Origin: a virus
Virus record (IMG/VR): IMGVR_UViG_3300048809_000064
Span: 1-35,689 of that record
Length of the DNA: 35,689 nucleotides
Direction: 5' to 3' (one strand)
Part shown: in pieces, positions 1 to 35,689 of the stretch
How the letters are laid out: each line of letters opens with the position of its first letter
Position numbering within the stretch: the first letter of the stretch is position 1
Translations under genes and position numbers: made by a program
The notes under the pieces: model-generated
Seen by the model: only the letters and a program-made list of their open reading frames with translations
What the model was told of the DNA's origin: nothing
The model's database searches: none

Positions 1-885
1 GAATCCCTGATTTCCTTGGTTACCTTGAGTTCCCTGAAAACCTTGGAATCCCTGATTTCCTTGGTTGCCCTGTGTTCCTTGGAAACCTTGGAATCCTTGG
101 TTGCCTTGATTACCTTGATAACCTTGAATACCCGATTGATTGCCTTGAAAACCTTGGAATCCCTGATTGCCTTGGTTGCCTTGAAAACCTTGCGTTCCTT
201 GGAAGCCTTGATTTCCTTGATTGCCTTGGAATCCCTGCATACCTTGGAATCCCTGATTTCCTTGATTGCCTTGAGTTCCCTGAAAACCTTGGAAGCCTTG
301 GTTGCCTTGAGTTCCTTGAAAGCCTTGGTCACCTTGATTTCCTTGCGAACCAACATCACCTTGGAATCCCTGATCGCCTTGGTTGCCTTGAAAACCAGCA
401 CCTTGATTACCTTGAGCGCCATCATTTCCTTGATTTCCTTGCGAACCTACATCACCTTGAAATCCCTGATCGCCTTGATTGCCATCATTTCCTTGAAATC
501 CTTGGTCACCCTGATTGCCTTGGAAACCAGCGCCTTGAACACCTTGATTTCCTTGGGTTCCATTTGTACCATCATTTCCTTGATTGCCTTGAACACCAGT
601 GGCTCCTTGATTGCCTTGTGTTCCAGCACCAATTGATCCTTGATTTCCTTGTGGCCCTTGTGGTCCACCATAAGCACCTTGATTTCCTTGATTTCCTTGT
701 GGTCCTTGTCCCCCACCGCCTCCACTACTTACAACTATTCCGCCAGGAGTTTCTCCATCAGATAAACGCAATACAGGAGTATATTGATCATAAAAAAGTC
801 TACCCTGTTCACCAATAAACACATTGGCGTTAGCTCCAGCAATCCTGCTGGACATAATTTTTTGCATATATAACGGACTCGACAT
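1..885 (-). CDS. collagen-like virion fibre protein (C-terminus cut by window edge)
   Basis: The minus-strand frame is open from an ATG at 885 to the window edge (295 codons seen). The first 60 or so residues form a non-repetitive head with the pattern RIAGANANVFIGEQGRLFYD and LRLSDGETPGG, a type I associate with structural proteins of marine and freshwater myoviruses. A Gly-rich linker (GGGGGQG) leads into a long Gly-X-Gln collagen-like repeat (GNQ, GFQ, GTQ, GDQ), with Gly at every third residue except a slip near codon 253 (GNQSGIQ). It is very poor in proline. Collagen-like phage repeats usually form trimeric fibre shafts; that role is inferred from the family. The highly repetitive DNA creates many false frames on both strands. 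Confidence 0.85.
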   Translation of the reverse strand, partial: MSSPLYMQKIMSSRIAGANANVFIGEQGRLFYDQYTPVLRLSDGETPGGIVVSSGGGGGQGPQGNQGNQGAYGGPQGPQGNQGSIGAGTQGNQGATGVQGNQGNDGTNGTQGNQGVQGAGFQGNQGDQGFQGNDGNQGDQGFQGDVGSQGNQGNDGAQGNQGAGFQGNQGDQGFQGDVGSQGNQGDQGFQGTQGNQGFQGFQGTQGNQGNQGFQGMQGFQGNQGNQGFQGTQGFQGNQGNQGFQGFQGNQSGIQGYQGNQGNQGFQGFQGTQGNQGNQGFQGFQGTQGNQGNQGF

Positions 886-891
886 TATGTA

Positions 892-1248
892 TTACTCTTC
901 TGGAAAATCATCATCCAAGACAACGGCTAATCCTGCGTTCTTTTTCAAAAGTTCTAATTCTTCTTCATCAGTGGGTTCAGCTTGCGCATTACAAGTACAT
1001 TCTCCTTCGCAATCACAAGTTTTATCATAAACAGAATCAACACCAGATAATTTCTTTAATAATTCAATCTTTTGTTGTAATGGTGGAACCATAACTTCAG
1101 TTTCATCCGATTTTATTGCAACATGGTCAACAAAATTATCTTCATTTCCACCAATATCATTTTTAGTTTTATCGGGGGATTCTTGTGCCATATCAATCAA
1201 ATCGGCAAGTTTTCTTAAAAAAACAGCAGCATCCATAAAATTCTCCAC
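892..1248 (-). CDS. small acidic virion-associated protein, function unknown
   Basis: A 118-residue acidic protein lying 6 bp upstream of the collagen-like fibre gene on the same strand. It opens with an amphipathic helix (DAAVFLRKLADLIDMA) and holds the phrase VPPLQQKIELLKKLSGV, which I associate with small proteins of T4-like aquatic phages. It has a Cys cluster (CDCEGECTCN) near residues 82-91 and a run of acidic residues at the C-terminus. SD-like GTGGAG precedes the ATG, and a GATAAATA late promoter lies 11 bp further upstream. Co-transcription with the fibre gene suggests a structural or assembly role, but the function is not recognised. Confidence 0.7.
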   Translation of the reverse strand: MENFMDAAVFLRKLADLIDMAQESPDKTKNDIGGNEDNFVDHVAIKSDETEVMVPPLQQKIELLKKLSGVDSVYDKTCDCEGECTCNAQAEPTDEEELELLKKNAGLAVVLDDDFPEE

Positions 1249-1258
1249 TCATTCTTAT

Positions 1259-1266
1259 TATTTATC
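1259..1266 (-). promoter_or_regulatory. T4-type late promoter (GATAAATA)
   Basis: The minus strand reads GATAAATA 11 bp before the ATG of the 118-residue gene. It is one mismatch from the T4 late consensus TATAAATA, and the same element precedes several other minus-strand structural genes here. Confidence 0.6.
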
Positions 1267-1329
1267 GTAATAAAGGTTTTATCTTGCTTCTTTAGTGAAG
1301 GTAATGTATAATTTAAATAGGGATTGGAA

Positions 1330-2292
1330 ATGAAACTTACTACTGAAAAATATATAGAAAAAGCAAAAGCCAGTCACAATGATACTTTTGACTATAGTGA
1401 AACTGTATATTTTGGTAGCCGAGACAAACTAAAAGTTATTTGTAAAATTCACGGTCTATTTGAACAATTTGCAAATAATCATTTGAGAGGGGCGGGGTGT
1501 CCTCAGTGTGCGTTAGTAAATAGGACTAAAAAATTATGTACCTTCATTGAAGAAGCAAATTTGATTTATAACGGCAAATTTTCGTATAAAAACTTTGTTT
1601 ATAACGGAGCGCACAAAAAAGGAATAATTATATGTAAAATACATGGAATATTTAAACAAATACCAGCATGGCATTTACAAGGGTTTGGCTGTCCAAAATG
1701 TAATCGAAATAGAAGATCAAAGAATGATCTTAAAACCACAGACCATTTTATTGCTAAATCCAAATTACGACACGGCAATACTTATGAATATGATTGCTCT
1801 GAATATAAAGGAACTGATATAAAGGTAAAAATTAAATGTAAGATACACGGAATATTTGAACAATATCCAACTAATCATTATTTTGGATATGGATGTCCTA
1901 TCTGTAAATCCTCTCATGGAGAAATAGCAATTCAAAAATTTTTAGAACAAAAAGCTATTTTTTATAAAAATGGATACATACTTCCAACTTGCAAATACAA
2001 AAAGGCATTACCATTTGATTTTGCAATATTTAACGGAAATAAATTACAGTTTCTAATAGAGTATCAAGGAAGACAACATTATTTGGCATCATCATTTGGA
2101 AGTAAAACATCTTCGCCAGAGCAAATGTTTGAAATTGTACAAATGAGAGATAAAATCAAAAAAGAATATTGTGTAGCTCAAAAAATTCCGTTATTGATAA
2201 TTCCATATTGGAACAAAAACATCATAGAAAATATCATTGATGATTTTATAAAAAGGACAAATGAAACATACAAAATTACAAATCAAGGATGA
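1330..2292 (+). CDS. free-standing homing endonuclease, zinc-repeat plus EDxHD/Vsr-like nuclease
   Basis: About 320 residues. The N-terminal two thirds hold three copies of a zinc-binding module of the form CKIHG.F.Q....H..G.GCP.C (around residues 35-60, 100-125 and 165-190), as in phage DUF723-type DNA-binding repeats. The C-terminal part (SSHGEIAIQKFL, then LPFDFAIFN, then FLIEYQGRQHY, then RDKIKKEYC) matches the EDxHD (Vsr-like) nuclease fold. ATG at 1330 is preferred because AGGGA lies 7 bp upstream; a TTG at 1324 is possible. It overlaps the start of uvsW by 32 bp, typical of an intergenic homing insertion. Confidence 0.8.
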   Translation: MKLTTEKYIEKAKASHNDTFDYSETVYFGSRDKLKVICKIHGLFEQFANNHLRGAGCPQCALVNRTKKLCTFIEEANLIYNGKFSYKNFVYNGAHKKGIIICKIHGIFKQIPAWHLQGFGCPKCNRNRRSKNDLKTTDHFIAKSKLRHGNTYEYDCSEYKGTDIKVKIKCKIHGIFEQYPTNHYFGYGCPICKSSHGEIAIQKFLEQKAIFYKNGYILPTCKYKKALPFDFAIFNGNKLQFLIEYQGRQHYLASSFGSKTSSPEQMFEIVQMRDKIKKEYCVAQKIPLLIIPYWNKNIIENIIDDFIKRTNETYKITNQG

Positions 2293-3718
2293 AGTGAATT
2301 GCCAATTTTTTGGTCTTCCTGCTGAAATCCGACGAGTTTTATACGATAAAAGTAAAATTTTTAACCCCGCAAATAGATTCATCCCTAGTGTGCGCTTGGG
2401 CAGGTGGTCAGGATGTATGTATTACTTCACGATGGCGGGGTCAACTTATATCAATCTGCTTGAACCAATTATTGAATATTTGGCTACACAAGATTATGAA
2501 GTGGAAATACAAGACCTTCGCACATATAATAGAGATTTTGAGTTTGAACCGATTGATAATAACTATTTGTCAAATTATGTTTGGCCGGAAAAACACGCGA
2601 TGGCTGGTCAACCAATCATTCTTCGTGATCATCAAACCGAAGCTGTCAATATATTTTTCAACGAACAACAAGCCATCAGTTGTTTACCAACAGCCAGTGG
2701 AAAAAGCTTAATTACGGCGGTTTTATCAAAGAAAATTGAAAAATATGGTCGTAGCATAGTTATTGTGCCAAGCAAAGATTTGATTACACAAACCGAAGAT
2801 TATTATCATATTTTAGGATTGGATGTAGGGGTATACTATGGTGATAGAAAAGACTTTTTCAAAACACATACTATTTGCACCTGGCAAAGTCTTGAAAAAT
2901 TACGACAATCACCAATAATGGTAGGAAATGATGAAGTTACATTCACTGATTTTATAGATGGAGTTGTAGCATTTATTTGTGACGAAGTTCACGGCGCTCG
3001 TGCTGAAAAATTAAGTAGTTTACTCACTGGTGAAATGGGAAAAATTCCTATTCGTTGGGGTATAAGCGGAACAATTCCAAAAGAACCACACGAAATAGTC
3101 AATCTTGTAATTGGTATTGGTGAAGTTGTTCATACTTTGGAAACATCCAGTTTGCAAGAGTTAGGTATTCTCAGTCAATGTGATGTAAAGATTATTCAAA
3201 TGGTTGATACACGAGAATTTACAAACTATCCAGCAGAATATTCTTATCTAGTTGGAGACGAAGACAGATTGGTGTATGTTGCCAATCTCATTACAAAAGC
3301 TTCGCTTACTGGTAATGTTTTAGTGTTGATTGGAAGAAAAGAAACTGGCAAAGTTTTACAAAGTATGATTCCTGGTAGTGTATTTTTATCGGGAGCAACA
3401 AAATCTAAAGATCGGCGTGAACATTATGATGAGGTTGCGATTAGTAATAGCAAAGTCATTATTGCAACATCGGGAATCGCGGCTGTTGGAATTGATATTC
3501 CTCGATTGAACCATCTGATAATTTTTGAAGCTGGAAAGAGTTTTGTTCGTACTATTCAAAGCGTGGGTAGAGCATTGCGTACAGCATTTGATAAGAATCA
3601 CGCAACCATTTGGGATATTTGCAGTACTTGTAGATTCTCTAAAAGACATTTAACCAACAGAAAAAAATTTTACAACGACCAAAAATTTCCATTTAATATT
3701 CAAAAAGTGCTTTACTAA
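2261..3718 (+). CDS. uvsW: UvsW-like RNA-DNA and DNA helicase
   Basis: A 485-residue SF2 helicase. Visible motifs are Walker A (PTASGKS near residue 145), the Walker B-type box DEVH (CDEVHGARA near 242), motif III (GISGTIP near 270) and motif VI (QSVGRALR near 440). The N-terminal domain (IPSVRLGRWSG) matches the T4 UvsW substrate-binding region. T4 UvsW unwinds R-loops and branched recombination intermediates and drives the switch from origin to recombination-dependent replication. It starts inside the preceding endonuclease gene with AAGGA as ribosome site. Length is close to T4 UvsW. Confidence 0.9.
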   Translation: MKHTKLQIKDEVNCQFFGLPAEIRRVLYDKSKIFNPANRFIPSVRLGRWSGCMYYFTMAGSTYINLLEPIIEYLATQDYEVEIQDLRTYNRDFEFEPIDNNYLSNYVWPEKHAMAGQPIILRDHQTEAVNIFFNEQQAISCLPTASGKSLITAVLSKKIEKYGRSIVIVPSKDLITQTEDYYHILGLDVGVYYGDRKDFFKTHTICTWQSLEKLRQSPIMVGNDEVTFTDFIDGVVAFICDEVHGARAEKLSSLLTGEMGKIPIRWGISGTIPKEPHEIVNLVIGIGEVVHTLETSSLQELGILSQCDVKIIQMVDTREFTNYPAEYSYLVGDEDRLVYVANLITKASLTGNVLVLIGRKETGKVLQSMIPGSVFLSGATKSKDRREHYDEVAISNSKVIIATSGIAAVGIDIPRLNHLIIFEAGKSFVRTIQSVGRALRTAFDKNHATIWDICSTCRFSKRHLTNRKKFYNDQKFPFNIQKVLY

Positions 3719-3723
3719 ATAGA

Positions 3724-3752
3724 TTGACTATATTTGTCAAAAGGGTTATACT
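3724..3752 (+). promoter_or_regulatory. sigma70-type early promoter
   Basis: TTGACT, a 17-bp spacer, then TATACT. The -10 box ends 6 bp before the ATG of the next gene, so the leader would be extremely short. Confidence 0.65.
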
Positions 3753-3758
3753 TATATT

Positions 3759-4280
3759 ATGCTTATCCTAAACGAAACAAATACTCCTGTAGATTTAAAT
3801 CTCATACCAAATCAGTGTGATATTTATTTTTGGGTGTTTGACAATTCGGCGGGAGCCAAAGATTATTTTTGCGTTCCACTTATTATGCTAGAAAGTTTTT
3901 ATGCCCCAACAATCAAATTACGATTAACCAGCAACACAACACGAAAAAATCCAAAACAGTATTTTATTAATGTTCCTGCTGATTATCAAATTTTGATTGG
4001 AGAGGCATCCACTGGAAATCTTGAAATCAATCCAGTCACAAGTTTAAGTGGACGAGGATTCAATGCTTTCACAACAAATCCACTATCAAGTTTCATGGCC
4101 GAATACTTTCAAGTGGATGTTGAAGATGTACTTCCATCCATAAAATGGTTTTTACCAAAAATGAAAACTGGTCAAATTTTATGTATTCCATTTGAAAATA
4201 TTCCCAAACCAAAATGTATTTACTTGGTTCGTGATATGCCAAAGTCCTTAGAAATAATTCAAAATACGAATGCGTGGTAA
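3759..4280 (+). CDS. conserved-looking phage protein, unknown function
   Basis: A 173-residue protein I do not recognise. It is mixed alpha/beta with no signal peptide or membrane segment. Distinct phrases are QCDIYFWVFDNSAGAKDYF near the start and LCIPFENIPKPKCIYLVRDMP near the end. It follows uvsW by 40 bp but has its own strong sigma70-like promoter, so it is probably expressed early. The TAA stop is followed by a convergent endonuclease gene on the other strand. Confidence 0.7.
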   Translation: MLILNETNTPVDLNLIPNQCDIYFWVFDNSAGAKDYFCVPLIMLESFYAPTIKLRLTSNTTRKNPKQYFINVPADYQILIGEASTGNLEINPVTSLSGRGFNAFTTNPLSSFMAEYFQVDVEDVLPSIKWFLPKMKTGQILCIPFENIPKPKCIYLVRDMPKSLEIIQNTNAW

Positions 4281-4317
4281 ATGATCCGTTAGCTATTCTT
4301 GTAGCCACCATTTTGAC

Positions 4318-4942
4318 TTACAAAATTTTCTTTTTAAATTCTGTTTTTGGAGAATAATGATGACCTTTGTTGGATTTTGAAATTTTATCTTTTGTTTCTT
4401 GAGATAATTTTTTACCAATTTTTGGATTATTTTGAAATCTAAATTTTTGAGCGTCGGACATTTTCTTTTTAACTTCATCTGATCTACGGCCATGACCACC
4501 TTTATTTCCCAATGCATTTTGATTACCTTTTTTAGATTCGGCCATTTTTTGTCTAGTAATCTCTGACATATTTTGTCTTGTTATTGACATTTGTTTTCGA
4601 GATTCATCCGAATGTTTATATCCACTCACACCGTCACCGCCACTAGTTCTATTACGAAGGTTTCCAGTTTTTATGTCAATACGACCATATAGATGAATAA
4701 GTAATATCTCAAGTTGAAGGGCATCTGCTTCATTCATATTTTTTAGATAAAATTTGGATTTGGTTTTTATCTTTTGGAACTGCGATTCCTTTTGGATGTT
4801 GTTTTTCAAATGCACGACGATTTTTTCCTTTACCAATATAATAAGGAGTTCCAATATCTCCATATTTTGATTTCTTAAAACGTAGATATTGATACACATA
4901 AAAAATTTTTTCTTGAGAAAATATGGCAGAATAAATATTCAT
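4318..4942 (-). pseudogene. GIY-YIG homing endonuclease, frameshifted
   Basis: Two overlapping minus-strand frames together give one GIY-YIG (Seg-like) endonuclease. The first (4942 to 4730) has FYVYQYLR, then GTPYYIGKGKNRRAFEKQH and VPKDKNQIQIL. The second (ending at 4318) continues with LKNMNEADALQLEILLIHLYGRID and a C-terminal tail of short DNA-binding repeats (HSDESRKQMS, ITRQKMAES, SDEVKKKMS, SQETKDKIS) of the NUMOD type. The switch falls at a run of six A near 4742-4750; removing one A restores a single frame. Either a real inactivating indel or a homopolymer sequencing error. The start has a strong AAGGAGG site and a late promoter upstream. Confidence 0.75.
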
Positions 4943-5002
4943 AGCTGATTGCCTCCTTGGGCATTAGAGCAGTTGGATGTTTCTGCATCGCGAACTGCAT
5001 AT

Positions 5003-5011
5003 GTATTTATC
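5003..5011 (-). promoter_or_regulatory. late promoter (GATAAATAC)
   Basis: The minus strand reads GATAAATAC about 60 bp upstream of the GIY-YIG gene start. It matches the T4 late motif at seven of eight core positions. Confidence 0.5.
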
Positions 5012-5047
5012 GTTGACATAGCAAAAATAAGAGAGTAATATACAGAT

Positions 5048-5536
5048 ATGGGAACAAAATCTAAACGCGATTACAATGATCCACTATCAATATGGAATAT
5101 AATGGCGGCGGCAGATAAAAAAGATTATGATTATTATGACAGACTTAATGACGATCAAAAAAAAGAATTTAGTCCTTACCTAATAATGCGATGGTTTTCC
5201 AATGTCGATGGTAATGGTGATATTTCAAAATATTATATTATTGCTGTAAATGAATTTGTAAATAATTGTTTGTGGGATATAAGTAAACATAAAAAATTAT
5301 CGTGGCTTTGCATATGTTTTTCAAGTCCAAATGTAGGAAAGCAAAAACATGGATGGCTTGGGGCGGCAAAAGGAAAAAAGACAAATACACTCAAAAACAA
5401 GATAATGGAATTATTGCCCAACACCAAAGAAAGTGATATAGATTTATTAATGAAAGTTCATACTACGGAAGAGATAAAAGAATGGTTGAAACTACAGTGC
5501 GGGATAGAAGAAAAATCGCTAAAACTCCTGGCGTAA
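5048..5536 (+). CDS. 62: DNA polymerase clamp-loader small subunit (gp62-like)
   Basis: A 162-residue protein. The layout DPLSIWNIMAAADKK, then FSPYLIMRWFS, then YYIIAVNEFVNNCLWDISKHKKLSWLC, then a C-terminal helix SDIDLLMKVHTTEEIKEW follows the gp62 clamp-loader A family of T4-like phages (compare PYxxNRxLS and ANEMN in cyanophage homologues, from memory). gp62 works with the gp44 ATPase to load the gp45 sliding clamp. It is shorter than T4 gp62 but near the length in aquatic T4-like phages. Assignment rests on pattern memory, not a search. Confidence 0.65.
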   Translation: MGTKSKRDYNDPLSIWNIMAAADKKDYDYYDRLNDDQKKEFSPYLIMRWFSNVDGNGDISKYYIIAVNEFVNNCLWDISKHKKLSWLCICFSSPNVGKQKHGWLGAAKGKKTNTLKNKIMELLPNTKESDIDLLMKVHTTEEIKEWLKLQCGIEEKSLKLLA

Positions 5537-6255
5537 AAAAGGTAAAAATTCCACTGGCTCCAGCAGTTCTTGGGAAACGTGGAGCATTTCCTTGCAATTA
5601 TTGTGGTAAAATATTCTCAACTGAAAAAATTGTCATCAACCATATGTGTGAGCAACGACGAAGATTTCAACAAAAGGATACTGCATTTGCCAGATTTGGA
5701 TGTGAAGCATTTATTACGATCTATCAAACAATTTCTGGAAAGGATGCAAAGAAAACAGAAGAAGATTTTAGAAAGAGTACATTGTACCTTGCATGTATGC
5801 GATGGGGACATTTTGTAGTGGATATCAAATGTTTTCAACCAAAGCAATATCTACATTGGTTACTAAAACGAAATATTCCAATTGACAACTGGGATAATGA
5901 TCAAATTTATGATTGTTGGTTGCAAGATTATGTCTTCATTGAACCAGCGTGGGATGCGTTTGAACGTTCCATAAAGAATATGATAGCGTGGGGTGAAGAA
6001 ACTTCTCAACCCTATGAAAATTATTTCAAAACGGCCGGAACTGCAAGAATTATTACTGATATTAGAAAAATTGCTGTGAGTGGGTGGTCTGTTTTTAGTA
6101 GTGACTCTGGAAAAACTTGGGTTGGTGAATTGGAACTAGGAGATTGGAATTTAGTTTTGGCGTGGCTAAATCCGGATCGTTGGGCAATTCAACTTACAAA
6201 ATATCCAGTAGAAGTTGAAAAGTTTTCAAAAATGTGTAAAGAAGCTGGTTTATAA
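5482..6255 (+). CDS. C2H2 zinc-finger protein of unknown function
   Basis: 257 residues overlapping the clamp-loader gene by 55 bp in another frame. The basic N-terminus (KTPGVKKVKIPLAP) is followed by a zinc finger CNYCGKIFSTEKIVINHMC near residues 38-56. The rest is Trp- and Phe-rich and probably alpha-helical, with no family I can name. The next gene starts on its stop codon (TAATG), so the genes are translationally coupled. Position among replication genes suggests a DNA transaction role, which is inference only. Confidence 0.7.
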   Translation: MVETTVRDRRKIAKTPGVKKVKIPLAPAVLGKRGAFPCNYCGKIFSTEKIVINHMCEQRRRFQQKDTAFARFGCEAFITIYQTISGKDAKKTEEDFRKSTLYLACMRWGHFVVDIKCFQPKQYLHWLLKRNIPIDNWDNDQIYDCWLQDYVFIEPAWDAFERSIKNMIAWGEETSQPYENYFKTAGTARIITDIRKIAVSGWSVFSSDSGKTWVGELELGDWNLVLAWLNPDRWAIQLTKYPVEVEKFSKMCKEAGL

Positions 6256-6821
6256 TGCACACAGATATTGACATTGATTTTGCTGATCGTAACGAAATTC
6301 TATCGTTCATTGATTATACTTCTGCTATACTTGAAGATGGGGTGAAACACAATACAGGAATTTACGCGACGGCCATTCCACAGAATCCAATAACAGGATT
6401 TGCAAGTATCAATTACAAAAAAGCCGAAGACCTTGGATATTTTAAGTTGGATTTGCTAAACCAATCGGTCTATAAATTGGTGAAGACTCCAACTCATTTA
6501 GAGCAACTTTTAGAAAAAGAACCCAATTGGAGTAAACTACGAGATAAAAATTTTGTTGGCAAGCTAGTTCATATCGGAAATTATGCAGATATGATTCAGC
6601 ATCTTCCAGAACCGATTGATAGTATTGAAAAACTTTCAATGTTTTTATCTATCATTAGACCTGGAAAGAAACATCTCCAAGGATTGCCTTGGAACATTAT
6701 TGAAAAAACAGTATGGGATCGCGAAGATGTTGATGGTTATTCATTCAAACGATCACACGCTCTTTCGTATAGTATTTTAGTAACACTACATATGGCAATT
6801 TTAGAAGAACAGGGAGTGTAG
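6255..6821 (+). CDS. miniature DNA polymerase III alpha (DnaE-like) protein
   Basis: 188 residues with three motifs of bacterial C-family polymerases in the correct order: DIDIDFADRNEI at residues 4-15 (compare PDFDIDF, which carries catalytic aspartates in DnaE), LGYFKLDLLNQSVY near 60-75 (compare LIKFDFLGLRTL), and GYSFKRSHALSYSIL near 165-180 (compare YGFNKSHAAAYALVSY). Full DnaE exceeds 1,000 residues, so this is a strongly reduced derivative. It overlaps the zinc-finger gene by one base. It ends at UAG, and the next gene continues in the same frame after one sense codon, so amber readthrough would fuse the two. Activity is unknown. Confidence 0.6.
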   Translation: MHTDIDIDFADRNEILSFIDYTSAILEDGVKHNTGIYATAIPQNPITGFASINYKKAEDLGYFKLDLLNQSVYKLVKTPTHLEQLLEKEPNWSKLRDKNFVGKLVHIGNYADMIQHLPEPIDSIEKLSMFLSIIRPGKKHLQGLPWNIIEKTVWDREDVDGYSFKRSHALSYSILVTLHMAILEEQGV

Positions 6822-6824
6822 ATT

Positions 6825-7031
6825 ATGGAATTTTCTCGGTGTAAAGTAACAGCGAAAAAGATGAACGATCATCGCTGTAAGAATCAACGCACAGGCGTAA
6901 TGATTGTGATGGAAGACTTCCGATGTAAAAATCTAAGTAATCAGAATGTACTTGAAATTGAAGATAGCCGATGCAATAGAATTGGGGTGAAGACGGAAGA
7001 CCCTCGATGCCAGAATCTTCGTAATTGGTAA
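6825..7031 (+). CDS. small cysteine-repeat protein
   Basis: 68 residues built from five degenerate repeats of the form D/E-x-R-C-K/N-N (FSRCK, HRCKN, FRCKN, SRCNR, PRCQN), 13-17 residues apart and each with one Cys. The repeats keep frame, which supports real coding. GGGAG lies upstream of the ATG. It follows the DnaE-like gene in frame (UAG, one codon, ATG). I do not recognise the family; the Cys spacing would allow metal binding or disulfide links. Confidence 0.55.
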   Translation: MEFSRCKVTAKKMNDHRCKNQRTGVMIVMEDFRCKNLSNQNVLEIEDSRCNRIGVKTEDPRCQNLRNW

Positions 7032-7043
7032 AAGGAAACAGAA

Positions 7044-7511
7044 ATGATAATATCAGAAAAATGGGATAGAAAGTATCTTGAGTTGGCAAAATATATTGCT
7101 AATGCATGGTCAAAAGACCCATCTACAAAAGTTGGGGCGGTATTGGTAAACTATGAACATAAACGAGAATTTCTTGGATACAATGGATTTCCTTATGGTG
7201 TTGATGATAGTGAAGAACGCTATAATGATCGTGAATTGAAATACAAACTTGTAGTTCATGCTGAAGTTAACGCGATTTTGAAAGCTGGTATGTTAGCTAA
7301 AGGATCAACGCTGTATGTTTATCCAAGTTTTTCACTTCCACCGATTTGCGATAGCTGTGCAAAATTAGCAATTCAAAGTGGAGTAAAAGAAGTAGTTGGT
7401 TATCTTGCTGATCCTAACGATCCACGAGTAAAAAGATGGGCAGAGTCAATTGCTCTTTCAGCAATGATGTTCAACGAAGCAGGAATCACCTGGAGAGGTT
7501 TAGAAGAATGA
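7044..7511 (+). CDS. dCMP (deoxycytidylate) deaminase
   Basis: 155 residues of the cytidine/deoxycytidylate deaminase fold. The zinc site is visible as HAEVNAI (catalytic Glu) near residue 74 and PPICDSCAK near 100-108 (two zinc Cys; Ile replaces the usual first Cys-flanking residue). The N-terminal KWDRKYLELAKYIANAWSKDPSTKVGA is typical of the family. It converts dCMP to dUMP, feeding thymidylate synthesis by the ThyX encoded 100 bp downstream. A 4-bp overlap links it to the next small gene. Confidence 0.88.
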   Translation: MIISEKWDRKYLELAKYIANAWSKDPSTKVGAVLVNYEHKREFLGYNGFPYGVDDSEERYNDRELKYKLVVHAEVNAILKAGMLAKGSTLYVYPSFSLPPICDSCAKLAIQSGVKEVVGYLADPNDPRVKRWAESIALSAMMFNEAGITWRGLEE

Positions 7512-7609
7512 ATTGGAACGCTTTAAGTTGTATCATTGACGCCTTCATATTTACTCTATTGATAATCTGGATGACATTAGATAGATGTAATATTTACTTT
7601 AGAAAATAA
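7508..7609 (+). CDS. 33-residue single-pass membrane peptide
   Basis: The ATG overlaps the stop of the deaminase gene (ATGA). The product starts MNWNALSCIID, followed by a hydrophobic helix (AFIFTLLIIWMTL) and a basic tail (RCNIYFRK). It sits between dCMP deaminase and thyX in a tightly packed operon. Coding status rests on the overlap and on the clear membrane helix; function unknown. Confidence 0.5.
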   Translation: MNWNALSCIIDAFIFTLLIIWMTLDRCNIYFRK

Positions 7610-7618
7610 GGATGAGAA

Positions 7619-8380
7619 ATGAAAATTATTAAACAGTCAGTACTTATTAAAAATACTGAATGGCTAACACGAGCATTACAAGGCATTGAATACGCCGCAA
7701 GAATCAGCCACCGTTCAGAAGACGGTCAAACAGAAAGTTCCGCTGAAAAATTTATACAAACAGTAGTCATTGATCGCGGAGATTGGTCAGTAGTTGAACA
7801 CGTCCATGCTCAAGTAGAATTTGTAGTTGATCGTGGAATTACTCACGAAATTGTTCGTCATAGACTCTTTTCGTATACGCAGGAAAGTACAAGATTTGTA
7901 AATTACAAAAAGAAAATGCCTCCGCTATTCATCTATCCTCAAGTTGGTGTAGAATGCCCACATTGCTTGGCTGGAGACGAACCAGCAAAAAGACGAATTG
8001 GCTTTGATATTTGGGAACACTATATTGATAATCCAATCAAGGGTTTATATCCAGAAACTATTCCATGCGTATATAACAATGCTTGGCTGGATACAATTAA
8101 TCAAGATGAAATTGCATACAAACAATTACTTGATGATGGATGGCGACCACAAGAGGCCCGATCTGTTTTGCCAAACGCATTGAGTAGTAAGCTTTTAATG
8201 ACCGGAAATTTAAGAAATTGGCGACACTTTTTTCTAATGCGTAGCACAAAGCAAGCTCATCCACAAATGCGAGAAGTTGTAATTCCACTTCTTGCACAAT
8301 TCAAGGAATTGGTTCCAGTATTGTTTGACGATATCAATCCAGATTCTTCGCAAATTGAAAATGTAAGGAAAGGTGGATAA
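7619..8380 (+). CDS. thyX: flavin-dependent thymidylate synthase ThyX
   Basis: 253 residues with the ThyX signature RHRLFSYTQESTRF (RHRxxSxxxxSxR class) near residues 80-93, preceded by VEHVHAQVEFVVDRG. The C-terminal block SSKLLMTGNLRNWRHFFLMR is also typical. ThyX makes dTMP from dUMP using methylenetetrahydrofolate, FAD and NADPH. With dCMP deaminase upstream it completes a dCMP to dTMP route. AAGGA lies upstream of the ATG, and the stop overlaps the next start (TAATGG). Confidence 0.95.
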   Translation: MKIIKQSVLIKNTEWLTRALQGIEYAARISHRSEDGQTESSAEKFIQTVVIDRGDWSVVEHVHAQVEFVVDRGITHEIVRHRLFSYTQESTRFVNYKKKMPPLFIYPQVGVECPHCLAGDEPAKRRIGFDIWEHYIDNPIKGLYPETIPCVYNNAWLDTINQDEIAYKQLLDDGWRPQEARSVLPNALSSKLLMTGNLRNWRHFFLMRSTKQAHPQMREVVIPLLAQFKELVPVLFDDINPDSSQIENVRKGG

Positions 8381-8886
8381 TGGCTAAAATTCAAATCAGA
8401 TTCTTGTCACAAAAGGATTTTATATCCACAGTTATTGAATTTGTCGAGGGAGGCAGTGAGTTCTGCCATGTTGAGTTCGTTTTCTCTAAAGATGAACAAA
8501 CAGCGCTCGGTATTGCAGGGCCATATGTTGGCTCACACTCTGATGCTGGTATACAAGCATACAATGATTCCTATTATGTGGGTGGAAAAACGATTACCCG
8601 CGAACGTAATTATAGCCTGTCAGTCACCGACGAACAGTACGTTACAATTACAAGTTTTATAAAATCCAGAATAGGAGCAGAGTATGATTTCCAGGATATT
8701 CTTGGTATTATGCTTCACAAAGATTGGCACACAGCAAATCGTTTTATCTGTTCTGCATTCGTAATAGCCGCGCTTTGGGCGGGTGGTGTACAAATGCTGA
8801 ATGTTCTACCAGGATATCAATATAAGGTAACTCCAGAATCAGCTCATCTTTCATCTTTATTAATTGGCAACTGGTGTTCGTATTAA
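8380..8886 (+). CDS. permuted NlpC/P60-like (YiiX-type) papain-fold protein
   Basis: 168 residues. The order is FCHVEFVFS (His near residue 29) first and NRFICSAFVIAALW (Cys near 122) later. This His-before-Cys order is that of permuted NlpC/P60 (YiiX/YebB) proteins, which act on lipids or peptidoglycan-like amides. No signal peptide is seen. It starts on the thyX stop codon, so it is expressed with nucleotide genes. The substrate cannot be told from sequence. Confidence 0.6.
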   Translation: MAKIQIRFLSQKDFISTVIEFVEGGSEFCHVEFVFSKDEQTALGIAGPYVGSHSDAGIQAYNDSYYVGGKTITRERNYSLSVTDEQYVTITSFIKSRIGAEYDFQDILGIMLHKDWHTANRFICSAFVIAALWAGGVQMLNVLPGYQYKVTPESAHLSSLLIGNWCSY

Positions 8887-8901
8887 AAAGGAGAACCATA
8901 A

Positions 8902-9318
8902 ATGATCGCTGCTGGCACACTTTTTTACGCCTTATCAACAAAGAGATTCTTATTTCTTATGCGCAACAACACAAGAACTAAAAACACTTGGGGATTAGTT
9001 GGCGGAAAAATAAACTCTCACGAGAATGTTGCTGAAGGATTGAAGCGAGAACTAACCGAAGAGATTGGCGAGTTCCCTCAAATTATTAAACAAATCCCTT
9101 TGGAAACTTTCACCAGTATGGATGATGAATTCAAATATCATTCATTCATTTTTGTAGTGGAAAAAGAATTTATTCCTATACTAAATGCAGAACACAGTGG
9201 ATATGCGTGGACAGAGATTGAAAAGTATCCAAAACCATTACATCCAGGTATTTGGGCGAGTCTCAACACAGATGTAATTCTGGAAAAGATTAAGTTTGTT
9301 CAAGATTTAGGAAAGTAA
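8902..9318 (+). CDS. Nudix hydrolase
   Basis: 138 residues with a full Nudix box (GKINSHENVAEGLKRELTEEIG, near residues 34-55) matching G-x5-E-x7-REUxEExGU. Nudix proteins hydrolyse nucleoside diphosphates linked to another moiety; in phages they may clean the nucleotide pool or act on caps and NAD-like compounds. It ends the plus-strand nucleotide operon with an AAAAGGAG ribosome site. It converges with a membrane-protein gene on the other strand. Confidence 0.85.
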   Translation: MIAAGTLFYALSTKRFLFLMRNNTRTKNTWGLVGGKINSHENVAEGLKRELTEEIGEFPQIIKQIPLETFTSMDDEFKYHSFIFVVEKEFIPILNAEHSGYAWTEIEKYPKPLHPGIWASLNTDVILEKIKFVQDLGK

Positions 9319-9666
9319 TTACTTTTTACCCATATTGCTTGAAAAAGATTTGAATATACCAGCAATTTTTGACGGTGAATAAACCACAGTAACCAGCATG
9401 GATGAAAACCATCCCAATTCCATTAAATTTGGTGGAATGGCATTATTTTTCACAACGAGATAGCTCACAAGACCAAGAGACACGGCAATAATAGTTAGCG
9501 AAGCTATTCTTGCTGTGCTACCATTTCCAAATTCAGACGAAACAACTGTTCTCCAAAAAGGTCGGTGCCAATTAGTGAGTTCGGTCTTATTTGTAGTTTT
9601 ATGAATACTAACTGTAGAATCAGGTGTAGTTTCTTCAGTTTTTTCTTCAGTATTTTCGTTTGCCAT
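9319..9666 (-). CDS. small membrane protein, holin-like candidate
   Basis: About 115 residues. An acidic Thr/Glu-rich N-terminus is followed by two hydrophobic segments (ARIASLTIIAVSLGLVSYLVV and WFSSMLVTVVYS) and a basic Ser/Lys C-terminus. A perfect late promoter TATAAATA lies at 9682-9689. Transcription would begin near 9676, so the ATG at 9678 would be leaderless and the ATG at 9666 (MANENTEE) is the likelier start. Late expression, small size and two membrane helices fit a holin, but nothing proves it. Confidence 0.6.
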   Translation of the reverse strand: MANENTEEKTEETTPDSTVSIHKTTNKTELTNWHRPFWRTVVSSEFGNGSTARIASLTIIAVSLGLVSYLVVKNNAIPPNLMELGWFSSMLVTVVYSPSKIAGIFKSFSSNMGKK

Positions 9667-9681
9667 GGTATCACCCATGAC

Positions 9682-9689
9682 TATTTATA
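9682..9689 (-). promoter_or_regulatory. perfect T4-type late promoter TATAAATA
   Basis: An exact T4 late consensus on the minus strand, 16 bp before the chosen start of the membrane-protein gene. Confidence 0.75.
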
Positions 9690-9700
9690 ATTTGGTCACA

Positions 9701-9732
9701 AAAATAGGAAACCAAAATTGGTTTCCTATTTT
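9701..9732. terminator. bidirectional rho-independent terminator
   Basis: Perfect 13-bp stem (AAAATAGGAAACC with GGTTTCCTATTTT) around a 6-nt loop, ending in A and T runs on both sides. It separates the 292-residue structural gene from the membrane-protein gene. Confidence 0.8.
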
Positions 9733-9749
9733 GTAACGGTTATATCAAC

Positions 9750-10628
9750 TTATAGGGTGTCGAGATAGGCCAATTTAACTGCGAGTGAATTATAATCACT
9801 TGGAATTGCTTGTTCCTTATACAACCAACGATATTGATTACCTTGATAGGTATTCAAATAATTCGCAGAAGTAATGGTCTTCACATATTCTGTTGCTGTG
9901 CCGCTATTACCTTCAATTGTAACTGTAGGATTTACATTTACAATACCGGCTGTGAGAACGACTACTGCACCAGTTGATACTGCTCCACTAACTACGGTTG
10001 GTTCAGTAAAGGTTGGGGCGGTTTTTGCACCATTTACAATAAATGTTGCATCGGTATAACCAGCACCACCAGTTGCTACAGTTGCAGATTCAACACCAAA
10101 GTTGAAGCCAATAACTGCACCTGCGCCATTGGCAGAATTAGTAGTTGTTGCAATTGCAGCGACATTGGCTGGAAGTACGGTATAGCCTTGTGTTCCAGCA
10201 ACAGGAGCAGACACAGTTAGAACTGCGTTTGCACCATTTACAGTCAATACTTGAACATTGACAGCAGAAGTAAAAGTTCCACCAACCAAGGTAAGATAAT
10301 CAAGTGCTGCATAACCAGTACCACCACTTATAATAGTGGTTGCTGAAATTCCTTTGAGTTTTGCTGAACCAGTAGCAGGAGTTGTTGGAATTGTACCAAC
10401 TGGAAATACAGCAACATAAGATGTTCCGACAACAAGGTTGCCAGAGCCGTTGACAAATGTAGTAAGACTGCTACCATTTACTGTCGCGGCACGGAAACGA
10501 TGTGGAGAATTTTGTTTAGTTAAATAACCTGCGGTTGAGCCAGAATCGGCTGGTCCGTATACAGTTGCTTGAATTTGATGTGGTGCTGTTGCACCAAGAA
10601 AACGCTGCGCATTAATTGGGCGTCCCAT
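9750..10628 (-). CDS. virion structural protein with beta-rich repeats
   Basis: 292 residues, very rich in Thr, Val, Gly and Ala and almost free of Cys. It opens with MGRPINAQRFLG, a start pattern I associate with structural proteins of large aquatic phages. Two repeats of the form GGTGYAALDYLTLVGG / GGAGYTDATFIVNG followed by beta-strands suggest stacked Ig-like or fibre domains. A late promoter (CATAAATA, 10703-10710) lies upstream. A tail fibre, Hoc-like decoration or baseplate part is possible; the exact role is not known. Confidence 0.75.
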   Translation of the reverse strand: MGRPINAQRFLGATAPHQIQATVYGPADSGSTAGYLTKQNSPHRFRAATVNGSSLTTFVNGSGNLVVGTSYVAVFPVGTIPTTPATGSAKLKGISATTIISGGTGYAALDYLTLVGGTFTSAVNVQVLTVNGANAVLTVSAPVAGTQGYTVLPANVAAIATTTNSANGAGAVIGFNFGVESATVATGGAGYTDATFIVNGAKTAPTFTEPTVVSGAVSTGAVVVLTAGIVNVNPTVTIEGNSGTATEYVKTITSANYLNTYQGNQYRWLYKEQAIPSDYNSLAVKLAYLDTL

Positions 10629-10702
10629 GATAATTACCTCAGAGGTTTAAACCTCTTACAAACGCGTGAAACGTTTATAAATCCACATTGCGTGAACACA
10701 GG

Positions 10703-10710
10703 TATTTATG
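10703..10710 (-). promoter_or_regulatory. late promoter CATAAATA (minus arm of a divergent pair)
   Basis: The minus strand reads CATAAATACC, one mismatch from consensus, about 75 bp upstream of the structural gene. It is back-to-back with the plus-strand late promoter at 10738. Confidence 0.55.
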
Positions 10711-10737
10711 TTTGAAAGAGAAAACTAGCCTTGTTTA

Positions 10738-10745
10738 TATAAATA
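10738..10745 (+). promoter_or_regulatory. perfect late promoter TATAAATA (plus arm)
   Basis: Exact T4 late consensus followed by CTG, 32 bp before the ATG of the GP88-like gene. It should drive the capsid-targeted gene block at 10.8-15.0 kb late in infection. Confidence 0.75.
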
Positions 10746-10777
10746 CTGATACAGTTTGCTATAAGGATAAGATCATT

Positions 10778-12025
10778 ATGCGATTTACTGAAGTAATTGC
10801 CGAAAACAAATTAAATGGAATCACGATCATTGACTTGGATCGTTTTTTGGAAAAAGGTTACCCAAAAAGCAATATTGACGCCGAAGATGAAGGTATTGTT
10901 GATGAAGATCAGCTAGACGAAGCAGAATTTGGTTTTGGTGCAAAACAGCGAGTAGCGCCAGAAGCAGAAATGCAAGATTATCTTGGTAGAATCAGAACAA
11001 AAACCAAAACCAAGCTTGATCCTTATACAATGCCATACATTCACGACAAAAAAATCAAGATCAAAAATCAAAATGGTCAAAATTATGATTTGGAAGCTTT
11101 GAAAAAAGCTATTATGAAGCGTCCATCCAGTTTACTAAAAAAGAATGAAAAAATGAAGCATAGTAATGGAACTGCTGATCAATATTATAATGTAGGTCTT
11201 CCTGCACTCAGAGGATTGGCTGTCAATGAAGAAACTGGTGAATTTGTTATTGTTGATACCTGTCCCGGCGCTGGTGCTTGTAAAACATTTTGTTATGCTA
11301 TGAAGGGTAGTTACATTCAATATCCAGATGTGTTTATGAAGCAAACACAAACTTTGAATTTTTTGTTAAATGATCCAGAAGGATTTTCGGCACAACTAGC
11401 AAAAGAAATTAGGGATGTTATTGCCAAATGGGATAGATTTTCATTAAAGAGTAAGAAATCAACAGAACCAGTTGATGTTAGAGTTATCATAAGATTTCAC
11501 GATTCCGGAGATTTTTTCAGCCCAGAATATATGAGAATGGCGTTTGCTGTTGCAAGACAGTTTCCAAACAATTTGTTCTATGCATACACCAAAGTTGCCG
11601 ATGTTGCTAACTCTCAAGAGACGCCAGATAATTTTACCCTCAATTTTAGTGCCGGTGCATTATCAACACAAAGTAAATTGGTCAATATTACTGGCCCGAA
11701 CGCTCGCAAATATAGTGAAGTTGTTCCTAAAGAATTGTTCTTTGACCTTATTGCTCGTAATGGCAATAAACTAATCAAAAATGCGGCTGGTGCAATTCAA
11801 TTCAAAGGATTGACAGAATGGGATGAATTTAAAGATAGATTGGTTGAAAAATATCATATCAAAAAAGATTCTATTCTACCTTATTCAGAATTTATGAAAA
11901 TGAAATTTGCTAAACAATTAGGTGATAAGCCATATTGGAATGTTGTAGTTATGCCAGGAGAAGGTGATGTTTCGGCTGCGGATAAACGTGACTGCGTTAT
12001 TGGAACTTATTTAGTTTTTCACTAA
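10778..12025 (+). CDS. GP88-family protein with capsid-targeting-like N-terminus
   Basis: 415 residues from ATG 10778 (AAGGA upstream). The N-terminus MRFTEVIAEN resembles T4 capsid-targeting peptides (compare MKTYQEFIAE), which route internal proteins into the prohead and are cut after a hydrophobic-x-Glu. The core DTCPGAGACKTFCYAMKGSY plus HDSGDFFSPEYM and FYAYTKV matches the phage gene-product-88 family, whose Cys-rich site suggests metal or radical-SAM-like chemistry, still undefined. The acidic linker (DAEDEGIVDEDQLDEAE) is likely disordered. Probably packaged in the head and injected; that is inference. Confidence 0.75.
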   Translation: MRFTEVIAENKLNGITIIDLDRFLEKGYPKSNIDAEDEGIVDEDQLDEAEFGFGAKQRVAPEAEMQDYLGRIRTKTKTKLDPYTMPYIHDKKIKIKNQNGQNYDLEALKKAIMKRPSSLLKKNEKMKHSNGTADQYYNVGLPALRGLAVNEETGEFVIVDTCPGAGACKTFCYAMKGSYIQYPDVFMKQTQTLNFLLNDPEGFSAQLAKEIRDVIAKWDRFSLKSKKSTEPVDVRVIIRFHDSGDFFSPEYMRMAFAVARQFPNNLFYAYTKVADVANSQETPDNFTLNFSAGALSTQSKLVNITGPNARKYSEVVPKELFFDLIARNGNKLIKNAAGAIQFKGLTEWDEFKDRLVEKYHIKKDSILPYSEFMKMKFAKQLGDKPYWNVVVMPGEGDVSAADKRDCVIGTYLVFH

Positions 12026-12030
12026 ACCAT

Positions 12031-12459
12031 ATGAAAGCAAAAGAATTTATTACCGAAGAAGTTGACGATGTTTTGTATCACGTTACTAAAACTACGTCAG
12101 TTCCATCCATACTCAAGAAGGGAATAAATCTTTTGCGAACTACAAATTGGGTTACGGCAGGAAGTAAAGAAAGATATGGTGCTGGTGAAATTTATGCTTT
12201 TGACCATCCAACAGATGCACAAAGATGGGCAGGGAAAATGGATTGGGAATTTTTTCAAGAACTTGGAAGTGGAAAAATATCCATTGTTGAATTTACCAAA
12301 GGACAAACAAAGTGGGAACAAGATAATAATGATCCAATGTCACAATTTGGCAAAAAAGGAAATTGGTTAAAATCCAATGATGGCATTCCAGCGAATCAGA
12401 TAATAAAAGCTTATCCATTTACACAAGAAATGGCACGAGCATTAGTAAATCAGCTTTAA
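12031..12459 (+). CDS. putative ADP-ribosyltransferase-like protein with capsid-targeting N-terminus
   Basis: 142 residues. MKAKEFITEE is a capsid-targeting-like start. It is followed by LYHVTKTTSVPSILKKGI, the opening pattern of ART-fold enzymes such as DarT and Tpt1 (YHxT...IL..GI), and GEIYAFDHPTDAQRWAGKM. A C-terminal Glu that would complete the active site is not clear to me. T4 packages and injects its own ADP-ribosyltransferase Alt, so a packaged ART here makes sense. It lies 5 bp after the GP88-like gene in the same late block. Confidence 0.55.
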   Translation: MKAKEFITEEVDDVLYHVTKTTSVPSILKKGINLLRTTNWVTAGSKERYGAGEIYAFDHPTDAQRWAGKMDWEFFQELGSGKISIVEFTKGQTKWEQDNNDPMSQFGKKGNWLKSNDGIPANQIIKAYPFTQEMARALVNQL

Positions 12460-12468
12460 GGAGCAACA

Positions 12469-12795
12469 ATGAAAATAATTGAAGTAATTTCCGAAGAAGT
12501 TATGGGACAACATCTTCTAACTGATGCTTTCACCAGCGAAGACGATATGAAGGGAAAAATTGTTCAAACCCTTGACGGTGTTCTTAATTCATATAGAAAA
12601 AATTCTCCCAAGGTACATGGCAGAGTAGCATTCAGTAATCAAATGGCTGAGACTATTTTGGCGCTTGTTCTGAAGATGATGATCGCTGAATATAAAATTT
12701 ATAGCAGAGATGAAGCTGAAAAACTGGACTCTTTTATTCATAAATTTATTTCTTTAGCCTATCTTGAATTCAAATTGAACGACATCATAGCATAA
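12469..12795 (+). CDS. small helical protein with capsid-targeting-like N-terminus
   Basis: 108 residues starting MKIIEVISEE, which fits the hydrophobic-x-Glu cleavage pattern. The rest is predicted all-helical (MAETILALVLKMMIAEYK, LDSFIHKFISLAYLEF). AAGGAG precedes the ATG, 9 bp after the ART-like gene. No family recognised; possibly an internal head protein like T4 IPI-III. Confidence 0.6.
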   Translation: MKIIEVISEEVMGQHLLTDAFTSEDDMKGKIVQTLDGVLNSYRKNSPKVHGRVAFSNQMAETILALVLKMMIAEYKIYSRDEAEKLDSFIHKFISLAYLEFKLNDIIA

Positions 12796-12803
12796 GAGGA
12801 ATT

Positions 12804-13661
12804 ATGAATCAAGATAGAGTTCCATTTTTTTATGTAGTTACCCACAAGATTACTAAAAAAAGATATGCGGGAATTAAATATAGTATTGGATGCCATCCAA
12901 ATGATCTATGGATATCATATTTTACGTCGAGTAATTTTATACATCAAATAATAAAAATGGAAGGCAAAAATATTTTTGATTTTCAAGTTCGAAAAACTTT
13001 TAATTCAATCACTGAATGTCAAAAATATGAAAATAGGTTTCTAAAACGAATAAATGCAGCCAATAACGAGAATTGGTATAATAAGCATAATGGTGGTAAA
13101 AATTTTCTTTATGTTAAACCGGGTAGAATATGGGTCAATAATAACAAAACACAAACTTTGATAGACCCAGCCGAGTTGAACCTATATCTTTCTAATGGTT
13201 ATGCTCTTGGTATGTTTGAGCACCTTAAAACACAAAGAGCTAATCATACGCACTCTTGTAAAGATAGAGTGTGGGTTAAAAATCAAGAAACAGGAATATG
13301 CAAAAGAATTTTTATATCTGATACAGAAAAATACATACAAATTGGATATGAAATTGGAAGATTTTCTCAAACTATAGCCGAAGTGGAAAAGCGAAGAAAT
13401 AAAATGAAGGGTAGGTTTCATATTACTCATCCAACTACCAAAGAAGAAAAAATGATTTTTGAAAAGAATTGGACTATTTATAAAAACAAAGGATTTATAA
13501 AAGGTTCTTTACTAAGCCAGAAAAAAGGAAAAAGATCGGGAATAAAAGGATACATCAGAATAAATAATGGAGTTAAAGAAAAAATAGTTCCATCAGAAAA
13601 ATTAAATTTTTACATTGATACTGGATATCATACAGGTAGACTACAAAATGAGAGCATATGA
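12804..13661 (+). CDS. putative homing endonuclease, GIY-YIG-like with four WVN/GYxxG repeats
   Basis: 285 residues. The N-terminus FYVVTHKITKKRYAGIKY is a degenerate GIY-YIG-like start. It is followed by four DNA-binding-type repeats of about 45 residues: GRIWVNNN...YLSNGYALG, DRVWVKNQ...YIQIGYEIG, GRFHITHP...YKNKGFIKG and GYIRINNG...YIDTGYHTG. Very Lys/Asn-rich and AT-rich compared with its neighbours, as expected for a mobile gene. It splits the capsid-targeted block and overlaps the next gene by 14 bp. Confidence 0.6.
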   Translation: MNQDRVPFFYVVTHKITKKRYAGIKYSIGCHPNDLWISYFTSSNFIHQIIKMEGKNIFDFQVRKTFNSITECQKYENRFLKRINAANNENWYNKHNGGKNFLYVKPGRIWVNNNKTQTLIDPAELNLYLSNGYALGMFEHLKTQRANHTHSCKDRVWVKNQETGICKRIFISDTEKYIQIGYEIGRFSQTIAEVEKRRNKMKGRFHITHPTTKEEKMIFEKNWTIYKNKGFIKGSLLSQKKGKRSGIKGYIRINNGVKEKIVPSEKLNFYIDTGYHTGRLQNESI

Positions 13662-15027
13662 GCTAATAGAATCATCTAGTTACATCCCACAAAATGAATA
13701 TGAAGCTCATGATCCTCGTTGGGAAATGGCATTGAGTTGTGATATTCATCCTGGTGAAGATATACGCCAAGCGGCAAAATTCAAATTCAAACTTGGAAAG
13801 GGCGGAATTCCTCCATTACTCCGAGTCGATGGCAAAATAACAGAATCAAAGGATAAATTTACAAAGAAAACTGATTTTCGTTTCAAAAAAGGTGCATTAT
13901 TAATGCAACGAGTTGGCGAAATCAATGCCCAAAAACAAAATCACGATAACTCCAAACTTCCAGTTAAAAGAGGAATGTGGGCATTCCCCTATCCAGCAAT
14001 GGATTTGTTTTTTGCTATTCATAAGATTGAACCAATGTTGCCAGAAAAATTAAGGTCTAACAATATCATGGCGCAGTATGACAAAATATCACGCGAAGAA
14101 TATCAAGCGTTATGGGATGAAAGAGATAAAGAAATTTCTAAGAAAAAAGCAAAAATTAGACCAAAAACTTTTTGGTGGAATAAACCCGTATATAGTCATA
14201 TCGCACCAAAAGGAATGCAAAATGACGGCCAATCATGGTATTTATGGACAGATTTAAAAGCTTGGGCTAAAGAGGCAAACAAATCTATGGTAGCACGCGA
14301 TGAATTGCATTCTTTCGGATTAAAACCCAACCCCAACGAACAAGGATTCCGTACTTATACTGTTGATCATCTTGAATTATTTTTACCAGAAAAAGCCGAA
14401 ATTACAAATTATGGCGTGCAGGATAAAAAAGTAATAGAATCTTCAGAAAAAATTATTCCAATTGAAAATTCAAATCTTACATTCTTATCAACCCAGAAAA
14501 AAATTGCGTGGGATATGCTTGGTACAACCTTTGCTGGTGCGGCATCAAACGCCCTTCAAAAGTTTATTATGGCACATCCGGAAATCGAACATTATTTGAT
14601 CACTTCACAACCACACGATAATGATCTAATTAAAAATGTTGCTTGGGATTTTCATGGATCATTGATTGGACTTAAAAATTTTACTCAGATTATTGGTTCT
14701 GATCCTCAAAAATATGGAATAGGTATACGGCAGTTAAAAATGCGATATCACAAACTAATAGACGGTCCATATTCGGAATTTGAAAATTATGTTATAAACT
14801 TCAAACCGTTAGTATGCAAAGATTATGGCATTTCTGTATTAGTAGATGATGACGCTGGTTGGCAATCTGGTTGTCAAAAATATAATATAAAATTAATTGA
14901 TCCAATGAATTGTATTCCAAAACAACTAGTGCCACCAAAAGGATTTGGTAGCACTATTGTATTTCCTAAAAATAATCCATTTCAAACCAAATTTACAGAC
15001 TTTACTAGTCTTGACAAAAAGAAATAA
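13648..15027 (+). CDS. large packaged protein with capsid-targeting start; HAD-like C-terminal part
   Basis: 459 residues from ATG 13648 (MRAYELIESS, capsid-targeting-like; AGGTAG upstream). The N-terminal half has RWEMALSCDIHPGEDIRQA and GMWAFPYPAMDLFFAIHK. The last 170 residues (HYLITSQPHDNDLIKNVAWDF ... VLVDDDAGWQSGCQKYNIKLIDP) look like the C-terminal half of a HAD/5'-nucleotidase-like fold, where DD then a helix and a Gly is typical. No full active site is proven. Likely injected with the genome; substrate unknown. Confidence 0.6.
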   Translation: MRAYELIESSSYIPQNEYEAHDPRWEMALSCDIHPGEDIRQAAKFKFKLGKGGIPPLLRVDGKITESKDKFTKKTDFRFKKGALLMQRVGEINAQKQNHDNSKLPVKRGMWAFPYPAMDLFFAIHKIEPMLPEKLRSNNIMAQYDKISREEYQALWDERDKEISKKKAKIRPKTFWWNKPVYSHIAPKGMQNDGQSWYLWTDLKAWAKEANKSMVARDELHSFGLKPNPNEQGFRTYTVDHLELFLPEKAEITNYGVQDKKVIESSEKIIPIENSNLTFLSTQKKIAWDMLGTTFAGAASNALQKFIMAHPEIEHYLITSQPHDNDLIKNVAWDFHGSLIGLKNFTQIIGSDPQKYGIGIRQLKMRYHKLIDGPYSEFENYVINFKPLVCKDYGISVLVDDDAGWQSGCQKYNIKLIDPMNCIPKQLVPPKGFGSTIVFPKNNPFQTKFTDFTSLDKKK

Positions 15028-15540
15028 TTATTTCTTTGCTCTTGCCAACCAATTTGTCAAATATTTTTGATCGGCTGGATTTCTAGCAACGATTGCTTCA
15101 TAATGTTCGCAACGAACAGTTTGAAATGCGTTGACAAGATCAACAGGATTACATGCATTCGTAGCATCCAATGTATTTGGCCCCCATCCTCCGTCAATAA
15201 CTAAACTACCACCAATTGAATTGACTGCTTTTTGTAAGATGATAATGCCAGCACCCGCTCCCATATTTACAGATGCATCAAATACACGCATAGAAACGGC
15301 ATCAGAAATTAATTGAGCGAACCAAGAATTCCAGAATATTGTTTGATAAAAATTTGCTACTGCTGGCCCACGCTGGTTTTGCGGAAGTGCGGCAATTGCC
15401 GCATACTGCGTCGGAAACGCAGCAGAATTAATTCCGCTAATTGCAAACGCTCCTACGGGCGCGTCCGGAACTATGGCATGGGCCTGAGTAGCGTCTTCAT
15501 TCAACATCATAAAATTATACGCTGTTTGAAATAAAGCCAT
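15028..15540 (-). CDS. endolysin, GH108 N-acetylmuramidase-like
   Basis: 170 residues. The middle (VANFYQTIFWNSW ... MRVFDASVNMGAGAGIIILQKAV) and the end (VIDGGWGPNTLDATN ... NAFQTVRCEHYEAI ... NPADQKYLTNWLARA) match glycosyl hydrolase 108 / TtsA-type muramidases with their fused peptidoglycan-binding end (DGxxGPxT). The catalytic Glu would be in the MMLNEDA segment; the usual EGG is altered. It cleaves cell-wall glycan at lysis. It sits 8 bp downstream of the protease gene in a minus-strand late operon. Confidence 0.8.
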   Translation of the reverse strand: MALFQTAYNFMMLNEDATQAHAIVPDAPVGAFAISGINSAAFPTQYAAIAALPQNQRGPAVANFYQTIFWNSWFAQLISDAVSMRVFDASVNMGAGAGIIILQKAVNSIGGSLVIDGGWGPNTLDATNACNPVDLVNAFQTVRCEHYEAIVARNPADQKYLTNWLARAKK

Positions 15541-15548
15541 ATTACCTC

Positions 15549-16289
15549 TTAGTGAATTTGATTAATATCTGCGGTGATTTGTGCAAGACTGAATCCTGCT
15601 GGATCAACACCTTGTGCAGCGAAAAAGTCTTCACCAACCAAGGCATACGATTCATCAACATACTTATTCCAATATGGAATAGTCATTTGATACACCGAAC
15701 CCCACGAAATAAAAGTAATAAGCGTTTCATTATAACCAACAACAAAAACACAATGACCACCATCTATACCACCATCATTTGCAACTATATCCCATACTTG
15801 TGGAATATTATTCATGATAAAATTTGGAACATCCATACCGATATAGATACCACCAAATAAATTAATTGCTTGCTTGACTTCTGTAATATTTTGTGGATTG
15901 ACTGAGGCAAAAGCGGCGATCTTATGTCCACCAAATCCATCAGCTTTCCAACTCTTGAGAACATTGAGTTCAATACCGCCTTGATCTGTTGAAGGATCGG
16001 AAGGATTATATCCATCCCAAGCTTCGTATGCTGCCAAAACAGTGCTATCTGAAACAGTAATTTCGTTTCCAAGATTTGCGCTCCATGTTTGAACCGCATG
16101 ACCACAACCAGCGATGGTACAATCACCAAGTTGGTCGTTTAACATAACTCCCCAACTTGAAATTTGTTTTGACCAGCTTACGGCTGGTGGTGGAACTGGC
16201 AAAGTTGGTGCCAAATAGGTACCCAACTTGACTGTACGTGAATCTACTACTACTGCTTTACGTCCTAAAAAACGATTTGCTATTGTCAT
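15549..16289 (-). CDS. papain-like cysteine protease
   Basis: 246 residues. The catalytic Cys lies in NDQLGDCTIAGCGHAVQTW (near residue 57), the His in GGHCVFVVGYN (near 178) and an SWG block in FISWGSVYQMT. This is the order of C1/C39-type papain folds often encoded next to phage structural and lysis genes. No signal peptide. A GATAAATA late promoter lies upstream. It may process virion or host wall proteins; substrate unknown. Confidence 0.75.
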   Translation of the reverse strand: MTIANRFLGRKAVVVDSRTVKLGTYLAPTLPVPPPAVSWSKQISSWGVMLNDQLGDCTIAGCGHAVQTWSANLGNEITVSDSTVLAAYEAWDGYNPSDPSTDQGGIELNVLKSWKADGFGGHKIAAFASVNPQNITEVKQAINLFGGIYIGMDVPNFIMNNIPQVWDIVANDGGIDGGHCVFVVGYNETLITFISWGSVYQMTIPYWNKYVDESYALVGEDFFAAQGVDPAGFSLAQITADINQIH

Positions 16290-16309
16290 AATTCTCCTTG
16301 AATCTTATA

Positions 16310-16317
16310 TATTTATC
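16310..16317 (-). promoter_or_regulatory. late promoter GATAAATA
   Basis: One mismatch from the T4 late consensus, about 20 bp upstream of the papain-like gene on the minus strand. Confidence 0.6.
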
Positions 16318-16320
16318 CTT

Positions 16321-16755
16321 TTACGTTCCATACGCATAGTATGCATGAATGATTGATGAATTTGCTGGTGCTGAAGCAAACGCAATATTTTGGTTGGTGC
16401 CGCCGGAAATGGTATAATCAATATTGATGGTGAGAGGACTACTATTAATATTCATAGTAAGCGTTAATGGATCAACTGTTCCATTTGCCAAAGTAAAATT
16501 CTTGTTAACACCATTGACAAGACCAGCGGGAACTTCTTGACCTGAAAAACTAATGTTGGAAATATTAGCTGTTTGCCATGGTTGCCCAGTTTGTGGACTT
16601 ACAGTATTGCCAACAACATTCAATGGACGAAAACTATTTGTGCCAACTTTTTGACGCTCAACACCAGCAATGACCGAGAGTTTGTAATATCCTCGCTGAT
16701 CTTGTGGCAGAGCGTTAAGATTTGCGTTCCAAGAAGTTTTGTAAGTATTGTTCAT
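16321..16755 (-). CDS. tail-fibre-type structural protein
   Basis: 144 residues. The C-terminal domain GLVNGVNKNFTLANG ... NIDYTISGGTNQNIAFASAPA ... IIHAYYAYG is a common phage receptor-binding or fibre module (NGVNxxFTL ... DYTISG ... AP). The N-terminal YKTSWNANLNALPQDQRGYYKLSV is unassigned. It lies between the membrane coiled-coil gene and the protease in the late minus-strand block. Confidence 0.7.
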   Translation of the reverse strand: MNNTYKTSWNANLNALPQDQRGYYKLSVIAGVERQKVGTNSFRPLNVVGNTVSPQTGQPWQTANISNISFSGQEVPAGLVNGVNKNFTLANGTVDPLTLTMNINSSPLTINIDYTISGGTNQNIAFASAPANSSIIHAYYAYGT

Positions 16756-16764
16756 TTAATCCTC

Positions 16765-17439
16765 TTATCTAATCAAGGTGCCTATCTTCCACAACAGGTT
16801 AAGAGTTGATGCTATTTTTTGTTTGATCGTCATCTTCTTTGGATCATCAATCGCGTGTTCCAAATGTGTTGTTACCTTGTTTGCATTTGTTGCTGTTCCC
16901 TCAACTTGCACAGAAGTATCGGCCCAGGCCGCGACACTCTTTTTGATATCTGGATTATTTATCTGATCATCTGCGTCCACGAGAATTTTATCCAATTTAT
17001 CAATCAAATCTGGAAATTTCTTCTCTGAATCGTTTGCTGAATTTAAACTTGTTGTTGCCGCCTTGGTTGTGTCCTGCAAATTACTCACTTCAACATTAGC
17101 ATTTACTAAAATTTTATGAAGATCGGTAAAAAGCGTAAGTTCTTGACTGTCTATTGTCGATAACTGCCTTTCTTCATGATTCAACACGCCATTTGTCTGC
17201 TTCATAAGTGCATCAGCACCAAAAATGACTTGATTTAAACCAGCAAGAGTTCCAGTTCTTTCACGATTAATCAATGTCAAAGCAGTTTGTATTTGTATTG
17301 CATCACTATTGATAGTGGTCACCGTCTCATTGAAATTCTTGCCGACGATGAAAGCACCGACACACAAGAATATCAAGGAAGCCATGATTACAATATGAGT
17401 TGCAATTAAAGTTTTGTGATATATTCGCAAATACTCCAT
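16765..17439 (-). CDS. membrane-anchored coiled-coil protein
   Basis: 224 residues with one N-terminal membrane helix (IATHIVIMASLIFLCVGAFIV) followed by long heptad-rich helices (INSDAIQIQTALTLINRER, LDKILVDADDQINN). N-in/C-out topology with a periplasmic coiled coil is like an i-spanin, although it is longer than usual; a methyl-accepting-like sensor stalk is another reading. Late promoter-like GCTAAATA at 17455. Confidence 0.65.
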   Translation of the reverse strand: MEYLRIYHKTLIATHIVIMASLIFLCVGAFIVGKNFNETVTTINSDAIQIQTALTLINRERTGTLAGLNQVIFGADALMKQTNGVLNHEERQLSTIDSQELTLFTDLHKILVNANVEVSNLQDTTKAATTSLNSANDSEKKFPDLIDKLDKILVDADDQINNPDIKKSVAAWADTSVQVEGTATNANKVTTHLEHAIDDPKKMTIKQKIASTLNLLWKIGTLIR

Positions 17440-17454
17440 ACTAACCCTCTATGG

Positions 17455-17462
17455 TATTTAGC
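17455..17462 (-). promoter_or_regulatory. weak late promoter GCTAAATA
   Basis: Two mismatches from consensus, 16 bp before the coiled-coil gene and just after a terminator that closes the upstream unit. Confidence 0.4.
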
Positions 17463-17469
17463 CAAAAGG

Positions 17470-17496
17470 AAAACCCAGCCATTATAGCTGGGTTTT
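17470..17496 (-). terminator. rho-independent terminator
   Basis: Stem AAAACCCAGC with GCTGGGTTTT (10 bp) and a 7-nt loop, T-rich on the minus-strand 3' side. It ends the 18.4-17.5 kb unit. Confidence 0.75.
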
Positions 17497-17498
17497 GG

Positions 17499-17867
17499 TT
17501 AGTCTTCGTATTGTTGTTCCCAATCGGCGTCAATTCGTTTTAGAGCCTTTCTTCGTTGTTTGTTATCTCTTTTCTTAGAAGCTCTCTCATAAGAACACAT
17601 CCTACAATGATTCGGATCACAAGTGAAGTTCCACTTTGAATATATTCCCCAATTTATGACCCATTCTTCTATGTTAAGAGTTGAATCGTTACGCATCCAT
17701 TCTAAAAGGTAATCCATACTGACAAGTGGATTTACAACCTTTTTTAGAAATTCATGATGAGTTGATCTTAGATATGAATGCCAGATATGTTCATAGATAA
17801 AACGACGATATGCGATAATTTGTGCGCGATTGTTCCTTCGTTCGACACGAGTGATTGGATGATTCAT
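17499..17867 (-). CDS. basic Cys-containing protein, unknown
   Basis: 122 residues. The N-terminus is Arg-rich (RVERRNNRAQIIAYRRF), the C-terminus is strongly basic (KKRDNKQRRKALKRI), and a CDPNHCRMC cluster lies near residues 84-92 that could bind zinc. Nucleic-acid binding is plausible but unproven. Last gene before the terminator. Confidence 0.6.
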   Translation of the reverse strand: MNHPITRVERRNNRAQIIAYRRFIYEHIWHSYLRSTHHEFLKKVVNPLVSMDYLLEWMRNDSTLNIEEWVINWGIYSKWNFTCDPNHCRMCSYERASKKRDNKQRRKALKRIDADWEQQYED

Positions 17868-17892
17868 GGTCCTGCCCCCTATGTGCAGTGTG

Positions 17893-18135
17893 CTACTTGT
17901 CTAGCATAGCCATGATATCTCCTTTTCTTTTCATTGAATTTTTGTATTGTTCATTTTCAGGGTTAAAAAATTTATCAATCAACTCAGCACGATCAGCATC
18001 TATTGTTGGTGCTTGCGCTAATCCACCCAACATATTTGATTTTTTGATGGCGTGAAGAGGATCATCAGGAGCAATATAACAATCATTGTCCTGAGCATAA
18101 TCCAAGTTTTGAGTTGTGATCCTAATCTGTCTCAT
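17893..18135 (-). CDS. small hypothetical protein ending at UAG
   Basis: 80 residues, acidic then basic (DADRAELIDKFFNPENEQYKNSMKRKGDIMAML). It ends with UAG, one of only four genes here that do. Reading through would give about 30 out-of-family codons, so UAG seems a normal stop here. No family recognised. Confidence 0.55.
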   Translation of the reverse strand: MRQIRITTQNLDYAQDNDCYIAPDDPLHAIKKSNMLGGLAQAPTIDADRAELIDKFFNPENEQYKNSMKRKGDIMAMLDK

Positions 18136-18140
18136 ATAAG

Positions 18141-18359
18141 TTATCTAGTATTATTTTCAGCCCATAATTCTAATTTACGAGCAAGTTTTATATAATCCTT
18201 TTTATCATTCTTACGAACACCTTTGATGAGTATCCGACCAACAGCTTTGGCTTCATTGCTACTGTGAACTAACATTTTGGTTCGGCGTTCATTACTAAAA
18301 GCAGGAAAACATATAACTTGGGTTAGAGTAGCCGCGTCTTCTAAACTTAAATTACGCAT
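18141..18359 (-). CDS. small basic protein, unknown
   Basis: 72 residues from ATG 18359 (MRNLSLEDAA). An upstream in-frame start at 18410 would lie inside the tRNA-His gene and is rejected. The C-terminal half is Lys/Arg-rich (ILIKGVRKNDKKDYIKLARKLELW). It directly follows tRNA-His and shares its promoter. Confidence 0.55.
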   Translation of the reverse strand: MRNLSLEDAATLTQVICFPAFSNERRTKMLVHSSNEAKAVGRILIKGVRKNDKKDYIKLARKLELWAENNTR

Positions 18360-18367
18360 TTTAATCC

Positions 18368-18443
18368 TGGGGTGCCTGGAGGGTATCGAACCCTCGACAT
18401 TCGCTGCCACAGAGCGACGTTCTACCGCTGAACTACAAGCACC
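18368..18443 (-). tRNA. tRNA-His (GUG)
   Basis: Complete cloverleaf with encoded CCA. The acceptor GGTGCTTG / CAGGCACC includes the extra G-1 that marks tRNA-His. Anticodon loop CTGTGGC, T-arm GAGGG-TTCGATA-CCCTC. It is the only tRNA in the minus-strand late block. Confidence 0.95.
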
Positions 18444-18453
18444 ATAACCATAT

Positions 18454-18491
18454 TATTTATCAATGATAACAGCATCTTTGTTGTTTGTCAA
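18454..18491 (-). promoter_or_regulatory. sigma70 promoter plus late element before tRNA-His
   Basis: The minus strand reads TTGACA (18491-18486), 17 bp, TATCAT (18468-18463), then GATAAATA (18461-18454). Early and late signals thus lie together, which would let the tRNA be transcribed throughout infection. Confidence 0.6.
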
Positions 18492-18494
18492 GCT

Positions 18495-19178
18495 TTATCT
18501 ACTCCGAGCCGCAAACAGCCGAACATCTTCTCTTGTTTCAGATTGCACCTTTTCTAATTTTGCAAGCTCTTTATCAATTTCTTTTTCTCGTATTACATTT
18601 GTCTCGTCTCTATCTTTATCAAGCCACGGTATGTCTTCTAACTCATCATACAATGCTTGAATTTCTTTATTCAATTCAGTGTCATAAATGTCTTCGTTGA
18701 ACAAATCTTTCATATCAACTTGAAAAACTTTGTGTGTTTTTATATTGTATCCGTATACACCAATACCAGATTCTTTGGCAAGACTAGACCATATATGTTG
18801 GGCACCGAGAGATTGATTAGCACAAGAAATTAAAATAAATGATTTTTCTCGAATCAAAAATGCATATATCTTTGTTGGGAGATTAATTCCTCTGTATTGC
18901 TCGTCAGCAGTAATCAACTGTGTTTCAAAACAATTTGATGCTCCTTTAGTATAATGAGACAATTGAATTAATACAGCAGGTGTTTTTCCATCTATAGCAG
19001 TTATTAATCTATCTTTGGTTACCGGATCATCAATACCAAAAATTTGAAATTTTCCGACAGTTCCCAAAAATATAGACTTGGCTCTTTTTAACGCAGTAAA
19101 CCAATCTTTCAACATAAGTTTGAAAGAATCACCGCGTGTATTCATATCTGTTGTGAGTTCAATTTCAAATATTTGCAT
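18495..19178 (-). CDS. hypothetical protein with charged coiled-coil tail
   Basis: 227 residues from ATG 19178 (MQIFEIELTTDMN); a TTG at 19214 would add 12 residues. The body is mixed alpha/beta (AVLIQLSHYTKGASN, KIYAFLIREKSFILISCANQ). The last 60 residues are highly charged (DKDRDETNVIREKEIDKELAKLEK). A GCTAAATA element just upstream may be a late promoter. Family not recognised. Confidence 0.55.
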   Translation of the reverse strand: MQIFEIELTTDMNTRGDSFKLMLKDWFTALKRAKSIFLGTVGKFQIFGIDDPVTKDRLITAIDGKTPAVLIQLSHYTKGASNCFETQLITADEQYRGINLPTKIYAFLIREKSFILISCANQSLGAQHIWSSLAKESGIGVYGYNIKTHKVFQVDMKDLFNEDIYDTELNKEIQALYDELEDIPWLDKDRDETNVIREKEIDKELAKLEKVQSETREDVRLFAARSR

Positions 19179-19331
19179 ACCAATATTTAGCAAAATTCTC
19201 TTGACAACATTCAACAGTAGTGTTACTCTTAAAATATAGAGGCATACTGCTATGAGCTATATTGATCATTTATAATTAGTAATTTATTACTAAATAAAAC
19301 GTGCCAGAGATTTGGTACAAGAGGAAATATA

Positions 19332-19532
19332 TTGAGCTTACTTGCAACCCTCATTGTTATTGGATTTTTGTTATGGATGGCAAACAAATATATTCCGATG
19401 GACGCAACAATCAAAAAAGTTATGAACATTGGTGTTAGTATTTTGATTATTGTATGGTTACTAAATGTTGTTGGAGTATTAGGTGCAGTTGGAACCAATT
19501 CCAATATTGAATGGTCACAATTAAGTCAGTGA
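19332..19532 (+). CDS. Thivi_2564-type small membrane protein
   Basis: 66 residues with a TTG start chosen because GAGGAA lies 7 bp upstream. MSLLATLIVIGFLLWMANKYIPMDATIKKVMNIGV followed by a second helix closely resembles a small two-helix membrane family of bacteria (IPMDxxIKxxxN hallmark). Function unknown. It begins a run of host-like cargo genes. Confidence 0.7.
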   Translation: MSLLATLIVIGFLLWMANKYIPMDATIKKVMNIGVSILIIVWLLNVVGVLGAVGTNSNIEWSQLSQ

Positions 19533-19538
19533 CAATTA

Positions 19539-19554
19539 TGAGTCAATATAGACT
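19539..19554. repeat. short inverted repeat GAGTC...GACTC
   Basis: 5-bp stem with 6-nt loop (AATATA) just after the membrane gene. There is no T run, so it is a weak terminator or an operator-like site. Confidence 0.3.
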
Positions 19555-19640
19555 CAGCTTTGACCTATGTGCAGGTTATCAAAGTTTTTGAATTTTTGTT
19601 GCACACCATTAATATTAACGAGGTAGTTACATAAGGAATT

Positions 19641-20066
19641 ATGAAAAAATTAAATGATATTTTATTTGCAGGAGCGGCGATAGTAACAGCAGCCGCTTTT
19701 TTGTTTATTTCGGCGGCAGCACAAGGACAAGTAGGTGTTGAAATTGGCCGACGAGGGGTTGGTGTTGAAGTTGGAGCGCCAATAAATGTTGAAGTTCAAC
19801 CAAGTTGCCCATATGGTTATTATGCCACGGCTCCATATGAATGCGCTGATGAAGGATATTATGCACCAAGTTATTTCTATAACGGAATATTTTTAGGTGT
19901 TGGCCCTTGGGCAAATTATGGATATGGTCATGGTTGGGGCGAGCATCGCTTTGATGGTGGCCGTGATGGACGTGGCGGTAGATACAATAACCGCGATGGA
20001 CAGCGTTCAGAAAGCAAAGAACGCGGAAGACAGCAAAGGAATTCTATGGGAGGCCGTAGACGATAA
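19641..20066 (+). CDS. secreted Gly/Tyr-rich host-like protein
   Basis: 141 residues with a clear signal peptide (KKLNDILFAGAAIVTAAAFLFISAAAQG). The mature part has CPYGYYATAPYECADEGYYAP ... FLGVGPWANYGYGHGWGEHR, a motif of small exported proteins widespread in Gram-negative bacteria. A Gly/Arg-rich tail (GGRDGRGGRYNNRDG) follows. No known biochemical role. Likely acquired from a bacterium; function in infection unknown. Confidence 0.65.
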   Translation: MKKLNDILFAGAAIVTAAAFLFISAAAQGQVGVEIGRRGVGVEVGAPINVEVQPSCPYGYYATAPYECADEGYYAPSYFYNGIFLGVGPWANYGYGHGWGEHRFDGGRDGRGGRYNNRDGQRSESKERGRQQRNSMGGRRR

Positions 20067-20087
20067 TTAATAATTTAGTTTTCTCTA

Positions 20088-20116
20088 GGGGTTACCTTTA
20101 TGGTGAAGGTAACCCC
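20088..20116 (+). terminator. GGGGTTACCTT hairpin upstream of the Crp gene
   Basis: Perfect 11-bp stem GGGGTTACCTT / AAGGTAACCCC with a 7-nt loop. A related hairpin lies just after the Crp gene (21025-21054), so the regulator is bracketed by two like elements. Confidence 0.7.
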
Positions 20117-20208
20117 ATTTGTTAAGGATAAATGCCTTATTGAAATTTTATAAGAGACGCACCAAGTTCTAATTGAGAATGTACTATTGCAACAGGGCAA
20201 AGAGATAT

Positions 20209-20997
20209 ATGAACAAAAATAATGAAATCCAAACTAATTTTGATTGTGCTGCATTCCTTGCCAACGCGGGCCTCGGTCGCAGAATCGTTGAAGTGGAGCC
20301 AAAGGAGACCTTCTTCACACAGGGTGCTCCTGCTGACACAATCTTCTATCTCCAAAAGGGCCGTGCAAAGCTCACAGTCCTATCTCAAAGTGGTAAAGAA
20401 GCAACAATAACAATTCTCGCCGCTGGTGACTTCGCAGGAGAGGAATCTCTGGAATCCACACCAAAGCGTCGTATGGCTACAGCCACGGCAATAAACGCTT
20501 GCACTGCGCTTAAAATTAAAAAGGATGAAATGAACCGCGTAATGCATGACCAACCCGCCTTCGCTGACCTCTTTTTGAAATTTATGTTATCCAAAAATAT
20601 GCGAACACAAGCCGATCTTGTTGATCAGCTATTCAATTCCAGCGAAAAACGCCTTGCGCGAATTTTGTTAATTATGTCTGAAATTGGAAAACCAGGAGAA
20701 CAGCAAATGTTTATCCCTCCTGTCACACAAGAAACTTTGGCAGAAATGATCGGAACAACTCGCTCTCGTGTAAGTTTCTTCATGAACCGTTTCCGTTCAC
20801 TTGGTTATATTGAATACAACGGAAGAATCCATGTAAACAGGTCTTTGTTGAATGTGGTTCTACTCGATCAATTTCCTGATGACGATGCACGTAGACCAGA
20901 AATGCCAATCGCGAAAGCATTTATGAAACCTATCATTCCGATAGTTTTACCAATCGTCAAAACGATTAAACATAAATTGTTGGGTGCAACTGCCTAA
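20209..20997 (+). CDS. Crp/Fnr-family transcription regulator
   Basis: 262 residues from ATG 20209 (AAAGAG upstream). The N-terminal cyclic-nucleotide-binding-type domain has FFTQGAPADTIFYLQKGRAKLTV and ILAAGDFAGEESL. A long dimer helix contains DLVDQLFNSSEKRLARILLIM. The C-terminal winged helix is QETLAEMIGTTRSRVSFFMNRFRSLGYIEYNG. The cAMP-contact Arg/Ser pair of classical Crp is not clear, so the ligand is unknown. Codon choice is more GC-rich than its neighbours, and the sequence is typical of soil-bacterial regulators; a host-derived gene is likely. It could reprogram host transcription. Confidence 0.88.
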   Translation: MNKNNEIQTNFDCAAFLANAGLGRRIVEVEPKETFFTQGAPADTIFYLQKGRAKLTVLSQSGKEATITILAAGDFAGEESLESTPKRRMATATAINACTALKIKKDEMNRVMHDQPAFADLFLKFMLSKNMRTQADLVDQLFNSSEKRLARILLIMSEIGKPGEQQMFIPPVTQETLAEMIGTTRSRVSFFMNRFRSLGYIEYNGRIHVNRSLLNVVLLDQFPDDDARRPEMPIAKAFMKPIIPIVLPIVKTIKHKLLGATA

Positions 20998-21024
20998 TTC
21001 TTAAAAATTTGTCGATGTTATTTG

Positions 21025-21054
21025 GGGGTTACCTTCATAGGTAGTCCCTTTTTT
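21025..21054 (+). terminator. rho-independent terminator after the Crp gene
   Basis: GGGGTTACCT pairs with AGGTAGTCCC (two G-U pairs, TCAT loop), followed by six T. Sequence-related to the hairpin at 20088-20116. Confidence 0.8.
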
Positions 21055-21081
21055 GTTGATTCTAAAGACTTTATTTTGCTA

Positions 21082-21110
21082 TTGACAAACTGACTAAAAT
21101 TTGATATACT
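21082..21110 (+). promoter_or_regulatory. near-consensus sigma70 promoter
   Basis: TTGACA, 17 bp, TATACT. It heads the first tRNA-like pair and the two small genes that follow. Confidence 0.85.
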
Positions 21111-21126
21111 CATTTTAGTAGCAAAT

Positions 21127-21209
21127 GTATTATGTGTCGGGAGGCGCGTCATCTTTAAGAACCAGCTTGCTGGTTGATGATAAGTGGGTTTAAATTCCCA
21201 TCGTAATAC
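21127..21209 (+). tRNA. tRNA-Leu(UAA)-like with a hairpin insert in the anticodon loop
   Basis: TATTATG pairs with CGTAATA as acceptor. Anticodon stem TCATC / GATGA encloses a normal-looking loop TTTAAGA (UAA) plus a 15-nt hairpin (ACCAGC-TT-GCTGGT). T-arm TGGG-loop-CCCA. No CCA follows directly. The same acceptor 5' strand can also pair with CGTAATA-A-CCA at 21311-21321, so two alternative 3' halves exist. Confidence 0.5.
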
Positions 21210-21217
21210 TTTTACCA

Positions 21218-21321
21218 CTGATGCACCGAGAAAAGTCCTATGGTAAGGCCGCGTTTCCGAACGTGCTGTCCATAATACCTTCGGCAGTTTGTGGGTTCGA
21301 ATCCCACTCTCGTAATAACCA
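21218..21321 (+). tRNA. class II-like tRNA or second 3' half, anticodon unclear
   Basis: Perfect T-arm GTGGG-TTCGAAT-CCCAC and a 3' end CGTAATA-A-CCA. A 5-bp arm CGCGT / ACGTG has a 6-nt loop TTCCGA, and a long variable region (CTG...CAG) follows. Its own 5' acceptor is weak (CGAGA / TCTCG). Start is approximate. Confidence 0.4.
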
Positions 21322-21375
21322 GTTTGTTGCAACAGACTGGCTGTGCATTTTCTAAAGCTTAGAAAAGAGGAAACA

Positions 21376-21618
21376 ATGGCAAAACATTTCACTAAAGAAC
21401 TTGGACGGACACCAAAAAATGAAGATATTTTCGCTTTGAGTGTTGGCGATCAATCACTAATCAATGTTGCATTATCATTTTATAAAAATAAAGTGAAAAA
21501 TGCAACTGACTCGGCTGCAAAAATCGGACGAGCGCATGAACTCAAACTCATCAACAAACTGAAAAAGGTATTGGAAGACGCAGCCAACATTTACAACGAT
21601 ACCCACAACATTTACTAA
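21376..21618 (+). CDS. small helical protein, unknown
   Basis: 80 residues from ATG 21376 (AGAGGAA upstream). Basic and helix-rich (VALSFYKNKVKNATDSAAKIGRAHE, LINKLKKVLEDAANIYND). It lies in the early tRNA operon. No family recognised. Confidence 0.6.
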   Translation: MAKHFTKELGRTPKNEDIFALSVGDQSLINVALSFYKNKVKNATDSAAKIGRAHELKLINKLKKVLEDAANIYNDTHNIY

Positions 21619-21632
21619 GAAAAGAGAAAACA

Positions 21633-21833
21633 ATGGTAAAAAACCCGATTCAATCTCAAAAAGTATATGTCACTCTGGCATCTGTGCTAGAGATTCAGGC
21701 GAATTTTAATCGCCTTGTTGAACAGGTTCGTTCAACACCAACTCAAAAACCAAGTAATCGCGAATACGCAAGAGGAATGGCACAAGTCATTCGTATTCTT
21801 GGTTTGCCGATTGATATTTCAAGAGGATTTTAA
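21633..21833 (+). CDS. small protein, unknown
   Basis: 66 residues, GAAAAGAGA upstream, 14 bp after the previous gene. Contains QANFNRLVEQVRSTP and EYARGMAQVIRILGLPIDIS. No family recognised. Probably co-transcribed with the preceding gene. Confidence 0.55.
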   Translation: MVKNPIQSQKVYVTLASVLEIQANFNRLVEQVRSTPTQKPSNREYARGMAQVIRILGLPIDISRGF

Positions 21834-21866
21834 CAAAAATAATTTCAAAATAGTCAAAAATACCTC

Positions 21867-21895
21867 TTGACAATGATAAATAACTGTGGTAGTAT
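21867..21895 (+). promoter_or_regulatory. sigma70 promoter with embedded GATAAATA
   Basis: TTGACA, 17 bp (ATGATAAATAACTGTGG), TAGTAT. The spacer carries the late-like GATAAATA, as in the two promoters at 34.3-34.5 kb. It heads the Lys/Lys/Lys tRNA group. Confidence 0.7.
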
Positions 21896-22043
21896 AAATA
21901 CATACTGATATGAAAAACGTAAACAACAATTCGATTGCTAAACAAAATATTAACTGGAATAAGGAAGATATTGTGTAAGCGAGGATTTGTGTTATTCCCA
22001 AATCCTCGCTACGGCGAGGATTTTTGATTTTGTAGTAAAATAT

Positions 22044-22119
22044 GGGTTTGTAGCTCAACTGGCAGAGCACTCGGCTTTTAACCGAATTGTTGGGGATTCG
22101 ATTTCCTCCAGACCCACCA
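22044..22119 (+). tRNA. tRNA-Lys (UUU)
   Basis: Acceptor GGGTTTG / CAGACCC, D-arm GCTC...GAGC, loop CTTTTAA, T-loop TTCGATT, encoded ACCA. Regular cloverleaf of 76 nt. Confidence 0.92.
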
Positions 22120-22135
22120 AAGTTTAGATGTAAAT

Positions 22136-22213
22136 GGGTTTGTAGTATAGTGGACATATTATCTTGGTCTTTTAAACCAAAGGACGTGGGTTCAAATCCC
22201 ACCGAACCCACCA
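22136..22213 (+). tRNA. second tRNA-Lys (UUU)
   Basis: Acceptor GGGTTTG / CGAACCC, anticodon arm TTGGT-CTTTTAA-ACCAA, T-arm GTGGG-TTCAAAT-CCCAC, ACCA. The D-arm is unusual (GTAT...ATAT with extra bases before the anticodon arm). Confidence 0.85.
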
Positions 22214-22234
22214 AGTTTTGTTGTAGAAGTAAAT

Positions 22235-22311
22235 GGGCTGTTCGTATAACGGATTATTATAGATGCCTCTTAAGCATCCTGATATGGGTTCGAATCCCAT
22301 GCGGCCCACCA
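22235..22311 (+). tRNA. tRNA-Lys (CUU)
   Basis: Acceptor GGGCTGT / GCGGCCC, anticodon arm GATGC-CTCTTAA-GCATC, T-arm ATGGG-TTCGAAT-CCCAT, ACCA. Third Lys tRNA in a row, matching the Lys-rich proteome. Confidence 0.9.
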
Positions 22312-22312
22312 A

Positions 22313-22609
22313 AAGTTTATAGGAGTTCTCAAAACGGGATTGGCAATCCCCTCATGGGCATACTAGTAAAGGCTCTGGATGGGAAAATAGTTACTCCTAT
22401 GATTAGCTCGATTGTCGAAGTGGAAGTACAAATCGAAAGACCGTAATAATGGGTCAACTACTAGACTCAGGTACGGCAAAAAGTTTGTGGCAGAAGCACG
22501 AGAACGCAGCATGTTGCGGATTCTTTAGGTCAACAAAGTAAAAGATGTGATCACATCTTTTCGCGACCTTATCGTAGAGTGAGCGCCCTCTCTGTCATAA
22601 TTAATTTAC
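22313..22609 (+). ncRNA. gene-free structured stretch between tRNA-Lys and tRNA-Asn
   Basis: No convincing gene. Several stems: ATAGGAGT...ACTCCTAT enclosing GGGATTGGCAATCCC, TCGATT...AATCGA, and a 22-bp palindrome at 22540-22561. An acceptor-like outer stem with a 7-nt loop TTGGCAA recalls a tRNA, but no T-arm or CCA is seen. Best described as an unclassified structured RNA. Confidence 0.4.
22540..22561. terminator. 22-bp perfect palindrome, terminator-like
   Basis: An A-run, then GATGTGATCACATC, then a T-run forms an 11-bp self-complementary stem. It could be a bidirectional terminator or a dimeric operator (the TGTGATCACA core is also reminiscent of a Crp-type site). Confidence 0.5.
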
Positions 22610-22684
22610 TGGCGAATAGTGTAACGGCAGCATGGCGCACTGTTAATGCGTAAGGTGAAAGTTCGAATCTTTCTTTGCCAGCCA
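22610..22684 (+). tRNA. tRNA-Asn (GUU)
   Basis: Acceptor TGGCGAA / TTTGCCA, anticodon arm GCGCA-CTGTTAA-TGCGT, T-arm GAAAG-TTCGAAT-CTTTC, GCCA end. Confidence 0.92.
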
Positions 22685-22687
22685 AAT

Positions 22688-23311
22688 TTAGGAAGGAAGT
22701 GCCATTTCAATTATTTGTTGAACAACGTTCCAATATTTGTTTTTTGCAGATTGATTGAGATAGTCACAAGCAGAAGAATCAACAATTGCCAAATTTATTT
22801 GGTGCTGTTGACAAAGGAAAGATTTTCGATTATCATTATTTTGTATTTGAGCAAGTTTTGATTCACCGAAGATTGGTTCATAATGAAAGATTCCATTTAG
22901 TTCAATTGCTAAATGAAGTTCAGGAAAATAGAAATCTAATTCTGAATCAATAATGGATTTGTCATTACAAAGAAGAGTAAATTTTGGATAAATAATTCTG
23001 ATTTGCTCTTCCAAAAAGATTTCAAGTTTTGAACGACGATTACCGTGGGTTTTATGAACATTGTTATAAGTAGTAGAACAAGAACGGCAACAAAAATGGT
23101 TTGATGATCTTTTAATTTGACTTGGCAATTTTAGAAATTTTTTGTTACATTGTTTACAATTAACTAGTATTTTCGTTTTTTGGGAAATAATAAAACATTT
23201 TTTAGAACAAAATGTTTCTTTAAGGTTCATACATTTAGCTGAAGCCATTTGTTTTGAACTACGATTGAATGTAGTATAACAGTGATTACAAGTAAGAGAA
23301 GTATATTTCAT
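22688..23311 (-). CDS. homing endonuclease, zinc ribbons plus EDxHD/Vsr-like nuclease
   Basis: 207 residues. Two Cys4-type segments come first (CNHCYTTF ... CSKKC, CKQCNKKF ... CCRSC). The Vsr-like core follows (SKLEIFLEEQI ... IDSELDFYFPELHLAIELNGIFHYE ... RKSFLCQQHQINLAIV), with Glu, Asp and His in EDxHD order. Antisense to and just after tRNA-Asn, between tRNA genes, as expected for a mobile endonuclease. Confidence 0.78.
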   Translation of the reverse strand: MKYTSLTCNHCYTTFNRSSKQMASAKCMNLKETFCSKKCFIISQKTKILVNCKQCNKKFLKLPSQIKRSSNHFCCRSCSTTYNNVHKTHGNRRSKLEIFLEEQIRIIYPKFTLLCNDKSIIDSELDFYFPELHLAIELNGIFHYEPIFGESKLAQIQNNDNRKSFLCQQHQINLAIVDSSACDYLNQSAKNKYWNVVQQIIEMALPS

Positions 23312-23361
23312 ACTTGTATTTAGTAGAAATTTGAATTTCTACTCACTTAGTCTAAGTTTGT

Positions 23362-23483
23362 TCCGAGATAGCTCAATTGGTAGAGCGCCTGGCTGTGCGA
23401 GATAAAGGGATGAATCCAGTTCAATTCTGGAATCTCGAAAAGTAACCAGGATGTTGGGGGATCGTACCCCTCTCTCGGAGCCA
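23362..23483 (+). tRNA. tRNA-His (GUG) with a 45-nt insert in the anticodon loop
   Basis: Acceptor TCCGAGA / TCTCGGA with GCCA, normal D-arm GCTC-AATTGGTA-GAGC, anticodon stem CCTGG / CCAGG, T-arm GGGGG-ATCGTAC-CCCTC. The loop begins CTGTG then holds an extra folded segment: CGAGAT...ATCTCG around CCAG-TTCAATT-CTGG, which itself looks like a T-arm. Total length 122 nt instead of about 77. Insert position is just 3' of the anticodon. Confidence 0.75.
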
Positions 23484-23544
23484 AATTGAGAATGGGCAGC
23501 GTTTTGTGGTAGCGGCCATTCCTTAAAATCACAGAAAGGATTTT

Positions 23545-23724
23545 ATGAAATTGAAGCAGATAAAGGGTAAGTCAAAAGTAGTTGATGAAAAGTGCGATTT
23601 ATGTCACCAAAATAAGCCAGATGTTTCTGGACAAATTGATCCTTATTCGCGAGAAATAAATGATGAATACATTGAACGCAATTTTTGCGACGATTGTTTT
23701 CTAGGAAGATTAGAAGATATTTAA
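23545..23724 (+). CDS. small zinc-ribbon protein
   Basis: 59 residues, AGAAAGGA upstream. CDLCHQNK (residues 17-24) and CDDC (48-51) give a Cys4 zinc site. Its middle is acidic. Typical of short phage accessory proteins lying between tRNAs; function unknown. Confidence 0.65.
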   Translation: MKLKQIKGKSKVVDEKCDLCHQNKPDVSGQIDPYSREINDEYIERNFCDDCFLGRLEDI

Positions 23725-23731
23725 GTTTTAC

Positions 23732-23827
23732 GGGGTATGGGTCTGCATGGAGTGGACGCTCGGCTGTCAACCGAGATATTTGGGCTAAACCCAATTCAGG
23801 CCGGATCGTTACCGGTATGCCCCGCCA
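23732..23827 (+). tRNA. tRNA-Asp (GUC) with an extra variable-region hairpin
   Basis: Acceptor GGGGTAT / ATGCCCC with GCCA, D-arm GTCT...GGAC, anticodon arm CTCGG-CTGTCAA-CCGAG. The variable region carries an added hairpin TTGGG-CTAAA-CCCAA. T-arm GCCGG-ATCGTTA-CCGGT lacks the usual T54. About 19 nt longer than normal. Confidence 0.75.
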
Positions 23828-23844
23828 TTTTAGAAAGGAAACAA

Positions 23845-24087
23845 ATGAATTACTGGGATGATCCACGACTTGATTTTTGGGTAAACTTGATTTTCACTTA
23901 TGACGCTCCAAATGAACCAAAAGGATGGGGATTACGTGGGCATAATAAGAATGAAAAGACAAAGGGTTGGTTTCAAATGACAATCCTGGCTCAAGGTTGC
24001 GATTCAAAAGAAGAGGCAATGGAAAAAGCAATCGCACCAACAAAGATTGCGATTGAAAAAGAGATGTTAGCAAAGTTTGAAAAGTAA
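23845..24087 (+). CDS. small protein, unknown
   Basis: 80 residues from ATG 23845 (AGAAAGGAA upstream). Trp-rich N-terminus (MNYWDDPRLDFWVNLIFTYD) and GWFQMTILAQGCDSKEEAMEKAIAP. It looks like a compact alpha/beta protein. No family recognised. The frame upstream of this ATG runs through tRNA-Asp and is rejected. Confidence 0.65.
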   Translation: MNYWDDPRLDFWVNLIFTYDAPNEPKGWGLRGHNKNEKTKGWFQMTILAQGCDSKEEAMEKAIAPTKIAIEKEMLAKFEK

Positions 24088-24090
24088 TAT

Positions 24091-24175
24091 GGGAGTGAAG
24101 CCATAATGGTACGGCAGCAGTCTCCAAAACTGCCGAGGAAACTCACAGCAGGTTCGATCCCTGTCACTCCCGCCA
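24091..24175 (+). tRNA. tRNA-Trp (CCA) with an extra GNRA hairpin
   Basis: Acceptor GGGAGTG / CACTCCC with GCCA, anticodon arm GCAGT-CTCCAAA-ACTGC, T-arm GCAGG-TTCGATC-CCTGT. The variable region has an added mini-hairpin GAG-GAAA-CTC. Reads UGG; 85 nt. Confidence 0.8.
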
Positions 24176-24189
24176 GTTTATTGATATGA

Positions 24190-24283
24190 GGCGATAGTAG
24201 GTAATTGTGATGTAGCAGGTGAGCATACCGCTTTTCAAGCGGAAGCGCAGGGTTCGAGTCCAGCCGTTACTGAAATATCGCCA
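24190..24283 (+). tRNA. tRNA-Glu(UUC)-like, nested acceptor stems
   Basis: Anticodon arm CCGC-TTTTCAA-GCGG is clear. Inner acceptor GTAATTG / CCGTTAC lacks CCA. An outer stem GGCGATA / TATCGCC surrounds it and ends in GCCA. The T-arm (GGG-TTCGAGT-CC) is weak. Probably a degenerate or nested tRNA. Confidence 0.4.
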
Positions 24284-24345
24284 AGAGGGAAAGATAGACG
24301 AACGTGGGAGTCATGCCCCACACGGAACGGTCATTGAAAGATGAC

Positions 24346-24430
24346 GAATCTATCTTGAGAAAAACGGGGGTTCGAATCCCTCCTACCCCTTGGGGTGGTC
24401 GTCTAGTGGTTAGGACAATCTCATAGATTC
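24346..24430 (+). tRNA. candidate circularly permuted tRNA (3' half before 5' half)
   Basis: A 3' half (anticodon 3' strand GAGA, T-arm GGGGG-TTCGAAT-CCCTC, acceptor CTACCCC at 24383-24389) has no 5' partner upstream. Two bases later comes a 5' half (acceptor GGGGTGG 24392-24398, D-arm GTCT-AGTGGTTA-GGAC, anticodon 5' strand TCTC) with no T-arm downstream. The acceptor strands pair 7 of 7, TCTC pairs with GAGA, and GAATCTA (24346-24352) pairs with TAGATTC (24424-24430), so the outer ends meet at the anticodon. The anticodon cannot be fixed. A competing 8-bp stem (AAGATAGA 24291-24298 with 24349-24356) exists. Confidence 0.45.
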
Positions 24431-24477
24431 ACTTCGTGAAATCCTAAGCCCTCGGCCTTTATAAATGAAAGGAATAT

Positions 24478-24627
24478 ATGATACAGTGGTTCAGAAATGT
24501 TCGTTGCAAGATTGGTTGGCATAAATGGCAGTTACTTTTTGAAAAAGATGGTTATGAATTCTTATATTGTAATCATTGGGAATGTAAATTTTGTCATAAA
24601 GAGGAAGAAGAAAATTGTATTATGTAA
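24478..24627 (+). CDS. 49-residue zinc-ribbon-like protein
   Basis: GAAAGGAAT precedes the ATG. Starts MIQWFRNVRCKIGWHKWQ, then CNHWECKFCHKEEEE. Cys/His spacing suggests a small zinc site. Short phage proteins beginning with a CxxxWHKW pattern are common in my memory; function unknown. Confidence 0.55.
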   Translation: MIQWFRNVRCKIGWHKWQLLFEKDGYEFLYCNHWECKFCHKEEEENCIM

Positions 24628-24637
24628 ATAGTAATGT

Positions 24638-24712
24638 GGCTTATTAGAATAGTGGCAAGTTCGCAACTTTCTCAAAGTTGAAGGCAGAGTTCAAATCTCT
24701 GATAAGCTACCA
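24638..24712 (+). tRNA. tRNA-Glu (CUC)
   Basis: Acceptor GGCTTAT / ATAAGCT, anticodon arm CAACT-TTCTCAA-AGTTG, T-arm CAGAG-TTCAAAT-CTCTG, ACCA. Confidence 0.88.
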
Positions 24713-24726
24713 AAAGTTTTAAATGT

Positions 24727-24804
24727 GGCAGGGTCTTCTAACTGGTCTAGGAAAACTGACTTTCAATCAGTGTAATGCGGGTTCAAATCCCGTCCCTGCT
24801 ACCA
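24727..24804 (+). tRNA. tRNA-Glu (UUC)
   Basis: Acceptor GGCAGGG / CCCTGCT, anticodon arm ACTGA-CTTTCAA-TCAGT, T-arm GCGGG-TTCAAAT-CCCGT, ACCA. Regular. Confidence 0.9.
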
Positions 24805-24883
24805 AAATTCAAACCTTAGCATCTGCCTTTAGTGAGATGTAATAATACCAACCGTGTTTGAAGGTATGAGCGGTATGTTTTAT

Positions 24884-24957
24884 TGGGGGTTCGTCTAAAG
24901 GAAAGATAAACGGCTTTGACCCGTTTGATGGGATTTCGAGATTCTCACCCCCAGCCA
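24884..24957 (+). tRNA. tRNA-Gln (UUG)
   Basis: Acceptor TGGGGGT / ACCCCCA, D-arm GTCTAAAGGAAAGAT, anticodon arm AACGG-CTTTGAC-CCGTT, GCCA end. The T-stem has one mismatch. Confidence 0.88.
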
Positions 24958-24966
24958 AAAAATTAT

Positions 24967-25041
24967 AGGCCCATCGTCCAGTGGCTAGGACATTCTCCTG
25001 ATTAGAGAATTACTGGGGTTCGAGTCCCTATGGGCCTACCA
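24967..25041 (+). tRNA. tRNA-Ile (GAU)
   Basis: Acceptor AGGCCCA / TGGGCCT, anticodon arm TTCTC-CTGATTA-GAGAA, T-arm TGGGG-TTCGAGT-CCCTA, ACCA. Confidence 0.88.
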
Positions 25042-25107
25042 AAATAATTAAAATAAATGTGTTGAACTTATAGTTTTTGTGCTAAATAGAATTAGAGGTT
25101 CAAGACA

Positions 25108-25707
25108 GTGACAATAGTAAAATGTGAAAAATGTAGTATAGAATTTGATAATTATAGTAAATGGGGAACAAAAAGATTTTGCAGTTCCAAATGTAATCAT
25201 TCGAGAATACGAACCGAAGATATTAAACAACGAGTATCACAGAAAATGAAAGGAAGAGATGTTGCTAATCTTAAACTTTTAACGCTTCAAGAAAGAATGG
25301 AAAGAAGTCGCAAGGGTTCATTAACTTGCCGTTTAAAATTATTGACAACCAATTTTAATTCTCTTACTATTGATTCTAAAAAGAAAAGAGTAATATTAGA
25401 ACAAAATGGAAAATGCCTGATATGTGGAATATCAGAATGGCAATTCAAACCAATTCAACTAGCAGTGGATCATATTAATGGAAACACTCTGGACAACGAA
25501 AGAACAAATTTGAGAGGATTGTGTCCTAATTGTCATAGTCAGACAGAAACATATTGTGGCAGAAATCGTTCTGATAGAATAACTGATGAACAATTATTAA
25601 AAACATTAAAAATTCACAAAACAATCGCCGGCGCATTAACTTCATTAGGAAAAACAAGAAGTAGCTATAACTATCAACGATGTAGAAATATACTAAAATT
25701 TATATAG
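25108..25707 (+). CDS. HNH homing endonuclease
   Basis: 199 residues from a GTG start (AGAGG upstream). N-terminal zinc ribbon (CEKCSIEFDNY ... FCSSKC). The HNH core is CLICGISEW ... LAVDHINGNTLDNERTNLRGLCPNCHSQTETYCGRN, with the His-Asn-His ligands in a beta-beta-alpha metal layout. A C-terminal helix-turn-helix-like part (AGALTSLGKTRSSYNYQRCRNIL) would aid DNA binding. It ends in UAG, read as a normal stop. Confidence 0.85.
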   Translation: MTIVKCEKCSIEFDNYSKWGTKRFCSSKCNHSRIRTEDIKQRVSQKMKGRDVANLKLLTLQERMERSRKGSLTCRLKLLTTNFNSLTIDSKKKRVILEQNGKCLICGISEWQFKPIQLAVDHINGNTLDNERTNLRGLCPNCHSQTETYCGRNRSDRITDEQLLKTLKIHKTIAGALTSLGKTRSSYNYQRCRNILKFI

Positions 25708-25754
25708 ATATTTTCCATATTTTCTGTTATACTCCATATAAAGGAGGTATAAAC

Positions 25755-25889
25755 ATGAAAAGGATTCTGCTTTCGTTAGCTCTCATCTTCTGTTTCGCAG
25801 CACCTTATGCGGCACAAGCACAGGTTGTAGTAGTCGTACACGGCCATCACCACCATCACCATCACCATCATCGCCACTTCGCCAACTAA
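25755..25889 (+). CDS. secreted histidine-rich peptide
   Basis: 44 residues with a perfect AAGGAGG ribosome site. A classic signal peptide (MKRILLSLALIFCFAAPYAAQA, cut after AQA) is followed by QVVVVVHG, nine consecutive His, then RHFAN. The mature peptide of about 22 residues is half His, so it should bind zinc, nickel or copper in the periplasm. GC-rich codons stand out from the surroundings. A TTATACT -10-like box lies upstream. Host-derived origin is likely; role unknown. Confidence 0.65.
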   Translation: MKRILLSLALIFCFAAPYAAQAQVVVVVHGHHHHHHHHHRHFAN

Positions 25890-25903
25890 TCGGTGAATTC
25901 CAT

Positions 25904-25938
25904 CCTATCCTTGTCGTCATAGTCTCGGCAAGGACAGG
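25904..25938 (+). repeat. 10-bp hairpin after the His-rich gene
   Basis: CCTATCCTTG pairs with CAAGGACAGG (one mismatch) around a 15-nt loop. No T run follows, so it is an mRNA 3' stabiliser or weak terminator. Confidence 0.4.
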
Positions 25939-25970
25939 AAACAAATTATTGAATTACCATAAATACTTTT

Positions 25971-26135
25971 ATGTTCAAACATAGATGTCTTTATTGTTTT
26001 CAAAGATTTTACTCGCAGAAGAAATTACCCGATCATTGGGGTTTCTGTTCTGACAGTTGCAGACACGCTTATTATAATGAGTCTGATGATGCAAAAGCAA
26101 AAAGATTGTGGAAAATAATTTTTTACAAAGAGTAA
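25971..26135 (+). CDS. small zinc-binding protein
   Basis: 54 residues. CLYCFQRF (residues 6-13) and CSDSCRHAYYN (26-36) form a Cys4 zinc ribbon. It resembles small phage proteins of the FCSxxCR type. A TAAATACT late-like element sits right before the ATG. The next gene begins 1 bp after its stop. Confidence 0.6.
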   Translation: MFKHRCLYCFQRFYSQKKLPDHWGFCSDSCRHAYYNESDDAKAKRLWKIIFYKE

Positions 26136-26136
26136 T

Positions 26137-26346
26137 ATGAATTCCAAAGACTCAAAAAATTTTGTAAAATCAATTTATTCGGATGCCTATGCGTCTAAGC
26201 TTGGATCATTTGGATATATCATTATGCATGGCACGTTCCCACACTGTAAATATTTTGCTGTAAATCATCCATTAACTATCAAAAAAGCGTGGATTGAGGC
26301 GGCGAATGAAATTAGTGAAGCAATGATGTGGAAGCTTGAACATTGA
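26137..26346 (+). CDS. small IYP/KKAW-family protein, copy 1
   Basis: 69 residues: FVKSIYSDAYASKLGSFGY ... LTIKKAWIEAANEISEAMMWKLEH. It shares the frame VKxIYxxA ... KKAWxxAAxxIxxxMxxKLE with two genes at 32861-33067 and 33067-33288, so it belongs to a local paralogue family. Function unknown. Confidence 0.65.
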   Translation: MNSKDSKNFVKSIYSDAYASKLGSFGYIIMHGTFPHCKYFAVNHPLTIKKAWIEAANEISEAMMWKLEH

Positions 26347-26367
26347 TTCTAAACGACTTATTTTCAC

Positions 26368-26396
26368 TTGACTTTCCAACCAAATTTTGATATACT
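26368..26396 (+). promoter_or_regulatory. sigma70 promoter (leaderless S4 gene)
   Basis: TTGACT, 17 bp, TATACT. The ATG of the next gene begins 7 bp after the -10 box, where transcription should start. Confidence 0.75.
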
Positions 26397-26402
26397 TACA
26401 GT

Positions 26403-26783
26403 ATGAAACTTGTAAAGGCACTTGTTCTGCTCAATATGGCGCGATCTGGAGCCGAAGCAAATAGGCTTGTCAAGCAAGGTTCTATATGGTTTGGTGGTTG
26501 TATTCCACCTTGCAATAAAAGGATTCACCCATTCGTGTGTACTTGTGGTGGTTGGAAGAAAACCACAAATCCAACAGAGGAAATTACTGCTGGTCAGGTC
26601 ATACGAATCAAAGATGGTAGTATTCGTTTGTTAACTCGCGAAGATGGCAAGCAAGGTTTTGATCAGCTTGCAGGAATCGGCAGAGTTCCAATTCATACGA
26701 CTGTAAAAGGCGTGTTTATTGATGAAATTCAAATTTTGTTTTGGCGAGTGATTTTCAGAGTGAGAGATTTTTTCAGAAAGTAG
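26403..26783 (+). CDS. S4-domain RNA-binding protein
   Basis: 126 residues. The N-terminus KLVKALVLLNMARSGAEANRLVKQGSIWFGG fits the S4 RNA-binding fold (compare the tyrosyl-tRNA synthetase tail and RluD-type S4 modules). A Cys-rich segment (CIPPCNKRIHPFVCTCGGW) and VIRIKDGSIRLLTRE follow. S4 domains bind structured RNA such as tRNA or rRNA, fitting its tRNA-rich location. The mRNA is predicted leaderless. It ends in UAG. Confidence 0.65.
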   Translation: MKLVKALVLLNMARSGAEANRLVKQGSIWFGGCIPPCNKRIHPFVCTCGGWKKTTNPTEEITAGQVIRIKDGSIRLLTREDGKQGFDQLAGIGRVPIHTTVKGVFIDEIQILFWRVIFRVRDFFRK

Positions 26784-26790
26784 GAGGAAT

Positions 26791-26922
26791 ATGTTTCAAC
26801 ATCCATTAACCACGATTGTTATATTTATCGGAACGGGAATTGCTTCATATCTTTCAGGTATGCTAATTGGTGAATTTGTTAACTATCAAAGAAAAACAAA
26901 ATATTATAGAAAGGTAAAGTAA
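26791..26922 (+). CDS. 43-residue membrane peptide
   Basis: AGGAGG upstream. MFQHPLTTIVIFIGTGIASYLSGMLIGEF is one membrane helix, followed by a basic tail (YQRKTKYYRKVK). The stop overlaps the next ATG (TAATG), so it is coupled to the larger membrane protein that follows. Confidence 0.6.
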   Translation: MFQHPLTTIVIFIGTGIASYLSGMLIGEFVNYQRKTKYYRKVK

Positions 26923-27461
26923 TGTTTCACGCGATTGATAATACCTTACTATCTATTTGTGAGCAATCAGTTAAATTTATTGAGGAATGGCTGAGCATAT
27001 CACAAAAATGGTTGGAACGAATTGTTATAGCAATTTTTGTGATTGCTGGATTGATTCAATTGTATTTGGTATCTATACAGAACAATCCATATAACAAACC
27101 TTGGATGGTTGCATTTTACATTATAATGTTCCTATATGCTATGATGCAAGAACATAGGCTACCAGAAGCCACACGAAAACTAACAAGAATAACAGGTTTT
27201 ATAGTCAGAATGTTTTGGATTGGGGTTATGATTGCAACTGGTCTTTCTCCATTTTTTGTGAGTATTGGAAACGATAAAGTTGCAGTATTATATTCTGTAG
27301 CTGACACTTTTGCGATGGGCGCTCGTGGAGCAATGATATATATCACAGTGGCAAATATTGATGGGCATCGTGGCAAGGCCGCACAAATGGCGTGGAACAA
27401 GATCAAGGAATTATTTGGCACATCATGGATTCCTCAACCAATAAAGGTGGGTAATAACTAA
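26922..27461 (+). CDS. polytopic membrane protein, unknown
   Basis: 179 residues with about four membrane helices (IVIAIFVIAGLIQLYLVSI, MVAFYIIMFLYAMM, IVRMFWIGVMIATGLSPFFV, GARGAMIYITVANI). No known domain. Coupled to the small membrane peptide before it and to the zinc-ribbon gene after it (both overlap). Confidence 0.65.
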   Translation: MFHAIDNTLLSICEQSVKFIEEWLSISQKWLERIVIAIFVIAGLIQLYLVSIQNNPYNKPWMVAFYIIMFLYAMMQEHRLPEATRKLTRITGFIVRMFWIGVMIATGLSPFFVSIGNDKVAVLYSVADTFAMGARGAMIYITVANIDGHRGKAAQMAWNKIKELFGTSWIPQPIKVGNN

Positions 27462-27727
27462 TGAATTCAGAAGTTTTATCAAAGTGTCACGATTGCGGAG
27501 CAAAACCCGGCGAAACACATTCTGCTGGTTGTGATGTTGAAAGATGTTCTGTTTGTGGTGGTCAAATGTTGATGTGTGGATGCAAAGACCACGATCCATT
27601 TTTTGCTCATTGGACAGGTCTTTGGCCAGGTTTGGCCGAATCTTCCGCGTTAGGGGTAGATTTAAACAAGTTTTATGAATTGGGATATCACAAGATTTTC
27701 TTTGTGAAACCATTGATTGAGAGATAA
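27461..27727 (+). CDS. zinc-ribbon protein of bacterial type
   Basis: 88 residues: CHDCGAKPGETHSAGCDVERC, then CGGQMLMCGC, then WTGLWPGLAES. This Cys-rich pattern is common in small proteins of soil bacteria and their phages. It probably binds two zinc ions; function unknown. Confidence 0.65.
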   Translation: MNSEVLSKCHDCGAKPGETHSAGCDVERCSVCGGQMLMCGCKDHDPFFAHWTGLWPGLAESSALGVDLNKFYELGYHKIFFVKPLIER

Positions 27728-27733
27728 ATAGTA

Positions 27734-27762
27734 TTGACATTGTGGTTGAAATGTTGTATACT
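27734..27762 (+). promoter_or_regulatory. consensus sigma70 promoter for tRNA-Leu
   Basis: TTGACA, 17 bp, TATACT, ending 15 bp before the tRNA. Confidence 0.88.
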
Positions 27763-27777
27763 TGTATCAAGAGTTAT

Positions 27778-27868
27778 GCCCTCGTAGAAGAATGGCAAAT
27801 TCGGGGGACTTAAAATCCCTGTCGATCTTAACCGATCATTGCGAGTTCGACTCTCGCCGTGGGCACCA
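27778..27868 (+). tRNA. tRNA-Leu (UAA), class II
   Basis: Acceptor GCCCTCG / CGTGGGC (one mismatch), anticodon arm GGGGA-CTTAAAA-TCCCT, long variable arm, T-arm GCGAG-TTCGACT-CTCGC, ACCA. Confidence 0.88.
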
Positions 27869-27872
27869 AAAT

Positions 27873-28337
27873 TTAATTAGCAGGTTTTCTCCTACAATAT
27901 GTAGGTGTAAATGCATGGCAATTAGGACATAATAAACATAAATTGGTCAATACATTATTAAAATGATTACCGTCTTTATGTTCTAACTCCAATGGTATTG
28001 GTTTGTTTAACCAATCAAATTGATTACAAGATGAGCATTTTGGTTCTAATATTTTTTCAGAAATTAATCTTTTTCTAAGAGAATCCGATTTTATCTTAAA
28101 TTTGTTAGAAAGATAATCTTCAATTGGTCGTTTTGGTCCGTGTTTTTTACCTTTGTTCCAACCTTGACCGGTAAAGTGTGATGTATTAATATTGAACTGT
28201 TTGATATAAGATTTTGCTACTGCGTAATTTCCGCCATACGGTGCTACATTTAATTTTGTTAATGCTTGCGCGATTGACGGAGAAGTAGCAATTGCTTGAA
28301 TAAATTGTTCTTTGGTATATTTTCTAAATTGTGCCAT
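27873..28337 (-). CDS. HNH homing endonuclease
   Basis: 154 residues. N-terminal helix-turn-helix-like part (YTKEQFIQAIATSPSIAQALTKL). HNH core CSSCNQFDWLNKPIPLELEHKDGNHFNNVLTNLCLLCPNCHAFTPTYC, with zinc Cys pairs and the His-Asn-His set. Antisense and 4 bp from the end of tRNA-Leu, a typical landing site. Confidence 0.85.
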   Translation of the reverse strand: MAQFRKYTKEQFIQAIATSPSIAQALTKLNVAPYGGNYAVAKSYIKQFNINTSHFTGQGWNKGKKHGPKRPIEDYLSNKFKIKSDSLRKRLISEKILEPKCSSCNQFDWLNKPIPLELEHKDGNHFNNVLTNLCLLCPNCHAFTPTYCRRKPAN

Positions 28338-28423
28338 AATCAGTCTCCTATGTTATAATGTATTTAGTATTGAAACTTAAAAGGCAACAGATAAGACTCT
28401 AAATGCGTTTTAAGTAAGTAAAA

Positions 28424-28580
28424 TTGATAAATAATTTATGATGAAGTAACTGTTAGAGACTAATATCTCTAATAATAACCAATACCAAATAGTAGTAAAA
28501 CAATTTGATTTGCATAGAGACTAATATCTCTATCTTTCTAATACCAAATAGTAGCAAACAATTTGATACGAAGTATTCAG
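28424..28580 (+). repeat. two tandem 60-bp repeat units with hairpin and AATACCAAATAGTAG
   Basis: Each unit has the hairpin TAGAGACTAATATCTCTA (28454-28471, 28515-28532), then AATACCAAATAGTAG (28481-28495, 28540-28554), then AACAATTTGAT. A GATAAATA element lies at 28426. The AATACCAAATNGTAG box recurs at 34365 and 34515. No gene is seen from 28338 to 28588; it may encode small RNAs. Confidence 0.6.
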
Positions 28581-28588
28581 AAGTTTAT

Positions 28589-28666
28589 GGGCAGGTGAAG
28601 GGAATTGGCATACCTCATAGTTTCAAAAACTATGGTTTACGGGTTCGACGCCCGTTCTGCCCACCA
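28589..28666 (+). tRNA. tRNA-Leu (CAA)-type, short variable loop
   Basis: Acceptor GGGCAGG / TCTGCCC, anticodon arm ATAGT-TTCAAAA-ACTAT, T-arm ACGGG-TTCGACG-CCCGT, ACCA. It lacks the long variable arm expected for Leu. Confidence 0.8.
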
Positions 28667-28768
28667 AAAGATTGAAAAACGGCCACCCACGATACTATCT
28701 TCATAATAGTGGCAAGTTTACTGAAATATGAAGCTCTTTGGTAAACTAAATTCGGGGGAAAATTTTAT

Positions 28769-28843
28769 GGGTCGGAAGCCAAACGGTGCGGCTGGTGACT
28801 GTGAATCACTGTATAGAAGGTTCGACTCCTTCCCTTCCCTCCA
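28769..28843 (+). tRNA. tRNA-His (GUG)
   Basis: Anticodon arm GGTGA-CTGTGAA-TCACT, T-arm GAAGG-TTCGACT-CCTTC, D-arm GCC...GGC, TCCA end. The acceptor GGGTCGG / CCTTCCC has two adjacent mismatches. Third His tRNA in the window. The 100 bp before it hold stems (GCCAC...GTGGC, AGTTTAC...GTAAACT) but no gene. Confidence 0.75.
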
Positions 28844-28883
28844 TTTTGTTTGGATAACAACCTAACAGTAGCAAAGAAGTTAT

Positions 28884-28995
28884 GTGAACGAATGAGAGCA
28901 ACGAATATAATTGAAAACACATATGATGGATTCAATTATCATACCTAACTGACCAAACACAGTTGTCTGTGGGTTAAATTCCCACTTCGGTTCAC
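28884..28995 (+). other. degenerate tRNA-like element with a 9-bp hairpin insert
   Basis: Acceptor-like GTGAAC / GTTCAC, perfect T-arm GTGGG-TTAAATT-CCCAC, arm AACTG / CAGTT with an 8-nt loop lacking U33. A large extra hairpin ATAATTGAA / TTCAATTAT (28907-28915, 28931-28939) lies between. ACA rather than CCA follows. Confidence 0.4.
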
Positions 28996-29074
28996 ACAAT
29001 CAACAGCTAGGAAACTAGTTTATATAACCGTAGTTCGTATGTTATGCAAGTTGTATTTAGATATGTAGTGATAA

Positions 29075-29149
29075 CGCCTTATAGCTCAACGGACAGAGCA
29101 ATTCTCTCCTAAAGAAAAGATTCTGATTCGATTTCAGATAAGGCGACCA
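29075..29149 (+). tRNA. tRNA-Arg (CCU)
   Basis: Acceptor CGCCTTA / TAAGGCG, D-arm GCTC...GAGC, loop CTCCTAA, T-arm TCTGA-TTCGATT-TCAGA, ACCA. Confidence 0.9.
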
Positions 29150-29167
29150 ATTTTGATGCTCCGATAG

Positions 29168-29287
29168 TGTACCAGTCGCACAGCCGTTGGCAAAAGGGCG
29201 GTAGAACGGTGCAAATCAACCATATCAAGAAATTATTGATCAAAACTATTTCGGCGGTTTTACCGGTGCCGAAATTATAACGGTACA
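29168..29287 (+). ncRNA. structured non-coding stretch
   Basis: Outer stem TGTACC / GGTACA encloses GCAC...CGTT...AACG...GTGC and a strong hairpin TTTCGGC / GCCGAAA. No gene or tRNA signature. It may be a small RNA or a processing structure between tRNA-Arg and tRNA-Val. Confidence 0.4.
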
Positions 29288-29301
29288 TTTGATTTAATCA
29301 T

Positions 29302-29382
29302 ACACTGGTGCGCCGAGCGGCCCAAGGCACTTCTCTTACAAAGAAGCAATGATCGGGGGTTCAAATCCCTCCCAGTGTACCA
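29302..29382 (+). tRNA. tRNA-Val (UAC)
   Basis: Acceptor ACACTGG / CCAGTGT, anticodon arm CTTCT-CTTACAA-AGAAG, 8-nt variable loop, T-arm GGGGG-TTCAAAT-CCCTC, ACCA. Confidence 0.85.
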
Positions 29383-29408
29383 ATTTAGAAAGGAAAACAG
29401 AGGCATTT

Positions 29409-29594
29409 ATGAAACTTGAAGAAACGGTTCAACATTTGCTTGGCAGGTTTTCAGAAAGTGATGAATCGTTGGTTAGGTGGTTTCTTACCAACCCGAATTG
29501 TTACATTGACAATAGATTGCCTTGGCGATTGCGAGATAGGAAAAGGATTGAATCCTTATTTAATCGTTTCCTACATCCAGCCGATGAGTTTTAA
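29409..29594 (+). CDS. small protein, unknown
   Basis: 61 residues (MKLEETVQHLLGRFSESDESLVRWFL ... RDRKRIESLFNRFLH), helical and charged. AGAAAGGA lies 20 bp upstream. No family recognised. It follows tRNA-Val in the same transcript. Confidence 0.55.
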   Translation: MKLEETVQHLLGRFSESDESLVRWFLTNPNCYIDNRLPWRLRDRKRIESLFNRFLHPADEF

Positions 29595-29618
29595 GCATCA
29601 AATTTAGAAAGGAACACA

Positions 29619-29987
29619 ATGACGAAGTATAAACTCATAATTGAAGCTGATACTAATGACGCTGATTATGTTTCAGCCGTCAATGAAGTAAACAAAGAAA
29701 CCATTGAAAAACTGTATCCAGTATTCGATGCGATCAAAGCTTTCAAACCTTATGTGACTAAAACTGAAGATCGTGAAATGGATTGGACTCACGATAGTAA
29801 TTGGCCTGTTGGTGATGCACTACGCACCGATCTTGGAGAAAAGTCACCACAAGAAATTTATGCTGGTGTTTTGACTCCTGAACAAGTTGAGCTATTTCAA
29901 GATTTATGCCCATTTGGTGAATATGGCATTCATACGATTACAAAAATTACTGTGGTTGAGTATATCAGCGAAAAGGAGTATTTGTGA
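29619..29987 (+). CDS. acidic protein, unknown
   Basis: 122 residues, AGAAAGGAA upstream. MTKYKLIIEADTNDADYVSAVNEV and IHTITKITVVEYISEKE suggest an alpha/beta sandwich. No family recognised. The stop overlaps the next ATG (GTGATGG). Confidence 0.65.
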   Translation: MTKYKLIIEADTNDADYVSAVNEVNKETIEKLYPVFDAIKAFKPYVTKTEDREMDWTHDSNWPVGDALRTDLGEKSPQEIYAGVLTPEQVELFQDLCPFGEYGIHTITKITVVEYISEKEYL

Positions 29988-30151
29988 TGGAAAAAACTTG
30001 GCCTATTAGTAAATATGTCGGTAAATTTCCAAAAGGTTATTGGGAGTTTGTTGAAGAATTTATTGGCACTGAGGAACAAGTTTGGCCATATATGGCAAAT
30101 CTTGAATCAAAAGATAAACCAAATAAATATCGTCATTGGGATTGTAGATAA
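29987..30151 (+). CDS. 54-residue Trp-rich protein
   Basis: Starts on the stop codon of the previous gene. MEKTWPISKYVGKFPKGYWEFVEEF ... KYRHWDC. Coupled translation supports it. Function unknown. Confidence 0.55.
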   Translation: MEKTWPISKYVGKFPKGYWEFVEEFIGTEEQVWPYMANLESKDKPNKYRHWDCR

Positions 30152-30158
30152 TTTGTGA

Positions 30159-30235
30159 GGGCGAATGGTGTGAGTGGTTTAGCCGCCATCTTGACGTGAT
30201 GGATTATGTAGGTTCGATTCCTACTTCGCCCACCA
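30159..30235 (+). tRNA. tRNA-Val (GAC)-type
   Basis: Acceptor GGGCGAA / TTCGCCC, anticodon arm CCATC-TTGACGT-GATGG, T-arm GTAGG-TTCGATT-CCTAC, ACCA. The anticodon loop is regular in size. Confidence 0.82.
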
Positions 30236-30250
30236 ATTTGAAAGGATAAA

Positions 30251-30415
30251 ATGCTGAAAAAGATTTGGGCAAAAATTAAATCGTTTGTTACTTCGCCAAG
30301 TTCTGGAACTATCGGAACTGGACCAGGAAGTGGTACATCCAACGAATGGCGAATAGGCAAAGTACGTCCAAATAGTTGTGAATGTTGCAAAAAACCTGGA
30401 ACGGAGGCGCGATAA
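30251..30415 (+). CDS. 54-residue protein with CECC motif
   Basis: GAAAGGATAAA before ATG. Basic N-terminus (MLKKIWAKIKSFV), Gly/Ser linker, then SCECCKKPGTEAR. Its stop overlaps the next start (TAATG). Unknown function. Confidence 0.5.
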   Translation: MLKKIWAKIKSFVTSPSSGTIGTGPGSGTSNEWRIGKVRPNSCECCKKPGTEAR

Positions 30416-30681
30416 TGGGACGTTTTGTTCAAAAACCCGTACTTAAATGGCATCTTGAGGGTGATCCTGTGCCTGTTGCCGAAAGAATTATGCAATTGGT
30501 TACCGAAAAAGAATATCATCCAGTAGCATTGTTGCGTGAATTGGCCGATCATATTCCTCCGTATGATTATGAGAAGTCAAGAACAATACTATCAGACCTT
30601 TTATTTGCGGATAAAATTGTTTTGACTCCAGACTGGAAATTAGTTACGAATACATTTGACAAACATTGCAAAACAAGGTAA
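30415..30681 (+). CDS. small winged-helix-like protein
   Basis: 88 residues from ATG 30415. AERIMQLVTEKEYHPVALLRELADHIPPYDYEKSRTILSDLLFADKIVLTPDWKLV has the helix-helix-helix-beta hairpin look of a small winged helix. Coupled to the gene before. A start further upstream (30382) would be out of phase with the ribosome site. Confidence 0.55.
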   Translation: MGRFVQKPVLKWHLEGDPVPVAERIMQLVTEKEYHPVALLRELADHIPPYDYEKSRTILSDLLFADKIVLTPDWKLVTNTFDKHCKTR

Positions 30682-30690
30682 TATAAAAAT

Positions 30691-31119
30691 ATGGTAGAAT
30701 TGAAACACAAATTTCGGCTAAAATTCATTATTAGAGATTTTACTGAAGAAACTTTAAACGAGTTATCAATCAACACTATAGCTTTTACATTACCAACAAT
30801 ATCATTTAGTGTACTTGCATTGACTCCAGCATGGTCAGATATTAGTGTAACAATGCAAAAAGATTCGTCTCATTTAGTTGAAAATGGAATCAATGAATTG
30901 CTCAAAAGACAAATGGCAAAGGCAAATTACAAATTTGATCTTCATTGTGACATTCTCTCTGATGGCCGAAAACCAAAAGTGCTAACTCATTGGGTATTCG
31001 AAGGATGTTTTTTGAAGACTATTGATTATGGCGAACTTGATTATAAATCATCAGAGCCAACACAATTTGATTTAGACATATGTTTTGATACAGCAATTAA
31101 CTATAATACTTCAAAATAA
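30691..31119 (+). CDS. tail-tube-like (gp19-type) protein
   Basis: 142 residues. FTLPTISFSVLALTPAWSDISVTM and the C-terminal WVFEGCFLKTIDYGELDYKSSEPTQFDLDICFD resemble the beta-barrel of phage tail-tube or tube-initiator proteins (W...G...tidyg.ldy.s). A virion gene inside an early tRNA cluster is odd; it may be a paralogue. Confidence is limited. Confidence 0.5.
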   Translation: MVELKHKFRLKFIIRDFTEETLNELSINTIAFTLPTISFSVLALTPAWSDISVTMQKDSSHLVENGINELLKRQMAKANYKFDLHCDILSDGRKPKVLTHWVFEGCFLKTIDYGELDYKSSEPTQFDLDICFDTAINYNTSK

Positions 31120-31122
31120 TGC

Positions 31123-31151
31123 TTGACAAACACAGAAAGATTTGGTAAGAT
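31123..31151 (+). promoter_or_regulatory. sigma70 promoter for tRNA-Thr and the large RNA
   Basis: TTGACA, 17 bp, TAAGAT, 11 bp before the tRNA. No terminator is seen between this tRNA and the large structured RNA. Confidence 0.8.
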
Positions 31152-31162
31152 AATAAAAGTAT

Positions 31163-31250
31163 GGGGAAGTAGCTCAGCGAAAGAGCGTTTGACAAACCTT
31201 GTAAGAGGGGAGTTTTGAGGTCGGTGGTTCAAGTCCATCTTTCCCCACCA
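31163..31250 (+). tRNA. tRNA-Thr (UGU)-like with expanded anticodon arm
   Basis: Acceptor GGGGAAG / TTTCCCC, D-arm GCTC-AGCGAAA-GAGC, T-arm GGTGG-TTCAAGT-CCATC, ACCA are all regular. The anticodon arm is 13 nt too long: CAAAC, loop CTTGTAA, extra GAGGGGA, then GTTTTG. Confidence 0.65.
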
Positions 31251-31854
31251 ACGATTGAAATTCTTCATGGCCACCTCCTAGTAGCTTTAATGAAGACGGG
31301 TTGCAATTTTATTCAGTAATGTGGTTTTCTTGCAACCCAAAAATTCCGGGTGATTCGGATCATTCAGATGATTCGTGATTGTTGAAGTTTTGAAAACAAG
31401 ATTGGGGGTTTAGCCCCATTAGAATAAGCGTCGTGAGACGCCCAAAGCAAGGAAGCCTACGCACTTGCTCTCCGTGTATACGGTTCATCTAAACAAACCT
31501 CCTCACTGTGGCAACACAGCGATCACTGAAAAAAGCGGTGGTTGTAAAGATGAAATGAGAGATAGGGAAAGAACATTTGCTTACAAGCCGTCGCAAGACG
31601 GGAACTTGGGTTGATGAAAAGAAACGGGTGATGCTGTCTTCCTATCGTATCTACTTATTAGTCCGTATGAGAAAGGGTAGTGTAATGGTCCGAGTCTCGC
31701 AAACAAGGGCTACTATACAGTCTGAACGGAGAATGTCGCAAGGCACTTATTCGTGAAAGATCACTGATTAGTCGGCAGACGAAAGGTATGTTATGTGTTG
31801 TATCAGGAAGTTCAAAAGATTTCTTGTCAACAGTGTCAGCACATGACGTAGGTT

Positions 31855-31925
31855 GCAAATATAGCTCAATGGTAGAGCATCAGTATTTTAAACTGAGGGT
31901 TGTTGATTCAAAATCAACTATTTCT
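31855..31925 (+). other. tRNA-Lys(UUU)-like cloverleaf inside the large RNA
   Basis: D-arm GCTC-AATGGTA-GAGC, anticodon arm TCAGT-ATTTTAA-ACTGA, T-arm GTTGA-TTCAAAA-TCAAC are all perfect. Acceptor GCAAATA / TATTTCT has five pairs, one C-C mismatch and one G-U. No CCA. Confidence 0.7.
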
Positions 31926-32307
31926 TACAAAAGCAAAGTCTGACACGCATTAGGACGAAAATCGTCTAATACTTGACTCGCAAGAGAATCAAGTCTATCA
32001 AGACTCGCAAGGTTGAGATAGTTTGTGCAAGAAATTTCGTAAGGGTTTAGCGACTCTAAATTGCTCGCAAGGCAAACGAGATGGAAAGCATAGAATAATC
32101 CTAATGGTCAAGTCTAGTGCCTGACTCTAAACGGCGACGATGTTAGCAGACTAGGATACCTTGTATAAAGGGCTTAGTGGATGTAATGGGAAACTCAAGT
32201 TCTAGTGGAACGGTCCTCGCAAGGGAGAGTATAATCCATCGGGTGCTAATACAATAGGCGTAATCTCAACCTATTAAATACAAACTTTATTGATGTTTAC
32301 ACCCATC

Positions 32308-32327
32308 GGTCCGAAACTGGACCTTTT
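32308..32327 (+). terminator. rho-independent terminator of the large RNA
   Basis: GGTCC-GAAACT-GGACC followed by TTTT. Confidence 0.7.
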
Positions 32328-32346
32328 CGTGTTTCTGGTCAAATAT

Positions 32347-32375
32347 TTGACATTTCATTCCTTTTCATGTATACT
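32347..32375 (+). promoter_or_regulatory. consensus sigma70 promoter
   Basis: TTGACA, 17 bp, TATACT. It starts the small-gene operon ending in GMP reductase. Confidence 0.88.
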
Positions 32376-32398
32376 AAAGAGTGGAAAGGATGAACACA

Positions 32399-32662
32399 AT
32401 GGCAAAATTAATTCTCATTCTTGATAAATGCGTTGATAATGGTAACGATAAGATTTCGTGTCCATATGCTGGTTCTGAAAGAACGAGAGGCGCTGGATAC
32501 GCCACGGATTACTTTTGCAAATTGATGCCCGATCCTAAAACAGAACATGGATTCAAACAAACATCTGGATATGTTGAATGGGATAGTGAAATAAATCCTA
32601 TTCCAATCTGGTGTCCACTTATGACTGTGGAAGAAAAAGTTTTGAAAATTTTTGAAAGCTAA
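32399..32662 (+). CDS. small Cys-containing protein, unknown
   Basis: 87 residues from ATG 32399 (AAAGGA upstream). LILILDKCVDNGNDKISCPYAGSERTRGAG ... YFCKLMPDP ... IPIWCPL. The four Cys could bind zinc or an iron-sulfur cluster. First gene of the operon. No family recognised. Confidence 0.65.
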   Translation: MAKLILILDKCVDNGNDKISCPYAGSERTRGAGYATDYFCKLMPDPKTEHGFKQTSGYVEWDSEINPIPIWCPLMTVEEKVLKIFES

Positions 32663-32672
32663 AAGGGAATAT

Positions 32673-32864
32673 ATGATCGTCAGTGAACTAATTATCGCAT
32701 TACAAAAACTCCCGCAAGATGCAACTGTTATTGCTTGTGGAAGAGATTATCCAGAAGTGGTTGAAAATGTAGCCATTCTTAAAAGAAAATCAGAGCATAC
32801 TTTCTATGATGGGTACTACTATCCAGAATTTGGCACAAATCCAAATGTTGTTATAAAAATATGA
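32673..32864 (+). CDS. small protein, unknown
   Basis: 63 residues (MIVSELIIALQKLPQDATVIACGRDYPEVVENVAI), AAAAGGGA upstream. This opening is common in small phage and bacterial proteins of unknown role. The stop overlaps the next ATG. Confidence 0.65.
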   Translation: MIVSELIIALQKLPQDATVIACGRDYPEVVENVAILKRKSEHTFYDGYYYPEFGTNPNVVIKI

Positions 32865-33067
32865 CTGATGAAAAATTTGTAAAGTGCATATATCCAAGTG
32901 CATATTTCATTCGCGAAACGATCCGTACAAATACAAGCACAATTTTATGGCGAGATGAATATGGCTGTTGGGAAGAAGATTGGAATGATCAAATAGCCAC
33001 AAAAAAAGCGTGGCATGAAATGGCTAGTATTATAAAACAAGATTTTTTACATAAATTGGAATCATAA
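32861..33067 (+). CDS. small IYP/KKAW-family protein, copy 2
   Basis: 68 residues: FVKCIYPSAYFIRETIRTN ... IATKKAWHEMASIIKQDFLHKLES. Overlaps the genes on both sides. Paralogue of the products at 26137-26346 and 33067-33288. Function unknown. Confidence 0.7.
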   Translation: MTDEKFVKCIYPSAYFIRETIRTNTSTILWRDEYGCWEEDWNDQIATKKAWHEMASIIKQDFLHKLES

Positions 33068-33288
33068 TGACCAACAAAGAAAACGTAAAAATTATATATC
33101 CAAAAGCATCTTGCCAATCCGATCCGTTCGGCATTCAATATGAAATCAACACTGGTAACATAAAGCAAGATAGATTTTTCGGGTCGATACCACAAATTAT
33201 AAGCACTTCAAACATATCCATAAAAGAAGCTTGGAAATATGCTTGGATCAACATACAAGAACAAATGCTAAAGAAATTGGAATCATGA
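33067..33288 (+). CDS. small IYP/KKAW-family protein, copy 3
   Basis: 73 residues: NVKIIYPKASCQSDPFGIQYEIN ... ISIKEAWKYAWINIQEQMLKKLES. Tandem with copy 2 and ends with the same KLES. The stop overlaps the GMP reductase start. Confidence 0.7.
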   Translation: MTNKENVKIIYPKASCQSDPFGIQYEINTGNIKQDRFFGSIPQIISTSNISIKEAWKYAWINIQEQMLKKLES

Positions 33289-34316
33289 TGAAAATACTAG
33301 AAACAAAATTAGATTTTGACAATGTATTGCTTGTGCCTCAATCAAGCAATATCAACTCTCGCTCCGAAGTCCAACTAAAAAGAACTTTTGAATTCAAGAC
33401 TGGTTCTTGGACTGGCATTCCAATCATTGCTTCAAATATGACAACCGTTTCAAGTTTTGAAATGGCGCATGTATTAAGCAAGTATGGTCTTATGACTGCC
33501 CTTCACAAATATTATGGTGAAGAAGAACTAAAAGAGTTTTACAATCTTGGGCTTGCAATGGAAGATTGCTGGTATTCTCTTGGAACTAATCCTGCTGATC
33601 TTGAAAAATTCAACATTGTAAATTCTCATAAAAGATGTATTGAAAAAATTTGCATTGATGTTGCCAATGGTTATCGCGATTCATTCGTTGATTATGTTGC
33701 CAAAATAAGATATGAACTTCCCACAGCAATAATTATGGCTGGAAATGTTGTCACTCCTGAAATGGTTAGACCACTTGTAGAAGCTGGTGCTGACATTATC
33801 AAAATTGGAATCGGTGGAGGCGGTGGTTGTTTGACACGAGTAAAAACTGGTGTTGGTTATCCACAATTCAGTGCTATTGTTGAATGCGCAGACGAAGCCT
33901 ATGATCTTGGCGCATATGTTTGCTCTGATGGTGGATGCAAAACACCAGGTGATATTGCTAAAGCATTTGCGGCCGGTGCGGATTTTGTTATGCTTGGCTC
34001 AATGTTGGCTGGTCATAGCGAATGTTCTGCAAAAAATGTTGTAGTGGACAATAAAGTATATGTGGAATTTTACGGCATGAGTAGTGAAAAGGCAATGCAC
34101 GAACATATCGGTGGAATGGAAAACTATAGAACAAGTGAAGGTCGGCACGTTTTATTGCCATCCAAGGGGCCAGTGGAAAACACAATTTTGGATATTCTTG
34201 GTGGTTTACGTAGCACTTTGACATATGTTGGCGCAAAAACACTTGAGGAATTACCAAATAAAGCAGTTTTTGTCAAGGTGAATGAGACGCACAATAAAAT
34301 TTATGAAAACTTGTAA
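33285..34316 (+). CDS. guaC: GMP reductase (GuaC/IMPDH family)
   Basis: 343 residues from ATG 33285. FDNVLLVPQSSNINSRSEVQL, GIPIIASNMTTV, the active-site loop IGGGGGCLTRVKTGVGYPQ (catalytic Cys near residue 186), SDGGCKTPGDIAKAFAAGADFVMLG, and YGMSSEKAMHEH plus LGGLRSTLTYVGA identify the family. No CBS domains, so GuaC rather than IMPDH. It converts GMP to IMP with NADPH, salvaging host guanine nucleotides for the phage. The loop has five Gly where the usual GPGS is expected. Confidence 0.9.
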   Translation: MMKILETKLDFDNVLLVPQSSNINSRSEVQLKRTFEFKTGSWTGIPIIASNMTTVSSFEMAHVLSKYGLMTALHKYYGEEELKEFYNLGLAMEDCWYSLGTNPADLEKFNIVNSHKRCIEKICIDVANGYRDSFVDYVAKIRYELPTAIIMAGNVVTPEMVRPLVEAGADIIKIGIGGGGGCLTRVKTGVGYPQFSAIVECADEAYDLGAYVCSDGGCKTPGDIAKAFAAGADFVMLGSMLAGHSECSAKNVVVDNKVYVEFYGMSSEKAMHEHIGGMENYRTSEGRHVLLPSKGPVENTILDILGGLRSTLTYVGAKTLEELPNKAVFVKVNETHNKIYENL

Positions 34317-34324
34317 AATAGTGC

Positions 34325-34353
34325 TTGACAAATGATAAATAATGGCGTAACAT
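34325..34353 (+). promoter_or_regulatory. sigma70 promoter with GATAAATA spacer, copy A
   Basis: TTGACA, 17 bp containing ATGATAAATAA, TAACAT. It precedes AATACCAAATCGTAG at 34365-34379. Confidence 0.65.
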
Positions 34354-34364
34354 AAAGATACATC

Positions 34365-34591
34365 AATACCAAATCGTAGTATATTACCCGCTATGGTGTG
34401 CCGAGATAATATAAACCATAAACTGAAAGAAAGGCAAGATATATGATAATTTTCTATTGACAAATGATAAATAACAGTGTAATATAAAAACATTAGAGAA
34501 GTACAAAGTAATTAAATACCAAATTGTAGGACAGCGCACTTCTGAGATGTGAGAGATAAACTTAATAAAATAACCAAGAAGGGAAAATAAA
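34365..34591 (+). repeat. gene-free stretch with two AATACCAAATNGTAG elements
   Basis: No gene. Element 1 at 34365-34379 is followed by stem TATGGT / ACCATA. Element 2 at 34515-34529 lies in the loop of AGAAGT / ACTTCT. Each follows its own promoter, so two short RNAs are likely. The same box occurs twice at 28.5 kb. Confidence 0.55.
34457..34485 (+). promoter_or_regulatory. sigma70 promoter with GATAAATA spacer, copy B
   Basis: TTGACA, 17 bp (AATGATAAATAACAGTG), TAATAT. It likely also transcribes the Pth2-like gene. Confidence 0.7.
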
Positions 34592-34918
34592 ATGCACTAG
34601 GATAATAACTACTTTTACATTTTCGTTAGGCAAGATTTAAGTCAAGCCCAACAGATTGTTCAAACTAACCATGCCACGTATCAAATGGCTATAACCCACC
34701 CACACAAAACAGATATTCCAAGTATCGTACTTGTTGGCGTTCCGAACAAAAATGCTTTGGAACGTGTAATCAAAAAATTACAATTGAATAACATTGATCA
34801 TATACCCTTCGTTGAACCAGATTGGGATATGGGATTGTCTGCTGTTGCAACTGCCCCAATTTCAGGGGATCAGAGAGATGCGCTCAAAAATTATAATATT
34901 TGGAGACAAAATGAATAA
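34592..34918 (+). CDS. Pth2-like peptidyl-tRNA hydrolase with in-frame UAG at codon 3
   Basis: Ribosome site GAAGGG lies 9 bp before ATG CAC TAG GAT. Past the UAG (34598-34600) the frame stays open for 105 codons. The reading starts DNNYFYIFVRQDLSQAQQIV, then QTNHATYQMA, matching the start of Pth2-type proteins (xxVRxDLsxaQxxxQxxHA), and continues with IVLVGVPNKNALERVIKKL and IPFVEPDWDMGLSAVATAP. Starting instead at the internal ATG 34685 would delete the conserved first 31 codons and leaves no good ribosome site. A CUA-anticodon tRNA lies 450 bp downstream. Pth2 enzymes recycle peptidyl-tRNA, apt in a tRNA-rich region. Confidence 0.75.
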
Positions 34919-34962
34919 CGTTGCGAAAGCTATTCTATTAGTGTATAATTAAAGTTATAAAT

Positions 34963-35037
34963 GCGTCAGTAGCTCAGTGTTTAGAGCGTTTCCCATACGG
35001 GAAAAGGTCGGTGGTTCAAATCCATCCTGGCGCTCCA
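34963..35037 (+). tRNA. tRNA, anticodon ambiguous (CAU possible)
   Basis: Acceptor GCGTCAG / CTGGCGC, D-arm GCTC...GAGC, T-arm GGTGG-TTCAAAT-CCATC, TCCA. The anticodon arm TTTCCC-ATAC-GGGAAA folds to a 4- or 6-nt loop instead of 7, so CAU, UAC or ACG could each be read. Confidence 0.7.
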
Positions 35038-35039
35038 AT

Positions 35040-35113
35040 GCGTCGATAGCTCAGTGAAAGAGCAGTCGTTTTTAAACGATTGGTCGGTGGTTCAAGTCCA
35101 TCTCGACGCTCCA
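35040..35113 (+). tRNA. tRNA with 6-nt anticodon loop (UUU likely)
   Basis: Acceptor GCGTCGA / TCGACGC, T-arm GGTGG-TTCAAGT-CCATC, TCCA. Anticodon arm GTCGT-TTTTAA-ACGAT. Nearly identical D and T regions to the tRNA just upstream, so a tandem duplicate. Confidence 0.7.
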
Positions 35114-35116
35114 AAT

Positions 35117-35206
35117 GGGTTGGCAGTTTAATTAGAGAAAACATCATTGGTTTGCCCATTGTGGGCACCAGTGAAGACAGTGGTTCATAGCCATTCCAAC
35201 CCGCCA
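35117..35206 (+). tRNA. tRNA with hairpin in the anticodon loop (UGC or UGG)
   Basis: Acceptor GGGTTGG / CCAACCC, D-arm GTTT...AAAC, anticodon stem ATTGG / CCAGT, T-arm AGTGG-TTCATAG-CCATT, GCCA. The loop is 17 nt and self-pairs as TGCCC-ATTGT-GGGCA. Removing 10 nt would leave TTTGCCA or TTTGGCA (Ala or Pro). Confidence 0.6.
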
Positions 35207-35212
35207 AATTAT

Positions 35213-35354
35213 CCCCTCTAAACGCTAAGGAAGAGGACGGGTCGCCACCGTCAATAGCCGAGGATAAAGAAGTAGCACGGTGACTACTATGCCGAAAGGC
35301 AGAAGGCCAGTATTCAATCTGGCGGATCAGGTTCGACTCCTGATGAGGGGACCA
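35213..35354 (+). tRNA. 142-nt tRNA-like gene with large structured insert
   Basis: Acceptor CCCCTCT / TGAGGGG with ACCA and T-arm TCAGG-TTCGACT-CCTGA are clear. Between lie two anticodon-arm-like hairpins, GACGG-GTCGCCA-CCGTC and GCCAG-TATTCAAT-CTGGC, plus GTAG...CTAC and TGCC-GAAA-GGCA. Which arm carries the anticodon is uncertain (UUC if the second). Confidence 0.5.
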
Positions 35355-35365
35355 AAATTTAATAT

Positions 35366-35440
35366 GCGCCTTTAGCTCAATGATAGAGTACCAGCCTCTA
35401 AAGCTGCGGGATATGGATTTAAATTCCATAGGGCGCACCA
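35366..35440 (+). tRNA. amber suppressor tRNA (anticodon CUA)
   Basis: Regular 75-nt cloverleaf: acceptor GCGCCTT / AGGGCGC, D-arm GCTC-AATGATA-GAGT, anticodon arm CCAGC-CTCTAAA-GCTGC (CTA at 35398-35400, U33 and A37 in place), T-arm ATGGA-TTTAAAT-TCCAT, ACCA. Reads UAG. The charged amino acid is unknown. Confidence 0.85.
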
Positions 35441-35461
35441 AATTTGTAGCTCAAATAATTA

Positions 35462-35584
35462 TATAGCTTGGGAACGATTAAAAAAGAAGTAAACAAATGT
35501 GATTTACTTTGTGCGCTTTGTCATAGAGAACTTGAATATTGCGGAAAATTTTTAACCCCAAAAAATTCAAGATTAATTTTTTGA
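35462..35584 (+). pseudogene. C-terminal remnant of an HNH endonuclease
   Basis: An open stretch without start encodes SLGTIKKEVNKCDLLCALCHRELEYCGKF, the standard tail of phage HNH endonucleases (KCxLLCxNCHRExE). A TAA precedes it in frame. It sits directly after the suppressor tRNA, so a homing gene once landed there and decayed. Confidence 0.65.
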
Positions 35585-35610
35585 CAACTAAAGCTAAACA
35601 ATAATTTAAT
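35581..35610 (+). promoter_or_regulatory. sigma70-like promoter
   Basis: TTGACA, about 18 bp, TTTAAT, ending 18 bp before the last gene. Confidence 0.5.
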
Positions 35611-35628
35611 AACGTATTAAAAGATACT

Positions 35629-35689
35629 ATGAATAAAGATAATTTTATTAGACCATCAGATTTAGACGATCCAAGCAATGATTCTTTAG
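35629..35689 (+). CDS. start of a gene cut by the window edge
   Basis: ATG followed by 19 codons (MNKDNFIRPSDLDDPSNDSL). Too short to identify. Confidence 0.45.
   Translation, partial: MNKDNFIRPSDLDDPSNDSL

Follow-up and report, generated by a model that had tools for sequence, protein, structure and literature searches.

A GOLLD RNA in a phage tRNA array carries a tRNA-like domain with a defective acceptor end in its linker

Which RNA occupies the long stretch without an apparent gene inside a phage tRNA array, and why does it contain a tRNA fold? The window analyzed here, IMGVR_UViG_3300048809_000064, is the whole of a 35,689-base viral record, itself a fragment. Its helicase is closest to jumbo-phage helicases (Sinorhizobium phage Phosso, Agrobacterium phage Atu_ph07 and Pseudomonas phage PA5oct), and the carrier of the RNA is a large (jumbo-type) phage. 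At the start of the record, positions 1-885 of the minus strand encode a collagen-like protein of G-x-Q repeats that is open at the record end. An earlier note, made from the sequence alone, had read positions 31262-32327 as a structured RNA of the GOLLD or ROOL kind, or else of a new class, with a tRNA-Lys cloverleaf embedded in it, and had proposed a search with the Rfam models of both families. The features of the locus as we read them are listed below, in window coordinates.

31123-31151, + strand: candidate sigma-70-like promoter TTGACA-17-TAAGAT, a consensus match, upstream of the 31163-31250 tRNA
31163-31250, + strand: array tRNA with encoded CCA, directly upstream of the GOLLD RNA (ARAGORN: Val, 88 nt, unusual anticodon arm)
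31389-32319, + strand: extent of the RNA homologous to its closest relative, L359 (80% identity over 945 aligned columns)
31403-31787, + strand: GOLLD 5' domain, lineage-variable and outside the Rfam model, with 66 of 110 pairs covarying
31788-32272, + strand: conserved GOLLD 3' domain (RF02032), with the tRNA-like insert in its linker and an extension of about 35 nt near 32200
31833-31842, + strand: helix enclosing the linker, 5' strand, pairing with 31938-31946
31855-31926, + strand: tRNA-Lys(TTT)-like domain in the linker (ARAGORN; RF00005, 57.9 bits)
31929-31940, + strand: conserved 3' end of the linker, AAAAGCAAAGTC, immediately after the tRNA-like domain
31938-31946, + strand: helix enclosing the linker, 3' strand, pairing with 31833-31842
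32308-32327, + strand: terminator-like hairpin GGTCCGAAACTGGACC (32308-32323) followed by TTTT, a consensus match

The Rfam search returned a significant GOLLD match at 31788-32272 on the + strand (195.2 bits, E-value 9e-54), which spans the complete model (1-416) and lies above the curated cut-off of 150 bits for RF02032, whereas neither ROOL nor any other large-RNA family gave an Rfam match at the gathering threshold or at E-values up to 5. Between the two families that had been proposed, the RNA is thus GOLLD. GOLLD RNAs are known for expression that rises during phage lysis, for a length of at least 800 nt and for genes that lie in phages or prophages, in many cases within tRNA islands. 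The conserved structure here measures 870 nt, and the viral record holds about 20 tRNA genes (ARAGORN, Rfam). Positions 31403-32272 of the + strand are a non-coding structured RNA, a full-length GOLLD within a phage tRNA array, and the RNA is a further member of this known family.

The closest relative, L359, lies in a 359,890-base viral contig, and five further relatives (L355-L357, L374 and L375) match both domains of the RNA at 66-73%. BLAST homology to L359 begins at 31389 and the first conserved pair is at 31403, so that of the span first proposed 31262-31388 drops out; the non-coding reading of the rest holds. The locus is flanked by the 31163-31250 tRNA and by small unassigned ORFs from 32381 on, between which the + strand has no ORF of at least 60 aa and no plausible gene overlapping the RNA. 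The sole ORF of at least 60 aa at the locus is on the minus strand (31658-31858). A protein-coding region was considered and rejected.

To assess the fold, eight homologous RNAs were aligned end to end and a consensus structure was computed with RNAalifold, giving -227.8 kcal/mol and 240 consensus pairs, 136 of which show compensatory change. Forty column-shuffled alignments, the fairer test because each shuffle was refolded, gave -56±5 kcal/mol and 16±4 compensatory pairs, with a maximum of 24. Cells at paired positions were paired in 96% of cases, compared with 37-41% when partners were slid by one to three columns, a control that flatters the fold because this alignment was also the source of the predicted structure. 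Covariation extends to both halves of the RNA (70 of 125 pairs in the 3' domain), so both are structured, and the stems that had been read from the window alone do covary among homologues. Large size, GNRA loops and a phage tRNA island are features common to large RNA families and would also suit ROOL or a new class; given the full-length GOLLD match and abundant covariation, a new class is rejected, and with ROOL and the other families unmatched we give this alternative practically no weight.

The smaller claims about the locus fared unevenly. Many perfect GNRA hairpins had been announced, and we find three with at least four uninterrupted Watson-Crick pairs (GTGA at 31433, GCAA at 31511 and 31593), still far above other windows of the record (0.15 on average, maximum 2); a number of other CTCGCAAG motifs belong to the GOLLD consensus. 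A private promoter and a terminator had also been proposed. The terminator-like hairpin is present at 32308-32323, but the promoter-like site precedes the neighboring tRNA and hence is not private to GOLLD; judged by its match to consensus, it may transcribe this tRNA and GOLLD together. ARAGORN names the neighboring tRNA Val(GAC); going by the sequence, its variable arm may be long or its anticodon miscalled. Past the end of the RNA, a near-perfect sigma-70 promoter (TTGACA-17-TATACT, 32347-32375) lies between the GOLLD terminator and the run of small ORFs. Further along the window, the tRNAs at 34963-35113 and 35366-35440 include two with odd anticodon loops ('ta' and 'ttta' in ARAGORN) and one with a CTA anticodon of the amber-suppressor type, all with an encoded CCA.

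The embedded cloverleaf proved real in its fold but not in its charging end. The domain sits inside the helix that encloses the linker, its D, anticodon and T stems are all paired, and its 7-nt anticodon loop ATTTTAA has U33 and a purine at 37. The acceptor stem (GCAAATA/TATTTCT) falls short of seven pairs, with a C2.C71 mismatch and a G1.U72 wobble, and is followed by TACA instead of NCCA; 16 of the 17 parsed array tRNAs of the window encode CCA. We therefore call the domain tRNA-like, since it has no CCA and its outer acceptor pairs are non-complementary. In L359 the acceptor (GCAAACA/TGTTTCT) keeps the C2.C71 defect while an inner pair is compensated relative to the window, and compensatory changes are also found in the anticodon and T stems; the anticodon changes from TTT to ATT. 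An array tRNA-Lys in a different phage (L164) is likewise similar to the embedded cores of the window and L359, so the window copy may be a later capture than others.

Further GOLLDs were collected by pattern scans of viral contigs, confirmed with the Rfam model, and from isolate phages. A minority carry a tRNA fold at the linker site, mostly those in large tRNA arrays: the contigs L135, L354-L359, L372-L376, L378, L433, L435 and L436, the Caulobacter phages phiCbK, Karma, BL57 and others, and the isolates Mesorhizobium Cp1R7A-A1, Phaeobacter MD18 and DSS3_MAL1. Most GOLLDs found have a plain linker, indicating that the tRNA is not needed for core GOLLD function. Of 50 new records picked out by a pattern running from the tRNA T loop to the linker, only 4 held a GOLLD. 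When isolate phages were searched by BLASTN with the window RNA, practically all that matched were short stretches of tRNA arms; 16-mer hits in viral contigs were mostly due to chance, and a pattern scan of genome contigs gave apparent chance matches among the matches listed. Contigs of relatives found through their IMPDH and ThyX proteins held no GOLLD, which is uninformative on the RNA. In passing, we observed two equal-scoring GOLLDs far apart in the genome of the jumbo phage XacN1 of Xanthomonas (L360 and L362, at 38570 and 357365), perhaps within terminal repeats, with a permuted tmRNA match upstream of the GOLLD in L360, and a GOLLD beside a tmRNA in the small viral contig L136 (909-1317 and 2286-2655). 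To the eye, the L376 linker seems to hold a tRNA fold whose variable arm is long and which lacks an acceptor stem.

Linker tRNAs were then compared with the array tRNAs of the same loci, using a curated set of 21 from viral contigs and isolate phages (17 distinct acceptor sequences). None of the 21 encodes CCA, as against 177 of 198 array tRNAs (Fisher's exact test, 1e-18), and a complete acceptor stem is found in 1 of 17 (L374, with two G-U pairs) as against 159 of 198 (7e-10); these P values overstate independence because the sequences are related within groups, and the 17 distinct acceptors are the better count. From pair 1 to pair 7, the acceptor pairs are formed in 8, 7, 10, 14, 17, 16 and 17 of them. 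Nearly all embedded copies have intact D, anticodon and T stems, and compensatory changes keep the embedded arms across the eight-sequence alignment. A single script parsed embedded and array tRNAs alike and misread L374, L375 and L376 as well as a number of array tRNAs, chiefly ones whose variable arm is long; the acceptors of L374, L375 and L433 were set by hand, the acceptor table omits L376 and L378, and the misreads in the array control lower the array figures, so the comparison is conservative. The missing CCA of L436 is uninformative, since the array tRNAs of its contig mostly lack CCA as well, and its acceptor has one mismatch; together with the complete acceptor of L374, this near-complete stem suggests that some embedded copies may be real tRNAs. 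For most embedded cores the nearest matches are other embedded cores, which fits inheritance along GOLLD lineages.

Variation in the anticodon loop is clearest among the Caulobacter phages, where the loops read CGTCCTA (phiCbK), CTCTTAA (Karma) and CATCCTA (BL57) and the rest of the tRNA-like domain is identical. Between phiCbK and Karma the RNA differs at 10 of 887 positions. Five of these fall in the seven-base anticodon loop, at positions 33-37, and neither the rest of the tRNA-like domain nor three nearby tRNAs have changed; the chance of such clustering is 1e-9 if sites are independent, but a single multi-base event would produce it too. G33 or A33 occurs together with T37 in the loops of phiCbK and BL57, a combination unexpected in a decoding tRNA. 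A similar pair is formed by L358 and L373, with anticodons TGG and TGA in embedded copies that otherwise match. The phiCbK GOLLD (L439, JX100813.1 102288-102774) scores 165.3 bits, above the Rfam cut-off. GOLLD is unannotated in phiCbK and its relatives, where annotation covers the linker tRNA alone and names it tRNA-Gly in some of these phages and tRNA-Lys in others, and the phiCbK genome paper reports tRNAs as the only Rfam RNAs (PMC3556154).

How might such a domain be used? The starting point is the RNA described above, with its conserved 3' domain, covarying 5' domain, surrounding tRNA array and terminator-like hairpin at the end. If it behaves like the solved GOLLD, which belongs to another lineage, it would self-assemble into a closed cage of identical RNAs, with the linker facing the interior. 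In the window lineage, as in many further phages whose tRNA arrays are big, the linker carries a tRNA fold: the D, anticodon and T arms are intact and some four to five inner acceptor pairs form, but the outer acceptor pairs are defective, CCA is absent and the anticodon drifts freely or diversifies. We propose that this domain would not be excised, charged or used in translation but would stay covalently in the RNA, kept for the shape of its elbow and anticodon arm. The assembly could then present or sequester many copies of a tRNA mimic to a tRNA-binding factor indifferent to the CCA end. In this least certain step, we slightly favor as partner a host tRNA-targeting nuclease or other tRNA-binding effector, for which the domain would be a decoy, since the anticodon loop changes faster than any other part. 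Overall, a GOLLD with a retained, uncharged tRNA-mimic linker domain is the best explanation, to which we give a probability of roughly 60%; the tRNA-shaped domain is probably kept inside the RNA (and, if the solved GOLLD is a guide, inside the cage) and never charged. Against retention, a host CCA-adding enzyme may supply the CCA, and one or two acceptor mismatches may be compatible with RNase P cleavage.

A rival view is that the linker tRNA is a working gene, excised by host RNases, completed with CCA and reading AAA codons, leaving GOLLD as two paired halves or making it a tRNA store. ARAGORN and Rfam do call a tRNA, annotators list embedded ones as tRNA genes (phiCbK, Mesorhizobium Cp1R7A-A1), and Kretsch et al. 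name them phage-encoded tRNAs (PMC12286853). However, the loss of CCA and the outer acceptor defects are near-general and set these copies apart from their array neighbors, the window already has two tRNA-Lys(TTT) genes and one tRNA-Lys(CTT) gene, all with CCA, and several loops are ill-suited to decoding (some without U33, the ATT anticodon of L359, an 8-nt loop in L374). A working tRNA may exist in a few GOLLD members; as the general account we consider it unlikely. Even less probable is a decaying pseudogene, a chance insertion tolerated in a disordered and unconstrained linker. Linkers do tolerate many sequences and lengths, and acceptor ends are degraded and anticodons variable, but decay should hit stems as fast as loops, whereas the Caulobacter phages changed in the loop only; the stems, intact in nearly all copies, are held by compensation (window against L359, and across the eight-sequence alignment) and copies are inherited along GOLLD lineages, which makes a decaying insertion improbable.

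In a narrower form of the mimic reading, the domain would specifically decoy anticodon nucleases of the host (PrrC-, RloC- or PARIS-like), with many copies per assembly titrating the enzyme and the loop sequence tracking the local nuclease. The Caulobacter phages, in which the anticodon loop is the most variable part, speak for it, as do the Lys anticodons TTT or CTT in the window, L372, L436 and Karma, and anticodon-loop changes against PARIS are established for free phage tRNAs (PMC11455837, in the passages that cite Burman et al., 2024 and van den Berg et al., 2023). Other anticodons are Gln, Asn, Pro, Arg and His, along with unreadable loops, and in the solved GOLLD the linker is concealed within a closed cage, so that such a role is possible but in this specific form doubtful. 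A decoy function would account for an anticodon arm that is conserved, a loop that changes and an acceptor end whose state does not matter. Extended to phage GOLLDs with large tRNA arrays in general, the idea that they are multivalent decoys, with an acceptor-dead linker tRNA whose loop is remodeled under selection against nucleases or effectors, is offered tentatively and as rather improbable.

The retained-mimic reading bears on a published idea, that the cages hold phage tRNAs: the linker tRNAs surveyed here are mostly not intact, having kept the elbow and anticodon arm and lost the charging end while the anticodon loop changes fastest. The question then becomes one of tRNA mimicry rather than of storing or supplying tRNAs. 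That tRNAs occur in the linker is not new, since Kretsch et al., 2025 already note, in one sentence, that phage tRNAs are sometimes found there and draw them inside the cage (PMC12286853). A description of the condition of these tRNAs was not found in the literature searched, a set lying outside GOLLD's original 2009 paper (Weinberg et al.) and Morgado et al., 2020; the same holds for the Caulobacter loop difference and the use of the phiCbK GOLLD as a laboratory model. Because phiCbK carries such an RNA, these proposals are testable in a laboratory phage, and phiCbK and its relatives, classical Caulobacter phages, make a workable GOLLD system with natural loop variants.

Among known systems, the nearest is GOLLD env-38, which cryo-EM shows as a 14-mer cage with the disordered linker in its interior (Kretsch et al., 2025, PMC12286853); the paper also reports a ribosome pull-down. 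The window RNA resembles it in matching the full model, in having a 3' and a separate 5' domain, in its length above 800 nt, in its phage tRNA array and in its linker site; it differs in its lineage-specific 5' domain, in the extension near 32200 and in holding a tRNA-like domain where env-38 has a disordered linker of about 42 nt. With the GOLLDs said to carry linker tRNAs (PMC12286853) it shares the tRNA fold itself, and beyond that mention the state of the tRNA is given here: no CCA, a defective acceptor and a shifting anticodon, across many lineages including phiCbK. ROOL, too, is carried by phages close to tRNA islands, forms cages and has a disordered linker, but the window RNA matches its Rfam model in neither sequence nor structure. 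Finally, the T5 tRNA-Lys genes that resist PARIS offer a likeness in the altered anticodon stem-loop of a phage tRNA; those tRNAs are free and working, whereas the domain in the window is embedded in a large RNA and has no sound acceptor end.

Follow-up and report, generated by a model that had tools for sequence, protein, structure and literature searches.

The locus

The window, meaning the whole stretch of DNA that was analysed, is a complete IMG/VR record of 35,689 bases and is a large tRNA-rich phage fragment. It carries a short Pth2-like gene with a UAG as third codon, followed by a tRNA array that includes a tRNA with the anticodon CUA. The features are as follows, all on the plus strand.

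34579..34584, +, ribosome binding site AAGGGA, 7 nt 5' of the ATG, from sequence
34592..34597, +, start ATG (34592-34594) and codon 2, CAC, ahead of the UAG
34598..34600, +, in-frame UAG as codon 3, next base G (a purine)
34592..34918, +, Pth2-like gene, 108 aa with UAG as sense; Q is the placeholder residue at the UAG
34963..35037, +, tRNA with an anticodon loop 1 nt short and the anticodon undefined, same array (ARAGORN, Rfam)
35040..35113, +, tRNA with a U-rich loop, anticodon ambiguous between UUA and UUU, same array; possible ochre suppressor
35366..35440, +, tRNA with anticodon CUA (amber suppressor), ARAGORN; Rfam tRNA 59.4 bits; A73, CCA encoded

The original prediction had described a good ribosome site leading to ATG CAC TAG with the Pth2 N-terminus in frame behind it, and every coordinate was right. 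The frame past the TAG is open until the TAA at 34916-34918, and the next start available without suppression is, as had been stated, an internal ATG: there is no in-frame ATG, GTG or TTG between the TAG and the ATG at 34685, where the frame's single code-11 ORF of 60 aa or more begins. That ATG is residue 32 and lies 3' of all the invariant residues of the beta1-alpha1 region (R13, D15, Q20, V23, Q24, H27, A28), so that a protein started there would lose the invariant residues of the first strand and helix. The CUA tRNA, placed about 450 bp downstream of the gene, was measured at 447 bp, with ARAGORN and Rfam in agreement on the tRNA.

Two further elements of the array were noted. A tRNA-like element of about 143 nt at 35211-35353 (TCCCCTC ... 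GGTTCGACTCC ... GAGGGGACCA) was not matched by Rfam and resembles no sequence in the loci that were fetched; it may be a tRNA that carries an insert, or an RNA of the tmRNA type. A second degenerate tRNA-like sequence with a CCGCCA end, at 35115-35207, was called by neither ARAGORN nor Rfam. The array does not fit a pyrrolysine system: the CUA tRNA is canonical by Rfam and is without the tRNA-Pyl shape (unusual D arm, linkers), the ARAGORN label "tRNA-Pyl" being due to the anticodon alone.

The Pth2-like protein

The AlphaFold model of the protein has a pLDDT of 90.8 and a pTM of 0.85, and its 13 PDB matches at E<=0.001 are all Pth2-fold chains, with TM scores of 0.65-0.76. A profile of the family likewise found Pth2 chains in the PDB, and the PTH2 Pfam model (PF01981) matched 24 of 34 aligned family members at E<=1, the best at 1.7e-7; the window's own protein, searched alone against Pfam, had no match at E<=0.1. 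The fold and the N-terminal V-R-x-D ... Q ... H-A motif are shared with Pth2, and most of the invariant residues belong to the first strand and helix. The phage proteins differ in forming a short, divergent branch that lies behind a UAG and in having, by alignment to solved Pth2, a nearly invariant to invariant Gln (Q20) at the canonical active-site Lys position, four before the conserved Gln. In Pth2 that Lys is catalytic. The Pth2-like enzyme first proposed is supported as to fold, its activity as a peptidyl-tRNA hydrolase being putative, and because of the Lys replacement the protein is named Pth2-like rather than Pth2. Pth2 (PF01981) has been reported in jumbo phages (PMC7824862).

The early UAG in homologues

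IMG/VR returned nothing to a close search with this one protein, and an alignment-based profile was needed to find homologues there. By tblastn against annotated phages, 30 records with a homologue were obtained. In ME3, the Serratia BF/Erwinia SNUABM group, Arash, Kaldavass, XbC2, CBB and GAP32 the gene begins ATG-x-(x)-TAG with the conserved strand in frame after it, and the same start is seen in the Pth2-like gene of the 595-kb LR756511; in the annotated phage records the gene is unannotated or begun at an internal codon. The profile scan of IMG/VR gave 65 homologous loci, many of them partial contigs, and a UAG stands between start and conserved strand in 52 of these 65, with UAA or UGA at that place in none. 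It is usually codon 3 or 4, a few loci having longer leaders of up to 11 codons, with the UAG up to codon 13, and in most homologues an AG-rich ribosome site comparable to that of the window precedes the ATG. The homologue alignment, proposed at the outset as a check, finds the codon 3 UAG kept in related and unrelated phages alike.

Codon changes just after the UAG, by codon position 1/2/3, number 52/7/229 and 8/20/108, and this third-position bias indicates that the stretch from the UAG to the internal ATG is coding. A stop that is conserved in frame, with the sequence beyond it constrained as coding, is the pattern of programmed readthrough.

Some members depart from the common arrangement. 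The Pth2-like gene of L099 (around 10001-10285) has its UAG in mid-gene, with a probable CUA tRNA lying upstream at a distance of about 1 kb, and that of the 735-kb phage LR756501 (L282) has UAG as codon 3 and a second internal UAG and adjoins two tandem CUA tRNAs. In a Neisseriaceae MAG contig (L290, 3650-3658) the homologue starts ATG CAT TAA, with ochre at codon 3; a UUA tRNA was not seen in the 30 of 49 tRNA places checked. In Myxococcus phage Mx1 (L280, about 3973-4010) a ribosome site is followed by ATG AAC CAT TAC CAT TGC TGA, and immediately beyond it the Pth2 frame continues in +1; from the sequence this looks like an early UGA with +1 frameshift of the RF2 type. Bixzunavirus mycobacteriophages (L279, 1468-1476; L281) have ATG TAG GTG at the Pth2 start and a CUA tRNA (annotated tRNA-OTHER) about 250 bp downstream, with about 190 sequenced relatives that grow on a laboratory host; they were left out of the count because the ribosome-site spacing favours the GTG.

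The CUA tRNA

With loci clustered at 90% protein identity, a CUA tRNA was found in 33 of 34 clusters with the UAG versus 7 of 16 without it (Fisher p=4e-5), an association as for a cognate suppressor that is imperfect on the UAG-less side. Every UAG-bearing isolate genome examined has a CUA tRNA, as do the huge uncultured LR756511, LR756500 and LR756501; for LR745206 the tRNA check covered 8.5 kb. The tRNA array is large, and where tRNAs are many, nearness to the gene counts for little by itself; in IMG/VR loci the closest tRNA, or the sole one, is often the CUA tRNA (L050, L056, L100, L102). Apparent exceptions were resolved, L058 and L070 carrying CUA tRNAs that ARAGORN missed and L091 having its own further along the contig. 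The CUA tRNA of L058 (10860-10963) has an extra stem-loop of roughly 30 nt between the anticodon and T arms.

Neither UAG nor CUA tRNA was detected in RaK2, Hallingskeid and LR745208, in which most, not all, tRNAs were read. Five phage types (L088, L096, L098, L104, L093) have a CUA tRNA and no UAG in the Pth2-like gene. Stenotrophomonas phage DLP5 carries a CUA tRNA (L185, 271-343) and has no Pth2-like or HD homologue and no clear suppressor target that could be found; its suppressor would serve another target. Atu_ph07 carries a UCA tRNA (PMC6102473), and a profile search found no homologue in it. Judged by eye, the CUA tRNAs come from several sources, and some have Trp-like ends (A1-U72, G73); this suggests that they have been recruited repeatedly.

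An HD-domain partner

RAS14 and XacN1 have a fused gene in which an HD-like domain precedes the Pth2 domain and whose first codons are ATG AAG TAG. In Tenacibaculum phage pT24 the fusion has the opposite order, Pth2-HD, and starts with ATG AAG TAG as well. Since the UAG is codon 3 in both orders, it marks the start of the gene and not a residue of a domain. Where the two are unfused, an HD gene comes immediately after the Pth2-like gene or overlaps with it, and in several phages this HD gene has its own UAG: at codon 47 in Mimasvirus/Eneladusvirus loci, at about codons 51-55 in L075-L077, L084 and L095, and at codon 3 or 4 in L047, L050, L087 and LR745206. HD genes of the ME3 and Arash types are without UAG. 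No HD gene was found in the window, which stops 249 bases past the CUA tRNA.

The model of the HD protein (pLDDT 94.7) has tRNA nucleotidyltransferase structures (3wfo-3wfs) as its nearest matches, with TM about 0.63 and E about 0.004. The likeness lies in the predicted fold and the HD motif; the phage protein differs in being stand-alone or fused to Pth2, without a nucleotidyltransferase domain, and in its weak Pfam HD score. The match is a weak but consistent hint, from modelling, at a role for the partner at tRNA ends. The L083 contig (G005) has two different tRNAs with UCA (opal) anticodons, and its Pth2 and HD genes are without UAG; a UGA before its HD gene was considered as evidence together with these tRNAs and was dropped, because that UGA ends a 135-codon gene.

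Stop context and UAG usage across genomes

Purines after a UAG favour suppression and U favours termination, by the classical context rule. The base after the recoded UAG in 36 dereplicated genes is G in 18, A in 17, C in 1 and U in none. Terminal UAGs of GAP32, BF, RAS14 and XacN1 served for comparison: a purine follows 35/36 recoded versus 24/64 terminal UAGs (p=5e-10), and U follows 0/36 versus 32/64 (p=1.6e-8). From this contrast in the +4 base, the phages appear to distinguish UAGs that are to be read from UAGs that are to be obeyed.

A permissive genome-wide scan for in-frame UAGs was swamped by antisense and shadow frames, of which codon-position and overlap filters removed a part, and conservation within two pairs of phages was used. 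After inspection of the matches listed for each pair, convincing conserved in-frame UAGs were present only in Pth2 and HD for GAP32/BF and only in the HD-Pth2 fusion for RAS14/XacN1; the other matches were judged by eye to be untranslated leader, tRNA or repeat DNA. As these are judgements by eye among the matches listed, it is strongly indicated rather than proven that the Pth2/HD module is the sole carrier of conserved in-frame UAGs in the paired phages. A genome-wide scan had accompanied the original prediction as a check, and its outcome in the two phage pairs agrees with that prediction.

A probable amber lock and alternative readings

Together, these findings lead to a reading in which 34592-34918 is an amber-locked gene whose UAG is read by the CUA tRNA, with the full Pth2-fold protein then made; a probability of roughly 0.87 is assigned to it. 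That UAG is read as sense, as first proposed with the phage's own CUA tRNA as decoder, we infer with high confidence from conservation, tRNA association and coding constraint. Ribosomes would start at the ATG at 34592 and meet the UAG as third codon; with host release factor 1 acting alone the product would be a dipeptide, and once the phage CUA tRNA had accumulated and been charged by a host synthetase, the UAG would become an amino acid and the full protein would follow. With gene and suppressor from one phage region, the arrangement would form a coherent feed-forward gate, the Pth2-like protein appearing once the tRNA array of the phage has been transcribed and its tRNAs charged, and not earlier. 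The protein, often with an HD partner, would most likely act on tRNA or peptidyl-tRNA, and would be useless or harmful before that point. We infer readthrough in vivo, its timing and the substrate of the enzyme from these patterns. The residue inserted at the UAG may, going by the identity elements of the tRNA, be Lys or Gln, a prediction of low confidence. The lock may serve timing, as first proposed, keep a harmful protein from leaking through, or provide feedback on suppression.

The last of these is the main rival to the feed-forward gate as to purpose, and it shares the readthrough mechanism. As in prfB (RF2), the gene would be a homeostatic sensor in which readthrough at codon 3 reports the strength of UAG suppression, and the product, a peptidyl-tRNA/tRNA hydrolase with the HD hydrolase, would counter damage or trim the suppressor in a feedback loop. 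Suppression of ordinary UAG stops would give readthrough products, and the lock is on tRNA-directed functions (the Pth2 fold, and an HD partner nearest to tRNA nucleotidyltransferase) and not on lysis or structural genes; in GAP32 and BF, moreover, real UAG stops are few and usually have U as the next base. However, genes ending in UAG show no excess of nearby backup stops, and several phages keep the CUA tRNA without UAG in the Pth2-like gene. A sensor is a possible but rather unlikely account of the purpose.

A very improbable reading is that the UAG is the true stop of a conserved leader mini-ORF, the main protein being re-initiated either from a non-canonical codon shortly after it or from the following ATG. 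Mini-ORFs of 2-3 codons affect peptidyl-tRNA levels, and an ATG or GTG does come right after the UAG in a few members (L058, L100 and the mycobacteriophages). In most members, however, the codon after the UAG is a non-start (GTT, GTC, AAT, AAC, ATT, ACC, GAT), and the next start drops invariant residues. The purine after the UAG favours suppression over termination, the mini-ORF would leave the association with the CUA tRNA without explanation, and UAGs in mid-gene (codon 47 of HD; L099) cannot be leaders.

Still less credible is genome-wide amber recoding (code 15), with the Pth2-like gene as one of many. Jumbo phages with code 15 and CUA tRNAs do exist (PMC9523058, PMC13037316), but under code 11, genes with 100 aa or more account for 78-85% of GAP32, BF, RAS14 and XacN1 and 72% of the window, UAG terminates genes in all five (12 in GAP32, 11 in BF, 14 in RAS14, 27 in XacN1 and 3 in the window), the larger ORFs of the window have no internal UAG, and the pair scans gave no other convincing conserved in-frame UAG among the matches listed. 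This rejection applies to those four phages and the window; in the LR7565xx phages, which are very large, code 15 may be in use.

Sequencing error, nonsense mutation or a decaying gene might be supposed from the window as one contig, but the UAG is found at this place in numerous isolates and metagenomes of independent origin, and the sequence behind it is under purifying selection. This refutes the supposition for the family and leaves it next to no probability here.

Relation to known systems and significance

The amber-locked arrangement can be set beside three known ones. In code 15 crAss-like and jumbo phages a phage-encoded CUA tRNA reads UAG as sense, and a role in late-gene timing has been suggested (PMC9523058, PMC10879173). 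The tRNA and its reading of UAG are alike; many genes there contain UAG, whereas the phages tested here keep UAG as a stop and confine the in-frame UAG to one dedicated module of one or two genes, at or near the start. An engineered E. coli feed-forward loop, with a stop codon in the target and a co-expressed amber suppressor, forms a leak-proof AND gate (PMC7969014); that loop is synthetic, and the phage case would be a natural counterpart. The third is the prfB gene for release factor 2, in which an early in-frame UGA is passed by a +1 frameshift. It likewise has a conserved early stop in a translation-factor gene and expression that depends on the decoding state, but the phage gene has in-frame readthrough of UAG and a dedicated tRNA in the same genome.

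No report of such an arrangement of Pth2, UAG and CUA tRNA was found in the open literature, subscription papers being outside the scope of the search. The target of the suppressor tRNA could not be found in the papers on XacN1 (PMC5852040) and Summit (PMC9022506), and the authors on RsoM2USA noted only that UAG is abundant (PMC8504454). The present comparison identifies, at the level of sequence, the HD-Pth2 fusion gene as the putative target in XacN1.

In summary, an early stop in a Pth2-like gene, usually with a CUA tRNA nearby, recurs in many unrelated large bacterial viruses. Beyond what was first proposed for this locus, the comparison adds the HD partner, with its own UAG or fused, the UAG at the start of fusions, and the purine bias at +4. 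It is fairly probable that standard-code large phages use an amber suppressor chiefly, or even exclusively, to unlock a single tRNA-maintenance module, made of the Pth2-like gene alone or together with an HD hydrolase, as a natural, widespread and gene-specific lock with UAG placed at gene starts, in fusions and in mid-gene in several lineages. Genome-wide amber recoding is already known, and it is the gene-specific amber lock that differs. XacN1 and many other phages would gain a concrete suppressor target, one that is invisible to normal gene callers, so that the question of what these suppressors read becomes directly testable, and amber decoding would be linked to a module of tRNA-directed hydrolases in phages that infect Gammaproteobacteria and Bacteroidota.
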